Positions 1 through 64,000 of a stretch of 64,000 nucleotides of DNA are shown one piece after another. This DNA is from Halostella litorea (GTDB taxonomy: Archaea; Halobacteriota; Halobacteria; Halobacteriales; Natronoarchaeaceae), in NCBI RefSeq assembly GCF_004785955.1, contig NZ_ML214300.1:547223-611222 (forward strand), given 5' to 3'. Numbering within the stretch: position 1 is the first letter of the stretch; the number at the start of each line of letters is the position of its first letter. The notes beneath the pieces are model-generated. The model saw only the letters and a program-made list of their open reading frames with translations. It was not told the origin of the DNA and did not search any database. The translations under genes and the position numbers were made by a program.

Positions 1-426
1 GACGGCCAGCCCGGCGACCTCCGAGTGGGGCTGGTTGGTGACGCCGACGTTCCAGTCGGCGGCCTCGTACACGTCGAAGGGGACCTTCTCCGCGCCGACG
101 ACGACGAGCACCGGGTCGGTCCCGTGGGCTTCGCGTATCTCTTCTTCCACGTCCTGGACGCGCTCGCCGTACATGGTCAGGTGGACGACGACGCCGGGCC
201 AGTCCCGGATCGTCGCCTTTGGCGAGTCGGTGAGTTCGGCCGAGAAGGGGCCGCCGAACCGCCCGGTGATGTCCTCGATCGTCTCCTTGGCCTGCGTGGA
301 CGAGGTCAGGAGCACGCGGTCCGCTCCGAGCGCGCGGGCGGTCAGTCCGACATGAGTCGTCATCCGCCCGTCGCGACCGGGCCGGTGGCCGAGCCGCAGC
401 ACGGCGACCTCGGGTTCCCCCTGCAT
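1..426 (-). CDS. trm56: tRNA (cytidine(56)-2'-O)-methyltransferase, C-terminus missing
   Basis: Archaeal SPOUT-class enzyme that 2'-O-methylates C56 in the T-loop of tRNA using SAM. The 142 visible codons start MQGEPEVAVLRLGHRPGRD, with the family's invariant N-terminal LRLGHRPxRD segment, and continue through TSSTQAKETIEDI and WPGVVVHLTMYG to VVVGAEKVPFDVYE and NVGVTNQPHSEVA, the trefoil-knot SAM-binding part. Family members are about 170-180 residues, so only the tail lies beyond base 1. The ATG at 424-426 gives the family N-terminus. Recognition is from motifs only. Confidence 0.88.
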   Translation of the reverse strand, partial: MQGEPEVAVLRLGHRPGRDGRMTTHVGLTARALGADRVLLTSSTQAKETIEDITGRFGGPFSAELTDSPKATIRDWPGVVVHLTMYGERVQDVEEEIREAHGTDPVLVVVGAEKVPFDVYEAADWNVGVTNQPHSEVAGLAV

Positions 427-476
427 GGGGGAACGGTCGCGTGGGAGCGGTTAGGGGGTTTCGCTTCCGCCGCGGG

Positions 477-941
477 TTACTCCTCCTCGTCGCGCGCGTC
501 GACGACGAGCACGGGGATCGTCGCCGTACGGACGACCCGTTCGGTGACGCTGCCGAGCAGCATCCGGCTGATGCCAGAGCGACCGTGGGAGCCCATCACC
601 GCCAGGTCGATGTCGTTGTCCGCGATGTACGCGACGATCTCGTCGTGGGGGCTGCCGACCGCGACGTGTTCGACCGCCTCCAGCCCCGCGTCGGCCGCCT
701 GTCGGGCGACCTCGGCAGTCGCCTCCTCGGCCTTCTGCTGTACCTCCGGCATCTCGGATAGCTTCCCCTGGCGCAGGCGCTCGACCTGCTCGGTGCCGAG
801 GCTGTAGTTGGTCGCCTGCAGGTCGACGACGTACAGCGCGTGTACGGTCGCCCCGTACCGCTCGGCGATGTCGACGCCGTGCCGTATCGACCTGCGAGCC
901 GGTTCGCTTCCGTCCGTCGGGATCAGGATGTTGTCGTACAT
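477..941 (-). CDS. Universal stress protein (UspA family)
   Basis: 154-residue single-domain UspA protein. It begins [18 protein letters not shown], with the D-G-S of the first nucleotide-binding loop, and ends with an ATP-binding type signature, [20 protein letters not shown] (G-2x-G-9x-G-S). Such proteins are thought to bind ATP and modulate partners; no catalytic role is implied. Its start lies 6 bp downstream of the stop of the symporter gene on the same strand, so it is probably the last gene of the acetate-transport operon. UspA genes commonly accompany transporters in haloarchaea. Confidence 0.93.
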
Positions 942-947
942 TGTGAA

Positions 948-2588
948 TCAGTCGTCCGCCGGGGCGTCGCCCTCGACGATGTCCTCGGCCGAGTCCATCT
1001 GCTGCATGGGCTCGGGGCTGTGACACTGCCGGACGAGGCGCTTGATGTCCTCGGGCGGTTCCTCGGTCGCCATCGAGACGGCGATGGTGACGGCGAACAC
1101 GACCGGGACGGCGATGAGCGCCGAGCCGATCGCCGGGACCCACTGGGCCAGCGTCGGCGAGATGGTCCCGTCGATCGAGCCGACGTACGTCGGCAGCACC
1201 TCGTTTATCATCGGCACGGTCCAGATGACGAGGCCGGTCGTCATCCCGGCGAGCGCGCCCTGACGGTTCGTGTTCTCCCACCAGAGCCCGAGGAAGAACA
1301 TCGGGAACAGCACCGCGCCCGCGAGCGAGAACGCGTAGGACACCAGCGCGGCGATGGGGGCCGCCGGGTCCAGCGCGGCCAGCGTCGTGATGACGCCGAG
1401 CGCGACGATGGCGGCCCGGCCGACGAACACCTGCTGGCGCTGGGTCGCGTCCTCGTTGATGATGTTGGCGTAGATGTCGTGGGAGATCGCCGACGACCCG
1501 GCGATGAACAGGCCGGCGGTCGTCGCGATCGCCGCGGCGATGCCGCCGGCGGCGACGAAGCCGACGAACCAGGTCGGCAGTTGCGCCAGTTGCGCCGCCA
1601 ACACGACGATCGTGTCCGCTTCGGCCGGGCCCATCCCGACGCCGCCGTAGAGGTCGACGCCGAACGCCGCGAACGCCGGCGCGCTCAGGTACAGGAGGCA
1701 GATGAAAAACAGCCCCCAGACCGTCGACCAGCGGGCGGTCCGCTCGCTCTCGACCGTGTAGAACCGCACCAGGACGTGTGGTAACCCGCAGGTCCCGACG
1801 ACCAGCGAGAACGCCGTCGCGATCCACAGGTAGTAGCTCTCGTTGGTGAACGGGTCGCTGAACTCGCTGCTAAGCTGGCTGAACAGCGCGCCGTACTCGA
1901 TCTGCGGCAGCACCGTCGAATAGCCCTGCGAGAGGCCGACGGCGTACAGGCCGGCCAGGAACGCCACGATGAGGATGACGTACTGGACGGCCATGTTCTT
2001 GGTCGCGCCCAGCATTCCGGAGAGCGTGAGATACCCGACCGTTATCGCCATCATGAACACGACCATCGACTGGTAGCCCGAGAGCCCCGGCAGGCCGATG
2101 TCGCCGAAGATGTACAGCCCGACCAGCCCCATCCCGCGGGCCTGGCCGATGGCGTAGACGAAGCCGATGAGGAACGTCGTGACCGCGCCGATGGCCCGCG
2201 CGCCGTCGGAGTTGAACCGGTCGCCGACGAAGTCCGGCGCGGTGTACTTCCCGAACCGGCGCATCTGCGCGGCCATGAAGATGAGCAGGATGAAGTAGCC
2301 CGTCGACCAGCCGACGATGAACGCCAGCCCGTAGAAGCCCGAGAGGACCATGATCCCGGCCATCCCGAGGTACGACGCCGCCGACATCCAGTTCGCGCCG
2401 ATCGCCATCCCGTTCTCGACGTTGCCGATGGACCGACCGGCGACCCACATCCCCTCGGCGTCGGCCACCTTGAACAGGTAGCCGATGACGAGGAAGAGAA
2501 GCAGCATCGCCGAGACGAGGATCGCCGGAAGGAGCTTGAACGAGACTTCGAGCCCCTCCGGGAGCAGTTGGAGCGGGAGCGCGGTCAT
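948..2588 (-). CDS. Sodium:solute symporter, acetate permease-like
   Basis: 546-residue SSS-family transporter with about 13 predicted membrane helices. It has the family features GMAIGANWMSAASYLGMAGI in helix 2 and a Gly/Ala-rich segment around GGIAAAIATTAGLFIAGSSA. SSS proteins couple Na+ entry to uptake of small organic solutes. The pairing with a DUF4212-type small subunit and an acetyl-CoA synthetase directly upstream suggests acetate or another short monocarboxylate. The start overlaps the small-subunit stop by 4 bp, so the two are translationally coupled. The substrate is inferred from context. Confidence 0.9.
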   Translation of the reverse strand: MTALPLQLLPEGLEVSFKLLPAILVSAMLLLFLVIGYLFKVADAEGMWVAGRSIGNVENGMAIGANWMSAASYLGMAGIMVLSGFYGLAFIVGWSTGYFILLIFMAAQMRRFGKYTAPDFVGDRFNSDGARAIGAVTTFLIGFVYAIGQARGMGLVGLYIFGDIGLPGLSGYQSMVVFMMAITVGYLTLSGMLGATKNMAVQYVILIVAFLAGLYAVGLSQGYSTVLPQIEYGALFSQLSSEFSDPFTNESYYLWIATAFSLVVGTCGLPHVLVRFYTVESERTARWSTVWGLFFICLLYLSAPAFAAFGVDLYGGVGMGPAEADTIVVLAAQLAQLPTWFVGFVAAGGIAAAIATTAGLFIAGSSAISHDIYANIINEDATQRQQVFVGRAAIVALGVITTLAALDPAAPIAALVSYAFSLAGAVLFPMFFLGLWWENTNRQGALAGMTTGLVIWTVPMINEVLPTYVGSIDGTISPTLAQWVPAIGSALIAVPVVFAVTIAVSMATEEPPEDIKRLVRQCHSPEPMQQMDSAEDIVEGDAPADD

Positions 2589-3073
2589 TCCTCGACACCC
2601 CCGTCAGCGGCGGGCGTCCCCTCGTCGGCGTCGGGGGTCACCGACCCGTGCTCGACGCCGTACTTCTCGTCTAGCTTGTCCCGCCGCCGGGCGTACCAGA
2701 ACGAGAGCGCCAGGGCCCCGCCGGGCGCGCCGATGGAGACGAGGAAGTAGTGGAGCGGGAAGCCGATCCCGGGGATGGTCTGTGTCATGACGTCCGGCGC
2801 GAGCGCCGTCGCCGTCACCGGGCCGAAGACGACCACGGCCCAGATCGCAAAGCCCGTCCAGACCACGCGGAGGTGGTCGCGCATGAACGGGGTGCTCGGC
2901 TTGAGCAGGTTCACCTCCCTGTCGAGGTAGTCGGTTTCGCGGTGGCTCTGTGCGGCTCCGGTGACGGTCCCGCCGTCCGGTTCGACCCGCGTGTCGTCCG
3001 GGCCGGTCGCCTCGTCGTGGTGATCGTGCCTGTCGTTGTCTGCCATATTCTCGTGCGTGTCGTTGTCTGCCAT
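2585..3073 (-). CDS. Symporter small subunit (DUF4212-like)
   Basis: 162-residue protein. A hydrophilic His/Asp-rich N-terminus of about 65 residues precedes two membrane helices (around VVWTGFAIWAVVVFGPVTA and FPLHYFLVSIGAPGGALALS) and a short cytoplasmic tail with FWYARRRDKLDEKYG. This matches the small partner subunits of SSS acetate/solute transporters. The ATG at 3071-3073 and a second ATG at 3044-3046 lie in a direct duplication (MADNDTHEN then MADNDRHDH), so either could be used; starting at the second would remove nine residues. It ends in a 4-bp overlap with the symporter gene. Confidence 0.85.
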   Translation of the reverse strand: MADNDTHENMADNDRHDHHDEATGPDDTRVEPDGGTVTGAAQSHRETDYLDREVNLLKPSTPFMRDHLRVVWTGFAIWAVVVFGPVTATALAPDVMTQTIPGIGFPLHYFLVSIGAPGGALALSFWYARRRDKLDEKYGVEHGSVTPDADEGTPAADGGVEE

Positions 3074-3129
3074 GGTTGTGATCTCGTGATGGTGGCTCCC
3101 TGCGGTGGCGTTCGAAAAACGGTGCTCGC

Positions 3130-5115
3130 TCAGTCGTCCCCGACCTTCGCCTGGATGTCGTTGACCACGTCGGGGTTCCGGAGGGTCGACGTGTCGCCCA
3201 GTTCGTCGTCGTTGGCGATGTCCTCCAGCAGGCGGCGCATGATCTTGCCCGACCGCGTCTTCGGCAGTTCCGGCGTGAAGATGACCTGTTCCGGACGCGC
3301 GATCGGGCCGATGGCGTCCTCGATGCCCTCGACGATCCGGCCGCGGAGCTCCTCGCCCTCCTCGTAGCCGTCCTCGGTGATGACGTAGGCGTAGACGGCC
3401 TCGCCTTTCACCTCGTGGTCGCCGCCGACGACGGCGGCCTCGGCGACGCCCTCGACGCCGACGATGGCGCTCTCTATCTCCATCGTACCGAGGCGGTGGC
3501 CCGAGACGTTCAGCACGTCGTCGACCCGGCCGAGCACGGTGATGTAGCCGTCGTCGTCGATCTTCGCGCCGTCCTCGGGGAAGTAGATCCACTCGCCGGC
3601 GTCCTCGTCGGAGTACTCCGACCAGTACTCGTTGACGAACCGCTCGTCGTTGTCGTACAGCGTCCGGAGCATGCCGGGCCAGGGTTTCTGGACGGTGAGG
3701 TGGCCGGCCTGGCCGGGGTCGACCTCCTCCTTGTTCGGGTGGATGACCTTCGCGTCGATCCCGGGGAGCGGCGGCCCGGCCGACCCGGGCTTCATCGTGT
3801 TGATCCCCGGGAGCGTGGTGACCATCATGCCGCCGGTCTCGGTCTGCCACCACGTGTCGACGATCGGGCAGTCCTCGCCCCCGATGTGCTTGTAGTACCA
3901 CTTCCAGGCGCGGGGGTTGATCGGCTCGCCGACGGTGCCGAGCAGGCGCAGGCTCGACAGGTCGTGTTCCGCGGGGTACTGCTCGCCCCACTTCATGAAC
4001 GCCCGGATGGCGGTCGGTGCCGTGTAGAAGATGTCGACGCCGTACTCCTCGACGATCTCCCACATGCGGTCCTTCTCGGGGTAGTCGGGCGTCCCCTCGT
4101 ACATCACGGACGTCGTGCCGAGCGCGAGCGGCCCGTACACGATGTAGGAGTGGCCCGTGATCCAGCCGATGTCGGCCGAGCACCAGTACGTGTCGTCGGC
4201 CTCGATGTCGAGGACCGCCTGGCTCGTCCAGCTGACGTAGGAGAGGTAGCCGCCGGTGGTGTGTTTCACCCCCTTGGGCTCGCCCGTCGTCCCGGAGGTG
4301 TACATGAGAAACAGCATGTCCTCCGCGTCGCGGGTGACGGGGTCGACGGAGGCCCCCTCCTGTGCGGCGACCAGTTCGTCGTAGTCGTGCTGGTCGTCGC
4401 CCAGGTCGTGGTCCAGGTCGTCGCCGAGGCGGTCGACGACGACCGTCTCGACGGCCTGCTCGACGTCGCCGAGGCCCTCGTCGGCCTTGTCCTTGTGGTC
4501 CAGGGCGTCGCCGCGGCGGTAGTAGCCGTCGCAGGTGACCAGGTACTCCGAGTCGGCGCTGTTCATCCGCGTGGCGAGGGCGTCGGCCGAGAAGCCGGCG
4601 AACACGACGCTGTGGGGCGCGCCGATCCGGGCACACGCCAGCATCGCCACCGGCAACTCCGGGATCATCGGCATGTACAGCGTCACCACGTCGTCCTCCT
4701 CGACGCCAAGCTCCCGCAGGGCGGCCGCGAACTCCTCGACCTCACGGAGGAGTTCGGCGTACGTGTACGTCCGCGTCTCGCCGAGTTCGCCGACCCACTC
4801 GATAGCGACGTCGTCGCCCCGGCCGTCGTCGACGTGCCGGTCGAGGCAGTTCGCCGAGGCGTTCAGCTCCCCGCCGGTGAACCACTCGTAGAACGGCTCG
4901 TCCGAGTCGTCGAGCACTTCGTCGTACTCCGACTCCCAGTCGAGCAGGTCCGCGGCCCGCTCCCAGCACTCCGGCCAGTTCTCCTCGAACTCGTCGTATA
5001 TCCCCTCGTCTGCCACGTTCGCCTGCTCGACGAACGACTCGGGCGGCTCGAACGCCTCCTGTTCGGCCAGTCGGGCTTCGAGCTGTACGTCCTCCGGTGA
5101 GTCGCTGTCTCCCAT
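3130..5115 (-). CDS. acs: Acetyl-CoA synthetase (acetate-CoA ligase), copy 1
   Basis: 661-residue AMP-forming ligase converting acetate, ATP and CoA to acetyl-CoA. It has the N-terminal ACAS_N region (PESFVEQANV; NWPECWERAADLLDWE), the P-loop-like YTSGTTGEPKG at about residues 272-282, the core motifs DTWWQTETGG and GPPLPGIDAKV, and a C-terminal PKTRSGKIMRR segment with the catalytic lysine that is acetylated in bacterial homologues. It lies 56 bp upstream of the symporter small subunit on the same strand, so uptake and activation are probably co-expressed. A TATA-like ATTTATTG (minus strand, about 5142-5150) lies roughly 30 bp upstream of the ATG. Confidence 0.96.
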   Translation of the reverse strand: MGDSDSPEDVQLEARLAEQEAFEPPESFVEQANVADEGIYDEFEENWPECWERAADLLDWESEYDEVLDDSDEPFYEWFTGGELNASANCLDRHVDDGRGDDVAIEWVGELGETRTYTYAELLREVEEFAAALRELGVEEDDVVTLYMPMIPELPVAMLACARIGAPHSVVFAGFSADALATRMNSADSEYLVTCDGYYRRGDALDHKDKADEGLGDVEQAVETVVVDRLGDDLDHDLGDDQHDYDELVAAQEGASVDPVTRDAEDMLFLMYTSGTTGEPKGVKHTTGGYLSYVSWTSQAVLDIEADDTYWCSADIGWITGHSYIVYGPLALGTTSVMYEGTPDYPEKDRMWEIVEEYGVDIFYTAPTAIRAFMKWGEQYPAEHDLSSLRLLGTVGEPINPRAWKWYYKHIGGEDCPIVDTWWQTETGGMMVTTLPGINTMKPGSAGPPLPGIDAKVIHPNKEEVDPGQAGHLTVQKPWPGMLRTLYDNDERFVNEYWSEYSDEDAGEWIYFPEDGAKIDDDGYITVLGRVDDVLNVSGHRLGTMEIESAIVGVEGVAEAAVVGGDHEVKGEAVYAYVITEDGYEEGEELRGRIVEGIEDAIGPIARPEQVIFTPELPKTRSGKIMRRLLEDIANDDELGDTSTLRNPDVVNDIQAKVGDD

Positions 5116-5137
5116 GATACGTTGTTTTCCACTCCAA

Positions 5138-5152
5138 CCGCCACAATAAATC
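5138..5152 (-). promoter_or_regulatory. Probable TATA box of acs copy 1
   Basis: On the minus strand this reads GGATTTATTGTGG, an AT-rich archaeal TATA-like element 25-35 bp upstream of the acs ATG in otherwise GC-rich DNA. The spacing would give a very short or absent 5' leader, as is usual in haloarchaea. Confidence 0.5.
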
Positions 5153-5226
5153 CCACATCTAAATGTACAAACCGGAGCCGGCCCGGTCGCCGTCGCCGCC
5201 GGCGGCGGGACCCCGCCGCCAGCGGG

Positions 5227-7029
5227 TCATTGCTGCCCGTCGCCGTCGTCGAACACCGCCCCGAGGAGTTCGCGCTGGCCCTTCCGGAGGTGGTTGTGGA
5301 GCGTCGGGGAGGAGACGCCCATCGCGTCGGCTATCTCCTCGGCGGTGCTCTCGCGGGGCCAGTCGAAGTAGCCGCCGGCGTAGGCCGCGTGCAGCGCCGA
5401 CTCCTGGCGGTCGGTGAGCCGGTCGGCGACCCCGCGGCGGAACTCGTCGACGGTGCGGGCCGACCGCTCGGTCTCGCGTTTCCCGATGACCGCCGCGCTC
5501 GGGAAGGCGTCCGCCAGCGCGTCGACGACCGACCGGAGGTCGGCGTCGCGCGGCAGTTCGGCGGTGAGGCGGGTGCCCTCGCCGGTGACGTCGACGTCGC
5601 TGACGGTCGCGCCCGCCCGGGTCAGCGCGACCGCCGGCGTCGTCCCCGAGACGACGAACTCCAGCAGGGCGTCGTCCGCGCGGGCCTCGACGAGGCGGAA
5701 CGACTCGACGGCGTCGGCCGCCTCCGCGCGCTCGAACGCCGCCGACGGCGACGCGCCGGACAGCGAGAGGTAGTAGACGAGCGTCGCGTCGTCGCCCGAG
5801 ACCAGCGACTCCAGCGAGAGCGTACAGCCGCAGTCGGCCGCGACCCGGTTGAAAAACGAGCGGTCGCCGTCGACGCGGATCGCCAGTTCGACCACCGCGT
5901 CCGAGAGGAGGAGCTTCCGCCGCCGGAGCGCCGTGACCGCGTGGGCGACGCGCCGGCCGAGTGCCCGCAACTGGGCGCGCTCGTCCGCCTCGAACGCGTC
6001 CGGCCGGTCCGAGAGGACGCAGACGACGCCGTGGGTCGTCTCCCGGGTCGCGAGCGGGACGACCGCGAGCGACGCCCCGCCGCAGGCCCGGAACGCGTCG
6101 CCGTCGGGGCCGGACAGCGGCGGGTCGGCGGCCCGCCTGACGACCGGCTCGCCGGTCTCGGTCGCTCGGTCGACGGCGTCGGTCGCGGCGACGGCGGTCG
6201 CCATCCGCGCCGCGGCGTCCTCGGCGACGCCCGCGACGGCCCGCGGATCGCCCCCGTCGGCCGCGATTCCCCCGGCAGTCGTCCACGCGCCGACGTACGG
6301 CCCGCCGGCGAGCCCGGCGCAGGTCGCCCGCTCGACGCCGCGGCGGTCGTCGGCCGCCAGCGCGTCCTCGCCGGCGACGCGGGCGGCGGTCGCGACCTCG
6401 CGGTGGTACCGGAGCCGGGCCAGTTCGCCGGTCCCGCCGCCCGCGTCGCCGACGAGGCGGGACAGCGCGGCGACGAGGGCGTCCTCGTCGGGCGCGTCGA
6501 GGTACGGCTCCAGCGCCTCGAAGCTCCCCCAGCCGCAGGCGGCCTTCACGACCCGCGGGTTGGCGTCGGCCTCGACGAGCAGCCGGCGGGTGAAGTACCG
6601 GCGCAGGTCGCCGACGGCGAGGTCGGCGTAGCGGTCGTCGCCGGTCCGCTCGGCCGCCCGGTCCGTGGCCTCCGCGACGATCATGCGGACGCGCCGCGGG
6701 CTCACGTCCACCAGCGGCTCGTCGTCCGCGACCCCCTCGCTCCGGGCGTACCGGCGGATCTCGCGGGCCAGTTCGGGGGTCGCGACCGTCTCGCGGGCCA
6801 CGCCGCCGTCCCCGTCGCCGACGGCGAGCAGGTGGCGGGCGGGGTCCTCGCGGACCTGCCGGAGGTCGGCGGGGCGGACCCGCGGCATCTCGGCGGCCCG
6901 GAGGCCAGCCTCGGCGGCCAACCGGACCAGCAACACCTCGCGGTAGCTCCCCGTCGCGCCGCGCAGCCGGTCGTACGCGGCCGCGTCGAACCACTCCGCC
7001 CGGTCGGCCGTCGCCCCGCTCGCGCTCAT
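5227..7029 (-). CDS. Bat-type regulator with N-terminal tyrosine-recombinase-like domain, GAF and HTH_10
   Basis: 600-residue putative transcription factor. Residues about 15-180 resemble a tyrosine recombinase catalytic core: box I-like EAGLRAAEMPRVRPADL with Arg44, box II-like GDLRRYFTRRLL with Arg143, and GWGSFEALEPYL with Trp167 and Tyr176 nine residues apart, as in active integrases. The usual box II His is Gly140. A GAF-like sensor region follows (about 190-350), then a bacterio-opsin-activator region, and a C-terminal HTH_10 (LTDRQESALHAAYAGGYFDW... then STAEEIADAMGVSSPTLHNHL). It sits between two acs genes and plausibly regulates them in response to metabolic state. Recombinase activity seems unlikely but cannot be excluded. 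Confidence 0.85.
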   Translation of the reverse strand: MSASGATADRAEWFDAAAYDRLRGATGSYREVLLVRLAAEAGLRAAEMPRVRPADLRQVREDPARHLLAVGDGDGGVARETVATPELAREIRRYARSEGVADDEPLVDVSPRRVRMIVAEATDRAAERTGDDRYADLAVGDLRRYFTRRLLVEADANPRVVKAACGWGSFEALEPYLDAPDEDALVAALSRLVGDAGGGTGELARLRYHREVATAARVAGEDALAADDRRGVERATCAGLAGGPYVGAWTTAGGIAADGGDPRAVAGVAEDAAARMATAVAATDAVDRATETGEPVVRRAADPPLSGPDGDAFRACGGASLAVVPLATRETTHGVVCVLSDRPDAFEADERAQLRALGRRVAHAVTALRRRKLLLSDAVVELAIRVDGDRSFFNRVAADCGCTLSLESLVSGDDATLVYYLSLSGASPSAAFERAEAADAVESFRLVEARADDALLEFVVSGTTPAVALTRAGATVSDVDVTGEGTRLTAELPRDADLRSVVDALADAFPSAAVIGKRETERSARTVDEFRRGVADRLTDRQESALHAAYAGGYFDWPRESTAEEIADAMGVSSPTLHNHLRKGQRELLGAVFDDGDGQQ

Positions 7030-7162
7030 CGTTTCCCCAATTCGACGAGAGCGAAATCAAGCTTTCGGGAGATTTTGGGGGCATCCGGAGGCTTGTCGCA
7101 TCAGTCGCCACTTCTTCCGAAATATTTCCGCGACCCGTTTCCGGTTCCCAACGGGAGGGAAA

Positions 7163-9130
7163 TCACTCGTCCCGGACCGCGGCCTGGATCTCGCCGACGA
7201 CCTCGGGGTTGCGGAGCGCGCTGGTGTTCCCTAAGTCGTCCCCGCTCGCGACCGCGGTTAGCAGGCGGCGCATGATCTTGCCCGACCGCGTCTTCGGCAG
7301 GTCCGGCGCGAAGACGACCCGCTCCGGCCGGGCGAAGGGGGCGATCGTCTCGCCGACCGTCTCGACGATCCGCTCGCGGAGTTCCTCGCTCGCGTCGTAG
7401 CCGTTCTCCGTGCTGACGTACGCGAACACGGCGGTGTCGGGGCCGTCGTCCGCCCCGACGACGGCGGCCTCGGCGACGCCCTCGACGCCGACGATGGCGC
7501 TCTCTATCTCCATCGTGCCGAGGCGGCGGCCCGAGACGTTCAACACGTCGTCGATCCGGCCGAGCACCGTGACGTAGCCGTCCCCGTCGACCGTCGCGCC
7601 GTCGCCGGCGACGTAGCGGTAGCCGCCGTCGTCGTCCCGCCGCCAGCACTCCTCGACGAAGCGGTCGTCGTCCCCGTACAGCGTCCGGAGCATGCCGGGC
7701 CAGGGCTTGGCGACCGTCAGGTAGCCGGCCCCGCCGGCGTCGACCGGGTCGCCGGCGGCGTCGACCACCTCCGCGTCGATCCCCGGCAGGGGCGGTCCCG
7801 CGCTCCCCGGCTTCATCGCGTCGACGCCCGGCAGCGTCGAGATCATCATCCCGCCGGTCTCGGTCTGCCACCACGTGTCGACGACCGGGCACTCCCCCCC
7901 GCCGACGTGCTCGTAGTACCACTGCCAGGCGCGGGGATTGATCGGTTCTCCGACGGTGCCCAACAGGCGGAGACTGGAGAGGTCGTGGCGCTCGGGGTAC
8001 TCCTCGCCCCACTTCATGAACGCCCGGATCGCGGTCGGCGCGGTGTAGAACACGTCGACGGCGTTCGTGTCGACGATCTCCCAGACGCGGTCGCGGTCGG
8101 GGTAGTCCGGCGTCCCCTCGTACATCGTCGTCGTCGCGCCCAGCGCCAGCGGGCCGTAGACGACGTACGTGTGGCCAGTGATCCAGCCGATGTCGGCCGA
8201 GCACCAGTGGGTGTCCTCCGGTTCGAGGTCCAGCACGGCGTGGCTGGTCCAGGCGGCCTGCGCGAGGTAGCCGCCGGTCGCGTGCGTCACGCCCTTCGGC
8301 TCGCCGGTCGTCCCGGAGGTGTACATCAGGAACAGCATGTCCTCGGCGTCCCGCGGGACCGGGTCGACGCGCTCGCCGGCGTGGTCGTCGAGCAGGTCGC
8401 CGTAGTCGCGCTGGTGGGACGGGAGGTGGTGGCCCATCTCGTCGCCGAGGCGGTCGACGACGACCGTCTCGCGCACGTCGTGGTTCACGTCGAGCAGGGC
8501 GTTGTCCGCCTTGCTCTTCAGGTTGAACGCGGTGCCCCGCCGGTAGTAGCCGTCGCAGGTGACCAGGTACTCCGAGTCGGCCCGCGCCAGCCGCGTGGCG
8601 AGGGCGTCGGCCGAGAAGCCGGCGAACACGACGCTGTGGGGCGCGCCGATCCGGGCACACGCCAGCATCGCCACCGGCAACTCCGGGATCATCGGCATGT
8701 ACAGCGTCACCACGTCGTCCTCGCCGACGCCCAGGTCGCGCAGCGCGGCCGCGAACTCGTTGACCTCGCGGTGGAGGTCCTGATAGGTGTACGTCCGCGT
8801 CTCGTCGCGCTTGCCGACCCACTTGATCGCCGCGCGGTTCTTCCCGCCCGCCTCAACGTGGCGGTCGACGCAGTTGTACGCGGCGTTCAGTTTCCCGCCG
8901 GTGAACCACTCGTAGAACGGTTCGTCGGAGTCGTCGAGCACGGCATCGTACGCCGACTCCCAGTCGAGCAGGTCCGCGGCCCGCTCCCAGCACTCCGGCC
9001 AGTTCGACGCGAACGCCTCGTGTATCGACGGGTCGCTGACGTTCGCCTGCCGGACGAACGACTCCGGCGGGTCGATCGCCTCGGTCTCGCCGAGCGCCCG
9101 TTCGACGTCTACCCCCGGGCCGTCGCTCAT
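7163..9130 (-). CDS. acs: Acetyl-CoA synthetase, copy 2
   Basis: 655-residue paralogue of the acs at 3130-5115, collinear throughout and near-identical in the ATP-binding and CoA-binding motifs (YTSGTTGEPKG, DTWWQTETGG, PKTRSGKIMRRLL). It differs mainly in the N-terminus and in the linker after RRGTAFNLKSKADN. The ATG at 9128-9130 (MSDGPGVDVERALGE) aligns with the start of copy 1; the reading frame stays open 24 codons further upstream but that extension has no counterpart. Its substrate could be acetate, propionate or another short acid; the sequence does not distinguish. The Bat regulator follows 133 bp downstream. Confidence 0.95.
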   Translation of the reverse strand: MSDGPGVDVERALGETEAIDPPESFVRQANVSDPSIHEAFASNWPECWERAADLLDWESAYDAVLDDSDEPFYEWFTGGKLNAAYNCVDRHVEAGGKNRAAIKWVGKRDETRTYTYQDLHREVNEFAAALRDLGVGEDDVVTLYMPMIPELPVAMLACARIGAPHSVVFAGFSADALATRLARADSEYLVTCDGYYRRGTAFNLKSKADNALLDVNHDVRETVVVDRLGDEMGHHLPSHQRDYGDLLDDHAGERVDPVPRDAEDMLFLMYTSGTTGEPKGVTHATGGYLAQAAWTSHAVLDLEPEDTHWCSADIGWITGHTYVVYGPLALGATTTMYEGTPDYPDRDRVWEIVDTNAVDVFYTAPTAIRAFMKWGEEYPERHDLSSLRLLGTVGEPINPRAWQWYYEHVGGGECPVVDTWWQTETGGMMISTLPGVDAMKPGSAGPPLPGIDAEVVDAAGDPVDAGGAGYLTVAKPWPGMLRTLYGDDDRFVEECWRRDDDGGYRYVAGDGATVDGDGYVTVLGRIDDVLNVSGRRLGTMEIESAIVGVEGVAEAAVVGADDGPDTAVFAYVSTENGYDASEELRERIVETVGETIAPFARPERVVFAPDLPKTRSGKIMRRLLTAVASGDDLGNTSALRNPEVVGEIQAAVRDE

Positions 9131-9234
9131 TTCACGGCGTAGCTGTGGACTGAAAGCGGCATAAGCGTTCCCACTGTCCACACCCGGGGGCGGTGACCGC
9201 AACCTACTTGCCCCGGAACGTCGGACCGGTACGC

Positions 9235-10164
9235 ATGGACCTGTCCGGAAAGCGAGTGCTCGTCACCGGCGGCGCAGGCCTCGTCGGGTCGCACATGGCC
9301 GCCCGCCTCGACGCCGACAACGACGTCCTCGTCGCGGACGACCTCTCGAACGGCTACCGCGACTGGGTGCCCGACGGCGCCGAGTTCGCCGGGGTGGACC
9401 TGACCGACCCGGACGCGGTGGCCGAGGTCGTCACCCCCGACCTCGACGTCGTCTTCCACTTCGCCGCCTCGAAGGAGGTCGACACCGACCGCCCCCGCGC
9501 GCAGTTCGACGCGAACAACGCGATGACGTACAACCTGCTCGAACGGATGGATTCGGTCGGCGTCGACCGGATAGCGTTCACTTCCTCCTCGACGGTGTAC
9601 GGCGAGGCCCCGCGCCCGACGCCCGAGGACTACGCGCCGCTCGAACCCATCAGCATCTACGGCGCGAGCAAACTCGCCGAGGAGGGCCTGCTGTCGACGT
9701 ACGCCCACGCCCACGGCTTCACCGTCTGGACGTTCCGGTTCGCGAACATCCCCGGCCCGGCGTTCGACGGCTCCGTCATCCCCGACTTCGTGGAGAAGAT
9801 GGACGAGAACCCCGAGACGATGACGATCCTCGGGAACGGCCGCCAGGAGAAGTCGTACCTCCACGTCGAGGAGTGCGTCGACGCCATCCGCCACGTCGTC
9901 GCCAACACGGACGACGCCCTCAACGTGTACAACCTCGGCACGCGGACCACGACGTCGGTCAACCGCATCGCCGACATCGTCGCCGAGGAGATGGGCGTCG
10001 ACCCCGACTACGAGTACACCGGCGGCGACCGCGGCTGGACCGGCGACGTGCCGAAGATGCGCCTCTCGGTCGAGAAACTCGCCGCGACCGGCTGGGGGCC
10101 GCCCTTCTCCAGCGACGAGTCCGTCCGCAAGGCGGCCCGGCAACTGGTCGACCGGCTGGACTGA
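9235..10164 (+). CDS. NAD-dependent epimerase/dehydratase (UDP-glucose 4-epimerase type)
   Basis: 309-residue extended short-chain dehydrogenase. The N-terminal Rossmann motif is VLVTGGAGLVGSHMA, the catalytic Ser/Tyr-Lys set is FTSSSTVYGEA and YGASKLAEEG, and the substrate loop is RFANIPGP. GalE-like enzymes of this kind act on nucleotide sugars for surface glycan synthesis. The ATG at 9235 puts the Rossmann strand at residue 6; the open frame extends 14 codons upstream into the acs2 promoter region and is less likely. Divergent from acs2 with a 104-bp shared upstream region. The exact sugar is unknown. Confidence 0.92.
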   Translation: MDLSGKRVLVTGGAGLVGSHMAARLDADNDVLVADDLSNGYRDWVPDGAEFAGVDLTDPDAVAEVVTPDLDVVFHFAASKEVDTDRPRAQFDANNAMTYNLLERMDSVGVDRIAFTSSSTVYGEAPRPTPEDYAPLEPISIYGASKLAEEGLLSTYAHAHGFTVWTFRFANIPGPAFDGSVIPDFVEKMDENPETMTILGNGRQEKSYLHVEECVDAIRHVVANTDDALNVYNLGTRTTTSVNRIADIVAEEMGVDPDYEYTGGDRGWTGDVPKMRLSVEKLAATGWGPPFSSDESVRKAARQLVDRLD

Positions 10165-10220
10165 TCCGGGACCGCCCGAGCTATCGCAAGGTTCTTTCTG
10201 CGGCCGCGGGAGCCGGCGGT

Positions 10221-11027
10221 ATGGACCTCCCCGACGAGTGGACCGCCGGCACCGTCTCCGCCAACGGTATCGACATCCGGTACTACCGGGCGGGATCCGG
10301 CGATCCGGTCGTGCTGGCACACGGGATGTACGCCGACGGCCGGTGCTGGGCGCGGCTGGGGTCGGATCTGGCCGACGAGTACGAGGTGGTCGCGTACGAC
10401 GCCCGCGGCCACGGCCGCTCGGACGCCCCGGAGACGGGATACGACATAGACACCCGCGTCGCCGACCTCGTCGGGCTGGTCGCCGAACTCGGGCTGGACG
10501 ACCCCGTCCTCGGCGGGCACTCGATGGGCGCGGCGACGGTCGCCTGGGCGGCCGCCGAGCACCCGTCGCTGCCCCGCGGCGTCTTCCTCGAAGACCCGTC
10601 GCGGTTCCGGGGGACCCCGGAGACGAGCGTGGAAGCCGCACGGGAAGCGGGCCGCGAACGCCTCCGTGAGTCGAAGTCCCGCTCGGTCGAGGAACGGGTC
10701 GAACGCCACTACGAGGAAGCCGGCCGCGACGACCACGACGAGGCGCAGGTCCGTCGCCTCGCCGTCGCGACCGACGACTGCAGCCCGCACGTCGTGAAGA
10801 TCGCACAGGAGCATCCGCCGGTGGAGCGGGCGTTCGACGACGTCGCGTGTCGCACGCTGGTGTTGCGACGCGACGTCGGCGTCGACGACCGGGTGGAGGA
10901 CCTGCGGGCGGCGGAGCGGCTCGCGGACGGCCGGCTCGTACACGTCCCCGACGCCGGACACCACGTCTTCCTCGACGAGTACGACGCCGCCGCGGCGGAG
11001 CTCCGGACGTTCCTCCGCCGCCTGTAG
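10221..11027 (+). CDS. Alpha/beta hydrolase
   Basis: 268-residue alpha/beta-hydrolase-fold enzyme. The oxyanion region is VVLAHGMYADGRCW, the nucleophile elbow GGHSMGAA carries the catalytic Ser, the acid probably lies near the RRDVGVDDR strand, and the catalytic His is in DAGHHVFLDEY. The fold hydrolyses esters, epoxides or C-C bonds; the sequence does not tell which. It lies 56 bp downstream of the epimerase and converges with a Bat-type regulator gene. The ATG at 10221 gives a normal family N-terminus. Confidence 0.92.
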   Translation: MDLPDEWTAGTVSANGIDIRYYRAGSGDPVVLAHGMYADGRCWARLGSDLADEYEVVAYDARGHGRSDAPETGYDIDTRVADLVGLVAELGLDDPVLGGHSMGAATVAWAAAEHPSLPRGVFLEDPSRFRGTPETSVEAAREAGRERLRESKSRSVEERVERHYEEAGRDDHDEAQVRRLAVATDDCSPHVVKIAQEHPPVERAFDDVACRTLVLRRDVGVDDRVEDLRAAERLADGRLVHVPDAGHHVFLDEYDAAAAELRTFLRRL

Positions 11028-11044
11028 GCGGCCGGGCGGCCCCG

Positions 11045-11731
11045 TCAGTCCGGGAGCGGCGGCCACGTCGTCGCCACGGTTTCCTGTACGAGTCGCGTCT
11101 GCGCGCGGCGGAGCCGCTCGGAGGCCGACGACGCGGAGATGTCGAGCTCCGCGGCAACCTCCGCCAGGGTGGCCCGGCGCGGGACCTCGAAGTGGCCGAG
11201 TTCGTACGCGGTCCGGAGCGCCTCGCGCTGGCGGTCGGTCAGCCCGTCGCCTGGCGGTTCGGGCTCGCCGTCGTGCGTGAGGCGGTGCAGCCGGAAGCCG
11301 GCGTTGCGCCGCCAGAACGAGGCGAACGCGTCGAAGGCGTCGCGGTCGGCGAACCAGCCCGTCTGCCGCCAGCCGTCCGGCTCGACGTCGATCCGCTCGA
11401 CGATGGCGTCGGCCGTGGCGAGGGCTTCGAGGCCGGCCAGGTCGTCGATGTGGTCGCCGAGCTGTTCCTCGAAGCTCAGCGCGGGGACCGCCTGATACCG
11501 GCGGGTGTCGCCGGCGCGCCCGACGAGGGTCCACCGGTCGACGTCGTAGGCGTCGTCGAGGGCCCGCTCGGTCGCCGACCGGGAGCCGCCGGTCGCGGTC
11601 ACGAGAAACAGCGGCCGCCTGCCGTGGTTGTACTGCAGTTCGAGCGCGAGCGACGCGTCGGGAACCGCCGACGCCACCCCCGCCAGGGGGAGCGCCTCGC
11701 AGCGGATCCCGAACTCGGCGACGAGCCCCAT
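11045..11731 (-). CDS. Bat-type HTH_10 transcriptional regulator
   Basis: 228-residue protein with an N-terminal alpha-beta region (MGLVAEFGIRCEALPLAG) common in haloarchaeal BAT-domain regulators and a C-terminal HTH_10 (LTDRQREALRTAYELGHFEV; ATLAEVAAELDISASSASER). No GAF or PAS sensor is present, so input would come through the BAT-like region. The ATG at 11729-11731 is chosen because it begins the conserved domain; the open frame further upstream is non-conserved and crosses the divergent promoter. It is flanked on both sides by alpha/beta hydrolase genes, possible targets. Confidence 0.88.
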   Translation of the reverse strand: MGLVAEFGIRCEALPLAGVASAVPDASLALELQYNHGRRPLFLVTATGGSRSATERALDDAYDVDRWTLVGRAGDTRRYQAVPALSFEEQLGDHIDDLAGLEALATADAIVERIDVEPDGWRQTGWFADRDAFDAFASFWRRNAGFRLHRLTHDGEPEPPGDGLTDRQREALRTAYELGHFEVPRRATLAEVAAELDISASSASERLRRAQTRLVQETVATTWPPLPD

Positions 11732-11821
11732 ACCACACCGTTCCGGGCGGCACCAATGGACGTGTCGAATCGCGGTGACGGCCCCGCGGCCCCCGAGCGG
11801 ACCGGCCGTCCGGTGGCCGCC

Positions 11822-11834
11822 CCTACTTAAAACG
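11822..11834 (+). promoter_or_regulatory. TATA box for the 11887 hydrolase gene
   Basis: CCTACTTAAAACG is a clear haloarchaeal BRE/TATA-like element in very GC-rich surroundings, about 55-60 bp before the ATG at 11887. This implies a short leader rather than a leaderless message. Confidence 0.45.
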
Positions 11835-11886
11835 CCGGACGGCTGAGAGAACGGCTTAGCCGGGGCGGGGTCGAACGACGGGAGGC

Positions 11887-12681
11887 ATGCAGCGGACACA
11901 GTCCACGAACGGGATCGAGGTAGCGTACGAACGACGCGGCGACGGCCACCCGCTGGTCCTGCTCCACGGCGGGATGGCCCCCCGGGAGTACTGGAACCCG
12001 GTCGTCCCGGCGTTCGAGGGATACGGCGCGGTCGTCCCGCAGCGCCCGGGCTTTGGCACCTGTCTCGACGACCCCGCGGAGACGAGCGCGGCCGAGGTGC
12101 TGGAGCGCGAGGCCGAGTACGCCCGCGCGCTCGTCGAGGCCGTCGACGGCGACCCGGTTCTGCTCGGGCACTCCTACGGCGCGCTCACCGCGGTCGAGGC
12201 CGCGACGGACGCGGCGGTCGAGGCGGTCGTCGCCTACGAACCGGCGGTGCTCCCCGAGGGGTACCGGGCGGAGGCCGACCTCGCCGACCGGATGGCGTCG
12301 CTGATCGACCGGGGCGAGCGACGCGAGGCGGTGAAACGCTACGTCGAGCAGGTGCTCCACCCCGACGGTGTCGACGACCTCGACGCGTGGCTCGCGGAGT
12401 GGCCGGTCTGGCCGGACTGCGTGGACCTCGCCGAGGAGGTCGTCCGCATGAACCGCGCCGTCGAGCGGTACGAACTCCCCGACCGCCTCCACGTCGACGC
12501 CCCCGCGCTCGTCCTGACCGGGACGGACGGCCCGGAGTTCCTCCGGGAGAGCGCACGCGACGTCCACGCGGCGCTACCCCACAGCCGCCTCGTCGAGTTC
12601 GACGGCGTCAGCCACACCGGCCCGGCCGAAGCGCCGGACCGCGTCGCCGCGGAAGTCGCGGCGTTCGTGAACGCCCAGTAA
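11887..12681 (+). CDS. Alpha/beta hydrolase
   Basis: 264-residue alpha/beta-hydrolase-fold protein with LVLLHGGMAPREYW (oxyanion hole), LLGHSYGALTAVEAA (nucleophile Ser), ALVLTGTDGPEFLR (acid Asp region) and EFDGVSHTGPAEAP (catalytic His). It resembles haloarchaeal proteins of unknown substrate. It is only distantly similar to the hydrolase at 10221 (different lid), so the two are not recent duplicates. It is divergent from the Bat-type regulator across 155 bp, an arrangement that often reflects regulation of the neighbour. Confidence 0.92.
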   Translation: MQRTQSTNGIEVAYERRGDGHPLVLLHGGMAPREYWNPVVPAFEGYGAVVPQRPGFGTCLDDPAETSAAEVLEREAEYARALVEAVDGDPVLLGHSYGALTAVEAATDAAVEAVVAYEPAVLPEGYRAEADLADRMASLIDRGERREAVKRYVEQVLHPDGVDDLDAWLAEWPVWPDCVDLAEEVVRMNRAVERYELPDRLHVDAPALVLTGTDGPEFLRESARDVHAALPHSRLVEFDGVSHTGPAEAPDRVAAEVAAFVNAQ

Positions 12682-12720
12682 GTCGGGGACGTCGCCCCCG
12701 GCGCGCGGTCGCCGGCCCAC

Positions 12721-13050
12721 CTACACCGAGAACGCCGCCCGCGCCTCGCAGTCGGACTCCCGCGCTTCGAGCGTCGCCACGGCGTCGTACTCGCCGGACT
12801 CGGGGTCGTCCCACGACGCCTCGTACGTCGCGGACTCGCCGGGGGGTATCGTCTCGGAGCCGAGCGCCTGCGCGAACATGCGGCCCTCGCTGAACCGCCA
12901 GACCTCCCGGTCGCCGTCGTGCACGGCGAAGTCCGCCTCCAGCGCGTCGGGGAAGCGGAGGTCGACCGGTTCAGCCCCGTCGTTTTCGACCGTGAAGACG
13001 AACGTGACGCCGTCGTCGGCGGCGACGTCGAGCGACCCATGAAGCGCCAT
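12721..13050 (-). CDS. BsuPI-like domain protein (putative proteinase inhibitor fold)
   Basis: 109-residue protein forming a single beta-sandwich of the BsuPI type: FVFTVENDGAEPVDLRF, DFAVHDGDREVWRFSEGRMF, TIPPGESATYEASWDD and SGEYDAVATLEA. Founding members inhibit an intracellular serine protease in Bacillus, but most homologues are uncharacterised. There is no signal peptide, so it should be cytoplasmic. The ATG at 13048-13050 begins MALHGSLDV; an in-frame start nine codons upstream is also open but adds only a short basic tail. Confidence 0.8.
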   Translation of the reverse strand: MALHGSLDVAADDGVTFVFTVENDGAEPVDLRFPDALEADFAVHDGDREVWRFSEGRMFAQALGSETIPPGESATYEASWDDPESGEYDAVATLEARESDCEARAAFSV

Positions 13051-13143
13051 GGGCCGGGCTACCGAACGGGCGACCAAAGCCTTTCCGTCGGGGGCGGTCC
13101 GGCAAGCAGTACGCCTTTATCCGGGGGTCGCCTACCGCGGGGC

Positions 13144-13920
13144 GTGCAGATCGTCGGGTACGACACGGGGTCGCCGGCGTCCGGGGAGGGCGACGGCCGG
13201 AACCCCGCGCTGTTGCTCGCCGCGGACGGGCGCGTCGACCGCGTCGCGCTGACGCCGGGGACCGAACTCGCCTACAGCCTCGGCGAGCGGCGCTGTGCGG
13301 GCGCGGTCGACGGGGACACCCACTACGACTGCGGGAACGAGGCCGCCCCGTACTGCGACCAGCACGCGAGCACGTGGGTGTGTGCGCGGTGTACCGGCAC
13401 CTGCCTCAAGGACGAGATGGACTGCTACGAGGAGCACGCGGTGTACCTCGCGGCGTTCGCCCCGGCGACGTTCAAGGTCGGCGTCACCCGGTCGTGGCGG
13501 CTGGAGACCCGCCTGCGCGAGCAGGGGGCCGACCGCGCCGCCCACCTCCACACCGTCTCGAACGGCCGGATCGCCCGGGAACTGGAGGCCGAGATAGCGA
13601 CGGACCAGACCGACCGCGTCCGGGTCCCCGAGAAGGTCGCCGGCCTCGGCCGCGGGGTCGACGAGGACGCCTGGGCGGCCGTACTGGCGGAGTTCGACGT
13701 GCTCGACCGCTGGCGGTTCGACTACGGCCTCGGCCTCGACGCCCGCCCGGTCCCCGAGACGCTGGCGACGGGGACGGTGGTTGGGGTGAAGGGCCGCGTG
13801 CTGGTCCTGGAGAACGCCGGGACGACCTACGCCGTCGACCTGCGGGACCTGGTCGGCTACGCGGTCGAGGCGGAGTCGGCGTCGCGCTCGCTGCAGTCGA
13901 ACCTCGGCGCGTTCACCTGA
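13144..13920 (+). CDS. DUF2797 family protein with Cys-rich zinc-binding region
   Basis: 258-residue protein of a conserved family of unknown function. The N-terminus contains a metal-site-like cluster of Cys and His (RRCAGAVD, YDCGNEAAPYCDQHAS, WVCARCTGTCLKDEMDCYEEH). A GIY-YIG-like nuclease-fold stretch follows (HAVYLAAFAPATFKVGVTRS; ETRLREQGADRAAHLH). The start appears to be GTG at 13144, about 30 bp after a TATA-like CCTTTATCC at 13110-13118, giving a leaderless transcript; no ATG is near the conserved N-terminus. Function is unknown; the GIY-YIG resemblance is my inference from the V-Y-L and K-V-G-V-T strands. Confidence 0.8.
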   Translation: MQIVGYDTGSPASGEGDGRNPALLLAADGRVDRVALTPGTELAYSLGERRCAGAVDGDTHYDCGNEAAPYCDQHASTWVCARCTGTCLKDEMDCYEEHAVYLAAFAPATFKVGVTRSWRLETRLREQGADRAAHLHTVSNGRIARELEAEIATDQTDRVRVPEKVAGLGRGVDEDAWAAVLAEFDVLDRWRFDYGLGLDARPVPETLATGTVVGVKGRVLVLENAGTTYAVDLRDLVGYAVEAESASRSLQSNLGAFT

Positions 13921-14003
13921 CGTCCACCGCCCCACAGTCGCGGTACGTCGCTCCGGCGACCGTTTACCGAACCCTTTTCGGGCCGGCGACGAAAGCCGGT
14001 GGT

Positions 14004-14408
14004 ATGTCGGACGACGACTCCACCGACGGCGAGGAACCGGCCGCCGAGGACAACGGCGAGGACGAGGAGAAGTCCTTCCGCGAGCGCGTCGAGGAGATCC
14101 GCGAGAAGCGCGCCGAGGAGGGCGAGGGGGACGGCGAGTCCCGCGAGGAGCGCATGGAGGAGATGATGGGCGGCGGTCCCGGCGGCCCCGGCGGCATGGG
14201 TGGGGGCGGCGGCAACCCGTTCGCACAGATGATGAGCGGCATGATGGGCGGCGGTCCCGGCGCCGGCCCCGGCGGCCCCGGCGCGGGACCGGGCGGCCAG
14301 TCGGAGGGCGGCAACGAGGAACTCGTCCGCGAGGTCCGACAGCTCCGCGACGAGGTCCGCGACGCCACCCGACAGCTCCAGCGCATCGCGGACGCGCTCG
14401 AGGACTGA
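14004..14408 (+). CDS. Small Gly/Met-rich acidic protein of unknown function
   Basis: 134 residues. There is an acidic N-terminal helix region rich in Glu/Arg (KSFRERVEEIREKRAEEG), a Met-Gly-rich middle with two copies of a MMGGGPG motif (about residues 53-93), and a C-terminal amphipathic coiled coil (ELVREVRQLRDEVRDATRQL). There is no signal peptide or membrane segment. The coiled coil suggests oligomerisation. It has its own promoter-like TTTACCGAACC 40 bp upstream. I do not recognise a named family with certainty. Confidence 0.75.
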   Translation: MSDDDSTDGEEPAAEDNGEDEEKSFRERVEEIREKRAEEGEGDGESREERMEEMMGGGPGGPGGMGGGGGNPFAQMMSGMMGGGPGAGPGGPGAGPGGQSEGGNEELVREVRQLRDEVRDATRQLQRIADALED

Positions 14409-14525
14409 TACGGGTCGCTCTCGCCGATTACCGGTGAGAGCAACCACCGCGAGCGGGTCGGCCCCGTTTCCTGTTCCGGAATCCGACACTATCTTTATCC
14501 CTGCGGGGTTACTACCCCACCCACG

Positions 14526-14771
14526 ATGTCGCTGACAGCCGTGCTCGTCGCGAAACTGATCCACGACCTCCCGCGCCGGCACCAGCGGGCGGCGCTCGCG
14601 CTCGCGCCGCTCTCGGTGCTCGGTTACGCGAGCGTCTCGCCGGCGTACGAGGCGGCTCCGTGGGTCGGCGTACTCCTGCTCGTGGCGGCGACGCTGTTCG
14701 CGACCGGCGTCGTCGTCGCGGTGATGACCGGCATCGGGCAGGCGCTCGACTCCTACGAGACGCTGCCGTAG
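14526..14771 (+). CDS. Small membrane protein of unknown function
   Basis: 81 residues with a short basic N-terminal region (HDLPRRHQRAALAL) and two membrane helices (ALAPLSVLGYASVSP and WVGVLLLVAATLFATGVVVA). TATCTTTATCCC at 14490-14501 is a good TATA element 25-36 bp upstream of the ATG. Its 3' end overlaps the convergent glycosyltransferase gene by 19 bp. No function can be assigned. Confidence 0.7.
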   Translation: MSLTAVLVAKLIHDLPRRHQRAALALAPLSVLGYASVSPAYEAAPWVGVLLLVAATLFATGVVVAVMTGIGQALDSYETLP

Positions 14772-15856
14772 AGGTCGGCCAGTCGCTCGACGGTTCTGCC
14801 GACGCTTATCTCGTCCCGACGCTCCAGACAGTTCTCCGCGAGGTCGTCGCCGTCGGCGAGCACGTCCTCGATCCGCGCCCGGAACGCATCGACGTCCTCG
14901 CTCGGGAAGTGATACCCCGTCACCCCGTCCTCGACCGTCTCGGAGAGCGCGCCGCTGTCGACGCCGACGACGGGCGTCCCGCAGGCGTTGGCCTCCAGCG
15001 CGACCAGCCCCTGCGTCTCGACCGGGCTCGGGAACGCGAACACGTCGAGCGCCGAGTAGAACGCCGGCATCTCCTCGCGGTCGAGGAAGCCGAGGAAGCG
15101 CACGTCCGCGTCGCTGTCGGCCGCCTGCGCCCGCAGGTCCTCGCGGGCGGGGCCGTCGCCGCCGAGGACGACCGTCGCGTCGAGGCCCTCGGCCGCGTCT
15201 ATCAGGTCGGTGAGGCGCTTCTCGTAGCCGTGCCGGCCGGTGTAGCCGACCAGCCGCTCGCCGACGAGGTCGTGGCGTTCGCGGAACGCCGTCGCGTCAG
15301 TCGGCCGGAAGTGCTCGGTGTCGATCCCGTTCGAGACCACCTCGACGCGGGTCTCGATGCCGAGTTCGGCCCGGAGGTACTGGCGGACGGGTTCGGTCGG
15401 GACGACGACCCGGTCGGCGCGGTTGAAAAACCACCGCTCGTACCCCTCGACGAACCCCCGGAGGCCGCTCGCGATGCCCTCGGTCGGCGCGAGGTAGTCC
15501 GTGTACTCGCCGCCGGGGGTGTGGTAGGAGGCGACCAGCGGCGCGTCGGCGCGGCGGGCGAGCCGCATCGCGCCCAGTCCGAGGGCGTAGGGGGTGTGGG
15601 CGTGGACCACGTCGACGCTCTCGACGGCGTCGGGGATCTTCGGCGCGCCGAGGCGATACCCCTGATACCAGGGGAACGCGACGCTCCTGACCGGGTGCTC
15701 GTGTGGACCCGGCGAGTGGCCGTCCGACCGGGGGTACACCACGTCCATCCGGCCGCCGTCGCGGTTCCAGCGGTCCCGCCAGGTGTCTATCGTGTAGGTC
15801 ACGCCGTTTACCGTCGGCAGATAGGTGTCGGTAAAGGCGGCGACCTGATGATTCAT
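14753..15856 (-). CDS. Glycosyltransferase, GT4 family
   Basis: 367-residue GT-B-fold glycosyltransferase. The N-terminal domain has FTDTYLPTVNGVTYTID and DVVHAHTPYALGLGAMRLA; the C-terminal domain has the nucleotide-sugar site GYTGRHGYEKRLTDLIDA, VVLGGDGPARE and the E-x7-E element in PVETQGLVALEANACGTPVV. The N-terminal pattern resembles alpha-mannosyltransferases that build glycolipids or surface glycans. No membrane helix is present; it probably associates with the membrane peripherally. A TATA-like TTTTTAACC (minus strand, around 15884) precedes the ATG by about 28 bp. Confidence 0.93.
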   Translation of the reverse strand: MNHQVAAFTDTYLPTVNGVTYTIDTWRDRWNRDGGRMDVVYPRSDGHSPGPHEHPVRSVAFPWYQGYRLGAPKIPDAVESVDVVHAHTPYALGLGAMRLARRADAPLVASYHTPGGEYTDYLAPTEGIASGLRGFVEGYERWFFNRADRVVVPTEPVRQYLRAELGIETRVEVVSNGIDTEHFRPTDATAFRERHDLVGERLVGYTGRHGYEKRLTDLIDAAEGLDATVVLGGDGPAREDLRAQAADSDADVRFLGFLDREEMPAFYSALDVFAFPSPVETQGLVALEANACGTPVVGVDSGALSETVEDGVTGYHFPSEDVDAFRARIEDVLADGDDLAENCLERRDEISVGRTVERLADLYGSVS

Positions 15857-16147
15857 TACCGAGCCTTTCGTGGGGGAGTGGTTAAAAATCCCGTCATCTA
15901 TCGATCACCTCGTTCCGGCGATCCGGCGGGCGACGGTCCGGGTCGTGCGGGCGTCCAGGATCCCGGAGAGGGTTCGGCTGTCAGGGGCCGCCCCGCTCCC
16001 GTCCCCGAGTTCGTTCGGAGGGCTTCCCCTAAGAGTAGAAACAAAAAATACTTGTCTTTCACATACCGAGCGGTAAACGGGGCGTTTCAGGATGACACTC
16101 TCTCCTTGTCCTGATCGGCCCCGGAATCCCCCCACCCCCCATTTCCG
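15857..16147. other. Intergenic region, divergent promoters
   Basis: 291 bp between the glycosyltransferase and rnp4 genes. The left end holds the glycosyltransferase TATA element. The right part is unusually AT-rich (AGAAACAAAAAATACTTG, about 16035-16052) and could hold the promoter of the rnp4 operon, although 95 bp from the ATG. The middle is GC-rich with no convincing reading frame. Confidence 0.5.
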
Positions 16148-16420
16148 ATGACGATAGCCGAGGAGCGCATCGACCGGCTGGAGACGCTCGCCCGCGACGC
16201 GGCGGCCGCGTCGAACCAGGAGCGGGCGCGGGAGTACGTCCGCCTCGCCAGACGCATCGCCGAGCGCAACCGCCTGTCGCTCCCGACGCGGTTCAAGCGG
16301 TTCACCTGCGACGCCTGTGACAGCTACCTCCGTCCGGGCGCGAACGCGCGCGTCAGGACCAGGGACGGCCACGTCGTCGTCGCCTGCGACTGCGGCCATC
16401 AGGCGCGCTATCCGTACTGA
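16148..16420 (+). CDS. rnp4: Ribonuclease P protein component 4 (Rpp21/Rpr2 family)
   Basis: 90-residue zinc-ribbon subunit of archaeal RNase P, which matures tRNA 5' ends. The N-terminal helices are IAEERIDRLETLARDAAA and ARRIAERNRLSLPTRFKRF. The zinc ribbon supplies four Cys in FTCDACDSYLRPGANARVR and VVACDCGHQARYPY, the canonical Rpr2 arrangement ending in R-Y-P-Y. Length fits the family (about 90-120). It is first of a three-gene operon with the YhbY-type RNA-binding protein and MscS, an arrangement seen in other haloarchaea. Confidence 0.92.
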   Translation: MTIAEERIDRLETLARDAAAASNQERAREYVRLARRIAERNRLSLPTRFKRFTCDACDSYLRPGANARVRTRDGHVVVACDCGHQARYPY

Positions 16421-16475
16421 CGCGGCGGGTGCGTGCAACAAAGTTGAAACGGGAGCCGTACGTACACGCGGTAGA

Positions 16476-16721
16476 ATGACAGATCAGCGGCTCCGGAAAC
16501 AGGCACACGAGACGGACGTCACCGTCTGGGTGGGGAAGAACGGTATCGACTCGGTGACCGGCGAACTCGCCGACCAGCTCAACGACCGGGAACTCGTGAA
16601 GGTGAAGTTCCTGCGGGCGGCCCGCGGGGGGTCGAGCACGGAGGAACTCGCGGTCGAACTGGCCGACGCCGTCGACGCGGAACTCGTCGAGACGCGCGGT
16701 AACACGGCGGTGTTGCACTGA
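16476..16721 (+). CDS. YhbY/CRM-domain RNA-binding protein
   Basis: 81-residue CRM (YhbY) domain protein: LRKQAHETDVTVWVGKNGI, then LADQLNDRELVKVKFL, and a C-terminal strand ETRGNTAVLH. The GxxG-type loop is represented by VGKNG. CRM proteins bind structured RNA such as pre-ribosomal or intron RNA; in archaea they accompany RNase P genes, consistent with the upstream rnp4 55 bp away. It shares one base with the next start codon (TGATG), so it is translationally coupled to mscS. Confidence 0.92.
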   Translation: MTDQRLRKQAHETDVTVWVGKNGIDSVTGELADQLNDRELVKVKFLRAARGGSSTEELAVELADAVDAELVETRGNTAVLH

Positions 16722-17599
16722 TGGTCGTCGTCGACGAGTTCCTCATCGACGCGGGGGTGAGCGCGGACGTCGCGACGCCGTTAGGGGCGGCGATCCAGTT
16801 CCTCATAGCGTTCCTCGCCGTGTACCTCATCGGCAAGCTGGCCGTGTACCCGCTGGTCCGGCGGCTGCTGAACCGCCGCGACCTCGACGCCCACGCGCGC
16901 AAGCCGCTGATGAAGGTCACCCAGATCGTCGTGATCTTCGCGGCGGTGTCGGTCGCGTTCGGCGCGGCGGGGCTGGGGAGCTTCCTGCAGTCGCTCGCCA
17001 CCATCGCCGCGGCCGCGACGCTGGCCATCGGCTTCGCGCTGCAGGACGTGATCGCCAACTTCGTCGCGGGCATCTTCATCTTCACCGACAAGCCGTTCCG
17101 CATCGGCGACTGGATCGAGTGGGACGGCAACTCCGGCATCGTCGAGGACATCAGCCTCCGGGTCTCCCGGGTCCGGACGTTCGACAACGAACTGCTGACG
17201 GTGCCCAACTCCCAGTTGACCGACGGCGTCATCAAGAACCCGATGGCGAAGGACAAGCTCCGCCAGAAGTTCGTGTTCGGCATCGGCTACGACGACGACA
17301 TCGAGCGGGCGACCGACATCATCATCGAGGAGGCCGAGGCCCACCCCGACATCCTCGAGGACCCGGCCCCCTCCGTCCGGCTGACCGAACTGGGCGACTC
17401 CTCGGTCGGCCTCCAGTCCCGCATCTGGATCGCCGACCCGAGCCGCGCGGACTTCGTGAAGGTCCGCGGCGAGTACGTCACCAGCGTGAAACAGCGGTTC
17501 GACGAGGAGGGGATCGACATCCCGTACCCCAACCGCACGCTCTCGGGCGGCCTCGAACTGGCCAACGCGGCGGAGTTCGCGGAACCGGCCGACGACTGA
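16721..17599 (+). CDS. mscS: Mechanosensitive ion channel, MscS family
   Basis: 292-residue small-conductance mechanosensitive channel. Three membrane helices occupy about residues 15-125; the pore-lining TM3 is the Gly/Ala-rich ATIAAAATLAIGFALQDVIA. The cytoplasmic beta domain has FIFTDKPFRIGDWIEWDGNS and GIVEDISLRVSRVRTFDNE, the standard MscS signature, and a C-terminal mixed domain follows. It releases osmolytes on hypo-osmotic shock, important for a halophile facing dilution. Its ATG overlaps the stop of the YhbY gene (TGATG). Confidence 0.95.
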   Translation: MVVVDEFLIDAGVSADVATPLGAAIQFLIAFLAVYLIGKLAVYPLVRRLLNRRDLDAHARKPLMKVTQIVVIFAAVSVAFGAAGLGSFLQSLATIAAAATLAIGFALQDVIANFVAGIFIFTDKPFRIGDWIEWDGNSGIVEDISLRVSRVRTFDNELLTVPNSQLTDGVIKNPMAKDKLRQKFVFGIGYDDDIERATDIIIEEAEAHPDILEDPAPSVRLTELGDSSVGLQSRIWIADPSRADFVKVRGEYVTSVKQRFDEEGIDIPYPNRTLSGGLELANAAEFAEPADD

Positions 17600-17645
17600 G
17601 CGGCCGTTTGCCGTTCTCGGAGGCTGTGATTTTCGCGTCGACGGG

Positions 17646-17807
17646 TTACCGGAGCGAGGCGAGCGGCCGGAGCGTCGCCGACGGCGGGTCGACGGCGCTG
17701 AGGAAGGGCCAGACGTCGATCCGCGACACGAGCAACAGGACGAGAACCGCGAACCCGATCCCGACCGCGACGTAGAGGAACAGCGTCGCCTTGTCAGCGA
17801 GGTCCAT
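17646..17807 (-). CDS. Very small single-pass membrane protein
   Basis: 53 residues: MDLADKATLFLYVAVGIG begins a single strongly hydrophobic helix (about residues 8-29), followed by a short tail. The clear hydrophobic segment, normal codon use and an ATG directly after the SRP RNA region support a real gene, but nothing about function can be said. Convergent with mscS. Confidence 0.5.
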   Translation of the reverse strand: MDLADKATLFLYVAVGIGFAVLVLLLVSRIDVWPFLSAVDPPSATLRPLASLR

Positions 17808-17905
17808 GTGGTTTCCTGCCCGAGGATTCCCGTGCAGTGGCGTAGTTCTGTCGGCCGCGGACGAGGCGTGCGGAGCGCCGCCGCTCGGGCGAAGAGTCGG
17901 TATGA

Positions 17906-18215
17906 ATGGTCGGACGCCCGGAGTTGCCCGGCGTCCCGGACGGGGGAATCCCGGTTGCCTCCTCCACCCCGCGACCCATCGAGCGACAGGTGTCCGACGG
18001 TCCGCTGCTCGCTTCCGCGCCTGACGGATTGCCGCCGACCAACCGCGGCGCGCCGTCCCTGCGGACGGACGCCGCGGACCGCTGTCCCCGATGGACGAGG
18101 CTTCCACGTTGGCTCCCGGGGCCCCGCCCGGTCGGACCGGACGCGCCCGGGGTTCGGTCCCCGCTGAAGGCCATAGGGCGGGTGGAGAGCAGGGCCTAGC
18201 TGCCCGACCTAGTCC
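17906..18215 (-). ncRNA. ffs: Signal recognition particle (7S) RNA
   Basis: RNA scaffold of the archaeal SRP, binding SRP54 and SRP19 for co-translational protein targeting. The helix 8 SRP54-binding signature reads GTCAGG-CGC-GGAA-GCG-AGCAGC on the minus strand (plus-strand 18004-18025). The extreme ends pair (5' GGTCGG with 3' CCGACC), as in archaeal helix 1, and a length of about 310 nt is normal for archaea. No protein frame here is convincing. Ends are estimated to within about 10 nt from the end pairing and from the TATA element at 18237-18246. Confidence 0.88.
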
Positions 18216-18236
18216 ATCCCGACGTAGCCCCCGGTC

Positions 18237-18246
18237 TCTTAAGGAC
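18237..18246 (-). promoter_or_regulatory. SRP RNA promoter (TATA)
   Basis: Minus-strand GTCCTTAAGA, an archaeal TATA element about 27 bp upstream of the inferred SRP RNA 5' end. The surrounding DNA is otherwise GC-rich, making the element stand out. Confidence 0.55.
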
Positions 18247-18306
18247 CTTTCGCATCAGTCGGGGACGGCGGGCCGGTGCGCGGACCGACCTTCGTCGTCG
18301 GGCCGG

Positions 18307-18726
18307 TCAGAACAGCCGCAGCGCGCGGGCGTACAGGCCCGCGGCCAGCGGGACGACGAGCGTCGCCGCGAGGAACATCCAGCGGTGGTACTCGATCCAG
18401 TCGGCGGACCCGATCTGGAGGACGAGCGACGCGTCGACGGAGACGGCCCACAGCGCGGCGAGAACGGTCATGATGAGCCCCAGCCCGAGCGTCGCGCCGG
18501 CGGCGGTCTCCGGCGGCGTCCGGTCCTGTCGCCCCGCCGCGAAGGCGATGGCGGCGACCAGCGCCAGCATCGTGATCGCCCACGGGCCGACGAAGCCGGC
18601 CGAGTAGTAGAGGTCGAGGCCGCTCGCCTCGGCGGCCGGGAGGGCAACGTACGGCGCGGCGGCGACGGCGGCGATGGCGAGCGTGCCGAGCAGCCCGATG
18701 GTCGGCGGGACCGTCTCGTCTACCAT
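18307..18726 (-). CDS. Four-helix membrane protein of unknown function
   Basis: 139 residues with four predicted membrane helices: TIGLLGTLAIAAVAAAPYVA, VGPWAITMLALVAAIAFAAG, LGLGLIMTVLAALWAVSV and RWMFLAATLVVPLAAGLYA. It resembles conserved haloarchaeal integral membrane proteins without assigned function. It lies upstream of the SRP RNA on the same strand and divergently from the coiled-coil gene at 18808, with an 81-bp promoter region between. Confidence 0.75.
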   Translation of the reverse strand: MVDETVPPTIGLLGTLAIAAVAAAPYVALPAAEASGLDLYYSAGFVGPWAITMLALVAAIAFAAGRQDRTPPETAAGATLGLGLIMTVLAALWAVSVDASLVLQIGSADWIEYHRWMFLAATLVVPLAAGLYARALRLF

Positions 18727-18807
18727 ATCCGACACTGGTACCGCCGCTCGCATAAGCGCGGCGTTCGAGTCGGAAGGCCCAACTTGCCGGCCCCGGAAGC
18801 GGCGCGT

Positions 18808-19161
18808 ATGGGACTCGGAAGCACCGCGAAGAAGATCCAGAGCGTCGCCGACCGCGCCGAGCAGCTGTACAAGCAGCTGGCCGACGTGCGCGAGCGCGTG
18901 ATGAAACTGGAGGAGACGACGACCGAAACCGGCGACCGCGTCGAGCGGATGGAGACCGAACTGGAGAAACAGCGGGCCGTCCTCGACGCGATCGCCGCCG
19001 ACCGCGGCATCGACGTCGACCAGTTGCTGGCCGACGCGGCCATCGAGGACGCGGAGGCGGACGCCGCCGACGGCGAAAGCGGTGACGGGACCGCCGGGGG
19101 CGGGAGCGACGAACCGGCGGACGACGCCGCCGACTCGGCGTCCGCCGAGGACAACCAATAA
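18808..19161 (+). CDS. Coiled-coil protein, haloarchaeal family of unknown function
   Basis: 117 residues. The N-terminal about 75 residues form a helical coiled coil (SVADRAEQLYKQLADVRERV; DRVERMETELEKQRAVLDAI), followed by a conserved ADRGIDVDQLLADAAI segment and a disordered Asp/Ala/Gly tail. No membrane segment. Similar short coiled-coil proteins are widespread in haloarchaea. It lies 33 bp upstream of the cysteine synthase gene with a TATA-like AAAGTATAACG between them, so the latter may have its own promoter. Confidence 0.72.
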   Translation: MGLGSTAKKIQSVADRAEQLYKQLADVRERVMKLEETTTETGDRVERMETELEKQRAVLDAIAADRGIDVDQLLADAAIEDAEADAADGESGDGTAGGGSDEPADDAADSASAEDNQ

Positions 19162-19194
19162 AGTATAACGGGTGCGGCAACTATTGCCCAAGCG

Positions 19195-20175
19195 ATGACC
19201 ACGCATCGCGAGCCCGTCGACTCGGTGCTCGAAACCGTCGGGGAGACGCCGCTGGTCCGCGTCGCGGCCGCCCCCGACGAAGTGCCCGTCTACGCGAAGG
19301 CCGAGTCGTTCAACCCGGGCGCGAGCGTCAAGGACCGCATCGGGAAGTACATGCTCGAACGCATGATCGAGCGCGGGGACGTGTCGCCGGGCGGCACCGT
19401 CATCGAGCCGACCGCCGGCAACACGGGCATCGGCTTCGCCGTCGCCGCCGGGCAACTGGGCGTCGACGCGGTGTTCGTCGTCCCCGAGCGGTTCAGCGTG
19501 GAGAAACAGCAGCTGATGGACGCCCTCGGGGCCGACGTCATCAACACGCCCACCGAGCACGGCATGGACGGGGCGATCGAGCGCGCCCACGAACTGGCCG
19601 ACGAACTCGACGACGCGGTCGTCCCCCAGCAGTTCGCCAACCCGCTCAACGTCGAGGCACACTACGAGACGACCGCCCCGGAGATCTACGAAGCGCTCGA
19701 CGGCGAGGTCGGCGCGGTCGTCGCGGGCTGTGGCACCGCCGGCACGCTCATGGGGCTCGCCGAGTACGCCCGGGAGCAACACCCGGACACCTACGTCGCC
19801 GCCGTCGAGCCGGAGGGGTCGCTGTACGGCACGGTGCTGGGCGAGGACGGGACGGAGGAGGAGTACAAGATAGAGGGGATCGGCACGCACGACCCGACGA
19901 CCAACGAACTGTTCGACCCCGACCTCGTCGACGCGGTGGTCGACGTCGCGGACCGCGCCGCGCAGGACGAACTCAAGCGGCTCGCCCGCGAGGAGGGCCA
20001 GCTCGTCGCCTCCAGCGCCGGCGCGGCCAGCGTCGCCGCGCGGCGGGTCGCGCGGGACATCCGCGACGGCGAGATCGACGCGCCGTACGACACCGTCGCG
20101 ACGATCTTCCCCGACTCCAGCGAGCGGTACCTCTCGAAGGGGATCTACCGGTCGTTCGAGGAGTGGGAGGGTTAG
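19195..20175 (+). CDS. cysK: Cysteine synthase (O-acetylserine sulfhydrylase family)
   Basis: 326-residue PLP enzyme of fold type II that forms cysteine from an activated serine and sulfide. The PLP lysine is in SFNPGASVKDRIGKYM, the substrate loop is EPTAGNTGIGFAVAAGQLG, and the phosphate-cup motif is AGCGTAGTLMGLAEY. A cystathionine beta-synthase activity is possible, since the two share the fold. The 3' end overlaps the convergent CoA-binding gene by 4 bp. A TATA-like element (AAAGTATAACG, 19160-19170) supports a short leader. Confidence 0.95.
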   Translation: MTTHREPVDSVLETVGETPLVRVAAAPDEVPVYAKAESFNPGASVKDRIGKYMLERMIERGDVSPGGTVIEPTAGNTGIGFAVAAGQLGVDAVFVVPERFSVEKQQLMDALGADVINTPTEHGMDGAIERAHELADELDDAVVPQQFANPLNVEAHYETTAPEIYEALDGEVGAVVAGCGTAGTLMGLAEYAREQHPDTYVAAVEPEGSLYGTVLGEDGTEEEYKIEGIGTHDPTTNELFDPDLVDAVVDVADRAAQDELKRLAREEGQLVASSAGAASVAARRVARDIRDGEIDAPYDTVATIFPDSSERYLSKGIYRSFEEWEG

Positions 20176-20579
20176 CGGAGCCGCTGGTGCTCGACTTTCA
20201 TACAGCGGTCCTGCACGACGTGGAGCCCCGCCGCCTCGGCGCGCTCGGCCGCATCGTCGTCGCGGATGCCGAGTTGGGTCCAGACGACCTTCACGTCGTC
20301 GCGCTCGATCGCCTGGTCGACGATCCCGCTTACCTCCTCGCTGGGGCGGAACACGTCGACGACGTCTATCTCGCCCTCGACGTCGGCCAGCGAGTCGTAC
20401 GCCGTCTCGCCCAGCACCTCGTCGGCGAAGGGGTTGACCGGCGTCACCTCGTACCCGTGGTTCTGCAGGTACTTCGGGATCTCGTGGGCGTCCTTGCCCT
20501 CGGTCCCCGAGCAACCGACGACCGCGATCCGTCGCAGACCAAGCAGTTCTCGTAGCTCCGCGTCGCTCTCGACGGGCAT
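20172..20579 (-). CDS. CoA-binding domain protein (YccU type)
   Basis: 135-residue stand-alone CoA-binding Rossmann domain: LRRIAVVGCSGTEGKDAHEI, then YLQNHGYEVTPVNPFADEVLG, VVDVFRPSEEVSGIV and VKVVWTQLGIRDDDAAERAE, ending with a Cys in VVQDRCMKVEHQRL. Such proteins bind CoA or its derivatives; cellular role is unknown. The TATA-like TTTAATCG (minus strand, about 20604-20611) is about 28 bp upstream. Confidence 0.9.
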   Translation of the reverse strand: MPVESDAELRELLGLRRIAVVGCSGTEGKDAHEIPKYLQNHGYEVTPVNPFADEVLGETAYDSLADVEGEIDVVDVFRPSEEVSGIVDQAIERDDVKVVWTQLGIRDDDAAERAEAAGLHVVQDRCMKVEHQRLR

Positions 20580-20619
20580 TGGCGGAGGATCACGGGACCC
20601 CCCGATTAAAGCCTGCTGG

Positions 20620-21255
20620 TCAGTTCGACGCCGACGGGATCCCCATCGTCGTGACCGACGGCTCGCCGTCGTCGTCCTCGACCTCGATGACGCCGTCGAA
20701 CAGCTGTTTCAGCGTGTTCAGGGTCTGCTCCTCGTGGGCCGTCGAGTCGAGCACGTACAGCCCCAGCGCCTCGGCGCTCTGGACCCGGCCGGTGAACACG
20801 TGCAGGAACCGGAACACCGTCTGGACGTTCGAGTACATCAACAGCGTCGACACGGAGTGGAGCAACACCCGGTTGCGCTGGATGCTGCGCGTCTCGTAGA
20901 ACTCCTGGAGGAACTCCGAGAGCTGGATCCCAAGCCCGGTCATGTCGACCGGCGACGACGCGTACTTCACCCGGCTCGTGTTCTCAGCGTTGCCCACGCC
21001 GCGTTGCTTCGTCACGCAGTCGACGACGCCGAACGGCGCGTCGTCGAGTTCCGGGACGAGCCGCTCGTACTCCGTGACGAGTTTGTCCGCGCTGTCTTTC
21101 GTGGTGACGACGATAGCTCCGTCTCCCTGCTTGCTCCCCTCCGCGAGTATCTCCGTCGCTATCCGCCGTTTTCCGGTCATCGGCGGCCCGGAAACGAGCA
21201 GGTTCGTCCCCGGCGTCACTTCGACGTCCGGGAGGACAGGGGCCAGATCATACAT
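20620..21255 (-). CDS. RecA/KaiC-like ATPase family protein
   Basis: 211-residue P-loop protein. Walker A is LLVSGPPMTGKRRIATEIL near the N-terminus; beta-strands follow as GAIVVTTKDSADKLV, FGVVDCVTK and NRVLLHSVSTLLMYS, the latter occupying the Walker B position but lacking a clear acidic pair. It resembles haloarchaeal KaiC-like proteins that act in signal transduction. The ATG at 21253-21255 is chosen; the in-frame extension of 13 codons is basic and non-conserved. The weak Walker B suggests nucleotide binding without strong hydrolysis. Confidence 0.78.
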   Translation of the reverse strand: MYDLAPVLPDVEVTPGTNLLVSGPPMTGKRRIATEILAEGSKQGDGAIVVTTKDSADKLVTEYERLVPELDDAPFGVVDCVTKQRGVGNAENTSRVKYASSPVDMTGLGIQLSEFLQEFYETRSIQRNRVLLHSVSTLLMYSNVQTVFRFLHVFTGRVQSAEALGLYVLDSTAHEEQTLNTLKQLFDGVIEVEDDDGEPSVTTMGIPSASN

Positions 21256-21404
21256 GAGGGATCGTCGTGGAGAGAACAGCGGGGGTCGTCCCACTGTTAT
21301 TCGATGGAGTCAACGTGTTCGTCTGGTATAAAGGTGTACGGAGCGAGCGTATATAGTTTTTGATTCAATTGAGAACGAGGTAGAAAAAAATGTGTCTCGG
21401 GGGA
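21256..21404. promoter_or_regulatory. AT-rich intergenic region upstream of the KaiC-like gene
   Basis: 149 bp containing GGTATAAAGGTG (about 21326-21337) and CGTATATAGTTTTTGATTCA (about 21348-21367). Read on the minus strand these give TATA-like elements 70-110 bp upstream of the KaiC-like gene. The right part also follows the stop of the prenyltransferase gene, where the T-run could act as its terminator. Confidence 0.45.
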
Positions 21405-22253
21405 TCACAGGGGAGCGACACCGACGCTCCGACCGACGACGAACGCCACCGCCGCGAGGAACATGCCGTACTTGATGTGGGCCTGCCCCGCGGTCGGGTC
21501 GTCGAAGCTCTCCGCGGCGGCGTACACCATCACGGCGTCGGCCGGCACCACGACGAGCAGGTACGCCGCCCCGAACGTGCCCCGCAGGTACGGCACGGGA
21601 CTGGCAAGCACCGCGACGGCGAGCGCGCCCGCGGCGACCCACAGCGCCCGGCGTTCGCCGACCGCGATGGGGAGCGTGTTCAGCCCCTCCTCGCGGTCCC
21701 CGTCGACGTCCTCGACGTCCTTGATGATCTCCCGGGTCACCGTCGACAGCGCCGCCAGCAGGAAGAGGACGACCGTCGCGCCGGGACGGCCGACCGCCGC
21801 CCCGCCGAACAGGAACGTGCTCCCGCCGAGGAAGGCGACGACGACGTTGCCGACGCCGGGCAACCCCTTGAACAGTTCCGTGTACGCGACCAGCGCCACG
21901 AGGTTCACCGCGGCGATGCCAAGCGCAAGCGGCGGCAGCGTGACCGCCAGCGCGACCGCCCCGAGAAACAGCGCGAGGCTGAACGCCAGCGCCCCCCGCG
22001 GCGACACCGCGCCCCGCGGGATCGGCCGGTCGGGGTCGTTGATCGCGTCTATCTCCCGGTCGAAGTAGTCGTTTATCGCGTTGCCGGCGGCGGTCGCGAG
22101 CACCGTCGCCCCCGCGGCGGCCCCGACCCGCGCCGGCGACGCCGACAGCCCGACGGCGACGAACGCCCCGACGAACGTCAGCACCCCCGCGGCGACCGCG
22201 TTGACCGGCCGCATCAGTTCGACCAGCCCGCGTAGCCGCCGTCCGACGCTCAT
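21405..22253 (-). CDS. ubiA: UbiA-type prenyltransferase, probable digeranylgeranylglyceryl phosphate synthase
   Basis: 282-residue integral membrane enzyme of the UbiA superfamily. It has the two Asp-rich motifs NAINDYFDREIDAINDPDRP and KDVEDVDGDREEGLNTLP that bind Mg-diphosphate, and eight or nine membrane helices. In archaea the closest role is transfer of the second geranylgeranyl chain to geranylgeranylglyceryl phosphate in ether-lipid synthesis; the N-terminal LVELMRPVNAVAAG is typical of that subgroup. It is monocistronic, just upstream of tRNA-Arg on the opposite strand. Menaquinone prenyltransferase is a less likely alternative. Confidence 0.88.
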   Translation of the reverse strand: MSVGRRLRGLVELMRPVNAVAAGVLTFVGAFVAVGLSASPARVGAAAGATVLATAAGNAINDYFDREIDAINDPDRPIPRGAVSPRGALAFSLALFLGAVALAVTLPPLALGIAAVNLVALVAYTELFKGLPGVGNVVVAFLGGSTFLFGGAAVGRPGATVVLFLLAALSTVTREIIKDVEDVDGDREEGLNTLPIAVGERRALWVAAGALAVAVLASPVPYLRGTFGAAYLLVVVPADAVMVYAAAESFDDPTAGQAHIKYGMFLAAVAFVVGRSVGVAPL

Positions 22254-22312
22254 GCCCCTCCCTCCCGACGGATCGCTTATAAATCGCGCGGAACCCGGCC
22301 GGTGAGATCATT

Positions 22313-22323
22313 GGGTTTAAATC
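22313..22323 (+). promoter_or_regulatory. TATA box of tRNA-Arg(TCG)
   Basis: GGTTTAAATCG lies 25-35 bp upstream of the mature tRNA 5' end, the expected archaeal promoter spacing. Confidence 0.6.
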
Positions 22324-22348
22324 GCCCCGTCACCCTCTGATCGACTGC

Positions 22349-22423
22349 GGGCGCTTAGCTCAGTTTGGACAGAGTACTTGGCTTCGGACCAAGCTGTCGC
22401 GGGTTCAAATCCTGCAGCGCCCA
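22349..22423 (+). tRNA. tRNA-Arg, anticodon TCG
   Basis: A cloverleaf folds with acceptor stem GGGCGCT/AGCGCCC, D stem GCTC/GAGT (one G-U pair), anticodon stem CTTGG/CCAAG around the loop CTTCGGA (anticodon TCG, decoding CGA and CGN codons), and T arm GCGGG-TTCAAAT-CCTGC. The discriminator is A. CCA is not encoded. No intron is seen. The DNA immediately downstream is AT-richer and accessory-like. Confidence 0.95.
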
Positions 22424-22678
22424 TACCAGCCAATTCGCAACACAACGGTGTGATGATCCGTGTTTTCAATTTAACAAATTTTCTACATACTGACGATCTA
22501 GTCGCTGTCACCGAGTCCGTGTCCGACGAAAACCCGTTCAGGAAGGACCCCTCCTGGGTACGGAGAAAAGCGCAACAAACCGGGCTGCTTTCTTTCGGAA
22601 TTCGCTGATCAGTCACCGGATGACAGGTCGGGCGTATCTAACGGAATCGTTATTGAGATCAGAGTGGAACTATGGATA
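22424..22678. other. Low-GC stretch after tRNA-Arg, no gene recognised
   Basis: About 255 bp with lower GC than the flanking core genome. A short plus-strand frame (22453-22608) exists but overlaps no known domain and is probably not a gene. The motif TTCGCAACACAAC (22434-22446) just after the tRNA resembles TTCGCAACAAAAC at the same place after the second tRNA-Arg. The right end carries the promoter of the GNAT gene (CGTTATTGAG, about 22648-22657). Confidence 0.4.
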
Positions 22679-23146
22679 GTGTCTTTCAGCATTCGGGAGG
22701 CAACAGGCGGTGACGTAGCCGCTCTCGTCAATCTGTACCGGAGTGCATACAAAGAGAACGAGCGGATGGGGTTTCCATCGAGTGTCGTTTCGGTCGACGA
22801 GGCTACTGTGAGAAAGTGGCTCCGCACTCGTTCGGTTTTCGTTGCCACTCGAAACGGGGAGATCGTTGGTGCCAGCCAACTCATCCCTCGTTCAGACTGG
22901 GAAGTCCCTGAAATCGGCCGTCTTGCCGTCTCTCCGGACTGGCAGGAACGAGGGATCGGAGGCGATCTCCTCGAATCGACCGAGCAGTATGCCAACTCGG
23001 AAGGTTGGGACAGAATACGACTTCGCACGCTGTCCGGTCATCCGTTTCTCGAAGGCTGGTATCGACGCGCCGGATATGAACGGGTGGGGATCGAGCGGTT
23101 GGACGAGCGACCCTACGACGCACCCGTATTGGAAAAGGAGTTGTAG
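22679..23146 (+). CDS. GNAT family N-acetyltransferase
   Basis: 155-residue GCN5-type acetyltransferase. The N-terminal VSFSIREATGGDVAALVNLY is typical; the acetyl-CoA loop is GRLAVSPDWQERGIGGDLLE (R/Q-x-x-G-x-G/A) and the C-terminal part is GWYRRAGYERVG. The substrate may be a small amine or a protein N-terminus. GTG at 22679 aligns with family starts and lies 25-30 bp after a TATA-like element; a GTG at 22664 in the same frame is the alternative. Codon use is less GC-biased than in neighbouring core genes, suggesting an acquired gene. Confidence 0.85.
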   Translation: MSFSIREATGGDVAALVNLYRSAYKENERMGFPSSVVSVDEATVRKWLRTRSVFVATRNGEIVGASQLIPRSDWEVPEIGRLAVSPDWQERGIGGDLLESTEQYANSEGWDRIRLRTLSGHPFLEGWYRRAGYERVGIERLDERPYDAPVLEKEL

Positions 23147-23275
23147 ACCACGTTGCTAAATCCCTCACCTGTATCTATCACTCGTCCTCGAGTTCCGACA
23201 CTTCACTACTCGTGTCTTGCCCGGGAGAGTCGATATCGGGCCGACCGGTAGTCAGTCAAGTTGTCTAAGGCTGCC

Positions 23276-23521
23276 TCAGGGGAGTATCACACCGCTCCCG
23301 ACCGCCATGAGGAGAGCAATACCCGCGACGACGACGCCCATAACACGCGTCATGAGGAGACGCATCCGACTCGGTTCGATTTGTGTAGTACCGTTTGGAC
23401 CATGCATCTGCCACCGAGTCAGCTGACGAGGATACGCAGCCATCGCAAGCGCGAAGACTGCAACGAGGAGGGCTATCAGCTGGAACGCCGACTTGAACAA
23501 CTGGAAGCCTTCGGGGACCAT
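23276..23521 (-). CDS. Small two-helix membrane protein (DUF6199-like)
   Basis: 81 residues: a helix (FQLIALLVAVFALAMAAYPRQ), a short hydrophilic loop with PRQLTRWQMHG, then the conserved end SRMRLLMTRVMGVVVAGIAL. The overall plan, with a Y-P-x-x-L-x-R junction after helix 1 and a T/M-R-x-x-G-V helix 2, matches the protein encoded at 46303-46515 and resembles the DUF6199 family. Function is unknown. Two such genes in one window, each downstream of a tRNA-Arg gene, is notable. Confidence 0.7.
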   Translation of the reverse strand: MVPEGFQLFKSAFQLIALLVAVFALAMAAYPRQLTRWQMHGPNGTTQIEPSRMRLLMTRVMGVVVAGIALLMAVGSGVILP

Positions 23522-23774
23522 ATCACTGAGACCCTCCCCGAACTAGGAAAGCGTTACTATATACGCGATCGTACGTTTCCGTATCTACTGCCGTCGAGGG
23601 ATGACGGAGCAGGCGGCGGTTTTTGAGAGATCCGTCGCAGAACCCTCTGTTTGGTGAGTCGGCAGATGGCTCAGACTCCCTTCAGTTACTTCCGGCCGGT
23701 GCATCGACGGATCGGCTGTCCCTCAAACGGTCGAGGCCGCGGTGCCGAGTCGTGTCGCACCCGCACCTTCGGCG
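23522..23774. other. Intergenic stretch in the accessory region
   Basis: 253 bp; the left end has the TATA-like TTACTATATACGCG (23553-23566), read on the minus strand as CGCGTATATAGTAA, likely the promoter of the small membrane protein gene. No gene is evident in the rest. The right part borders the 3' end of the 23775 gene. Confidence 0.4.
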
Positions 23775-24575
23775 TCACACGCTCCGACCGTCGTACTGCA
23801 GAAGCATCTCCCGGAGCGTCGCCTCGACCCGCCTCGCTCGCTCGGGAGTCTCACAGGGGAGCGTCCGCGGCGGGCTGTACAGCCGGTCGACGACTCGGGA
23901 GAGCGTTCGACCGACGAGGTCGTCCCCGATGGGGTCCGTCTCCCAGTCGAGCCACAGCGTCGCCCCGTCCTCATCCCGTCGAACGCGCCGGAGGTTCGAC
24001 AGTCCGTAGCAACTCGTGCGGCGCTCGTCGAGCGTGGCCTTGCACAGCGAGAACCCGCCGATCGACCACCGCCGGTCGTCGCAGACCCATTCGACCCGCG
24101 TCCCGGTCGGGACGAGACACGCCGCGTGATCGCTCAGTTGCGCACGGATACGGGGGAGCACGCTATCGTCGAACGCCGTCGCGTCGATGCCGGCGTCGGA
24201 GTGGTGGGGTACCGCGTCGAGGACGGGCGTCCCATCGCGGGAGAGTTCGAGGCGGAACACGAAGCGCTGGCCGGCGACGCCGTCGGTCAGGTCGATGAGG
24301 TTCAGCACGGCCGTCCGATCGGGCACGCCGCGGAGGTCACAGGTCCATGCCGTCCCTTCATCGTCGTCAACCTCCGGCGTCCGACGGAACGCCTCGCGGG
24401 CGTTCGCCCAGACGCGGGCACACTCCTCCCCGTCGGGCTCCGTCCGTCGCTCCTCCTCGTGAAGGTAGACGGTCGCGCGGGTCACCTCGTCGAGCGCTGC
24501 TTCGACCACGGCACGAAGCGATTCCGCGAACCGCTCGCACTCCAGTCGGTGCGTTCGCGCGAGTGCGGGGACCAT
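23775..24575 (-). CDS. Hypothetical protein of unknown function
   Basis: 266 residues, soluble, with a well-mixed amino-acid composition and acidic pI typical of a translated haloarchaeal protein. Recognisable secondary-structure stretches are TRATVYLHEEERRTEP, FVFRLELSRDGTPVLD, TRVEWVCDDRRWSIGGF and ATLWLDWETDPIGDD. I do not recognise a domain. The ATG at 24573-24575 (MVPALARTHR) is preferred; an upstream GTG at 24645-24647 would add 24 residues read from a tandem repeat. Location in the region after tRNA-Arg suggests an accessory gene. Confidence 0.6.
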   Translation of the reverse strand: MVPALARTHRLECERFAESLRAVVEAALDEVTRATVYLHEEERRTEPDGEECARVWANAREAFRRTPEVDDDEGTAWTCDLRGVPDRTAVLNLIDLTDGVAGQRFVFRLELSRDGTPVLDAVPHHSDAGIDATAFDDSVLPRIRAQLSDHAACLVPTGTRVEWVCDDRRWSIGGFSLCKATLDERRTSCYGLSNLRRVRRDEDGATLWLDWETDPIGDDLVGRTLSRVVDRLYSPPRTLPCETPERARRVEATLREMLLQYDGRSV

Positions 24576-24621
24576 CGGTCGGGCAAACGCTTCGCTATCC
24601 GTTAAATCCAGTCGTCGGTGA

Positions 24622-24687
24622 CCATCTGAACCCCGGACGACCCGCACACGTCACCCATCTGAACCCCGGGCGATCCGCACACGTCAG
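24622..24687. repeat. Imperfect 33-bp tandem duplication
   Basis: Two adjacent copies, 24622-24654 and 24655-24687, starting CCATCTGAACCCCGG and ending CGCACACGTCA, differ at two positions in the aligned 32 bases. They lie between the hypothetical gene (upstream side) and the 3' end of the methyltransferase gene, which stops inside the second copy. Confidence 0.85.
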
Positions 24688-25364
24688 CGGGGGACGGTGC
24701 CGCCGATGACGTAGTAGTCGTGCCGTGGCTCCCGGCCCCACAGCGTCGGGTCCATCAGCGGGGCGTGCGTGACGTCGGAGAGGCCCTCGCGGACGAGCAC
24801 CTCGGTCAGTTCGTCCGGCGGCCGGCCGTCGTACAGCGGGAGGTCACCGGCGACGTGCTCGTACTCGTCCCACGGCTCGTCGTGGTCCCAGTAGCCCTCG
24901 ATCAGGACGATCCGGCCGCCGGGCGCGACGACCCGTTGCCACTCTCGGAGCGCCCCGGCGGGGTCGGGGAGCGTCCAGACGAGGTGGCGCGCGGCCACCA
25001 GGTCGACGCTGTCGGCCGCCAGCCCGAGTGTCTCCGCGTCGCCGCGGAGGAACGCGACCGACCGGTTCGCCCGCCGGGCCTTCTCGCGTGCACGGTCGAG
25101 CATCGCCGGGGCGAAGTCCACGCCGACGACGTCGTGACCCAACGCCGCCAGCAGCAACGAGACGACGCCCGTCCCGCAGCCGACGTCGAGGACGCGACGG
25201 GGGTCGTCGCCCGCCCACTCGCGCAACACCGCGAGCCAGCGGTCCCGTTGCTCCGCGGAGTGGATCCCGTGATGGCGCTCGTCGTCGAACGTCGCCGCCC
25301 GGCCGTCCCAGTGTCGCCGGACGAGTTCTTTGACGGCGTCGTCGTCTCGGTTCGGCTGTGCCAT
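24684..25364 (-). CDS. Class I SAM-dependent methyltransferase
   Basis: 226 residues. SAM-binding motif I is RRVLDVGCGTGVVSLLLAAL, followed by VVGVDFAPAMLDRAREKA (motif post-I), LRGDAETLGLAADSVDLVAA (motif II) and VAPGGRIVLIEGYWDHDEP (motif III). It belongs with the UbiE/Methyltransf_11 type; the target could be a quinone precursor or small molecule. The ATG at 25362-25364 (MAQPNRDDDAVKELVRRHWD) is preferred; an ATG five codons upstream is in frame. Confidence 0.92.
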   Translation of the reverse strand: MAQPNRDDDAVKELVRRHWDGRAATFDDERHHGIHSAEQRDRWLAVLREWAGDDPRRVLDVGCGTGVVSLLLAALGHDVVGVDFAPAMLDRAREKARRANRSVAFLRGDAETLGLAADSVDLVAARHLVWTLPDPAGALREWQRVVAPGGRIVLIEGYWDHDEPWDEYEHVAGDLPLYDGRPPDELTEVLVREGLSDVTHAPLMDPTLWGREPRHDYYVIGGTVPR

Positions 25365-25476
25365 GGGTGGCGAACGCATCGAGCTATTGCGGCCCACCTG
25401 ATAACGTCGGGGGTCGGCTTCCCGCGCCGCCGGAATCCCCGTCACTCCTATCACCGTTCCGTCAGTAGTGTCGACT

Positions 25477-25662
25477 ATGGCGCAGGGAACGAGGCGAACC
25501 GTAGCGGTCGCCGTCGGAGCGCTGGGTGTCCTGGCGGGGCTGCTCGTCGTGATCCAGATACCGGCCGCCAAACCACGTCACAGAACGACGCTCGCGGCCG
25601 CGGGCGTCGGCGTTCTGCTCGTCCTGTTCGGCGTCAAAACACTCGTCGAGACCCAGTCGTAG
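25477..25662 (+). CDS. Small two-helix membrane protein
   Basis: 61 residues with two membrane helices (TVAVAVGALGVLAGLLVVIQ and TTLAAAGVGVLLVLFGVKTL) joined by a short basic loop. No functional family recognised. It is preceded by a divergent promoter region shared with the methyltransferase. Confidence 0.6.
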   Translation: MAQGTRRTVAVAVGALGVLAGLLVVIQIPAAKPRHRTTLAAAGVGVLLVLFGVKTLVETQS

Positions 25663-25740
25663 GCGGGCGGCGAGCCCCGGCTGGGGGCAAGATCGATCGG
25701 TTCCCAAAGGGTATTGGCCCGCTCGGACGAATTCCTCCGC

Positions 25741-26379
25741 ATGGACGTACTCCTGCTCGGCGCGAGCGGTCGTATCGGCCACCGAGTCGCGAACGAACTG
25801 CTCGACCGCGGGCACGACGTCACCGGCGTCTCCCGGAGCGGCGAGGTCGAGGGGGTCGAGGACGCGTCGTTCGTCGCGGTCGCCGGCGACGCGACCGACC
25901 CCGACGACGTGGCGCAACTGGCGGCGGGACACGACGCGGTCGCGTCGACGCTTGGTCCGGGTGAGGACACCTCCCCCGACGTCCTCGTCAACATGATGGA
26001 GGCCGTCATCGAGGGGCTGCGCCGCGCGTCGGTCGACCGTCTCGTGTGGACCGGCGGTGCTGGTGGCCTGTCCGTCGGGCCGGATACCCGCCTCGTCGAG
26101 ACCGACGACTTCCCCGACGAGTGGGAGCCGCTGGCGCGTGCGGCGATCGACGCCTACGACGTCCTCGCGGACGACGACGACCTCGAGTGGACGTACCTCG
26201 CGCCGGCCGCGCTGATCGAACCCGGCGAACGGACCGGCGAGTACCGCACCGCCGCGGGCGAACTCGTGGCCGACGAGGACGGCGAGAGCTACATCTCCAT
26301 GGAGGACTTCGCCGTGGCGCTCGCCGACGAACTCGAGGAGGCGAACGCGGTCCACACGTACCTCGGCACCGGCTACTGA
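25741..26379 (+). CDS. NAD(P)-binding SDR-like oxidoreductase (NmrA/YwnB type)
   Basis: 212-residue atypical short-chain dehydrogenase. The Rossmann loop is VLLLGASGRIGHRVANELL (G-x-x-G-x-x-G), followed by VAVAGDATDPDDVAQLAAGH and RLVWTGGAGGLSV, and a C-terminal WTYLAPAALIEPGERTGEY. This subgroup binds NAD(P) but often lacks the catalytic Tyr-Lys pair, consistent with sensor or flavin-reductase-like roles. The TATA-like GGGTATTGG (25708-25716) is 25-33 bp upstream of the ATG. Confidence 0.88.
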   Translation: MDVLLLGASGRIGHRVANELLDRGHDVTGVSRSGEVEGVEDASFVAVAGDATDPDDVAQLAAGHDAVASTLGPGEDTSPDVLVNMMEAVIEGLRRASVDRLVWTGGAGGLSVGPDTRLVETDDFPDEWEPLARAAIDAYDVLADDDDLEWTYLAPAALIEPGERTGEYRTAAGELVADEDGESYISMEDFAVALADELEEANAVHTYLGTGY

Positions 26380-26419
26380 GACGGTCGAATCGCGCTCTAT
26401 TTCTCGGCCGTCGAACGGC

Positions 26420-28552
26420 TCACCTCGGGAGTATCGGGAGCACGAACTCGCCGGTCGGACCGAAAAACAGCAGCGCGAAGGCGCACATGAGCACGGTCGC
26501 GACGCCGCCGCCGACGCCGAGCAGGACGGCCCCGACGCCGGCGTTCGTGCGGTCGAACGCCGCGCTGAGTGCCCAGGCGACCAGGGCCGCCATCACGCCG
26601 AGCGCCAGCAGCGCCAGCCCCTGTATCGTCTCGTCGGCGGTGTAGCCCCGCGTCACGACCGCGATGGCGACGAGCTGGCCGCCGACGAGGACGCTCCCGG
26701 CGTACGCGAAGGCGAGCCACGTCCCCCGTTCGGTCACGGCCGCGCGGACACAGGGCAGGCGGGCCGCGCCGTAGACGGCGAGCGGGAACAGCGGGTACAC
26801 GTACCGGACGGTCAGCGTCGCGTGGAGCGGGAGCCGGTAGATGTACAGGAGCGTGATCAAAACGGCGTACGACGCGACGAAGACGTCGGCGGCGACGAGG
26901 GGGCGGGAGCGCAGCCCGGCCGTTCCGGCGCGGAGCCCGCGATACCCCCTCCGGGCGGCGACGACCGGGACGGTCAGCAACACGCCCGCGACCGGGAACG
27001 CCTCCAGGAAGGCGACGTTGATCGCGAGTCCGGTGGCTCCCCCGGACGAGAACCCGAAGTAGCCGCTCCGGACGAACGCGTGGTACAGCCGCTCGGGCTC
27101 CTGCCGGACGGCGTCGACGCCCTGCGAGAGGAAGTCGGTGAACAGCACCACCCGGTCGAAAACGCCGAGGGCACGGACCAAAAATCCGGTCCAGAGGGCG
27201 GAGACCCGGCCGAGGAGGACGTCGATGCCGCCGGCGACCCCGCTGCTGCCACCGCCGCCGCTCCCGTCGCTATCGCCTCCGGTGGCTCCGGGACGTTCCG
27301 TCCCGTCGCCTCCGACCTCCGTACTTCCGCCGCCTTCGCTTCCGGCGCTCCCGTTGCCTGCACTCCCGTTGCCTGCACTCCCGTTGCCTCCGCTCCCGGT
27401 ACTTCCGCTGCCGTCGCCACCCGTGCCGCCGCTCTCCCCGCCAGCCGCCTCGCCGCCCCCGTCGCCCGCGTTCAGGTCGTCGCCGATCGCCGAGGCCTCC
27501 TCGGTCACCGTCTCGTCCACCGCCGCCGACCCGTACCGGTCGAGCATGCGCGGCGGCGCGAAGGGGTCACCCGAGACGAGGTAGTTCGTCAGGAGGAAGG
27601 GGAGCAACGAGAGCGCGAAGCCCGCGGCGACCGTCGCGAGCGTCCGGAGGCCGTGCTCCCGGGCGGTGACGGCGTCGGCGACGAGGAGCGCGCCGAACAG
27701 CACCAGCCCCTCCGAGGCGTTCAGCCACGCCGTCAGCCCGACCGGGACGTAGGCGGCCGCTCGGTAACCTCGATACGACGACTCCCCGTCGGCCCCGCGA
27801 CTCCGGTAGAGGCAGTACAGCGTGAGGAACGCGAACAGGCCGGTGAGGACGTGTCGCTTCGGGATCGTCGCCCAGAGGAGGGCGGGGGACGCGACGCCGA
27901 CGGCGACGCCCGCGGCGAGGCCGACGGACGATTCGTACGCGTGCACGAGGAGGCGGTACGCGACGAGGGCGGTCGCGGCGGAAGCGAGGACCGTCGCGAA
28001 CTGGAGTGCGGTGTACGCCAGGTTTTCGTACGGGAACGGCGTCGCGAGGGCGACGTTGGCGGCGAAGGCGGCGAGAGCGACGCCACCACCAAGCAGGTGA
28101 GCGGTCTCCCGCCGGCCGACCAGCCGGCCCCCGACGCTCGCCGTGGCGAACAGCAGGAGGCTCCACAGGGCGGCGAGGGCGATTCGGACGTCCGCGACCG
28201 CGGCGACGGCGTCGAACGCCCACAGCACCGGCAGCGCGACGGCGATCTGCGCGTAGTTCCGCGGGTACGCCCGCCCGTCGATCTCGTACATTCCGGGCGT
28301 GGCGAGCGTGTCGCCGTACGTTGGTTGGGCCACGTGCATGTGGCCGTCGCTCACTGCGACCAACCCGTTGGCGACGGTCAGGTTGTCGGTGATCGAAAAC
28401 GTCGTCCGCCAGAGGACCATCGCCGCCGTACACGCGAGCAGGAAGACGAACAGCCCCGCGTAGTCACCGAACACCGCCCGGCCGCACCGCCGGGCGACGG
28501 CGGTCGTCCGCGCCGCCCAGTCGTCGACCGCGTCGCGGGAGGAACCGTTCAC
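26420..28552 (-). CDS. Large polytopic membrane protein, glycosyltransferase-like (GT39/PMT type)
   Basis: 710 residues with about 12 membrane helices. The layout resembles dolichol-phosphate mannosyltransferase-like enzymes of the GT-C fold: a first extracytoplasmic loop after helix 1 (SDGHMHVAQPTYGDTLATPG), YPRNYAQIAVALPVLWAFDA, and many hydrophobic segments. Between helices (residues about 340-425) lies an extracytoplasmic low-complexity insert, including near-perfect GNGSA repeats. It is translationally coupled (4-bp overlap) with the secreted protein upstream, suggesting a two-component surface or glycan function. Enzyme activity is inferred, not shown. Confidence 0.7.
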   Translation of the reverse strand: MNGSSRDAVDDWAARTTAVARRCGRAVFGDYAGLFVFLLACTAAMVLWRTTFSITDNLTVANGLVAVSDGHMHVAQPTYGDTLATPGMYEIDGRAYPRNYAQIAVALPVLWAFDAVAAVADVRIALAALWSLLLFATASVGGRLVGRRETAHLLGGGVALAAFAANVALATPFPYENLAYTALQFATVLASAATALVAYRLLVHAYESSVGLAAGVAVGVASPALLWATIPKRHVLTGLFAFLTLYCLYRSRGADGESSYRGYRAAAYVPVGLTAWLNASEGLVLFGALLVADAVTAREHGLRTLATVAAGFALSLLPFLLTNYLVSGDPFAPPRMLDRYGSAAVDETVTEEASAIGDDLNAGDGGGEAAGGESGGTGGDGSGSTGSGGNGSAGNGSAGNGSAGSEGGGSTEVGGDGTERPGATGGDSDGSGGGGSSGVAGGIDVLLGRVSALWTGFLVRALGVFDRVVLFTDFLSQGVDAVRQEPERLYHAFVRSGYFGFSSGGATGLAINVAFLEAFPVAGVLLTVPVVAARRGYRGLRAGTAGLRSRPLVAADVFVASYAVLITLLYIYRLPLHATLTVRYVYPLFPLAVYGAARLPCVRAAVTERGTWLAFAYAGSVLVGGQLVAIAVVTRGYTADETIQGLALLALGVMAALVAWALSAAFDRTNAGVGAVLLGVGGGVATVLMCAFALLFFGPTGEFVLPILPR
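27344..27393. repeat. 15-bp tandem repeat inside the membrane protein gene
   Basis: Repeated TTGCCTGCACTCCCG units, translated on the minus strand as GNGSA pentapeptides. They expand the Gly/Ser-rich loop of the protein at 26420-28552 and would be prone to copy-number change. Confidence 0.8.
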
Positions 28553-29058
28553 CGGTCTACCTCCACCGTGACGTTTCGGCTCGCCACCGTGCGCTCGACC
28601 GCAGCCCCGTTCTCGGTGCCGCGGTAGATCAGGCGCACCTCGGCGGCGTACTCGTCCTCCGTGATCCGGTCGGGGGCAAACGAGGATTTCGGGATCGAGA
28701 TCCGCGCCTCGCCGTTCGAGTCAGCCGACACCGTCGCCACCGAGAACGAGCGCACCCCGAGCCCGGCAACGCGGATCTCGTAGGTGAACCGCACGCACCC
28801 GCGGACGTCGGTCGCCGTCACCTCGGCGGCCGGGACCTCCAGCCGGTACACGTCCGCGCCGAACGAGGACCGGGTGAGCGCCGCCGAGTCGGCGACCGTG
28901 GCCCGTTCGACCGTCGCGCTCCCCCCGGCGGCGAGCGCGCCGCCCTCGCAGGTCCCGTCGGCGGTCGTGAGGTCGACGGGCACCAGCGGTCCGGACGCGA
29001 GCACCGTCGCGGCGAGAGCGCCGACGACGACCAGGGTCACGGCCCGGGTCCCCACCAT
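28549..29058 (-). CDS. Secreted or membrane-anchored protein of unknown function
   Basis: 169 residues. The N-terminal AVTLVVVGALAATVLASG is a signal or anchor helix, and the remainder is a beta-rich extracytoplasmic domain (RLEVPAAEVTATDVRGCVRF; FTYEIRVAGLGVRSFSVATV) with two Cys residues that may form a disulfide. It precedes the 710-residue membrane protein with a 4-bp overlap, so the two probably act together. No recognised domain. Confidence 0.75.
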   Translation of the reverse strand: MVGTRAVTLVVVGALAATVLASGPLVPVDLTTADGTCEGGALAAGGSATVERATVADSAALTRSSFGADVYRLEVPAAEVTATDVRGCVRFTYEIRVAGLGVRSFSVATVSADSNGEARISIPKSSFAPDRITEDEYAAEVRLIYRGTENGAAVERTVASRNVTVEVDR

Positions 29059-29162
29059 GCTGGTGTCCCTTATCAGGATCTCGGGATAAGCATGTCGGCC
29101 TCACCGCAGGGCCGTCGCGAGGCCGTCGGGCGACGCCGGGCCGGGAGGTACTTAGCCGCCGG

Positions 29163-29363
29163 TCAGTCCTCCAGCGGCCCCATGAACCCGAAGTACGCCA
29201 CAACGCCGGCGAACATGAACAGGTAGTAGGCCCACTGCGGCCCGTTCGTGACCTCGAAGAACAGCGAGACGCCGGTCACCCAGACGATGGCGAACGCGAG
29301 GTCGGTGAGCATCCCGAACCCGTGTTCGTCGAGGTGGTCGGCGAGCGCATCGAGTCGACCCAT
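29163..29363 (-). CDS. Small two-helix membrane protein
   Basis: 66 residues: an N-terminal amphipathic region (DALADHLDEHGFGML), then DLAFAIVWVTGVSLFFEV and WAYYLFMFAGVVAYFGFMG as two membrane helices. A conserved small protein shape; function unknown. The ATG at 29361-29363 is chosen, since upstream sequence in frame has no conserved character. Confidence 0.65.
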   Translation of the reverse strand: MGRLDALADHLDEHGFGMLTDLAFAIVWVTGVSLFFEVTNGPQWAYYLFMFAGVVAYFGFMGPLED

Positions 29364-29487
29364 GGCGGGGACCACGTGGACCGCTGGCATAAAATGCCCT
29401 GTCCCGCCGGACCTCGTGATTCAGTCGCCGTCCCGGTTCCCGCCCGGGTCGCGCCAGTCGAGCGGGGCCCGCCCGGCAGCTGTCGAG

Positions 29488-29694
29488 TTACTCGTCGTGG
29501 ACCGGGAACGCCACCTCGACCGTCGCCTTGTACTGCGTTATCTCGCCGTCGTCGACGTCGGCGGTCCAGTCCTCCACCTCGACCCCGCTGATGTCGTCGA
29601 CCGTCTGGCTGGCCTGGCGGTACGCCTCCTCGGCGGCCGCCTGCCAGGAGTCGTCGGACGTTCCCATCACCTTGATGATCTTGACTGCGGTCAT
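29488..29694 (-). CDS. Dodecin (flavin-storage protein)
   Basis: 68-residue dodecin. It forms dodecameric spheres that bind riboflavin/lumichrome pairs in haloarchaea, buffering free flavins. The sequence has VKIIKVMGTSDDSWQAAAEE, a helix (AYRQASQTVDDISGVEV) and the flavin-stacking Trp in VEDWTADVDDGEITQYK, with the Gln that contacts the flavin. Length equals the family standard. A small monocistronic unit with no obvious operon partner. Confidence 0.94.
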   Translation of the reverse strand: MTAVKIIKVMGTSDDSWQAAAEEAYRQASQTVDDISGVEVEDWTADVDDGEITQYKATVEVAFPVHDE

Positions 29695-29952
29695 GCGACG
29701 GCGCGTACGACGCCGGGGGGTTTTGTTTCTCTGTGCGTACCCGGGGCGACGGCGCGGCGCCGGCGTCGCCGTCCGTGCCGGCCTCGCAGTCCCGGACGGA
29801 TCTGTTCGCGAACGTGGACGAGGCCGGCGGTAAGCCGGGCGTAGCCGGCTACGCGGGTCGACACGGCCGAGCGAGGCGGCCCCACACCGACCAGAAAGTT
29901 TAGGTTATTCGGATAGATATCGGTTTTCGAGAAATATAATGAGGCGATACCG
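29695..29952. other. Intergenic region, no gene seen
   Basis: 258 bp. The left is GC-rich with short dyads (GGCGCGGCGCCGGCG near 29749). The right 60 bp is AT-rich and carries TTTAGGTTATTCGG (29899-29912) and GAGAAATATAATG (29929-29941), likely the promoter of the following protease gene. Confidence 0.4.
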
Positions 29953-30696
29953 GTGGACCGGCGTTCGTTTCTGAAACGCTGTGCGCACGTCGGGACGCTC
30001 GGCGCGCTGGCGAAGCGCCGGTGGCGCGACGGCGGGTTGGACGTGCGCGTGTGGCTCTCGGAGCGCGCCGCCCGACGCGACGGCGCGGGACGCCGGGCGG
30101 CCGAGTACCTCGCCCTGGCGTTCGGGGCGGTCCGCGACGACGTGTCGGTGACCCGGGGCGGCACCGTCGCGGTGGGGCACGAACACGGGTACGAGGTGGT
30201 GCGGTCCGGCGAGTGGCCCGGCGCCCTCGCGGCGGGGCTGGCCGGCGAAGGCGACGTCGACCCGGTCGACGACGTGAACCTCCTCGTCACGGACGGCCCG
30301 ATGGCCGACGCGCCGACGGGGATGGGCGGTGCACACGTCGCCGCGGTCGGCGGCGCGCGCCACCTCGCCGCGATGCCGCCGGCCGATGAGGTCGGCCCGG
30401 TCGTCCCGTACTCGACGCCGGCGCGGGTCACGCAGGTGCTCCTCCACGAATGCGGCCACGCGCTCGGCCTGTCACATGACCACGGGACCGTCGAACGCCG
30501 GGGGGAAGCCGAGGTCGCGACGCCGATGCTGAGCAGTTACGCCTGGACCGACGGGGGCGGTGACTGTGGGTGCGGGACCGCCGCCCGGGGTGACGGCGAC
30601 GCGGACCGCCGGCTCTCGTTTCGGTTCTCTGACCGCGCCGCCGAGGCTATCTCCGCCTACGACGGGGAGACGCGGCTCCCCGCGCTTCGGGAGTAA
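29953..30696 (+). CDS. Metzincin-type zinc metalloprotease (predicted)
   Basis: 247 residues. The zinc site is VLLHECGHALGLSHDHG (HExxHxxGxxH) and a downstream Met-turn candidate is TPMLSSYAWTD, so this is a metzincin (M10/M12-like). The N-terminus MDRRSFLKRC is a twin-arginine-like motif, but the following hydrophobic segment is short, so export through Tat is plausible but not certain. The start is GTG at 29953; a nearby ATG at 29939 is out of frame. The promoter lies in the AT-rich stretch just upstream. The substrate is unknown. Confidence 0.8.
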   Translation: MDRRSFLKRCAHVGTLGALAKRRWRDGGLDVRVWLSERAARRDGAGRRAAEYLALAFGAVRDDVSVTRGGTVAVGHEHGYEVVRSGEWPGALAAGLAGEGDVDPVDDVNLLVTDGPMADAPTGMGGAHVAAVGGARHLAAMPPADEVGPVVPYSTPARVTQVLLHECGHALGLSHDHGTVERRGEAEVATPMLSSYAWTDGGGDCGCGTAARGDGDADRRLSFRFSDRAAEAISAYDGETRLPALRE

Positions 30697-30765
30697 CCCG
30701 AAATTTCGCCGCCCCGCGGCACATAAGCCGCCAATTCTAAAACGGGGCCGCGTCGAACCGCCGGC

Positions 30766-31125
30766 ATGGCACTCGTCGACTCGCTCATCGTGTTCGCTGT
30801 CAGCCTGCTCATCGGCGCGCTCGGCATCTACGTCGGGGGGCGGGCGGTCGCCGACGTGGACGACTACACCTACGCCATCGTCACGGCGCTGATCGGGGCG
30901 GTCGTGTGGGGCGTCGTTGGCTTCTTCGTGGGCTGGATCCCGCTGCTCGGGCCGATCCTGACGCTGCTTGCCTACCTCGCCGTGATCAACTGGCGGTACC
31001 CCGGCGGCTGGCTCGACGCGGCCCTGATCGCGTTGATCGCGTGGGTGGCCGTGCTGGTCGTCCTCTACGTGCTCGCGCTGCTGGAACTGACGACGTTCGG
31101 CGCGGTGGGCGTCCCCGGGATGTGA
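30766..31125 (+). CDS. Integral membrane protein of unknown function
   Basis: 119 residues with four predicted membrane helices (SLIVFAVSLLIGALGIYVGG; VTALIGAVVWGVVGFFVG; LLGPILTLLAYLAVINW; ALIALIAWVAVLVVLYVLAL). Resembles conserved small haloarchaeal membrane proteins. It converges tail-to-tail with the NDH-2-like gene. A TATA-like CCAATTCTAAAAC at 30731-30743 precedes it. Confidence 0.7.
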   Translation: MALVDSLIVFAVSLLIGALGIYVGGRAVADVDDYTYAIVTALIGAVVWGVVGFFVGWIPLLGPILTLLAYLAVINWRYPGGWLDAALIALIAWVAVLVVLYVLALLELTTFGAVGVPGM

Positions 31126-32259
31126 TCAGCCCACCGTCAGGTCGAGTTCCTCGTTGACCAGGTCCACCGCGTTCCGGACCGCGCCGACGGAACTCAGGTA
31201 GCCCGCGCCGACGCTGGCCTTGAGCGCGACGGCCGCCCGCCCGGTCACGACCGAGGGGCCGACCTGCGCGACGGCCCCGTCGCCGACGCTGACCAGCCAG
31301 CCCGGCGAGTCGAAGCGGAACTGCTCCAGTCGCGGCTCGAAGAGGCCGTCGTCGTCGGCCACGAGCGCCGCGACGTTCGCGGCGACGGTGCGGGCCTCGC
31401 GGATCGCCGACTGCGCGCTCGCCGGCACCGCCTCCCCGTCCGCGTCGACGACCTGCGCGGCGTCGCCGAGGACGAACGTCGACCCGCCGACCCGGAGCCG
31501 GCCGTCGACCCGCGGGCGCTCGCCGCGGAGCGCCCCCGGCCCGCGGATGCCGCCGGTCCAGGCGAACGCGTCGTAGGGGAGTCGCTCGCCGCTATCTAAT
31601 TCCACCGCGTCCGCGTCCGCGCTCGCGACGGGCGTGCCGGTGCGCACGTCGACGCCGCGCTCCTCCAGGGCGTCCCGGACGGCGCGCTGGAACTTCGGCT
31701 CGAACCCCGGCGCGACCGCGTCGAGTTGCTCCAACAGCGTGACCTCGGCGTCGGCGTCCTCCTCGCGGGCCAGCGCGGCCAGTTCCCCAGCCAACTGGAC
31801 CCCGGAGAGGCCGGCCCCGCCGACGACCGCCCGGCCGCCGGCGTCGAGCGCCGCGAGGAAGTCCTCGCGGATCCGCTCGGCGTGCTCGACCCGCTTCAGC
31901 GGCGTCGCGTGTTCCTCGACGCCCGGCAGGCCGTAGAACGCCGTCTCCGCGCCCAGCGCGACCGCGCCGATGTCGTACTCGACGCGGTCGCCGCTCGAAA
32001 GCGTCGCGGCGTTTTCCTCGGGGTCGACGTCGGTCACTCGGCCCCGCCGGACGGCCGCCCGGTCGACCACGTCCGTCAGCGGGACGGTGATGTCCTCGGC
32101 CAGCGACGGCCGCCTGACGACCCGGTGCAGTTCGTGCTGGACCAGGTGCTCGCCCGAGTCGTCGACGAGCAGGATGTCGACGTCCTCGGGGAGTCGGTCC
32201 TCCAGCCGCCGCACGAGCGCCACGCCGGCGTAGCCGCCGCCGAACACTGCGACTTGCAT
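31126..32259 (-). CDS. FAD-dependent NAD(P)H:quinone oxidoreductase-like (NDH-2 family)
   Basis: 377 residues. Two dinucleotide-binding motifs are visible: the FAD site VAVFGGGYAGVALVRRLE and the NAD(P)H site RAVVGGAGLSGVQLAGELAA; the C-terminal FAD motif is TFVLGDAAQVVDADGEAVPA. It carries the type II NADH dehydrogenase plan with a terminal amphipathic region for membrane association. NDH-2 feeds electrons to quinone without pumping protons; sulfide:quinone reductase is an alternative, but no active-site Cys pair is seen. A set of hairpins lies upstream in 32328-32431. Confidence 0.88.
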   Translation of the reverse strand: MQVAVFGGGYAGVALVRRLEDRLPEDVDILLVDDSGEHLVQHELHRVVRRPSLAEDITVPLTDVVDRAAVRRGRVTDVDPEENAATLSSGDRVEYDIGAVALGAETAFYGLPGVEEHATPLKRVEHAERIREDFLAALDAGGRAVVGGAGLSGVQLAGELAALAREEDADAEVTLLEQLDAVAPGFEPKFQRAVRDALEERGVDVRTGTPVASADADAVELDSGERLPYDAFAWTGGIRGPGALRGERPRVDGRLRVGGSTFVLGDAAQVVDADGEAVPASAQSAIREARTVAANVAALVADDDGLFEPRLEQFRFDSPGWLVSVGDGAVAQVGPSVVTGRAAVALKASVGAGYLSSVGAVRNAVDLVNEELDLTVG

Positions 32260-32327
32260 CCTCGGTGGGTTAGGACCGGACGCTAATGGGTTCAGGGGTC
32301 GCCAAGTAGTCCGGTGGTGTGAAGCAT

Positions 32328-32431
32328 ACGCCGCCGAAGGCGGCGTTTCACCGCCGGAGCGGGACGGAGTCCCGCGAAGGCGGCCTTTTTCATCGAAGTT
32401 TTTGCGTCGAGCGGTTCGCCGCAGGCGAACC
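32328..32431. repeat. Three successive perfect hairpins with trinucleotide loops
   Basis: Stem-loops at 32328-32346 (ACGCCGCC gaa GGCGGCGT), 32359-32375 (GCGGGAC gga GTCCCGC, nested within an outer CCGCC/GGCGG pairing at 32351-32383) and 32413-32431 (GGTTCGCC gca GGCGAACC). They sit between the phosphomevalonate decarboxylase and NDH-2-like genes. They could be terminators or a processed leader of the NDH-2 transcript; on the minus strand two loops read as TTC and TGC. Confidence 0.8.
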
Positions 32432-32450
32432 CGAGACGGAAAAAGTTCGT

Positions 32451-33434
32451 TTAGAACAGCGCCTCGCTCTCGTCGAGAACCTGCGCGGGGCCGCCGACCT
32501 CCCAGATGGTGGTCTGGACGCCGACCTCCTCCAGCACCTCCTTGACCTGCTCGGCGTACTCGTCGGTGGTGTTGACGTAGACGGACGCGCCGGTGTCCGT
32601 CGAGAAGTAGACGGGGACGTCCTCCTCCTCGCGGAGCTGGCGGACGGCGTTGAACACCTGCAGGGTGGCGGGCTGCCAGTACACCCAGCCGGCGGGGCCG
32701 GTCATCGTCGTGGCGGCGAGCGACAGCGAGTCGTGCTCGGCCAGTTCGAACGTGCGCTCGAAGTCGCCCTCGCGGAGCGCGTCCTTCGCCTCGACTATCT
32801 GGTCGTGGATGTGGGCCAGCCGGGACTCGAACATGTGGCTGTCGGCGGCCTCGCGGTGAGCCTCCTCGGTCTCCTTGTAGGAGGGGACGAGGCCGATGAC
32901 GGTCTTGACCTCGTCCTCGAGCGGCGTCTCGATGCGCTCGGAGCGGCAGTCCTCGTCGTTGAGACCGGCGTAGAGGTGGGAGAAGCCGCCGGTGACGGCG
33001 CGGGCGGCAGACGAGGAGCCACGGCGGGCGATGGTCGAGATCTCGGGGCGGGTCAGGTCGAGGTCAGCGGCCTCCGCGAGCGCCATCGCCGCCGCCGCGA
33101 AGCCCGAGGAGGAGGAGCCCAGCCCGACGTTCGACGGGAAGGAGTTCTCGCTCTCGATCCGGACGGGGTAGACGGTGTGGGCGGCCTCCGATCGGTCGCG
33201 CACCTCCTCGACGACGCGCTCGACGCGCTCGTACCCGCGGCCTTCCAGTTCCTCGCCGTCGACGACGAACGTGTCCTCGTCGTAGTCGATGTCGAACTCG
33301 ACGGTCGTCTTCGTGTGGCTCGGGGCCGTACAGACGCTGATGCTGTCGTGGTACGGCAGGCGCAGGCGCTCGTCGCGCATCCCGTGGTACTTGACGATGC
33401 CCTGGATGGGGTGCGCTTTCGCGGTGGCTTTCAT
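32451..33434 (-). CDS. mvaD: Phosphomevalonate decarboxylase (diphosphomevalonate decarboxylase family)
   Basis: 327-residue GHMP-superfamily decarboxylase. It begins MKATAKAHPIQGIVKYHG, has NSFPSNVGLGSSSSGFAAAA (GHMP motif 2) and the C-terminal STDTGASVYVNTTDEYAEQV and WEVGGPAQVLDESEALF. In halophilic archaea the homologue acts on mevalonate 5-phosphate rather than the diphosphate, giving isopentenyl phosphate for lipid synthesis. The ATG at 33432-33434 gives the family start; the frame extends upstream without conservation. Confidence 0.93.
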   Translation of the reverse strand: MKATAKAHPIQGIVKYHGMRDERLRLPYHDSISVCTAPSHTKTTVEFDIDYDEDTFVVDGEELEGRGYERVERVVEEVRDRSEAAHTVYPVRIESENSFPSNVGLGSSSSGFAAAAMALAEAADLDLTRPEISTIARRGSSSAARAVTGGFSHLYAGLNDEDCRSERIETPLEDEVKTVIGLVPSYKETEEAHREAADSHMFESRLAHIHDQIVEAKDALREGDFERTFELAEHDSLSLAATTMTGPAGWVYWQPATLQVFNAVRQLREEEDVPVYFSTDTGASVYVNTTDEYAEQVKEVLEEVGVQTTIWEVGGPAQVLDESEALF

Positions 33435-33583
33435 ACGTCTCCCCGTGTGGCCGGCCCGCTTAAAATCCCCGGATGCGGACACCCGGGCAGGTCTACCGGT
33501 CCCCGCGCCGTCGGGCGGCGCTACGCGGCGGCGACCCGCCGCCTTTCGGATCGCTTAGTAGCGCGGGGCCGCGAGACGGTGGC

Positions 33584-34270
33584 ATGGGAACGCCGCTCTC
33601 GCCGCGGGCCGCGCAGGCCGAGGAGGTCATCGACCGACTGGAGGAGGAGTACCCCGACAGCACCATCTCGCTTTCCTTCTCGAACCGGCTCGAACTGCTG
33701 ATCGCGGTCGTGCTCTCGGCGCAGTGTACCGACGAGCGGGTCAACGAGGCGACCGCCGACCTGTTCGAGGCGTTCGACGACGCCGCTGACTACGCCGCCG
33801 CCGACGAGGACGAGATAAACGGGTACATCGACTCTATCACGTACCACAACAGCAAGGCCGGGTACATCAAGGAGTCCGCGGGGATCATCGTCGAGGAGCA
33901 CGACGGCGAGGTGCCGGACACGATGAGCGAACTGACCGAACTGCCCGGCGTCGGCCGGAAGACGGCGAACGTCGTGCTCCAGCACGGCCACGACGTCGTC
34001 GAGGGGATCGTCGTCGACACCCACGTCCAGCGGATCAGCCGCCGGCTGGGCCTCACCGAGAAAGAGCGGCCGGAAGCCATCGAGGAGGACCTGCTCGACG
34101 TCGTCCCGGAGCGGTCGTGGCAGGAGTTCACCCACCTGCTCATCGACCACGGCCGGGCGACGTGTACGGCCCGGAACCCCGACTGCGCGGACTGCGTGCT
34201 GGCTGACCTTTGCCCCTCGGAGAAGGGCGACGGCGACGTCGACCTGGCGAGCGGCGAGCCGTGGGAGTGA
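33584..34270 (+). CDS. nth: Endonuclease III
   Basis: 228-residue HhH-GPD DNA glycosylase/AP lyase acting on oxidised pyrimidines. The helix-hairpin-helix is LPGVGRKTANVVLQ with the catalytic Lys, the catalytic Asp lies in VVDTHVQRISRRLGL, and a 4Fe-4S cluster is formed by CTARNPDCADCVLADLC. Length fits the family. A TATA-like GGATCGCTTAGTAGCG lies about 30 bp upstream. Its stop TGA overlaps a GTG that opens a 29-codon frame; that is likely chance. Confidence 0.95.
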   Translation: MGTPLSPRAAQAEEVIDRLEEEYPDSTISLSFSNRLELLIAVVLSAQCTDERVNEATADLFEAFDDAADYAAADEDEINGYIDSITYHNSKAGYIKESAGIIVEEHDGEVPDTMSELTELPGVGRKTANVVLQHGHDVVEGIVVDTHVQRISRRLGLTEKERPEAIEEDLLDVVPERSWQEFTHLLIDHGRATCTARNPDCADCVLADLCPSEKGDGDVDLASGEPWE

Positions 34271-34383
34271 CGGCCGTCGACGAGGGGGATACGGTGCGCG
34301 CGGGGGAGGCGAGCGAACAGGGGATGTCCGGCGACCACCACAACGAGGAACCGTAACGTCGTCGCCGGTCTGTTCCCGTCGGT

Positions 34384-34866
34384 TCAGACGATCTGGTACT
34401 TGACGACGTACCGCGCCGCCCCCAGCACGTACGCGACGAGCCAGAAGAACACGTAGCCGAACACGCCGATCCGGAGCCGCCGCCGCCAGTCGTCGGCGTT
34501 CTCGTGGAGGTCCGACAGCGACAGGTCCTGCTCGGGGTCGTCGTAGAGGTCGTGGGCCCGTTTGGCCTGCAGAATGCGGACGATACCCGTCAGCGCGAAC
34601 GTCAACATTGCGTACGCCTGCAGGCCGAAAAAGGCGTGGGCGGCGGCGAAGCCGCCGAGCTGGTCGAACAGCCGCGGAACCATCCAGACGACGACGGGCA
34701 CCGTGTTCAGCACGAGGCCGACGACGATGAACTTGAGGTGATAGACCAGCAGGTCCCAGGTGACCGTCTCCGCGTCGATCATCACCCACGCGCCGTAGAG
34801 GTAAAACGGGAAGCTGAGCGTGACGAGGGCGGCAGCGACCGTCGCGAGGGCGAGGTCCGACGCCAT
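34384..34866 (-). CDS. Membrane protein adjacent to the respiratory cluster
   Basis: 160 residues with four predicted membrane helices (ATVAAALVTLSFPFYLYGAW; KFIVVGLVLNTVPVVVWMVP; AYAMLTFALTGIVRILQA; GVFGYVFFWLVAYVLGAARY). Conserved in haloarchaea, usually next to halocyanin and cytochrome b genes. Here it is divergent to that cluster with 143 bp between. The role is unknown; a quinone-associated or assembly function is a guess. Confidence 0.7.
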   Translation of the reverse strand: MASDLALATVAAALVTLSFPFYLYGAWVMIDAETVTWDLLVYHLKFIVVGLVLNTVPVVVWMVPRLFDQLGGFAAAHAFFGLQAYAMLTFALTGIVRILQAKRAHDLYDDPEQDLSLSDLHENADDWRRRLRIGVFGYVFFWLVAYVLGAARYVVKYQIV

Positions 34867-35009
34867 TGTCGATGGTTGGGACGGCCCCGCGTTAAAGGAC
34901 GTGATCCGTCCGTGAGGGGAGCGAGCCGGTGCGGTCGCCGGGACGGGTCGGCCGCCGGGCGGGCGCGGAAGAACAACCGATAAACCCGTGGGGGACCGAT
35001 CGTTTGACA

Positions 35010-35843
35010 ATGGCCGACTCGCCATCGACTCCGGAGGAGGGCGACGCCGACCGGTCGGCGGACGCCGACCCGCCGACGAGCGACGACGCCGAGCGACCGG
35101 TCGAGGAGCTCTCGGAGGCCGAACTCCGCGAGCGCGTCGAGGAGCGGTACGACTTCGAGGACTTCGGCCCGGAGCAGATGGCCGAGATGAGTCCGGAGGA
35201 GTGGGACGCCGCCTTCGACGACGAGACGTGGATCACCGGCCGGGAACTGCTCGACCGCGTCGAGGCGGACCTCGCCACGCAGATCGCCGACCGGCAGGTG
35301 TTCGCCGCACTCGAACGCGTCCGACAGGACGGCGAGCAGCGGCTGCTCGCCTACTCGGACGAGGGGTACGCGATGATATACCCCGACGGGACCGTCGAGG
35401 GCTTCGGGACCGTCATGCGCGACGTGAAACCGACCGTCGCGCTCTGCTCGATGGAGAGTTACGACGTGCCCGAGCCGCCGGCGGACGGGGCGATGCTGCC
35501 GGACCCCGACACGGTCCCCGAGGGAAGCGGCGAACTCGGCAACCTGATGTTACAACTCGTTGCGGCGATCCAGATACTCGGCGGACTGGTTCTGGTCGGG
35601 GGCTGGCTGTTCGCCGACCTCTCCGGGATCGCGGTGGTCGCCGCGCTCGTCTTTTTCGTCGTCGGGGTCCTCCTGTTCACCACGGTCGCGAACGCGCGGC
35701 TCTCGGACCGGTTCCGGTCCGAGGAGTACCGGGACCGCCTGCGGTCTATCGGGCTCGAAGACGGAGAGCGACCGGAGTTTCTCCCGCTCGACGACGCGGA
35801 CGGTGACGGGCCCGGGATCGACGGCGAGTCGAACGAGCCGTGA
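35010..35843 (+). CDS. Membrane protein with long acidic N-terminus, first gene of the respiratory cluster
   Basis: 277 residues. A disordered acidic N-terminus (about residues 1-35), then a helical segment (SEAELRERVEERYDFEDFG), a soluble middle with ITGRELLDRVEADLATQIAD, and two C-terminal membrane helices (LMLQLVAAIQILGGLVLVGG; IAVVAALVFFVVGVLLFTTV). It is a conserved companion of the haloarchaeal cytochrome bc genes. It may be an assembly or regulatory factor. The ATG at 35010 is the only good start. Confidence 0.75.
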   Translation: MADSPSTPEEGDADRSADADPPTSDDAERPVEELSEAELRERVEERYDFEDFGPEQMAEMSPEEWDAAFDDETWITGRELLDRVEADLATQIADRQVFAALERVRQDGEQRLLAYSDEGYAMIYPDGTVEGFGTVMRDVKPTVALCSMESYDVPEPPADGAMLPDPDTVPEGSGELGNLMLQLVAAIQILGGLVLVGGWLFADLSGIAVVAALVFFVVGVLLFTTVANARLSDRFRSEEYRDRLRSIGLEDGERPEFLPLDDADGDGPGIDGESNEP

Positions 35844-35901
35844 GCGCTCGACGGCCACGCGTTCCGCTGCCCGCGGCCCCGTTTCGTCGTCATCATCGGA
35901 G

Positions 35902-35911
35902 GCTTTAAGCG
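35902..35911 (+). promoter_or_regulatory. TATA box of the halocyanin-cytochrome b operon
   Basis: GGCTTTAAGC lies 25-34 bp before the halocyanin ATG at 35936, predicting a leaderless transcript for the petA-like operon. Confidence 0.5.
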
Positions 35912-35935
35912 AACACAATCCCGAATTCCACGCGT

Positions 35936-36580
35936 ATGAACAGGCGGGACTTTCTGAAAACAGCCAGCGGCGTAACGGGCGCCGCCGCCGTCGCGGGTGC
36001 GGCGCCGCCGGCCGTCGCACAGGAGGGGGGGCAGGAGAACGGAACCACCACCTCCGGTAACGGCACCGCCGGCAACGGGACCGACGGCAACGAGACCGCC
36101 GGCGGCGGTGCCGGCGGCGGGAGCGAGACCGTCGCGCTGACCGGCGACAACGTGTACGACCCCGCGGAACTGTACATCGCTCCGGGGACCACGGTGACGT
36201 TCGACTGGACCTCCGACGGTCACAACATCATCGTCGACAGCAAGCCCGAGGACTCCGACTGGGAGGGCCACGAACCCATCGAGAACGAGGGGTTCACCCA
36301 CGAGCACACCTTCGAGGTGCTCGGCGACTACGAGTACTACTGCTCGCCCCACCAGTCCCTGGGCATGGAGGCCGTCATCCACGTCACCGAGGGCGGCCAG
36401 AACCCCAACGCCGGCGGCGGCGGTGGCGGCGAGGTCGACCCCCACGAACTCGGCGTCCCGTTCCAGGCACACTTCGTCGGGATCGCGACCCTGCTCGCCG
36501 TCTTCGTGTCGCTGGTCTACTCGTTCTACGTGCTGAAGTACGGCGAATCACCGCACTCCAGTAGCCCCAACAGGAGGTAA
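35936..36580 (+). CDS. hcp: Halocyanin (blue copper protein) with C-terminal membrane anchor
   Basis: 214 residues. A Tat signal (MNRRDFLKTASGVTGAAAVA) is followed by a Gly/Asn/Thr-rich linker and a plastocyanin-like domain. Copper ligands are the His in WTSDGHNIIVD, the Cys and His in YEYYCSPHQSLGMEAVIHV, and the Met of G-M. A C-terminal helix (VGIATLLAVFVSLVYSFYVL) anchors it. It carries electrons from the bc complex to a terminal oxidase, replacing cytochrome c. It leads the operon whose following gene starts 2 bp downstream with a strong SD. Confidence 0.93.
   Translation: MNRRDFLKTASGVTGAAAVAGAAPPAVAQEGGQENGTTTSGNGTAGNGTDGNETAGGGAGGGSETVALTGDNVYDPAELYIAPGTTVTFDWTSDGHNIIVDSKPEDSDWEGHEPIENEGFTHEHTFEVLGDYEYYCSPHQSLGMEAVIHVTEGGQNPNAGGGGGGEVDPHELGVPFQAHFVGIATLLAVFVSLVYSFYVLKYGESPHSSSPNRR
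36573..36578 (+). promoter_or_regulatory. Shine-Dalgarno site
   Basis: GGAGGT just 4 bp before the ATG at 36583, overlapping the halocyanin stop codon. This is a strong SD in a genome where most internal starts are SD-poor, supporting translational coupling. Confidence 0.8.
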
Positions 36581-36582
36581 TC

Positions 36583-36969
36583 ATGTCATCGCAAGGAAGC
36601 ACCTACGGCGACATTCACCGCTACGAACCGGCCCGCGAGAGCACCGCGGCGGCGATCGCCATCGTGTTGCTGACCGTCGTCGAAGTCGTGTTCGTCGGGC
36701 TGTTCACGTACGGGATGGTCAACGGCTGGGGATACGTCGAGACCGGGAACATGTATCTCGGCTTCGTCCTCGCCGTCATCTTCGTCGACCTGGCGTTCAT
36801 CCTCCTGCTGTACCGCAAGGAGTTCCTCCCCGACGTCATGATCGTCAAGAAGCGTCGGCGCAAGTGGGAGGACCTGTACGTCCGCGAGGAGGACGCCGAC
36901 GGCCGCGAGCTCGCCGGGAACGCCTGGGAGCACGTGAAACGCGCAGTGTACCCCTACTACAAGAAATAA
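36583..36969 (+). CDS. Small membrane subunit of the bc-type complex (conserved haloarchaeal)
   Basis: 128 residues with two membrane helices (AIAIVLLTVVEVVFVGLFTY and NMYLGFVLAVIFVDLAFILL) and a conserved basic tail (DVMIVKKRRRKWEDLYV, then VKRAVYPYYKK). It sits between halocyanin and Rieske genes with 2-3 bp spacing, so a structural or assembly subunit is likely. Function not established. Confidence 0.8.
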   Translation: MSSQGSTYGDIHRYEPARESTAAAIAIVLLTVVEVVFVGLFTYGMVNGWGYVETGNMYLGFVLAVIFVDLAFILLLYRKEFLPDVMIVKKRRRKWEDLYVREEDADGRELAGNAWEHVKRAVYPYYKK

Positions 36970-36972
36970 CCC

Positions 36973-37836
36973 ATGCCAGAGGACGAAGACAAGTATCCGG
37001 TCGAATCGGACCGTCGCCGCTTCGTGAAAGGCGTCGTCGGCAGCGCGGCGCTCGCGGGCGTCGGCACGACGGGCGCCGCGGCGATAGACTCCGCGACGTC
37101 GCGGGCCGGTGCCGGCGGCGGCACGACGACGTACATGGCGATAGAGAACACCGACGGCCCGGCCCCGCGCGGGATGCCACAGATCCCCATCGAGATAGAG
37201 GACGGGCAGGTCAAGGGCGTCTGGCCCGAGGTGCAGGAACGGGAACTGGACTCGGGGGAGACGATACAGGTCGCCGAGACGACGAACTTCAAGGACACCG
37301 GCCTCACCTACACCAACCGCTGGTTCCAGTACTGCGGCGTCCAGTCCTACCCCGGGCTCGCGCCCGACGCCGACCAGGACAACTTCTTCCGCTACTCCGC
37401 CTCGCCGCCGCCGTCGTACGGCTGGCAGGGCGAGGAGACGTCCGGCGGCGACATCGTCGAGGTGGCGGACTTCGAGGACTACGAGGACTACGAGGGCACC
37501 GGCATCGGGCAGGGCGGCCTCGGGAAGCCGGCGGTGGCGACCTGGCGGTCACAGGACGTCGACTCCGTCATCCCGGTCCAGATCATCCGAAGCCCGATCA
37601 TCGAGGAGATGGCACAGGACGACGAATGGCTGGCCGCCTCGACCGATCAGGGCTTCATGGCGTACCTGAACAAGTGTACGCACTTCTGCTGTGTCCCGGG
37701 CTGGAAGAGCCTCGAGAGCGCCGCGCAGTTCGGCGCGGAGGACGAGGTGTACTGCCAGTGCCACCAGTCGATCTACGACCCGTTCAGCCTCGTCGAACGG
37801 ACGTTCACGGCGCTGCCGCGCCCGGAGGACGACTAA
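36973..37836 (+). CDS. petA: Rieske iron-sulfur protein
   Basis: 287 residues. The N-terminus has a Tat-like motif (SDRRRFVKGVVGSAALAG) that also anchors it. The Rieske 2Fe-2S site is CTHFCCVPGW and CQCHQSIYDP, giving two Cys and two His ligands; the additional Cys pair can form the usual disulfide. It oxidises quinol at the Qo site and passes electrons to halocyanin. Tightly packed between the small subunit and cytochrome b genes. Confidence 0.94.
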   Translation: MPEDEDKYPVESDRRRFVKGVVGSAALAGVGTTGAAAIDSATSRAGAGGGTTTYMAIENTDGPAPRGMPQIPIEIEDGQVKGVWPEVQERELDSGETIQVAETTNFKDTGLTYTNRWFQYCGVQSYPGLAPDADQDNFFRYSASPPPSYGWQGEETSGGDIVEVADFEDYEDYEGTGIGQGGLGKPAVATWRSQDVDSVIPVQIIRSPIIEEMAQDDEWLAASTDQGFMAYLNKCTHFCCVPGWKSLESAAQFGAEDEVYCQCHQSIYDPFSLVERTFTALPRPEDD

Positions 37837-37837
37837 C

Positions 37838-38632
37838 ATGAGCCTGGAAAAGAAAGACGAACACGACCACAGCGCCTGGCTGCAGAAGAAAGACCTCACG
37901 CCGATAGAGAAGACGTTCCTCGTGTCGCTGATCTGGCTCGACAAGCGGCTCCGGATCGTCGACTACCTGGAGCTGCTGGAGAACCTGTACTACAAGGCGA
38001 ACCTCCAGATGCCCAAGAGCCACACCGAGCAGTACAACCTCGACAACAAGTTCTGGTACTGGTACCCCCTGTACTCGCTCGGGTTCTTCTCGACGATAGC
38101 GTACGTCGTCGCCGCGGTCAGCGGCGCGTTGCTCGGGTTCTACTACTCCCCGGCGACCGCCGGCGAGACGGCGGCGGCCTACGAGCAGGTCATCTTCATC
38201 ATGACGGACCTGAACTTCGGCTACATGCTCCGGAGTATCCACCGCTGGTCCGCGCAGGTGATGACGGCGGCGGTGTTCCTGCACATGCTCCGCGTGTACT
38301 TCACCGGGGCGTACAAGGAGCCCCGCGAGCTGAACTGGCTCATCGGCATCGTCCTGATCAGCCTGACGATGGTGTTCGGGTACACGGGCTACCTGCTCCC
38401 GTGGAACCAGCTGTCGTTCTGGGCCGGCCAGATCGGCGTCGAGATGAGCCTCTCGATCCCGCTCATCGGCCAGTGGGTCGCACAGCTACTGTTCGGCGGC
38501 TTCACGCTCGGGCAGGCCACGCTGCAGCGGATGTACATCCTGCACGTGTTCTTCCTGCCCTTCGTCGTGACGACGCTGATCGCGATCCACATCGGCATCG
38601 TCTGGATGCAGGGCATCGCGGAACCCCACTAA
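37838..38632 (+). CDS. petB: Cytochrome b, N-terminal part (petB-like)
   Basis: 264 residues with four haem-binding membrane helices. Haem ligands come from IHRWSAQVMTAAVFLHMLR (two His with 13 residues between) and LHVFFLPFVVTTLIAIH (two His with 14 between); the 14-residue spacing is that of cytochrome b6 rather than bc1. The Q-site region GYTGYLLPWNQLSFW is present. It forms the core of the quinol-oxidising complex. The ATG at 37838 follows the Rieske stop by one base. Confidence 0.94.
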   Translation: MSLEKKDEHDHSAWLQKKDLTPIEKTFLVSLIWLDKRLRIVDYLELLENLYYKANLQMPKSHTEQYNLDNKFWYWYPLYSLGFFSTIAYVVAAVSGALLGFYYSPATAGETAAAYEQVIFIMTDLNFGYMLRSIHRWSAQVMTAAVFLHMLRVYFTGAYKEPRELNWLIGIVLISLTMVFGYTGYLLPWNQLSFWAGQIGVEMSLSIPLIGQWVAQLLFGGFTLGQATLQRMYILHVFFLPFVVTTLIAIHIGIVWMQGIAEPH

Positions 38633-38636
38633 CACC

Positions 38637-39404
38637 ATGACCGACGACAACGAATCCACCGAGACGCGAACCGACGGCAGCGGGCCGGGCATCGTCGCTC
38701 CCGACGACGAAGTGCCGACCTGGCAGGAGCGCAAGGAGCGCAAACAGGGCCTGTCCCGCCTCACGTACGAATACTTCGAGCGCGCCCGCCGCGAGGACCA
38801 GGACCTCCGGCAGGAGTCGAGCTACGTCGAGCGCGACGTGCTCGGCTTCCCGACGTGGCCCCACGAGCTCATCCGGAACCTGTCGCTGACGTTCTTCTTC
38901 GTCGGCATGATCCTCTTCCTCTCGGCGACGCTGCCGCCGGAGATGATGGCCGTGGCCGACCCCAGCACCACGCCGGCGATCATCCTGCCGGACTGGTACC
39001 TCTACTGGTCGTTCGGCCTGCTGAAACTCGGGCCGCTCAACCCCGAACTGTCGATCCTCGGGGGCGACAAGCTGATGGCCGACCGCACGTACGGCGTCGT
39101 CGCCAACCTCGTCGTGGTCGGCTTCATCGCCATCGTCCCGTTCCTCAACAAGGGGAGCGCACGCCGCCCGGTCGAGCAGCCGTTCTGGGCCGGCATCGGC
39201 GTCATGGGCGTCACGTTCGCGGCGACGATCAGCGCCCTGTCGATCAAGAACCTGCTGCCGATGGACTCGCACCTGCTGTTCGACATCACGTTCCTGCTCC
39301 CGCCGATCGCGGGGCTGATCAGCTACGCGGTGCTGCGGTCGATGCGCGAGGGGTACATGTACGACCTGAACCGGCGGTACTACCGGCTGCGGCCGCCGAA
39401 GTAA
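38637..39404 (+). CDS. petD: Cytochrome b, C-terminal part (petD-like)
   Basis: 255 residues with an N-terminal hydrophilic extension and four or five membrane helices. The quinol-site motif PDWY occurs in IILPDWYLYWSFGLLKLGPL, equivalent to PEWY in subunit IV of b6f. The downstream segment LISYAVLRSMREGYMYDLNR is conserved. A split cytochrome b (b6 plus subunit IV) is the arrangement used by many haloarchaea. Packed 4 bp after petB. Confidence 0.92.
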   Translation: MTDDNESTETRTDGSGPGIVAPDDEVPTWQERKERKQGLSRLTYEYFERARREDQDLRQESSYVERDVLGFPTWPHELIRNLSLTFFFVGMILFLSATLPPEMMAVADPSTTPAIILPDWYLYWSFGLLKLGPLNPELSILGGDKLMADRTYGVVANLVVVGFIAIVPFLNKGSARRPVEQPFWAGIGVMGVTFAATISALSIKNLLPMDSHLLFDITFLLPPIAGLISYAVLRSMREGYMYDLNRRYYRLRPPK

Positions 39405-39412
39405 GGTCCCTG

Positions 39413-39730
39413 ATGTCCTCCTCAGACGCGGACGGCGGAAGCGACGACCGGTCCGCGCGGGAGGTCGAGGTCCCGATCCGGCTGTACAAGACGGTGACGG
39501 TGTTTTCGACGCTGTTTGCCATCACGGGCGTCATTCTCGGGTTCGTGTTGCTCGACTCCGCGACCAACCGCGCGACTGCGGAACTGGGCGAGGTCGACGT
39601 GGTGGTGGCCATCGCCGGGCTTGCAGCGATCCTCGGCGGGGCCGGCGTGTACGCGTTCGCCACGCGCTTCAGGGCACCGGAAATGGGAAACGCTAAAGAC
39701 GACGACGACGAAGGATCGAACGATGGCTGA
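39413..39730 (+). CDS. Small membrane protein of the respiratory cluster
   Basis: 105 residues: a charged N-terminus, two membrane helices (TVFSTLFAITGVILGFVLLD and VVVAIAGLAAILGGAGVYAF), then a charged tail. It is conserved beside haloarchaeal cytochrome b genes. Its end overlaps the start of the next gene by 8 bp. A structural subunit role is inferred. Confidence 0.75.
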   Translation: MSSSDADGGSDDRSAREVEVPIRLYKTVTVFSTLFAITGVILGFVLLDSATNRATAELGEVDVVVAIAGLAAILGGAGVYAFATRFRAPEMGNAKDDDDEGSNDG

Positions 39731-39983
39731 CGAATTCGCGAAAGGCCTCGGGATCCTCACCGGCGCGGGCCTGATGTGGATGGTGTTCGCTGGGTGGTTC
39801 AACACGCCCTCGTTCGAGGAGCAACAGCTCTCCGGGCCGGACCCGGCGAACCCGGACATGTACACCACTATCGCGCTCGAACTGAAGGATGCGCTGTTCT
39901 GGTTCGCCATCCTGGGCGCGCTGACGTTCTGGGTCATCATCCCGGTCGGCCGCGAACTGTACGCCGCCTACGGGGCGGAGTGA
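39723..39983 (+). CDS. Small membrane protein of the respiratory cluster
   Basis: 86 residues: GLGILTGAGLMWMVFAGWFN as first helix, a short extracytoplasmic loop, and LFWFAILGALTFWVIIPVGR as second helix. Overlaps the preceding gene by 8 bp, so it is probably made together with it. Function unknown. Confidence 0.75.
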   Translation: MADEFAKGLGILTGAGLMWMVFAGWFNTPSFEEQQLSGPDPANPDMYTTIALELKDALFWFAILGALTFWVIIPVGRELYAAYGAE

Positions 39984-40051
39984 CGGCCGCGCCGGTCCCG
40001 TCGGACGGGGAATTGGAAAAACACTAATGGCCCAATAACACAGGTTCACGT

Positions 40052-40489
40052 ATGGATCCGTCATCGATGTTCGGCCCCATCGACGCTCTCGGCCGGTCGC
40101 AGGTGGAGTTTCTCCTCCTCGGCCTGGTGCTCGTGACGTTCGTCACGCGCCTGCTCGCCCACCGCTCGCACGTCTCGCAGGCGCGCGACGGCGGCGCGGA
40201 GGCGATGTCCCGCTACCTGCCACACGAGGTCGCTTCCGCCGTGTTGATCCTCACCTCGTTTTACTACACCACGATCGCACACCACGCAGGCATCGTGCTG
40301 TCGATGCTCGTGCTCGGGACCTTCCTCACGGACTTCTTCGAGTTCGAGTCCCGGAAGGTCGAGGCCCGGAAGGACGAACCGCTCGACCGCCCGAAGGCCG
40401 CGGTCATCGGCTCGCTGATCGTGTTCTCCTACGCGGCCTACCAGACGCTGTTTTTCGTCATCGCGCCCATCTGGAACGGCGTGGTGTAA
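40052..40489 (+). CDS. Membrane protein ending the respiratory cluster
   Basis: 145 residues, four predicted membrane helices (VEFLLLGLVLVTFVTRLLAH; VASAVLILTSFYYTTIAHHA; GIVLSMLVLGTFLTDFFEF; SLIVFSYAAYQTLFFVIAP). It has a TATA-like element (GGCCCAATAAC, about 40027-40037) 68 bp after the preceding gene, so it may be separately transcribed. Conserved in haloarchaea; role unknown. Confidence 0.75.
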   Translation: MDPSSMFGPIDALGRSQVEFLLLGLVLVTFVTRLLAHRSHVSQARDGGAEAMSRYLPHEVASAVLILTSFYYTTIAHHAGIVLSMLVLGTFLTDFFEFESRKVEARKDEPLDRPKAAVIGSLIVFSYAAYQTLFFVIAPIWNGVV

Positions 40490-40513
40490 CCGCGACCGTT
40501 CTCCGCGCCGTCG

Positions 40514-41251
40514 TTACGCCGAGTAGAAGTCCGCGCTCGCCTCGACGACGGCCACCTCGACGACCCCGGCCCGCGAGACGCGCGTCGTGGCGTCGACGGA
40601 GAGGTTCCCCTCGTCCCGCCCGTCGACGAGCAGCGAGACGTCGCCCTCGTCCCGTTCGACCGACAGCGCCAGCGACGCGTCCGGCAGGACCCACCCCTCG
40701 GCGTCGGTGACGAAGGGGGCGATTGGGGTGACCGACACGGCGGCACAGGCGGGGTCGACGGTCGGGCCGCCGGCGGCCGCGGCGTACCCCCGGCTCCCGG
40801 CCGGCGTCGCCACGACGACGCCGTCGGCGCGGACCCCGTCGATCCGCCGGCCGCCGCCGTGGACGGCGTACTCGGAGATGCGCGCCGGTTCGGCGGTGAC
40901 GAGCGTCACGTCGAAGAGGGCGGGGACCGGGTCGGCGTCGTCGACCCGCACCGACAGCACCGGGCGCTCGACGCGGTCGGCCGCGCCGGCCGCGACGTCG
41001 GCGACTGCCCGCCCGACCGCGTCCCGGGGGACCGACCGGACGCCGGCCCCGGCGTCGACTGGGAGGACGAGCGCGTCGGTGGTCGTTCGGACGGACTCGA
41101 CCAGTCCCGCCCGCCCGTCGGCGACGACGAGGTCCGCGTCCGCGGTCCCGCCGGTGGGTCGGACGGCCGCGCCGGTCGCGGCGCGTTCGACCGCCTCGAC
41201 GAGCGGCGCGGCGTCGTCGCTCTCGACGGCGACGGTCACGTCACCGGCCAT
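40514..41251 (-). CDS. NAD kinase-like protein lacking the ATP-site motif
   Basis: 245 residues. The C-terminal all-beta domain has the NAD kinase substrate motif DGVVVATPAGSRGYAAAAGG, then TVDPACAAVSVTPIAPFVTD and VERDEGDVSLLVDGRDEGNL. The N-terminal domain is shortened, and the usual GGDG motif is not present where expected (after DADLVVADGRAGL). It is therefore either a divergent kinase or a non-catalytic NAD-binding relative. A separate, genuine NAD kinase would be expected elsewhere in the genome. Confidence 0.78.
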   Translation of the reverse strand: MAGDVTVAVESDDAAPLVEAVERAATGAAVRPTGGTADADLVVADGRAGLVESVRTTTDALVLPVDAGAGVRSVPRDAVGRAVADVAAGAADRVERPVLSVRVDDADPVPALFDVTLVTAEPARISEYAVHGGGRRIDGVRADGVVVATPAGSRGYAAAAGGPTVDPACAAVSVTPIAPFVTDAEGWVLPDASLALSVERDEGDVSLLVDGRDEGNLSVDATTRVSRAGVVEVAVVEASADFYSA

Positions 41252-41305
41252 GGGACACCATACGCGAAGCGTGGCGGGCCTCCGGCAAAAGGCTGCAGGT
41301 TTCGC

Positions 41306-42616
41306 TCACTCGTCGTACGGCCAGTCGCCCGTGATCCGCATCCCCTCGGCGAGGTCCTGTGCCGCCAGCGCGGCGGCGACCTCGTCGTCGGACTTGCGCT
41401 CGGGGGCGAAGCCGTCGGCCGCGAGTTCGACGGCCAGTTCGGTCAGCAACACGGCCTGCTCGCGGAGGTCGCGGGGCGCCAGTTTGTCCAGCGTGTCGGC
41501 GAAAGTGTGGCCCCAGCCCCGCCCGTCGCCGTCGGTCTTGCTCGCCACGTGGTAACCGGGGACGCCGCGCTGGACGAACGGCCAGTGGTCGCTGTGGGGG
41601 TTCATCTCGGGGACCGTCTCGACCGGGTGGTCGAAGCGCTCGGCGACGGCGTCGGCGGCCTCGCCCAGCGCGTCGAACCCGTGAGTGTACGCCTGCAGCG
41701 TCCGGCCGCGGACGACGCCGTCGAGGTTGAGGACGGCGCGGACGGCCGCCGCGTCGGCGCGGGCGGCCTCGTGCTCGGAGCCGACGAGGCCCACCTCCTC
41801 CGCGCCGAAGGCGACGAAGCGGACCCGCGTGTCGAGTTCGGCCTCGCGGGCGGCGAGCGCGCGGGCGACCTCGACGAGCGTCGCGGTGCCCGCGCCGTTG
41901 TCCATCGCGCCCTCGGCGATGTCGTGGGCGTCGACGTGGCTCGTCACGAGCACCGCCTCGTCGGTGTCGGGGCCGAGTTCGGCGTGGACGTTCGCGCTGG
42001 TCGCCGGGGCCGCCTCGGCGTCGACGGCGACGGTCACGTCGTCGCCCGCGAACCGGCGGGCGAGGCGCGCGCCGACCTCCTTCGAGACGCCGACGGCCGG
42101 AATCTCGCCGATGGGGTCCTCGGCGGTCCCGACGCTGCCGGTCGGCGGGAGACAGCCCTCGACGTGGTTGCGGTAGACGAACGCGGCGGCCCCGCTCTCG
42201 ACGGCGTGGTAGTACTTCTCCCGGCGGTGGACGTAGCGCTCGTAGTAGTCCGGCGCGTCGCTGCGGACCATCACGACCGCGCCGTCGACGTCCGCCTCCG
42301 CGAAGTCCTCGGGAAGCCCGTAGCCGAGGTCGACCAGTTCGGCGGTCGCCTCGCCGGCGGGGCTGCGCGGCAGGGCGATGCAGTCCTGCGTCGTGTCGCC
42401 CGCGCGGACGGCGCTGTCGCCGCGGGTCCACCCCTGAATGTCGAACTCGTCGAGGCGCGCGTTCCGCGCGCCGACGCGCTCCAGGGCGTCGCGGGTCGCC
42501 TCGGCGGCGCGACGTTCGCCGTCGCTCCCGGCCATGCGCGTGTCCTCGTCGACGAGCCGTTCGAGGTGGTCCCACCCGACGTCGCTGGTGAACGTCTCAC
42601 CGATCCACTCGGTCAT
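41306..42616 (-). CDS. M28 family zinc peptidase (aminopeptidase type)
   Basis: 436 residues. Zinc ligands are the His in VLVTSHVDAHDIAEGAMDNG and the Asp of the A-M-D-N-G motif, the Glu-Glu pair in RFVAFGAEEVGLVGSEH, an Asp in AVLNLDGVV and a His near NPHSDHWPF. An inserted PA-like domain (DYYERYVHRREKYYHAVESG) lies before the catalytic domain. No signal peptide is apparent, so a cytoplasmic peptide-degrading role is likely. A monocistronic gene with an ATG at 42614-42616. Confidence 0.93.
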   Translation of the reverse strand: MTEWIGETFTSDVGWDHLERLVDEDTRMAGSDGERRAAEATRDALERVGARNARLDEFDIQGWTRGDSAVRAGDTTQDCIALPRSPAGEATAELVDLGYGLPEDFAEADVDGAVVMVRSDAPDYYERYVHRREKYYHAVESGAAAFVYRNHVEGCLPPTGSVGTAEDPIGEIPAVGVSKEVGARLARRFAGDDVTVAVDAEAAPATSANVHAELGPDTDEAVLVTSHVDAHDIAEGAMDNGAGTATLVEVARALAAREAELDTRVRFVAFGAEEVGLVGSEHEAARADAAAVRAVLNLDGVVRGRTLQAYTHGFDALGEAADAVAERFDHPVETVPEMNPHSDHWPFVQRGVPGYHVASKTDGDGRGWGHTFADTLDKLAPRDLREQAVLLTELAVELAADGFAPERKSDDEVAAALAAQDLAEGMRITGDWPYDE

Positions 42617-42830
42617 GCCAGGCCCTCCAGCGGGCCGCGGCCTAAGCGTTTCGTCTCGGTCGACCCGGTGCTATCGACGGTCCGTTACCAGACGCCGGTG
42701 CTGGCGGCTCGTTTCTGACGAACCATCACCAGTCCTATAAGTGTCTCCGTGAATATCACGCTGTGTGGCAAGTATTGCGATCATTTATTACCTCCCCCGC
42801 CGTGTTCCCGATAGAACGTTGGTGAATCAG

Positions 42831-43892
42831 ATGCAGGCAGGAGCCGATATGGTCCGCGTGATGGCCGCAACCGACGCCCCCGAGGCCGGGGACGTCGAAC
42901 TGTCCGCCGAACGTGCCCGCGAGTTTTACCAGACACAGGTGCTGGCGCGGACGTTCGACCGGAAAGCGGTCAGCCTTCACCGACAGGGGCGTATCGGCAC
43001 GTACGCCCCGATGGAGGGCCAGGAGGCGGCGCAGGTCGGCGCGGCCGCGGCGCTCTCCGAGCGGGACTACTGCTTCCCGACCTACCGCGACCACGCGATG
43101 TACCTCCAGCGGGGGTACGACCTGGCCGAGGTGGTCCGGCACCTGCTCGGCGAGGGCAACTACGTCGACCGCTCGGACGGCGACGTGCGGACGTTCCCGC
43201 CGACGATCCCGATCGCCACCCAGCTGCCCCACGCGGTCGGCGTCGGGATGGCCGCACGTTACAGCGGCGACGACGCCGTCGCGCTGGCGAGTTTCGGCGA
43301 CGGCGCGACCAGCGAGGGCGACTTCCACGAGGCGCTGAACATCGCCGGCGTGTTCGAGGCCCCCGTCGTGTTCTTCTGCCAGAACAACGGCTACGCGATC
43401 AGCGTCCCGACGGAGCGCCAGACCGCGACGGCCACCATCGCGGAGAAGGCCGACGCCTACGGCATCGAGGGCGTCCGCGTCGACGGCAACGACGTGGTCG
43501 CCGTCCACGACGTCGTGAGCGACGCCGTCGAGCGCGCGCGGAACGGCGGCGGCCCGACGCTCGTCGAGGCGGTCACGTACCGGCGCGGCCCCCATACCAC
43601 GACCGACGATCCCTCGCAGTACCGCGACGAGGACGACGTGCCCGAGTTCGCGGAGCGGGACCCGCTGGAGCGCACCCGTGAGTACATGGAAACGACCCAC
43701 GGCTGGAGCGAGGCCGACGAGACCGCGCTGCAGGAGGCGGCCGACGCGGAGGTCGAGGCGGCGGTCGAGACGGCCGAGACCGACGACAGCCCGACGCCGG
43801 ACGAGATGTTCGACCACGTGTTCGCCCGGCAGCCCGACCGGTACGAGCGCCAGCGCGCCGCCGTCAGCGACGACCCCGCGGTCGACCGCTGA
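42831..43892 (+). CDS. 2-oxoacid (pyruvate-type) dehydrogenase E1 alpha subunit, orphan
   Basis: 353 residues of the thiamine-diphosphate-dependent E1 alpha fold. The ThDP motif is ASFGDGATSEGDFHEALNIA ending in FFCQNNGYAISVP (GDG-x(n)-NN), and the phosphorylation-loop region is YRRGPHTTTDDPSQYRD. No E1 beta, E2 or E3 gene is adjacent, so the partner must be elsewhere. The start is uncertain: ATG at 42831 or 42849; a GTG at 42765 keeps the frame open further but precedes a TATA-like TCATTTATTA (42781-42790), so it is unlikely to be used. Confidence 0.88.
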   Translation: MQAGADMVRVMAATDAPEAGDVELSAERAREFYQTQVLARTFDRKAVSLHRQGRIGTYAPMEGQEAAQVGAAAALSERDYCFPTYRDHAMYLQRGYDLAEVVRHLLGEGNYVDRSDGDVRTFPPTIPIATQLPHAVGVGMAARYSGDDAVALASFGDGATSEGDFHEALNIAGVFEAPVVFFCQNNGYAISVPTERQTATATIAEKADAYGIEGVRVDGNDVVAVHDVVSDAVERARNGGGPTLVEAVTYRRGPHTTTDDPSQYRDEDDVPEFAERDPLERTREYMETTHGWSEADETALQEAADAEVEAAVETAETDDSPTPDEMFDHVFARQPDRYERQRAAVSDDPAVDR

Positions 43893-43987
43893 GGGAGCAC
43901 GCCGGCCGCGTCCCCGTCGGGGTCACCCCCACCGTGGTAGCCCGCCGAACCGCAACCCCTACTTGTGCCGCCGTTACAGCGTTGACC

Positions 43988-44890
43988 ATGCAACTGGGCG
44001 TCATCGGACTGGGACGGATGGGGCGGATAGTGGTCGACCGGACGCTCGCGGCCGGGCACGACGTGGTCGCCTTCGACCTCGACGAGGAAGCCGTCGCCGC
44101 GGCCGCGGACGCCGGGGCGACGCCGGCCGACTCCGTGCGGAGCCTCGCCGAGCAACTGGACGGCGAGAAGCGGGTGTGGCTGATGGTGCCGGCCGGGGAG
44201 CCGGTCGACGCCGCGCTCGACGACCTCGAACCCCACCTCGACGGCGACGACGTGGTCGTCGACGGCGGCAACTCCCACTTCGAGGACTCCGTCCGCCGCG
44301 CCGGGCGCACCGACGCCGCCTACCTCGACTGTGGTACCTCGGGCGGCCCGGCCGGCGCGGAACTGGGGTTCTCGCTGATGGTCGGCGGCCCCGAGTGGGC
44401 CTACGAGGCGCTCGAACCCGCCTTCGACGCGGTCGCGACCGGCCCCGACGGCCACGCCCGCATGGGGCCCTCGGGCTCCGGCCACTACGTGAAGATGGTC
44501 CACAACGGCGTCGAGTACGCGCTGATGCAGGCGTACGGCGAGGGATTCGAACTGCTCCACGAGGGCCGGTACGACCTCGACCTGGAAGCGATCGCACGCA
44601 CCTGGAACAACGGCGCGGTGATCCGCTCGTGGCTGCTCGAACTGTGCGAGGAGGCGTTCCGCGAGGAGGGCAACGATCTGGGCACCGTCGCGGACCACGT
44701 CGCCGGCGGTTCGACGGGGACATGGACCGTCCAGGAGGCGCTCGAACAGGAGATCCCGGTGCCGCTCATCCACCAGGCGCTGGCCGAGCGGTTCGGCTCG
44801 CGCGCACCCCCCCAGGGACGGTTCTCCCGCCGGCTGGCAAACCGGCTGCGGTACGGCTTCGGGCGCCACGACGTGGCGCGGGACGAGTGA
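43988..44890 (+). CDS. gnd: 6-phosphogluconate dehydrogenase (decarboxylating), archaeal type
   Basis: 300 residues. The N-terminal NAD(P)-binding motif is QLGVIGLGRMGRIVVDRTLA. Substrate-site motifs are VVDGGNSHFEDSVRRAG and LDCGTSGGPAGAELGFSLMV, and the catalytic Lys lies in SGHYVKMVHNGVEYALMQA. This short form is the one used in the oxidative pentose phosphate pathway of haloarchaea for ribulose-5-phosphate and NAD(P)H. A short TATA-like CCCCTACTTGTG lies about 30 bp upstream of the ATG. Confidence 0.95.
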   Translation: MQLGVIGLGRMGRIVVDRTLAAGHDVVAFDLDEEAVAAAADAGATPADSVRSLAEQLDGEKRVWLMVPAGEPVDAALDDLEPHLDGDDVVVDGGNSHFEDSVRRAGRTDAAYLDCGTSGGPAGAELGFSLMVGGPEWAYEALEPAFDAVATGPDGHARMGPSGSGHYVKMVHNGVEYALMQAYGEGFELLHEGRYDLDLEAIARTWNNGAVIRSWLLELCEEAFREEGNDLGTVADHVAGGSTGTWTVQEALEQEIPVPLIHQALAERFGSRAPPQGRFSRRLANRLRYGFGRHDVARDE

Positions 44891-45029
44891 CTCACCGGAT
44901 CGCCACCGGCGCGCCCCGGTCCGTCGACCGCCGGGCGCGTTCGACGTCGGCTTCCGGGCGCGGTTTCGGCGGGTCGACGGCGCGGATGATCACAAGCGAA
45001 TTAAACCAGGATTTCCAACCTTCGAGTAT

Positions 45030-45611
45030 ATGGTGAACGAAATCGGGCTCGGACTCGGGTTGCTGCTGACGGTGACGGCAGTGATCCTGCATTTCTCGCG
45101 CGGGACCGAGTGGACGGCCAACGAGGACATTTCCCAGGAGCTCCTCGAACGGCGGGCCGAATCGCTACCCGAGACTGACTTCCCCGAGCCGATGAACCGC
45201 TCCATCGGCGGCGGCGGGGGCGCGGGCGCGATCCCGGCCGGGGAGGCCGGCGGCGAACTCGAAGGCGAGGAGGGCGGGGCCGAGGAGTCGTCCGGTCCCG
45301 GTGACATCCCCGAGGACGAGGTCGAGTACTTCGAGATCGAGTACGTCAAGGAGGGCGAGACGATCGAAGTCGCCAACAACGAGACGCTGCTGGAGGCCGG
45401 CGAGGAGGAGGGCTGGGACATGCCCTACGCCTGCCGGCAGGGCCAGTGTGTCTCCTGTGCGGGCCACATCCCCGACGGCGACTCGACCGAGTTCGTCGAA
45501 CACGACGACCAGGAGATGCTGGACGAGAACGAACTGGGCGACGGCTACACGCTCACCTGCGTCGCCTATCCGCGCGGCGAGTTCTCTCTGGAGACCAGCG
45601 AGTCGCCGTAG
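45030..45611 (+). CDS. fer: Membrane-associated 2Fe-2S ferredoxin
   Basis: 193 residues. An N-terminal helix (GLGLGLLLTVTAVILHFSRG) could anchor it; an acidic Gly/Glu-rich linker follows. The C-terminal plant-type ferredoxin domain has the cluster motif YACRQGQCVSCAGHIPDGD (C-x4-C-x2-C) and a distal Cys in GYTLTCVAYPRGEFS. It would pass electrons at the membrane; the partner is unknown. The TATA-like GCGAATTAAACC (44996-45007) is 23-34 bp upstream of the ATG. Confidence 0.9.
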   Translation: MVNEIGLGLGLLLTVTAVILHFSRGTEWTANEDISQELLERRAESLPETDFPEPMNRSIGGGGGAGAIPAGEAGGELEGEEGGAEESSGPGDIPEDEVEYFEIEYVKEGETIEVANNETLLEAGEEEGWDMPYACRQGQCVSCAGHIPDGDSTEFVEHDDQEMLDENELGDGYTLTCVAYPRGEFSLETSESP

Positions 45612-45768
45612 CGCGACCACCGGCGTCTTTCTCCCGAGCCGATGCCCCAGCCGCCGCGCTCCGCAGCGTCGGCGGTGCGTCCGGACCACCGCGGCGGTTC
45701 CGGCCGACACCTGACCGACGACGCCGAACGACGGTTGTCCCCGGATCGTCCGCGGACGAAGAAGTTCA

Positions 45769-45780
45769 CAACGGTTATAC
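45769..45780 (+). promoter_or_regulatory. TATA box of tRNA-Arg(CCG)
   Basis: ACGGTTATACCG about 26-37 bp upstream of the tRNA 5' end. Confidence 0.6.
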
Positions 45781-45805
45781 CGCGGTCGGTGTTACGGATG
45801 AGTGA

Positions 45806-45878
45806 GGGCGCGTAGCTCAGCGGACAGAGCACTTGGTTCCGGACCAAGATGCCGCGGGTTCAAATCCCGTCGCGCCCG
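45806..45878 (+). tRNA. tRNA-Arg, anticodon CCG
   Basis: Acceptor stem GGGCGCG/CGCGCCC, anticodon stem CTTGG/CCAAG around loop TTCCGGA (anticodon CCG, decoding CGG), T arm GCGGG-TTCAAAT-CCCGT. Discriminator G; CCA not encoded; no intron. The downstream 1.1 kb is of mixed, degraded character. Confidence 0.95.
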
Positions 45879-46042
45879 TCCTCAGACTGCACGTTTCGCA
45901 ACAAAACCAGATCTTCCCGTAGCGACGCCGATAGGTACGTTTTCAGTACTTTCGGCGTTCGGACGGGGAGGCTAAAATCTGATACCAATACGGTACGGAC
46001 TGCGGTGCACCGCCGACGGGGGATAACCTGCGCAAACGCGGG
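45879..46042. other. Leader-like stretch after tRNA-Arg(CCG)
   Basis: 164 bp of lower GC. It contains TTTCGCAACAAAAC (45894-45907), close to the motif just after the other tRNA-Arg, and a TATA-like GGAGGCTAAAATCTG (about 45967-45981) that could drive the HTH remnant starting at 46043-46052. Confidence 0.4.
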
Positions 46043-46051
46043 GTGGTCGGC

Positions 46052-46300
46052 GTGAACGACCAGGCGCGCCTCACCGAGTTCGGAACCGGCACCGACGTCG
46101 GTCTCGACCGGCTCACCGAGGCCCAGCGCCGCGCGTCCGTCGCCGTCCGGCTGAACGGCGTCGGCGTCCGTGAACACGCCCGACAGACGGAGTGCGAACC
46201 CGGTACTGTCGGGAACCTACTTCGCCGCGCCGAGAAGCGGCTCAACGGGGAGGGGTCGACATCACGGGCGAGACGTGCGTGGGCGGTATTGATATCCCGT
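46052..46300 (+). pseudogene. Sigma-70-region-4-like HTH gene, probably lacking its own stop
   Basis: A GTG start at 46052 opens VNDQARLTEFGTGTDVGLDR, then LTEAQRRASVAVRLNGVGVR and a recognition-helix region with CEPGTVGNLLRRAEKRLNG. This resembles short haloarchaeal HTH proteins of about 70-80 residues. After the HTH the frame runs on to 46531 antisense to the membrane protein gene without a stop where family members end, so the 3' end looks displaced or decayed. Transcribed function is doubtful. Confidence 0.45.
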
Positions 46301-46302
46301 TC

Positions 46303-46515
46303 TCAGGCGGAGAGCAGCCCTATGGCTCCGAAAAGTGCCATTCCAACCCCAACTATGCGAGTGAGCGATACTTTCCAATCCGCGGGTTCCACCTTGTCCC
46401 AGGATCGCTTGCTTCCAATCGAGTCGAGTTGTTCTTCGAACCGAGCAAGCTTGTACGGCCAGATCGCGCCTGGAATCCCGAATACCAGGAGGAAGAAGGC
46501 AAGTGCGGGGTCCAT
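46303..46515 (-). CDS. Small two-helix membrane protein (DUF6199-like)
   Basis: 70 residues: helix 1 MDPALAFFLLVFGIPGAIWP, then YKLARFEEQLDSIGSKRSWD and helix 2 with LTRIVGVGMALFGAIGLLSA. It shares its plan with the 81-residue protein encoded at 23276-23521. The ATG at 46513-46515 is preferred over an upstream one that adds 15 non-conserved residues. Codon use is clearly less GC-rich than in core genes. Function unknown. Confidence 0.72.
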   Translation of the reverse strand: MDPALAFFLLVFGIPGAIWPYKLARFEEQLDSIGSKRSWDKVEPADWKVSLTRIVGVGMALFGAIGLLSA

Positions 46516-47005
46516 ATTTCCCCCGTTCTGAATGTTATAACAATAGGTCTTTTGGAACAACCCTTCTGTCCAATTGTCACCATTGTGTCTGTCCGGAGTC
46601 TTTCTATTCAGTTTTCAGAGCGACGCACGCGCTGTGATATTGACACGGACACTAACCGGGAGGGGCCACGGTGAACCGCGTCGTCGACGCCGACGGATGC
46701 GACCGATGCGGTGACTCCGGTACACGCCGGTACGGCCCGCGTCGTCTCTGCCGGAACTGTATCGACGAGGACTCCCAGAGAAGCCGCCGAGTCGCGGGTT
46801 CAAGTACGTCACCAACCCGGAGGTGGCGAGGGCATGAAGCAGTCGACGACGCTGGTAATCGAGTCGGCGATGCTGGGTGGCGCGTGACCCAGAACGGGAT
46901 CGACAACATGAACGAGTTGACCGGCCGCGCCCGCTATCCTGCAAGGAGCGGACGCGACGAGCGAACAGCGTCAAGGCCGGAGTGTGACCGCGTATCTGTG
47001 GCCGA
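46516..47005. other. Degraded accessory stretch with overlapping micro-ORFs
   Basis: 490 bp. A GTG at 46671, after an SD-like GGGAGGGG, opens a zinc-ribbon-like start (GCDRCGDSGTRRYGPRRLCRN, two CxxC-type pairs). In another frame, 46719-46836 reads SLPELYRRGLPEKPPSRGF then KYVTNPEVARA, resembling the end of a winged-helix regulator. ATGA (46833) and GTGA (46884) overlaps link 17-codon and longer frames. This looks like decayed virus- or plasmid-derived DNA, not a confident gene. Confidence 0.4.
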
Positions 47006-47533
47006 TCAGCCGTCGTTGGCCGACGCGGCGTCGGCGGGCTCCATCCCCAACTGGAACAGGTCGCGGTAGAACACGACGCCGACGAACAGCATGTACGCCG
47101 CGCCGAGGGGCACCGAGAACCAGTTCACGTCGGACTGCGAGCCGACGAGGAGGAAGTCGTACAGGAGCGCGCGGCTCAGGATGAACAGTCCGCCGGCCAC
47201 GACGAACGCGCCGCCGACGAGGCGGTCGCTTCGGCGCTCGGGGAGCGGGGAGTCGACGACCCACGTCGCGAGCACGAACAGCGTCGCGGCCAGGGCGAGC
47301 GCCGCGGCGACGACCCACGCGTACAGCGCCGCCCTGCTCGCGGGGTCGAACCCCGACCGGAGCGCCAGCAGTTCGTTGGGGAGCAGGAACTGGCCGCCCA
47401 GGTCGGTGACGACGTACCGGCCGAACGCGGAGTGGAGGCCCCACCCGATCCCCCGACCGTACAGGTAGACGTCGAACGGGAAGATCACCGCCGTGACGGC
47501 GAAGAGCCGCTTCGCGGAACTGACCGTAAACAT
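47006..47533 (-). CDS. Membrane protein of unknown function
   Basis: 175 residues with four predicted membrane helices, for example RLFAVTAVIFPFDVYLYG, YAWVVAAALALAATLFVLAT, LVGGAFVVAGGLFILSRALL and VPLGAAYMLFVGVVFYRDLF. The conserved feel and normal codon use mark it as a core gene. The ATG at 47531-47533 (MFTVSSAKRL) is chosen; the upstream in-frame extension is basic and non-conserved. Confidence 0.72.
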   Translation of the reverse strand: MFTVSSAKRLFAVTAVIFPFDVYLYGRGIGWGLHSAFGRYVVTDLGGQFLLPNELLALRSGFDPASRAALYAWVVAAALALAATLFVLATWVVDSPLPERRSDRLVGGAFVVAGGLFILSRALLYDFLLVGSQSDVNWFSVPLGAAYMLFVGVVFYRDLFQLGMEPADAASANDG

Positions 47534-47662
47534 CGTCTGCGGACACGGGTGTCCGATATTAGATAGTGGCGGTTCGGGTCGGCCGCCCGGCTCACCGGAC
47601 AGGGTGCGCGAACCTCGCCGGCGCGACCGAAATGCGACGCCCATCGCCACCGGCGAAGCCGT

Positions 47663-48466
47663 TCATTCGCCCTCGCGCTCGACGGCCTCGAACGCCGGCC
47701 GCAGGTGGACCGTGTCGACGGCGGGCGGAAGGTCGCGGCACGCCCGGGTCGCCTCCGCCAGCCGATTGGCGGCGTGCCGTCGGAGGGCTCGCTCGTCGGC
47801 CTCGGGGGCCGCCGGGACGGCGCTCAGGTCCGGCCCGAGCGCGCTTCGGATCCCCCGCGCCGTACCGAGGTCGTGTCCGAGCGCCGCGAAGCGGTCACGC
47901 CGGTCCGCGTCGGCCCCGGCAAGCGCCGCCCCGATGGCGGCCGCCCCCCGGCCGAGCGCGCCGGCGGTCCCGTCGAACAGGTCGCGGCGGTCCGCCGTCG
48001 TCGGCCGCGCGTGGGAGGCGGCGAACGTCTCGACGACCGTCTCGGAGGCGGCCACGAGCGGCTCGAAACACGCGTCGGCCGACCCGGCGTCGAGCCGGCC
48101 GAGCGACGAGTAGGCGGCCGCATAGAGGACGTCGCCGGCCAGCAGCGCCGACCGGACGTCCGCGGGGCTGGCGTCGTCCTCGACCCGGCACAGCAGTTCG
48201 CCGCGGACCCGGCAGTACCCCCGGAGCAGTTCGACCGCGGCGGCCGCCGAGCGGGCCGCGTCAGGGGCGGGGCCGGGGTCGGGCCCATCCGCCCCCGCGG
48301 CCGCCGCGTGGGAGCGGATCGCGAGCCGACCGTACCACCTGTCGTCGAACCCCTCGACGGCGGCCCGGGCCGACGCGAGTCCCGGGCCGCGGTCGGGCGC
48401 CAGCGCCGCGTCGATCCGGCGGTCGATCGCCGCCCGTGGGTCGGGGCGGGGAGGGTGTTCGGTCAT
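47663..48466 (-). CDS. Degenerate polyprenyl-synthetase-like protein
   Basis: 267 residues, all-helical and Ala-rich. The segment VRSALLAGDVLYAAAYSSLG corresponds to the LLAGDALLTLAF helix of polyprenyl diphosphate synthases, but the DDxxD motifs are absent, so catalysis of chain elongation is not expected. It lies 3 bp after the MATE stop and so is probably in the tetR-MATE operon. Family assignment is tentative and based on that helix and the overall helical plan. Confidence 0.55.
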   Translation of the reverse strand: MTEHPPRPDPRAAIDRRIDAALAPDRGPGLASARAAVEGFDDRWYGRLAIRSHAAAAGADGPDPGPAPDAARSAAAAVELLRGYCRVRGELLCRVEDDASPADVRSALLAGDVLYAAAYSSLGRLDAGSADACFEPLVAASETVVETFAASHARPTTADRRDLFDGTAGALGRGAAAIGAALAGADADRRDRFAALGHDLGTARGIRSALGPDLSAVPAAPEADERALRRHAANRLAEATRACRDLPPAVDTVHLRPAFEAVEREGE

Positions 48467-48469
48467 CGC

Positions 48470-49972
48470 TCAGTCGTCGGTCGGCGTCGCCTCCAGCCCC
48501 GTATCGTCGACGTCCACGTCCGGGTCCGTGAGGTCGCCGTCGCGCCACGTGCCGCGGCGGTACCAGGCGTAGGCGATCGCCGCGCCGACGACGTTGGACA
48601 CCGCAAAGGAGACCCAGATGCCGGACTCGCCGATCTCGCCGGCCGCGATCCACGCGATCGGGAACCGGACGACGCCGAGCATCAGCACGGATATCGCGGC
48701 CGCGGTGAGGGTCTTCCCGGCACCGCGGAAGCTCCCGGTGTAGGCCCGCATGATGCCGATGAAGCCGAATGTCAGCGCGACGTAGCGCAGGAACTGCGCG
48801 GCGATGTCGACGACCTCGGGGTCGGTCGTGAACACGTCCGCGATGGGCGCGGCCGCGAACCAGACGAGCACGCCCGCGACCGTGAGGACGCCGAACAGCA
48901 CCGTCGCCGCGAGCCGCGCGGCCCGTTCGGCGCGCTCGGGCCGGTCGGCGCCGATGTTCTGGCCGGTCATCGTCTCGACGCCGCGGGCGACGGCGATCGC
49001 CGGCAGGAAGATCACCGAGAACACGCGCGTCCCGATGCCGTAGGCGGCGACGACGGCGTCGGGGAACAGCGCGACGATGAACAGCAGGAGGTTCATCGAC
49101 ACCGCCCGGCCGGTCCCCTCGATGGAGGCGGGGATCCCGATCCGGACGAGGCGGCGCAGGTAGTCGAGGTCGGGGGCCATGTCCCGGAGGTTGATCTCGA
49201 CGCCGCGGGTCCCGCGGAACATGATCGCCAGGCCGACGACCAGCGCCAGCGCGCGGGAAAACACCGTCGCGATCGCCGCGCCGGTGATCCCCGATCCCGC
49301 GTAGCCGGTCGCCGCGTACAGCGACGATTCGAGGCCGCCCATGCCGAGCATCGAGAACAGCGGGTTCGCCTCGAACCCGAAGATGAGGAACGGGTCGAGG
49401 ACGATGTTCAGGACCACCGAGCCGAACATGACGAGCATCGGCGTGACCGTGTCGCCGTACCCCCGCATGAGCGCGATGAACACCGCGAAGCCGAACATGA
49501 ACGCCAGCCCCAGCGAGATGACCTCCATGTAGTTCGTCGCCAGGGGCAACACGTCCGCCGACGCGCCCATGACGCCGAGGAACCGGCCGACGATGAAGAA
49601 GCCGACCCCGCCGAGGAGGACCGACGCGATGATCGAGAACGTCACCGTCTGGGAGGCGGCGTACTCCGCCTCGCGCTCCTCGCCGGCCCCGGTGTACTGG
49701 GCGACGAGGACGCTGCCGGCGACGGAGATGCCCATTCCCAGCGAGATGAGCAGGAACACGAGCGGGAACGCGAAGCTGATCGCGGCCAGCGCGTCCGTGC
49801 TGTACTGGCCCAGCCAGAACGTGTCCGCGAGGTTGTAGGCGGTCTGGAACAGGTTCGTGACGACGATCGGCATCGACAGGAAAAAGAGGGGTTTGCCGAT
49901 GCTCCCGGAGGTGAGGTCGAACTCCTCGGGCCCCTTGAACAGCGCGCCGAGGCGGTCGCGGAGCCGCGTCAC
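48470..49972 (-). CDS. MATE family efflux transporter
   Basis: 500 residues with 12 predicted membrane helices in two halves. Diagnostic stretches are LTSGSIGKPLFFLSMPIVVT at the N-terminus, TAYNLADTFWLGQYS and VLVAQYTGAGEEREAEYAAS in the first half, and GIPASIEGTGRAVSMNLLLF in the second. It extrudes cationic drugs or metabolites using Na+ or H+. The start is GTG at 49970-49972, overlapping the TetR stop by 4 bp, so regulator and pump are co-translated. Confidence 0.94.
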   Translation of the reverse strand: MTRLRDRLGALFKGPEEFDLTSGSIGKPLFFLSMPIVVTNLFQTAYNLADTFWLGQYSTDALAAISFAFPLVFLLISLGMGISVAGSVLVAQYTGAGEEREAEYAASQTVTFSIIASVLLGGVGFFIVGRFLGVMGASADVLPLATNYMEVISLGLAFMFGFAVFIALMRGYGDTVTPMLVMFGSVVLNIVLDPFLIFGFEANPLFSMLGMGGLESSLYAATGYAGSGITGAAIATVFSRALALVVGLAIMFRGTRGVEINLRDMAPDLDYLRRLVRIGIPASIEGTGRAVSMNLLLFIVALFPDAVVAAYGIGTRVFSVIFLPAIAVARGVETMTGQNIGADRPERAERAARLAATVLFGVLTVAGVLVWFAAAPIADVFTTDPEVVDIAAQFLRYVALTFGFIGIMRAYTGSFRGAGKTLTAAAISVLMLGVVRFPIAWIAAGEIGESGIWVSFAVSNVVGAAIAYAWYRRGTWRDGDLTDPDVDVDDTGLEATPTDD

Positions 49973-50568
49973 GGCGCGACCTCCGTCCCATCGCCGGCGA
50001 ACAGTTGCCGCTCGGCGTACCTCGTCATGGTCGCGTACAGTCGGTCCGGCGAGTGGCCGACCGCGACCTGCCGGGTGTGTGCCCCCCGGATCGCCGTCAC
50101 GAGGAACTCCGCGGCGAGCGACGGTTCGACCCCGTCGTCGAACTCGCCGGCCTCGACGCCGGCCACGAGGATCGCCCGCAGCCGTTCGTGGAGGTACTCG
50201 TCGAAGTCGGCGAGCCGCTCCCGGACGGCGGCGTCGTACGGGGCCTGGGCGTTCACCTCGAGCATCGCCGTCCGGAACTCACCGTGGAGGGAGCCGTCGC
50301 CGTCCGTGAGTAACAGTTCGAGCAGGGAGTCGAGCCGTTCGCGGGGCGTGTCCCCGGCCAGTTCGTCGAGCCGGTCGGTGTAGCGCTCGTACAGCAGGTC
50401 GAGGAAGGCGATGAACAGCTGGTCCTTGCACTCGTAGTGGTAGTGGATGGACGCCTTGCTCACGTCCGCCTCGGCGGCGATGTCCTGGAGCGTGAGGTCG
50501 GCGTAGCCGTTGTCACAGAGGGCACGATACGTCGCTTCCAGTATCTCCGTCGCTGGTTCGTCGTCCAT
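49969..50568 (-). CDS. TetR family repressor (tetR1)
   Basis: 199 residues. The N-terminal HTH is ATYRALCDNGYADLTLQDIA followed by AEADVSKASIHYHYECKDQL, a textbook TetR domain. The C-terminal helical domain would bind the pump substrate. Located immediately upstream of and overlapping the MATE gene, it probably represses its own operon through the palindrome at 50588-50601. ATG at 50566-50568. Confidence 0.93.
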   Translation of the reverse strand: MDDEPATEILEATYRALCDNGYADLTLQDIAAEADVSKASIHYHYECKDQLFIAFLDLLYERYTDRLDELAGDTPRERLDSLLELLLTDGDGSLHGEFRTAMLEVNAQAPYDAAVRERLADFDEYLHERLRAILVAGVEAGEFDDGVEPSLAAEFLVTAIRGAHTRQVAVGHSPDRLYATMTRYAERQLFAGDGTEVAP

Positions 50569-50587
50569 ATCCGTCGTTACCACGCTT

Positions 50588-50601
50588 ACTAACCGGTTAG
50601 T
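50588..50601. promoter_or_regulatory. TetR operator, perfect 14-bp palindrome
   Basis: ACTAACCGGTTAGT, centred 27 bp upstream of the tetR1 ATG and just downstream of a TATA-like CCTTTTGA (minus strand), where a bound repressor would block initiation. Related sites occur at 51880-51893 and 51967-51980. Confidence 0.75.
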
Positions 50602-50692
50602 CAAAAGGCTTTGGAACGGCGATCCCGTGTGAATAGGGTCCCACACACGGCCCGGAGCGGCGCTTCGCTACCCGGCGGGCGAGTGACCGGGC

Positions 50693-50728
50693 ACTAACCC
50701 GCACATCAAAACGGTTATGCGGTGCGGG
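50693..50728. promoter_or_regulatory. Dyad upstream of tetR2
   Basis: CCCGCAC (50698-50704) and GTGCGGG (50722-50728) form a 7-bp inverted repeat around AT-rich DNA with TTATG. Half-site-like ACTAACC (50693-50699) and CGGTTA (50712-50717) recall the 14-bp operator. The dyad is 16 bp from the tetR2 ATG, in a position fit for autorepression. Confidence 0.5.
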
Positions 50729-50743
50729 ACGAACGTACTTGCA

Positions 50744-51343
50744 ATGGCCGACCCGTCGAAGCGCTCCTTCTCCGAGACCGACGAGGAGATCATGGGCGCG
50801 ACGTACCGCGCGCTGCGAGAACACGGCTACGCAGACCTCACGATAAAGCGTATCGCCGAGGAGTACGGCAAGTCGACCGCGGCGGTACACTACCACTACG
50901 ACACGAAAGACGACCTGCTCGCCGCGTTTCTGGACTTCATCCTCGACCAGTTCGTCGAGACGGTCCACGAGGTCGAGACGACGGACCCCGAACAGCGGCT
51001 GGAGTTGCTGCTCGACAAGCTACTCGTCGACCTTGAGGACCACCACGACCTACTGGTCGCGATGCTGGAGATGCGGAGCCAGGCACCGTACAAGGAGGCG
51101 TTCGGCGAGCGCTTCCAGCAGAACGACGAGTACATCCGGTACATGCTCCAGACGGTGATAGACCACGGGATCAAGGAGGGCGTGTTCGCGGACGTCGACG
51201 CGGAGCACGTCGCGCGGGCGCTCATGACCATCGTCGACGGCGCCCGCACCCGCGCGAGCGTGCTGGACGACCCGGACTCGCTCGCGACGGCGCGGCGGAC
51301 GGCCGAGGAGTACGTGGACGCGGTGCTGCTAACCGAGGACTGA
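50744..51343 (+). CDS. TetR family repressor (tetR2)
   Basis: 199 residues, paralogous to tetR1. HTH: ATYRALREHGYADLTIKRIA then EEYGKSTAAVHYHYDTKDDL. The C-terminal ligand-binding domain is also related (AMLEMRSQAPYKEAFGERFQ against AMLEVNAQAPYDAAVRERLA in tetR1). It faces the ABC exporter 657 bp downstream and is divergent from tetR1. The two repressors probably recognise similar operators. The ATG at 50744 follows a short leader. Confidence 0.92.
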   Translation: MADPSKRSFSETDEEIMGATYRALREHGYADLTIKRIAEEYGKSTAAVHYHYDTKDDLLAAFLDFILDQFVETVHEVETTDPEQRLELLLDKLLVDLEDHHDLLVAMLEMRSQAPYKEAFGERFQQNDEYIRYMLQTVIDHGIKEGVFADVDAEHVARALMTIVDGARTRASVLDDPDSLATARRTAEEYVDAVLLTED

Positions 51344-51440
51344 CGGGCCCGCCGGCCGCCGACCCCACACTTGTCGTACCCAATTGACCCTAGCGGCTGC
51401 TCCGGGGACGTCCGCTGTCGTCGACCCGAACCGGTCCGTC

Positions 51441-51872
51441 TCAGTCGTCCCAGCCGTCCGTCGCCGTGGCCGCGTCGGGGTCCGGGTCCGTGACGTCCGC
51501 GTTACACCAGTGGCAGAACTCGATCTCCGGGTCCAGCTCCCGGCCGCAGTTCGGGCAGTGGCTCCGCCGTCCGTCGGTCGGCGCGGTCACGCGAGCGACC
51601 GCGTTGTGGGCGCGGGCGAGGGCGTACGCGTCGAAGACGCTGAACGCGCCGACGACCAGCACCGGGGCTATCGCCGCCGGGTCGACCGCGTCGCCGTTCG
51701 CGAGCGCCTCGGCGGTGGCCGGGTCGACGAACAGCACGGTGGCGACAAACAGGGCGAGGAGCCAGGTGACCGCCCGCCGCCACCGCCGGAGGTACAGGTG
51801 GCCGAGCCCGGTCACGAACGCGGCGAGCAGTGCGGCGAGCCACGGCCGTTTGCGCTGGATCGACTCTCGCAT
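51441..51872 (-). CDS. Membrane protein with C-terminal zinc ribbon
   Basis: 143 residues. Two or three membrane helices (WLAALLAAFVTGLGHLYLRR; AVTWLLALFVATVLFVDPAT; IAPVLVVGAFSVFDAYALAR), then a zinc ribbon HCPNCGRELDPEIEFCHWCN (two CxxC pairs). Conserved type in haloarchaea; function unknown. Its promoter contains an operator-like site at 51880-51893 between TATA and ATG, so it may belong to the TetR regulon. Confidence 0.8.
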   Translation of the reverse strand: MRESIQRKRPWLAALLAAFVTGLGHLYLRRWRRAVTWLLALFVATVLFVDPATAEALANGDAVDPAAIAPVLVVGAFSVFDAYALARAHNAVARVTAPTDGRRSHCPNCGRELDPEIEFCHWCNADVTDPDPDAATATDGWDD

Positions 51873-51879
51873 GAATGTG

Positions 51880-51893
51880 ACTGAGTAGTTAGT
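51880..51893. promoter_or_regulatory. Operator-like site in the zinc-ribbon gene promoter
   Basis: ACTGAGTAGTTAGT matches the tetR1 operator at 10 of 14 positions. It lies within the dyad TGACT-8 bp-AGTCA (51878-51895), between TTATAG (minus-strand TATA near 51898-51903) and the ATG at 51872. Confidence 0.6.
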
Positions 51894-51966
51894 CAGCTAT
51901 AAGTCTTCTTCCCACTCACCCGTCTCTTCGGCCCACAAACCGACCGCGTCCGCTGGCTACTTACGT

Positions 51967-51980
51967 ACTGGCCGGTTAGA
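51967..51980. promoter_or_regulatory. Operator-like site in the ABC exporter promoter
   Basis: ACTGGCCGGTTAGA matches the tetR1 operator at 11 of 14 positions and lies within the wider dyad GTACTG-10 bp-CAGTAC (51965-51986), 20 bp before the ABC ATPase ATG. Confidence 0.65.
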
Positions 51981-51999
51981 CAGTACCGATCAGTTTCCC

Positions 52000-53031
52000 A
52001 TGCCCGCGATTCAGGTGGACGGATTGACCAAGGAGTTCGACGGCGTGACGGCGGTCGACGACCTCTCGTTTGCGGTCGAGGAGGGCGAGCTGTTCGGCCT
52101 CCTCGGGCCGAACGGCGCGGGGAAGTCGACGCTCATCAACATGCTCGTCACCCTCCTGCGGCCGAGCGCCGGGACCGCGTCGGTCGACGGCCACGACGTC
52201 GTCGAGGAGACGGCCGCCGTCCGCAACAGCCTCGGGATCGTGTTCCAGGAGCCGGCGCTCGACGAGGAGCTGACCGGCGCGGAGAACCTGGCGTTTCACG
52301 CGCGGCTGTACGGGCTGAGCGGGCGGGAGCGCGAGCGCCGGACCGACGAGGTGCTGGAGCTCGTCGGGCTGACCGGGGAGCGCGACGACCCGGTCAACAC
52401 GTACTCCGGCGGGATGAAGCGCCGCCTCGAGATCGCTCGCGGGCTGTTGCACGAACCGTCGGTGCTGTTCCTCGACGAGCCGACCACCGGCCTGGACGCG
52501 CGGACCCGCCGGGACACGTGGGAGTACATTCGGCGGCTGAACCGGGAGTCCGGCGTCTCCATCGTGTTGACCACCCACTACATCGAGGAGGCCGAACAGC
52601 TCTGTGACCGCGTCGCCATCGTCGACGAGGGGGAAGTCGCCGCGATCGACTCGCCCGAGGCACTCAAGCGGTCGCTGGGCGGCGACGTCGTGTCGCTGGA
52701 GACCGACGGCCCGGCCGCCGCCCTGCGCGACCGCCTCGACGAGCGGCCGTGGGTCGTCGAACACGCCGGCACCGACGCCGGCGTCAACGTCACCGTCGAC
52801 AGCGGCGGGTCGCGGGTCGCCGACCTGGTGCGGCTGGCCGACGACGCCGGCGTAACCGTCACCGGCGTCGACATCCACCGGCCGAACCTGGAGGCTGTGT
52901 TCCTCTCGCTGACGGGGACGACGATCGCCGAACGGAACGCCGGCGACGAGAAGGCGGCCGTGGACCGCATCGGGGACGCGGACGACCGGTCGCGCCGCGC
53001 CGGCGTCGCGGCGACGGAGGGCGACGAATGA
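52000..53031 (+). CDS. ABC transporter ATP-binding protein (drug/ABC-2 exporter)
   Basis: 343 residues. Walker A GPNGAGKSTLINMLVTLLRP, Q-loop near VFQEPALDEELTGAEN, signature YSGGMKRRLEIARGLLHEP, Walker B SVLFLDEPTTGLDARTRRDT and H-loop TTHYIEEAEQLCDRVAIV. The extended C-terminal domain (about 230-343) is typical of DrrA-type exporters. It pairs with the permease through a 4-bp ATGA overlap. Confidence 0.95.
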   Translation: MPAIQVDGLTKEFDGVTAVDDLSFAVEEGELFGLLGPNGAGKSTLINMLVTLLRPSAGTASVDGHDVVEETAAVRNSLGIVFQEPALDEELTGAENLAFHARLYGLSGRERERRTDEVLELVGLTGERDDPVNTYSGGMKRRLEIARGLLHEPSVLFLDEPTTGLDARTRRDTWEYIRRLNRESGVSIVLTTHYIEEAEQLCDRVAIVDEGEVAAIDSPEALKRSLGGDVVSLETDGPAAALRDRLDERPWVVEHAGTDAGVNVTVDSGGSRVADLVRLADDAGVTVTGVDIHRPNLEAVFLSLTGTTIAERNAGDEKAAVDRIGDADDRSRRAGVAATEGDE

Positions 53032-53798
53032 ACCTCGTTGACCCGCTCGGCGTCTACGCGCTGTGGCTCCGCGACGTCAAGCGCTTCCTCCGGACGCCCT
53101 CCAGGATCGTTGGCTCCATCGCGATGCCGCTGCTGTTCCTCGTGTTCCTGGCCTTCGGCTTCGGCGGCGCGGCCATCCCCGGCCTCCCCGAGGGGGTCGA
53201 CTACCTCCAGTACCTCGTCCCCGGGATGGTCGGGTTCACGATGCTGTTCGGGGCGTCGTTCGCCGGGCTCTCGATCCTCTCGGACCAGGACGTGGGGTTC
53301 CTGAAGGAGATCCTCGTCGCGCCCATCAGCCGCACCTCCATCGTGCTGGGGCGGATCGCCGGCGGGTCGACGACGGCGCTCGTCCAGGCGGCGTTGATCC
53401 TCCTGCTTTCCCTCCCGCTGGGCTTCCGGATCGCGAGTCCGCTGTCGCTGCCGCTTGCCTTCCTCGTGCTCGTGCTGATCGCGGTCACGTTCGTCGGGTT
53501 CGGGGTCGCGCTCGCCTCGCAGTTCAGCGACAGCGAGGGGTTCGGGCTCGTCGTCCAGTTCGTCATCTTCCCGCTGTTTTTCCTCTCGGGCGCGATCTAC
53601 CCGGTCGCGAGCCTGCCGGAGCCGGTCCAGTTGCTCGCCTACGTCAACCCGCTCACCTACGGCGTCGACGCCCTGCGGGCGGTGCTCGTCGGCACCTCGG
53701 CCCACCCGCTGGCCGTCGACTTCGGCGCGCTCGTCGTCTCGTCGGTCGTCACGGTCGGCGTCGGGACGTACCTGTTCGAGCGCGTCGAGGCGGTGTGA
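53028..53798 (+). CDS. ABC-2 type permease
   Basis: 256 residues with six membrane helices and the ABC-2 motif region GAIYPVASLPEPVQLLAYVN, followed by PLTYGVDALRAVLVGTSAHP. It pumps out drugs or lipids with the ATPase at 52000. ATG at 53028 overlaps the ATPase stop (ATGA), so the two are translated together. Confidence 0.93.
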   Translation: MNLVDPLGVYALWLRDVKRFLRTPSRIVGSIAMPLLFLVFLAFGFGGAAIPGLPEGVDYLQYLVPGMVGFTMLFGASFAGLSILSDQDVGFLKEILVAPISRTSIVLGRIAGGSTTALVQAALILLLSLPLGFRIASPLSLPLAFLVLVLIAVTFVGFGVALASQFSDSEGFGLVVQFVIFPLFFLSGAIYPVASLPEPVQLLAYVNPLTYGVDALRAVLVGTSAHPLAVDFGALVVSSVVTVGVGTYLFERVEAV

Positions 53799-53829
53799 GC
53801 CGCCCGGCGGATCCGGCCACCGCGCCCGC

Positions 53830-54615
53830 TCAGCCCTCGTACGCCTCGAACCACGACGAGGCCGTCGCCTGCAACGCCGCGGTCGTGCTGCCGAGGTTGA
53901 GCATCCGGTAGCCGTCGGCCGCCTTCTCGTTCACGTCGTCCATGCCGAACCCGAGGCCGCCGAGCGGGACGCCCGCGTCGACGGCGGCCTCGCGGACCGT
54001 CTCGACCGCGTCTTCCACGGCTGAATGGGTCGGCTCGCCGGGGTGGCCGAGCGACACCGCGAGGTCGAGCGGCCCGGCGAAGACGAACCCCAGGTCGGGG
54101 ACGGCGAGGATCTCCTCTATGTTCTCCACCGCCGTCGGGTTCTCGATGGTCACCCCCACGACTACCTCCTCGTCCTCCGTCGCGGCGTAGTCCTCGGCCG
54201 TCCCCCACCGGCTCGCCCGGGGGTTGGCGAACCCCCGCTCGCCGGGGTCGCCGTCGTACTCGAACCTGGCCGCCCGGACGGCGCGGCGCGCCTCCTCGGA
54301 CGTCTCGATCCGTGAGAGGAACAGGGTCCGGACGCCGGCGTCGAGGGCCTTCCGGACCAGCGTGGGATCCGGCTCGGGCAGGCGGACGAGCAGTTCGGTC
54401 CCGCCGGCGTCCGCCGCGCGGAGCAAATCCTCCAGCCGGTCGCCGTCCCGGGGACCCGGCCCGCCGTGCTCCAAGTCGATCCAGACGAAGTCGAGGCCGA
54501 GTTCGCCGTACAGTTCGACTAGCTTCGGGCTGTACGTGTCGTCGAGGACGCCCAGCGCGACGTCGCCGTCGTCGAGCGTCCGCCGCAGGTCGTTCGTTCG
54601 GGGTGCGGAAGTCAC
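53830..54615 (-). CDS. HpcH/HpaI aldolase family protein
   Basis: 261-residue TIM-barrel class II aldolase-like protein. Motifs: FVWIDLEHGGPGPRDGDRLE with the metal-site acidic residue, GVRTLFLSRIETSEEARRAV, GVTIENPTAVENIEEILAVP and FVFAGPLDLAVSLGHPGEPT. Family members cleave 2-keto-3-deoxy or 4-hydroxy-2-oxo acids. The start is GTG at 54613-54615. The exact substrate is unclear. Confidence 0.9.
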   Translation of the reverse strand: MTSAPRTNDLRRTLDDGDVALGVLDDTYSPKLVELYGELGLDFVWIDLEHGGPGPRDGDRLEDLLRAADAGGTELLVRLPEPDPTLVRKALDAGVRTLFLSRIETSEEARRAVRAARFEYDGDPGERGFANPRASRWGTAEDYAATEDEEVVVGVTIENPTAVENIEEILAVPDLGFVFAGPLDLAVSLGHPGEPTHSAVEDAVETVREAAVDAGVPLGGLGFGMDDVNEKAADGYRMLNLGSTTAALQATASSWFEAYEG

Positions 54616-54695
54616 GTTCGTTCGACGGCGGAGAGTTCAATAAGGCTCGGGGGTGGGCCGGGGATACGTCACGCGGACGGTCCCGACCCGCGGCA

Positions 54696-55784
54696 TCAGT
54701 CGAACCCGCTGACGAGCGTCACGAGCCACTGCGCTGGGTCGCCACGCCGGCGGACCTCGACGCGCTCGACCCACTTCACCCACTGGAAGCCGCGGCGGCC
54801 GGGCGCGACGAGGCGCAGCGGCGCGCCGTGGCCGTGGGCGAGCGGTTCGTCGTCCACCCGCGTGGCGAGCAGGGCGTCGCGGGCCTCCTCGATGGGGAGG
54901 CTCCAGCGGTAACCCGTCACGGAGACGAAGCGGACGTGGCTGGCGTCGGCCGCCGGCCCCGCCGCGTCGAGCAGGTCGCCGACGCGGACGCCGCGCCACG
55001 ACTGGACCGTGTACCAGCCGCTCGTGCAGTCGAGCAGCGCCTCGCGCTCGGCGGCGGGGTCGAGGTCGGCGTACCCGAGTTCGGCGGGGGCGGCCACCGC
55101 GCCGTCGACCGTCAGCGACCACGAATCGAGGTCGACGGGGTCGGGGTCGTCCGCGACCCACGACGTGACCGGGAACGCGGCGTTGCCATCGCCCTCCCGG
55201 GGCTGGGAGCCGGTGAACCGGCGGTCCGCCGCCGCGGTGCCGGCGAGGCGGCCGACGAGTTCCTGGCCGCGGTAGGCGACCGCCCCGGCGACGAGCAGGG
55301 CCGAGTACCGGAGCGCCGTGCGCCGGCCGTCGAAGTCCGCCCGCCGGGGCGGCCTGAACCGACTGCGGACGTGGAGCAGGAGGAGCGGGACGAGCGCCAG
55401 CCCGAACCCGACGTGGACCGACAGCAGCGTCCAGTACGCGAGGCGGACGTCGACGCCGAGCGCCCAGGCGATCCCCGACCCCAGCGCGCCGAGGGCGGCG
55501 GCGAGCGTCAGGACCGACAGCGCCGTCGACGGCCGCCACCGGTCGCTGTCGGTCAGCCGATGGCGGACGCGGGCGAGCTTGAACGCCAGCACCGCGACCA
55601 GCGTCAGCCCGGCGATCCGGTGGGCCCAGAACACGGGCCACCAGTTCGGCGTGCCGAGCGTGAACGAGACGAGCCCGGAGCCGACCTCGAAGGCGACGAG
55701 GGCGAACAGCGACCAGTCGACGACCCGCGGCGACGGGCGGAGCCACGCCACCCCGCGTGCGACCGGACCGGGCGCGTCGCGCAT
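54696..55784 (-). CDS. Molybdopterin-dependent oxidoreductase with N-terminal membrane helices
   Basis: 362 residues. The N-terminal half has four membrane helices (SLFALVAFEVGSGLVSFTLG; AHRIAGLTLVAVLAFKLARV; LAAALGALGSGIAWALGVDV; LLSVHVGFGLALVPLLLLHV), with His in positions reminiscent of haem-binding cytochrome b561-like domains. The C-terminal half is a sulfite-oxidase-type molybdopterin domain: the Mo-ligand Cys is in EALLDCTSGWYTVQSWRGVR, followed by VSVTGYRWSLPIEEARDALL and WVKWVERVEVRRRGDPAQWL. A membrane-bound reductase or dehydrogenase is inferred. ATG at 55782-55784 preferred. Confidence 0.85.
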   Translation of the reverse strand: MRDAPGPVARGVAWLRPSPRVVDWSLFALVAFEVGSGLVSFTLGTPNWWPVFWAHRIAGLTLVAVLAFKLARVRHRLTDSDRWRPSTALSVLTLAAALGALGSGIAWALGVDVRLAYWTLLSVHVGFGLALVPLLLLHVRSRFRPPRRADFDGRRTALRYSALLVAGAVAYRGQELVGRLAGTAAADRRFTGSQPREGDGNAAFPVTSWVADDPDPVDLDSWSLTVDGAVAAPAELGYADLDPAAEREALLDCTSGWYTVQSWRGVRVGDLLDAAGPAADASHVRFVSVTGYRWSLPIEEARDALLATRVDDEPLAHGHGAPLRLVAPGRRGFQWVKWVERVEVRRRGDPAQWLVTLVSGFD

Positions 55785-55936
55785 GGCTACGGATGGGGAC
55801 CGCAGCACCAAGAGCCACACGCCGGGCCGACGCCCGCGCACCGGGTGGGGTGGCCCCATGTTCACGTCGTAACCCGCAACTACCGGACAACCAACCTCGA
55901 AATACGCCTTTTCGCGTCCGCGGCGTCGGTCCCGAC

Positions 55937-56185
55937 ATGGCGGAGCGCTACATCGACCGCGAGACGCTGCTGGACCTCACGGTGAACATCATCCCCCTCG
56001 GGATACTCGCGTTCTTCTTCGTCCTCTTCCTCGTCGTGTCGCCGTGGGGGTGGGACCCGCTGTTCACGACGCTGATGCTCGGCCTGATCGTCTGGCACTT
56101 CCTCCTGCTCGCGCTCCTGACGTGGCTCGCCGGCCGGACTATCGCCAAGGAGGAACGCACCGGCGAACCGCAACACACCGAGTAG
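55937..56185 (+). CDS. Small two-helix membrane protein
   Basis: 82 residues: MAERYIDRETLLDLTVNI, then helix IPLGILAFFFVLFLVVSPWG and helix LFTTLMLGLIVWHFLLLALL, with a charged C-terminus. It resembles a conserved haloarchaeal family (DUF6684-like) found near oxidase genes. Divergent from the molybdopterin gene across about 150 bp, with TATA-like AATACGCC (55900-55907) about 30 bp upstream. Confidence 0.72.
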   Translation: MAERYIDRETLLDLTVNIIPLGILAFFFVLFLVVSPWGWDPLFTTLMLGLIVWHFLLLALLTWLAGRTIAKEERTGEPQHTE

Positions 56186-56680
56186 TCAGCCCGCCTCGAC
56201 CGTCGCCTCGTCGCCGTCGACGACCAGTTCGAGGTGGTCGGTCTTCGGGCGCTGTGACTGGCAGGCGGTCGTGTACGCGAGCCGGTAGCGGCCGTCGCCG
56301 GGGACCGTCGCCCGCCCCTCGCACAGTTCGAACCCGGTCCCCTGGTAGACGATGTCGTCGAGGAACGTCTTCCGTTTGCCCGTCCCGCCGTCCCCGCCCT
56401 CGAACGCCGTCAGCGATAGCTGGCCGTCCGCGGGCGTGGCGTCCAGCGACCACCCCTCCGGGGCGAACGCGACGTAGCCGTCCTCGGCGAAGTCCCGGCC
56501 CACGTTGGCGACGAACAGTTCGACGTCGAGGCTCGCGCCCCGCCCCGTCCGGGTCACGTCCGAGACCTCGGCGTCGACGATCAGCGACGGACGCTGGATC
56601 CAGAACTTGTACACCGTGATCGACGTGGCGACCACGGCTGCGATCGGGACGACCCATCCCGAGAGTAGCGGCGGAACCAT
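56186..56680 (-). CDS. Membrane-anchored protein of unknown function
   Basis: 164 residues. One N-terminal helix (WVVPIAAVVATSITVYKFWI), then a beta-rich domain (VDAEVSDVTRTGRGASLDVE; YVAFAPEGWSLDATPADG) with an acidic C-terminus. Its stop abuts the convergent 55937 gene. No family recognised with confidence. Confidence 0.7.
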   Translation of the reverse strand: MVPPLLSGWVVPIAAVVATSITVYKFWIQRPSLIVDAEVSDVTRTGRGASLDVELFVANVGRDFAEDGYVAFAPEGWSLDATPADGQLSLTAFEGGDGGTGKRKTFLDDIVYQGTGFELCEGRATVPGDGRYRLAYTTACQSQRPKTDHLELVVDGDEATVEAG

Positions 56681-56797
56681 CGCTCGGCGAACCGGTCCAG
56701 CCGCTTGTAGGTCTGTCGGTTCCGTTCGGCGAGGTGAATCGCACAGTACCGTCGAAAACCACGGTACTGCAACGCCCCAACTACGCTTGATTACCTG

Positions 56798-57643
56798 TCA
56801 GAAAGCGGAGTTCGAGTCGTCGAGGTCCGACTCGATCGCCGCCACGTCCGTCCCCGTCTCGGTCCGGTCGGCGAGGACGACGTTGACGACGACGCCGACG
56901 AGCAACACGAGGCCGCCGAAGTAGAGCCACGTCAGGAGCAACAGGACCGCGCCGATGGTGCCGTACACCTCGTACGTGCTCGCGGCGGCGGCGTACACCT
57001 GAAACACCGCTTCGAGGGCGGCCCAGCCGACGGCCGCGACGACGGTGCCGGGTAGCACCTCCCGGGGCGTCACGTCGGCGTTCGGGAACACGTAGTACAG
57101 CGGGAAAAACGCGAGCACGAGCGCCACGACGAGCAGGACCGGGTTGAGCACGCCGACGAACGGCAGCGCCGGGAACAGCGCGAAGGCCGCGGCGGCGACG
57201 CCGGCGGCCGCGACCGCGAACAGCACCGAGAACAGCACGACCGCGCCGTCGCGGAGCTGGTCCACGAACGACGGGTCAGCGTCCGGCGCGTACAGTTCGG
57301 CGAAGGCGGTGTCGAGCCCGCGGAATATCTTGAACGTCCCCCAGAGCAGCGTGACGACGCTGACGGCCGAGAGTCCAGCCTGCCCCGTGCGGTCCGTCAG
57401 CGACCGCGCCAGCGTGTTCCGGGCGTTGGGCGTCAGGTACTGTTCGGTCAGCTCCACGACGTAGGCGGCCAGCGGCGCGTCGCCGACGGCGGCGACGACG
57501 AGAAAGAGCACGAGCAACAGCGGCAGCAGCGAGACGAAGGCGTTGTAGGCGATGCTCCCGGCCATGAACGCGACGTTCTTCCGGCGGACCACGCGGACGA
57601 CCGCCACGGCGACGGCGAGCGTGCGCCGGACGCGCTCTCGCAT
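56798..57643 (-). CDS. YihY/BrkB family membrane protein
   Basis: 281 residues with six membrane helices: an N-terminal VAFMAGSIAYNAFVSLLPLL segment typical of YihY (formerly called RNase BN), then FKIFRGLDTAFAELYAPDAD, a central pair around AVLFSVLFAVAAAGVAAAAF, and a C-terminal GAVLLLLTWLYFGGLVLLVG. Function of the family is not settled; a transport or envelope role is likely. It is not an RNase BN enzyme. Confidence 0.9.
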   Translation of the reverse strand: MRERVRRTLAVAVAVVRVVRRKNVAFMAGSIAYNAFVSLLPLLLVLFLVVAAVGDAPLAAYVVELTEQYLTPNARNTLARSLTDRTGQAGLSAVSVVTLLWGTFKIFRGLDTAFAELYAPDADPSFVDQLRDGAVVLFSVLFAVAAAGVAAAAFALFPALPFVGVLNPVLLVVALVLAFFPLYYVFPNADVTPREVLPGTVVAAVGWAALEAVFQVYAAAASTYEVYGTIGAVLLLLTWLYFGGLVLLVGVVVNVVLADRTETGTDVAAIESDLDDSNSAF

Positions 57644-57691
57644 GGCCGCCCTACGACGGGGGGCGTAAAAAGCGCCGCAGCGTCGGCGCGG

Positions 57692-59635
57692 TCAGTCTGC
57701 GCTGCCGGACTGCCGCGGCGCGTCCGCGTCGGCCGCCGGCGTCGCCAGCACGGTCCGGACGTCGGGCGCGAGGCGGTTGACCACCGCGCGCCCGTCGCGC
57801 TCGCGGGCGACCAGCCCGTCCTCGTCGAGCCGCTTCAGGTGGTGGGTCACCGTGCTCGGGTCGCGGTCGAGTTCGTCGGCCAGCGTCGACACCGTCGCGG
57901 GGCCGGTCCGCGCGAGCGCCTCCAGCACGGTCGCGGCGGCGTCGTCAGCCATCGCGGCGGCGAGTTCCCGGTCGTCGGCCCCCGCCGGGAAGTACCGCCG
58001 CCGCCCCCGGTGTTTGATGCTCGTCACCAGCCCCTCCGCCTCCAGCACGCGGAGGTGGTGCCGGGCCGTCGACAGCGGCACGCCCGCGCGGTCGCACACC
58101 GCCGACAGGTGGGTGCCCGGCGCGGTGGCGATGGCGTCGTGGAGGGCGGCCCGCGCGTCGTGGTCCAGGGGCTCGGCGTCGTCGAGTCGGCTGTACAGCC
58201 CCGCCATCCCGCGGAGCGCGACCTCCTGGTACGCCCCGGGTGTCGTCGTGGCCGGCGTGGCGGCCGTCGAAAGGTGGACCACCGCGCCGTGGCCGTGCCG
58301 CGCCGCCGCGCCGACGGCGACGGCACCCGCGCCCAGCCCGGCGGGCGACGGGCCGGTCGGCCCCTCCGGGGCGGGCGTGCTCGTCGGCTCGGCGGGGAAC
58401 GTCGTTTCGTCCGTTTCGGACGGCGCGTCCGTTCCGTTCGCGTCCTCGGTCCGATTCGCCTCCTCGGTCCGGTTCGCGTCGTCCGGTTCGTCGTCCCCGG
58501 CCCCGTCGTCGGCCGACCCGTCGTCCGTCACCCTGTCGGGTCCGCCCGCGCCGGTATCCGGGCCGTCGTCCGCGCCGTTCCCGCCGGGTGCCGACGGTGC
58601 GGTCGATGGCGGTTCCGCCGTCGTCCCGTCACTGGGCGCGTCGGGCGCGCCCGCGTCGCCCGACTCGTTCCCGTCCGTGTCTTTTCCGTGCGTGGCGTTG
58701 CGCTCCGCCGGGACGGTTTCCGCGGGCGGTGCGCTCCCGTTTGCCGGGCGGTCAGCGTCGCCGGGACCGGATTCGACGTCCTCGGGCGGTCCCGCGTCGT
58801 CGGGCGCGTCGGCGTGCTCGGGCGGGCCCGGGTCAGCCGACGGCGGTCCGGTGTCGTCGGACTCGTCGCCGCGCTCGGGCGGGCCGGCGTTCTCCGGCCC
58901 GTTCGCCCCGTCCGGCGGTCCGGCGTCCGCCGGGGCGGGCGTCTCCTCCGGCGGCCCACCGGCCTCCGGCGCGGTCGTATCGTTCGCTGCGTCGGTCCCG
59001 GACGACGGGGCGGACCTCTCGCCCGGACCCGCGTCGTCGGGGGCGTTGGCCTGCTCGGGCGGTCCCGCATCGGCCGAGGGCGGCCCCGCGTCGGAACCGG
59101 ACGCGGCAGCCTCCGGCGGGCGTTCGGCGTCGCCGCCGTCAGTCGTGTTCTGCCGGCCTGTGGCCCGGTCGGCCGCGTCGGCCGAGTTCCCCGGGGAATC
59201 GGCCTGCTCGCCCGCACCACCGGCGGCGGCGCTCGCGCCCGTCCCCGCTTCCGTCCGCGTTCCAGCGTTGCCCCGCGTTTCGCCGTCGTTCGGCCTATCG
59301 CCGCCGCTGCCCGGTCCCCGCCGGTCGGCGCTCGCCTGCTCGGGCGGTCCGCCGTCGCCGGTTCCGGTCGCGTTCCCCGGCCCGGCGTCGTCGGATGGCC
59401 CGGCGTCACCGGTACCCGTGTCCTCGGGCGGGCCGGTATCGCCGTTGCCCCTGTCGTCCGGCGGTCCCCGGTCGTCGGGTGGTCCGCCCCCGGCTTCGGG
59501 CGGCCCCGCGTCGTCGGGCGGATCCGTCGCTCCCGCCTGTGCCGCGGCTACGCCGGGCGCGAGACAGGTCAGGACGACGACCAGCGCGACGGCGAGTCGG
59601 GCGGCCGCCGCGGTCGTCGAACGGGCGTCGCTCAC
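57692..59635 (-). CDS. Signal-like leader, long Gly/Pro/Asp repeat and two winged-helix domains
   Basis: 647 residues. After a leader with AAAARLAVALVVVLTCLAPG and VAAAQAGA comes a region of about 390 residues of low-complexity repeats built from DAGPPE/DDAGPPEQA-like units (about 35-425). A weakly hydrophobic segment follows (about 425-445), then two wHTH domains: LSAVCDRAGVPLSTARHHLR (about 510-541) and VSTLADELDRDPSTVTHHLK (about 580-608), as in haloarchaeal membrane-bound regulators. GTG at 59633-59635 is the likely start. If the leader is cleaved, the DNA-binding part would be outside the cell, so it is probably an anchor. Confidence 0.78.
   Translation of the reverse strand: MSDARSTTAAAARLAVALVVVLTCLAPGVAAAQAGATDPPDDAGPPEAGGGPPDDRGPPDDRGNGDTGPPEDTGTGDAGPSDDAGPGNATGTGDGGPPEQASADRRGPGSGGDRPNDGETRGNAGTRTEAGTGASAAAGGAGEQADSPGNSADAADRATGRQNTTDGGDAERPPEAAASGSDAGPPSADAGPPEQANAPDDAGPGERSAPSSGTDAANDTTAPEAGGPPEETPAPADAGPPDGANGPENAGPPERGDESDDTGPPSADPGPPEHADAPDDAGPPEDVESGPGDADRPANGSAPPAETVPAERNATHGKDTDGNESGDAGAPDAPSDGTTAEPPSTAPSAPGGNGADDGPDTGAGGPDRVTDDGSADDGAGDDEPDDANRTEEANRTEDANGTDAPSETDETTFPAEPTSTPAPEGPTGPSPAGLGAGAVAVGAAARHGHGAVVHLSTAATPATTTPGAYQEVALRGMAGLYSRLDDAEPLDHDARAALHDAIATAPGTHLSAVCDRAGVPLSTARHHLRVLEAEGLVTSIKHRGRRRYFPAGADDRELAAAMADDAAATVLEALARTGPATVSTLADELDRDPSTVTHHLKRLDEDGLVARERDGRAVVNRLAPDVRTVLATPAADADAPRQSGSAD
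58375..59550. repeat. Low-complexity Gly/Pro/Asp coding repeat
   Basis: Degenerate GC-rich units such as GGCGGTCC and CCGTCGTCGGG recur for about 1.2 kb within the gene at 57692-59635. They keep long open frames on both strands (for example plus-strand frames at 57777-59642 and 57839-59689), which are artefacts of composition. Confidence 0.85.
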
Positions 59636-59746
59636 GGTGTAAGGGCTATTGTCGCGCGGCAAATGTGTTATGGTGAACCGAACGAATAGCCGCGACTCCG
59701 CCCGCCGACCGCCGGGCGGACGCGGCGGCAGGGGACGATCCGCGAC

Positions 59747-60208
59747 TCAGCGGTTCTCGCCCTGGAAGGTGCCGTCGTACGTGTCCTCGTGGTTCGCCGC
59801 GGCGAACACTATCTGGGCGACCCGGGCGTCGCGCTCGATCTCGATCTCGTGGTGGACCTGCAGGAGGCCCTCGCCCCGGCCCTCGTAGCCGGCGTCCCAG
59901 ACGGCCGTGTTCAGCATGCAGGAGTTGCGCAGCAGCGAGGAGCGCGGGTAGATGAAACCGACGTGGTCCGCCGGGATGTGGACCGTCTCGCCGTACCGGA
60001 GCACGTAGCCCCCCGGGGGCAGGCGAAACGCGCCGTCCTCGGCGTCGACGGGCGCGCGCTCGCCGACGGTCTTCCCGTCGCGCCCGATGCGGCCGGGTTC
60101 GACCTGCTCGAAGACGGCGTCGACCGTCAGGTCGACCCCGTTTGGCTGCACCTGCTCGTCGTCCGTCGGCGTCACGTGGTCGGCGACGTAGGCTCCGGAC
60201 CGGAACAT
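59747..60208 (-). CDS. dcd: dCTP deaminase/dUTPase family protein
   Basis: 153-residue member of the dUTPase-fold family. Conserved segments are QPNGVDLTVDAVFEQVEPGR near the N-terminus, VGFIYPRSSLLRNSCMLNTA (P-R-S-S-L phosphate loop), VWDAGYEGRGEGLLQVHHEI and RVAQIVFAAANHEDTYDGTF. It converts dCTP to dUTP or hydrolyses dUTP, supplying dUMP for thymidylate. It is shorter than typical dCTP deaminases (about 190), so the dUTPase role is slightly more likely. ATG at 60206-60208. Confidence 0.88.
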   Translation of the reverse strand: MFRSGAYVADHVTPTDDEQVQPNGVDLTVDAVFEQVEPGRIGRDGKTVGERAPVDAEDGAFRLPPGGYVLRYGETVHIPADHVGFIYPRSSLLRNSCMLNTAVWDAGYEGRGEGLLQVHHEIEIERDARVAQIVFAAANHEDTYDGTFQGENR

Positions 60209-60353
60209 AGTGACGTTACTGTCCGGACGGGTACAAAACGCCCCCGCTTTTCCCGCCGCGGGAACTGATCGTTCGGTCACATCCCCGTTCGCTCCCGCGA
60301 AAATTGCCACCCCGCGGCGGAATGTACACGGATGAATACAATAGAAACTCGCG

Positions 60354-60364
60354 GGATTTATATC
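60354..60364 (+). promoter_or_regulatory. TATA box of the aconitase gene
   Basis: GGATTTATATC lies 26-36 bp before the aconitase ATG at 60390, predicting a leaderless mRNA. The upstream 60 bp is AT-rich. Confidence 0.6.
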
Positions 60365-60389
60365 CGTGGAAGGACGATATCGGGTCGCT

Positions 60390-62363
60390 ATGGGACAAAC
60401 CCTTACAGAGAAGATTCTCGATGACCACCTCGTCGAGGGCGAGCTCACGCCCGGCGAGGAGATCGGCATCGAGATCGACCAGGTCCTGACCCAGGACACG
60501 ACGGGGACGATGGTGTGGCTGCAGTTCGAGGCGATGGGGCTGGACGAGGTCCAGACCGAGATCGCCGCCCAGTACTGCGACCACCAGACATACCAGTTCG
60601 ACTTCAAGAACACGGACGACCACCGCTTCCTGCGCTCGGCCGCCGGCACCTACGGCGCGCACTTCTCCCGACCCGGCAACGGCATCTGCCACCAGGTCCA
60701 CAAGGAGAACTTCGCCGCGCCCGGCAAGACGATGCTCGGCAGCGACTCCCACACGCCGACGCCCGGCGGCCTCGGCGAGCTCGCCATCGGCAGCGGCGGG
60801 ATCGACGTCGCCGTCGCCATGGGCGGCGCGCCGTACTACATCGACATGCCCGAGGTCGTCAACGTCCGCCTCGAGGGCGAGTTGCCCGAGTGGGCGACCG
60901 CGAAGGACGTCATCCTCGAGCTGCTCCGTCGCCTCTCCGTGAAGGGCGGCGTCGGCAAGGTGCTGGAGTACACCGGCCCCGGCGTCGAGTCGCTCACCGT
61001 CCCCGAGCGCACCACGATCACCAACATGGGGACCGAACTCGGCGCGACCACCTCGATCTTCCCGACCGACGAGAAGACCGAGGAGTTCCTCGAGACGCTG
61101 GGCCGCGGCGACGAGTACGTCGAGCTCTCGCCCGACGAGGACGCCGAGTACGCCGACGAGATCGTCGTCGACCTCTCGGACCTCGAACCGCTCATCGCCA
61201 AGCCGTCGATGCCCGACAACGTCGTCCCCGTCCGCGAGGTCGAGGGCGAGGAGGTTGAGCAGGTCATCGTCGGCTCCTGTACCAACGGCGCCTACGAGGA
61301 CATCCTCCCCTCGGCGAAGATGCTGGAGGGCCGCGAGGTCGCCAAGCACACCGAGATGATCGTCGCGCCCGGCAGCAAGCAGGCCTCCGAGATGCTCGCC
61401 CGCGAGGGCTGGACGGCCGAGATGATGGCCGCCGGCGTCAACTTCTCCGAGGCGACCTGCGGTGCCTGTATCGGCATCGGCCACGTGCCCGCCAGCGACT
61501 CCGTCTCGCTGCGGACGTTCAACCGCAACTTCGAGGGCCGCTCGGGCATCGAGGACGACTCCGTGTTCCTCTGCTCGCCGGAGGTCGCCACCGCCGCGGC
61601 GATCAAAGGCGAGATCGTCGACCCGCGCGACCTGGCCGACGAGCTGGGCGACCTGGAGGACCCCGGCTTCGAGATGGGCGACAAGTACGGCCAGCGCGAC
61701 GCCGACCTCATCAGCCCCGACGAGGCCATCGACGACGAGCTCATCAAGGGCCCGAACATCGGCGACGTGCCGCTGAAGGACCCGCTCAGCGCCGAGCTGT
61801 CGGGTGAGACCCTGCTGAAGATGCAGGACAACATCACGACGGACCACATCATCCCGGCCACGTCGGACATCCTCAAGTTCCGCTCGAACGTGCCGAAGCT
61901 GTCGGAGTACACCCTCAGCCGCGTCGACGAGACGTTCGCCGACCGCGCGCTGGAGGCCGACGGCGGCTTCCTCGTCGCCGGCGAGAACTACGGCCAGGGC
62001 TCCTCCCGCGAGCACGCGGCGCTCTGTCCGATGTACCTCGGCGTAGAGGGCGTGCTGGCCCAGAGCTTCGCCCGCATCCACAAGGCGAACCTCTTCAACT
62101 TCGGCCTGATCCCGCTCACCATCGACGAGGACACCTACGAGAAGATCGAGCAGGGCGACGACATCGAGATCGTCGACGACGTCCGCGAGGCCGTCGAGAG
62201 CGGGCAGGAGGAGTTCACCGTCCGCGTCAACGACGACTGGGAGGCGACCGCCCACCTCGACGCCTCCGAGCGCGAGCGCCGCATCCTCTCGGCCGGCGGC
62301 AAGCTCGCCTGGACGAAGGAGCAGGCGGAAGGCGGCAGCGGCGCGGCTCCCGCCGACGACTGA
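60390..62363 (+). CDS. acnA: Aconitate hydratase
   Basis: 657-residue aconitase that interconverts citrate and isocitrate in the TCA cycle. 4Fe-4S ligands: Cys in IVGSCTNGAYEDILPSAKML and the C-x-x-C of EATCGACIGIGHVPASDSVS. Substrate-site segments: GKTMLGSDSHTPTPGGLGEL, DNITTDHIIPATSDILKF and GENYGQGSSREHAALCPMYL. The short archaeal length and domain order fit the mitochondrial-like subgroup. The terminal ADD codons and stop are the first copy of a 57-bp tandem repeat. Confidence 0.97.
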   Translation: MGQTLTEKILDDHLVEGELTPGEEIGIEIDQVLTQDTTGTMVWLQFEAMGLDEVQTEIAAQYCDHQTYQFDFKNTDDHRFLRSAAGTYGAHFSRPGNGICHQVHKENFAAPGKTMLGSDSHTPTPGGLGELAIGSGGIDVAVAMGGAPYYIDMPEVVNVRLEGELPEWATAKDVILELLRRLSVKGGVGKVLEYTGPGVESLTVPERTTITNMGTELGATTSIFPTDEKTEEFLETLGRGDEYVELSPDEDAEYADEIVVDLSDLEPLIAKPSMPDNVVPVREVEGEEVEQVIVGSCTNGAYEDILPSAKMLEGREVAKHTEMIVAPGSKQASEMLAREGWTAEMMAAGVNFSEATCGACIGIGHVPASDSVSLRTFNRNFEGRSGIEDDSVFLCSPEVATAAAIKGEIVDPRDLADELGDLEDPGFEMGDKYGQRDADLISPDEAIDDELIKGPNIGDVPLKDPLSAELSGETLLKMQDNITTDHIIPATSDILKFRSNVPKLSEYTLSRVDETFADRALEADGGFLVAGENYGQGSSREHAALCPMYLGVEGVLAQSFARIHKANLFNFGLIPLTIDEDTYEKIEQGDDIEIVDDVREAVESGQEEFTVRVNDDWEATAHLDASERERRILSAGGKLAWTKEQAEGGSGAAPADD

Positions 62364-62507
62364 TCGGCGGCGAGTCTCGTCTCGCCGCTGCGGTCGCGGC
62401 GGGACGATGCTGACGACTGATCGGTCGAAGGACTCGTCCCGGGACCGCAGTCTCCGCGGGACGAGGTCGACGACTGATCGGCGGCTCTGGCGGTCTGCGG
62501 ATTTTTT
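62355..62507. repeat. 57-bp degenerate tandem repeat overlapping the aconitase stop
   Basis: GACGACTGATCGG occurs at 62355-62367, 62412-62424 and 62469-62481, exactly 57 bp apart. The intervals are similar (CGAGTCTCGTCTCG against GGACTCGTCCCGG; CGGCGGGACGATG against CCGCGGGACGAGG). Each copy repeats the last two codons plus TGA of aconitase. The third unit ends in a T6 run (62502-62507), so the array may act as stacked terminators. Confidence 0.8.
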
Positions 62508-62601
62508 CGTCTCCGTCCCGGAAGCCACAGGCAGGTCGCTCCAGTCAGCCGGACGGGGTGTGGCCGCGGAACTGATTACGGACCGTCCCGTACGGCCGCG
62601 T

Positions 62602-63114
62602 GTGACGACCGCACCGGAGACACGGGGGGACGTCGAGATCAGGAGCGCGGAGCGCGCGGACCTGCTCGCGGTCAAGCGGATCGAGAACGCCTCGTTCCCG
62701 CAGCCGTGGCCGTACGACGCGTTCGAGCGCTACCTCGACGCGCCCGGTTTCCTCGTCGCCGTCGAGCCGGACGGGGGGCGGGACGCCGACGGGGGCGACG
62801 CCCTCGATTCGGCGGACGTGGTCGGCTTCGTCGTCGCGGACCTCGTCCCGAACCACGGCGAGGGGCTGGGCCACGTCAAGGACCTCGCCGTCCACCCCGA
62901 CCGGCGGGGCGACGGCGTCGGCGAGTCGCTGCTCGCGGCGGCGCTCGGCACGCTCTCGGCCCGGTCGGCCGCGAGCGTGAAACTGGAGGTCAGAGAGAGC
63001 AACGAGGCGGCCCGGTCGCTGTACGAGAAGTTCGGCTTCCAGCCGCTCCGGCGGGTGCCGCGGTACTACGACGACGGGGAGGACGCACTGATTCTAGTGC
63101 GAGAGCTTCGCTAG
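62602..63114 (+). CDS. rimI: Ribosomal-protein-alanine N-acetyltransferase (RimI-like)
   Basis: 170-residue GNAT acetyltransferase for protein N-termini. Motifs: VEIRSAERADLLAVKRIENA, FPQPWPYDAFERYLDAPGFL, HVKDLAVHPDRRGDGVGESL (acetyl-CoA site) and ESNEAARSLYEKFGFQPLRR. In archaea this family provides N-terminal acetylation. GTG at 62602 is preferred: the frame is open upstream but holds only the repeat-derived sequence. An insertion (GGRDADGGDALDSADVV) lengthens the loop before the core. Confidence 0.88.
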   Translation: MTTAPETRGDVEIRSAERADLLAVKRIENASFPQPWPYDAFERYLDAPGFLVAVEPDGGRDADGGDALDSADVVGFVVADLVPNHGEGLGHVKDLAVHPDRRGDGVGESLLAAALGTLSARSAASVKLEVRESNEAARSLYEKFGFQPLRRVPRYYDDGEDALILVRELR

Positions 63115-63181
63115 CCCGGGATGCGTGGTATCCGGGCCGCGATACCCTTTTACCCGCGCGACGGCTACGGTATTCGATACG

Positions 63182-64000
63182 ATGGTGGGGACGGACCCGG
63201 ACGGCGCGTTGCTCGATCACGCCCAGGACAAGATAGTCGTGATCGACGCCGACGGGACGTTCACCTACCTGAACCGCGCGACGGAGCGCATCCTGGGGTA
63301 CGACCCGGAGGCGCTCGTCGGCGAGAACGCGTTCGACTACATCCACCCCGACGACGTGGACCGCGTCCGGGCGACGTTCGAGCGGACGGTCGCGGCCGAG
63401 GACGAGGTCGTCGAGACGTCGATCGAGTACCGCCACCGCGCGAGCGATGGCTCCTGGGTGCAACTGGAGAGCCGGTTCTCGAACCGGGCCGTCCCGGAGA
63501 TGGGCGGCTACGTCGTCAGCTCCCACGACGTCTCCGACCGCGTCGAAGCCGAGCGCGAGCGCGACGAGACGGAGGCGCGCCTCCGGGAGATCGCAGCGAA
63601 GACCGCCGACGTGCTCTGGATGTTCTCGGCGGACTGGGACGAGCTACTGTTTCTCAACGACGCGTTCGAGCGCGTGTACGGCGGGTCCGTCGGGGGCGTC
63701 GAGGCGGACCCCCGGGCCTTCCTGGACGCCGTCCACCCGGACGACCGCCCGGGGGTCGAGGAGGCGATGGCGCGGCTGTCGGCCGGCGAGTCCGTCGACA
63801 TCGAGTACCGCGTCAACCCGGAACAGAACTTCAACCAGTGGGTCTGGGCGCAGGGCGAGCCGATCGTCGATGACGGCGAGGTAGTCCGGGTCGTCGGGTT
63901 CAGCCGCGACATCACGGACCGCCGCCGCCGCGAGCGCCAGCTCTCGGTCCTCGACAACATCCTGCGGCACAACCTCCGCAACGACCTCAACACGGTGCTC
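63182..64000 (+). CDS. PAS-domain sensor histidine kinase, truncated at the window end
   Basis: 273 residues of a longer cytoplasmic kinase. Two PAS domains are visible: the first about residues 8-125 (KIVVIDADGTFTYLNRATER; HPDDVDRVRATFERTVAAED), the second about 130-250 (VLWMFSADWDELLFLNDAFE; GFSRDITDRRRRERQLSVLD). The H-box begins LDNILRHNLRNDLNTVL with the phosphorylatable His. The ATPase domain would follow beyond base 64000. No transmembrane helix, so it senses an internal signal. ATG at 63182. Confidence 0.93.
   Translation, partial: MVGTDPDGALLDHAQDKIVVIDADGTFTYLNRATERILGYDPEALVGENAFDYIHPDDVDRVRATFERTVAAEDEVVETSIEYRHRASDGSWVQLESRFSNRAVPEMGGYVVSSHDVSDRVEAERERDETEARLREIAAKTADVLWMFSADWDELLFLNDAFERVYGGSVGGVEADPRAFLDAVHPDDRPGVEEAMARLSAGESVDIEYRVNPEQNFNQWVWAQGEPIVDDGEVVRVVGFSRDITDRRRRERQLSVLDNILRHNLRNDLNTVL

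Follow-up and report, generated by a model that had tools for sequence, protein, structure and literature searches.

The open reading frame 59635..57692 on the minus strand of the window (the whole stretch of 64,000 nucleotides of Halostella litorea DNA analysed here) has no internal stop on inspection and represents an intact single gene, as the initial annotation had read it. The parts of this gene are listed in Table 1. Translation probably begins at the GTG at 59635: the AT-rich element CACCATAACACATTTG lies 24 nt upstream of it, and the alternative start, a TTG at 59662, is located within this element, the position of which suggests a leaderless transcript. Comparison of the upstream footprints yields only TATA-like and clade-specific blocks and no operator common to the family. 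Two long antisense ORFs overlie the stalk-coding region (57777-59642, plus strand, 621 aa, and 57839-59689, plus strand, 616 aa); they are attributable to the high-GC repeat composition and do not indicate genes. Residues 644-647 of the window protein are GSAD, and AD or ADD forms the C-terminal end in most members of the family. Elsewhere in the window, the product of the minus-strand gene at 56186-56680 is a small protein without a Pfam match, predicted to be a membrane protein from the hydrophobic helix at its N-terminus; the gene adjoins a BrkB-type gene, and this pairing is kept in two congeneric relatives.

Table 1. Predicted parts of the regulator gene and of its upstream region (window coordinates; dG_app values are to be read by comparison only)
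Feature	Coordinates	Strand	Basis and remarks
Whole gene: signal helix, disordered stalk, weak membrane segment, tandem winged helices	57692..59635	-	GTG start, 647 aa
AT-rich promoter-like element CACCATAACACATTTG	59660..59675	-	24 nt upstream of GTG; kept in loci L038 and L039 of the same genus (judged by eye)
Sec-type signal peptide, residues 1-32, AxA end	59540..59635	-	Hydrophobic core dG_app -0.94
Disordered acidic stalk, residues ~33-429, DAGPPE-like units, nine N-x-S/T sequons, predicted extracellular	58349..59539	-	Composition, sequon shuffles
Second membrane segment (weak), residues ~430-448, SPAGLGAGAVAVGAAARHG	58292..58348	-	Position conserved; dG_app 3.77
Juxtamembrane motif YSRLDDAEPL	58166..58195	-	Family consensus YSRYDDSDPL; Y, S, D, P, L invariant in two alignments
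Winged helix 1, HVO_0163_N type	57962..58159	-	PF24266, E 9e-14 in full protein
Winged helix 2, ArsR type	57761..57952	-	NF033788, E 3e-21; nearest solved fold CzrA

By sequence comparison, the presence of two winged helices, described initially as two ArsR/MarR-like domains, is certain. The first matches HTH_HVO_0163_N (PF24266) with 51.7 bits against a curated cut-off of 31, and this profile also identifies the domain in all 20 family members scanned. Matches to HTH_20, HTH_5 and HTH_metalloreg have E values of 1e-14 to 3e-21, and the ArsR winged helix NF033788 scores 75 bits against a cut-off of 55. AlphaFold models both domains with pLDDT >90. A fold search started with winged helix 2 retrieves CzrA (Z 12.9, 92 residues aligned, rmsd 3.5) along with other ArsR proteins; the same search with both winged helices together gives no useful match. 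Recognition-helix residues are kept in both domains (SxxRHHL and DPSTVxHHL, with HHL in each), so that DNA binding is likely, and the dN/dS of 0.22-0.28 for this part of the protein within the genus indicates purifying selection.

A search of 392 Halobacteriales genomes with the winged-helix profile (E <= 1e-30) reveals a patchy and widespread family, with matches in 110 genomes, a count that includes a few weak matches to soluble relatives; 80 regions were retrieved. Selection for a signal helix followed by a linker leaves 63 long members, spread over seven GTDB families of Halobacteriales (f1, f3, f4, f6, f7, f12, f17), all with the same order of parts; their linkers range from 132 to 1267 residues, with a median of 227. 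For L122, a long member, the predicted stalk has about 1270 residues. One genome (G335, of family f4, genus g29; loci L113, L133, L134 and L135) contains five family matches, among which L133 diverges strongly and shows no second membrane segment in a dG_app scan. A search of genome contigs for related loci returned a single match, bacterial and irrelevant.

The stretch that separates the N-terminal helix from the winged helices was described in the initial annotation as a Gly/Pro/Asp repeat of roughly 390 residues. It is about 400 residues long and disordered, with DAGPPE-like units and a composition rich in G (18%), A (17%), P (16%) and D (15%); Lys accounts for 0.2%, large hydrophobic residues are nearly absent and GPP occurs 13 times. 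The repeat is irregular, and TRF gives only short, degenerate arrays of 12-39 nt. The unit varies by species, e.g., DAGPPE in the window, SPPGQSGETPA in L038, NETTDDTEDAV in L048 and DSDPSDPSDTSDSPD in L053/L026. Even within the genus the stalks (395, 423 and 313 residues) are mutually unlike, whereas the winged helices are 73-77% identical. Since the order of parts is kept across the family and the winged helices are conserved while the stalks differ, the joined layout is old and maintained, and the stalk sequence is not.

The feature of the stalk that had been missed is its enrichment in sequons. In the window stalk, 9 of the 17 Asn residues lie within N-x-S/T sequons compared with 2.1 expected by shuffling; none of 2000 shuffles reaches nine, and the reverse motif does not occur. 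The stalks of the 63 long members together contain 473 sequons against 178.7 expected, with the reverse motif at chance (175), so that about 70% of stalk Asn (473/680) are in sequons; the winged-helix halves of the same proteins contain 24 sequons among 189 Asn. Sequons exceed expectation in 62 of the 63 stalks, with p <0.05 in 51, counts that are not independent given that the members are related, though their repeat units differ. The enrichment is seen separately in GTDB families f1, f4 and f7 and is small in f6 (10 vs 7.1 expected) and f17 (16 vs 11.9). Because N-glycosylation in haloarchaea takes place outside the cell (PMC8241124), this pattern suggests that the stalk is most likely extracellular.

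The predicted topology depends on two hydrophobic segments. The first of these, at residues ~1-32, is a signal helix of the Sec-like kind (LAVALVVVLTCLAPGVAAA) with a dG_app of about -0.9, which agrees with the signal-like leader noted before; no lipobox is seen at the signal peptide of the window protein, and the equivalent N-terminal segment has dG_app <=0.92 in all 63 long members retained. The helix is preceded by Arg and followed by acidic residues, which predicts that the N-terminus is inside and the stalk outside. The second segment, Gly/Ala-rich and weakly hydrophobic, lies between the stalk and the winged helices and has a median dG_app of 1.63 among the long members, compared with minima of mostly 4-6 within the winged-helix parts and 1.5-2.2 for weak helices in the multi-pass, BrkB-type neighbour. 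That of the window protein is among the weakest (3.77, with 3.16 and 2.60 in relatives of its clade). The scale was built for the ER translocon and was checked here against the BrkB-type protein alone, so that only comparisons count. In the 15 residues on each side of this segment, the mean charge is -2.1 before and +3.0 after it, and the C-terminal flank is the more positive one in 62 of the 63 long members, in accord with the positive-inside rule. Such flank charges are, at the level of sequence, a stop-transfer pattern that predicts a C-terminus inside. AlphaFold gives no confident helix at this position in the window protein, for which the alignment is shallow; for a relative with a stronger segment, the winged helices are confident and the membrane segment is unresolved. 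The second segment of the window protein is the weakest link and the main uncertainty of the membrane model. A conserved juxtamembrane motif, YSRxDDxxPL, lies between it and the winged helices. The initial annotation saw the C-terminal winged helices and missed both this motif and the second segment. The dilemma it posed, that the leader is either an anchor or is cleaved and leaves the winged helices outside, arose from missing the second segment and dissolves: a cleaved signal peptide is compatible with cytoplasmic winged helices because the second segment is predicted to cross back.

A group of shorter relatives departs from this layout. Among 17 short members, 15 belong to one weakly supported clade together with two long members; they have a signal helix, a linker of 35-107 residues without sequons, and no second segment. 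Relatives of this branch (L056, L123, L124, L131, L136-L141, L143, L145 and L146; about 220-330 aa) contain tandem winged helices which, if the layout is taken literally, would be outside the cell, and several possess a short hydrophobic patch, APPLWAVLLRYSR, immediately before the juxtamembrane motif. The topology of the short branch is not explained by a model with the stalk outside and the winged helices inside.

Analysis of the genomic contexts identifies several recurrent neighbours. Gas-vesicle (gvp) genes adjoin the regulator in 25 of 81 loci (22 in f7 and 3 in f6), e.g., GvpO, GvpA and GvpF/L genes with a CHY zinc-finger gene in L046, L051, L052, L054, L042-L044 and others. A role as a gas-vesicle regulator was rejected and the adjacency is read as synteny, because no match to gas-vesicle genes is found in the window genome or its genus and many f7 genomes have gvp genes without the regulator family. 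The mutS gene is divergent to the regulator in 23 loci, all confined to f7, and this link is likewise read as synteny.

These observations are best compatible with a one-component transmembrane transcription regulator, with the stalk outside and the tandem winged helices inside, a reading that we consider probable. A DNA-binding domain and predicted membrane segments, the second of them weak, are present in one chain, as expected of an archaeal one-component membrane regulator. The initial annotation listed an anchored membrane sensor, with the repeat outside and the DNA-binding part inside, among its options, and the sequons and the positive-inside flanks (62/63) make it the best supported one. 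The signal peptide would take the N-terminus through Sec, with cleavage probable; were it uncleaved, the second segment would still bring the chain back to the cytoplasm. The stalk of about 400 residues would then be disordered and N-glycosylated in the cell-wall zone, the short Gly/Ala-rich segment would cross back, and the tandem winged helices would bind DNA at the inner face of the membrane. The sequences themselves show how the parts are arranged, the excess of sequons, the asymmetric charges and the purifying selection on the DNA-binding part; we infer the membrane crossing, glycosylation and DNA binding, and also that a change in the stalk, caused by the state of the envelope or by a cut by an external protease, may alter DNA binding or release the winged helices. 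As the stalk has no fold, binding of a small ligand by it is unlikely; its role could be to report crowding, salt or the state of the envelope, or to be a switch that proteases cut. Far more tentatively, these proteins might form a class of archaeal envelope sensors with nothing but a disordered, hypervariable, N-glycosylated stalk as ectodomain, and with tandem winged helices that are freed or switched by cutting of the stalk or by its mechanical or osmotic perturbation. If true, this would be a direct switch from surface to chromosome without a folded ligand-binding domain. Few routes by which signals pass from the glycoprotein cell wall to promoters have been characterised in haloarchaea, and an outside part that is foldless and changes its repeat unit between species raises the question whether a disordered glycosylated stalk can sense.

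The most substantial competing possibility, which we nevertheless regard as unlikely, is that secreted or membrane proteases cut the glycosylated stalk, intramembrane cleavage of the second segment follows, and the winged helices are thereby set free to reach the chromosome in a Notch- or SREBP-like manner, the ancestral target being adjoining secreted subtilase genes. Tat-type secreted S8 subtilases are indeed encoded within 8.5 kb of the regulator in 11 loci (L040-L044, L050, L089, L092, L107, L114 and L129) from four GTDB families (f17, f6, f4, f7), some of them divergent to it with a gap of about 40 bp, and the order dcd - S8 - regulator is frequent at these loci. The Gly/Ala-rich, marginal character of the second segment would suit intramembrane cleavage; haloarchaea carry rhomboid, S2P and SPP-type intramembrane proteases (PMC9263693), and regulators of halolysin genes have not been identified (PMC6085418). 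The family is a candidate for such regulators of secreted proteases in some haloarchaea. Against this, the window locus has the order dcd - regulator with no protease neighbour, a search for S8 in the window genome (one query, no positive control) gives no match, and most family members have other neighbours. Moreover, the shared gene order is compatible with either an ancestral link or plain synteny, given that dcd and acnA are likewise retained. Because these proteases are missing from the window, a role as a protease regulator is retained as an alternative only.

Acidic, Lys-poor stretches are common among haloarchaeal cytoplasmic proteins, and the second segment is weak in the window clade. 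Both facts would fit a cytoplasmic protein in which the N-terminal helix is a mere membrane tag, with the N-terminus outside, and the repeat serves inside the cell as a tether that is adapted to salt or undergoes phase separation (a phase-separating or salt-sensing tether in the cytoplasm was one option of the initial annotation); the high share of stalk Asn in sequons, with the reverse motif at chance, and the charges around the N-terminal helix do not support such a tether and leave it quite improbable. Still less credible is a surface stalk with a degenerate DNA-binding tail that is exported or non-functional: some short-branch relatives do have a signal helix without the second segment, and yet the winged helices evolve under purifying selection, retain HHL in both recognition helices and contain few sequons. 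A frameshift or misassembly joining two genes, named initially as a possible refutation together with winged helices always encoded separately, has a negligible probability: the fused layout recurs in all 63 long members, which come from seven GTDB families, and this rules out both conditions, and coding selection on the junction side was tested.

The preferred reading of the window protein as a transmembrane regulator has precedents. In Haloferax volcanii, HVO_1944 and HVO_0306 are each described as a 'probable transmembrane glycoprotein/HTH domain protein'; HVO_1944, with a Sec (SPI) signal, yields an AglB-dependent N-glycopeptide, and HVO_0306 is reported to be O-glycosylated (PMC8241124). 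Compared by description only, they resemble the window protein as membrane proteins with a Sec (SPI) signal and an HTH domain (PMC8241124); in the latter, glycosylation is predicted from the sequence, with nine stalk sequons against the 2.1 expected. The window genome itself encodes four DUF7343 (PF24034) proteins with a signal helix, a sequon-bearing ectodomain, a second membrane segment and a winged helix. Haloarchaeal membrane proteins of the DUF7345-DUF7343 type and others with DUF7343 (PF24036, PF24034) share with the window protein the signal helix, the sequon-bearing ectodomain, the membrane segment with a basic inner flank and the C-terminal winged helix. They differ in the folded DUF7345 ectodomain of three of the four and, in all four, in a membrane segment that is stronger, an acidic linker on the cytoplasmic side and only one winged helix, of the DUF7343 type; these features are all absent from the window protein. 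The latter has no Pfam match to DUF7345 (the three matches in the genome fall in other genes) and is absent from the DUF7343 matches of its own genome, and DUF7343 matches weakly in 6 of 20 family members (best E 1.6e-6). Soluble tandem winged-helix regulators of the HVO_0163 type (PF24266), including relatives of about 200 aa in the window genome (L002), share winged helix 1 and have no signal peptide, stalk or membrane segment. ArnR and ArnR1 of Sulfolobus are likewise archaeal membrane-bound one-component winged-helix regulators, with an N-terminal HTH, a middle sensing domain and two C-terminal membrane helices and without a signal peptide or glycosylated stalk (PMC6396743); ArnR is a distant functional analogue with the inverted order of parts. 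In the open-access literature (subscription papers lay outside the search), no paper on the family combining a stalk with tandem winged helices was found. The initial statement that no protein of this exact layout had been described therefore holds in part: the general kind, glycosylated transmembrane HTH proteins, is already known from H. volcanii (PMC8241124), with four similar proteins in the window genome, whereas the version with a disordered stalk appears to be undescribed, and what is new is the combination of a hypervariable disordered ectodomain with tandem HVO_0163-type winged helices.
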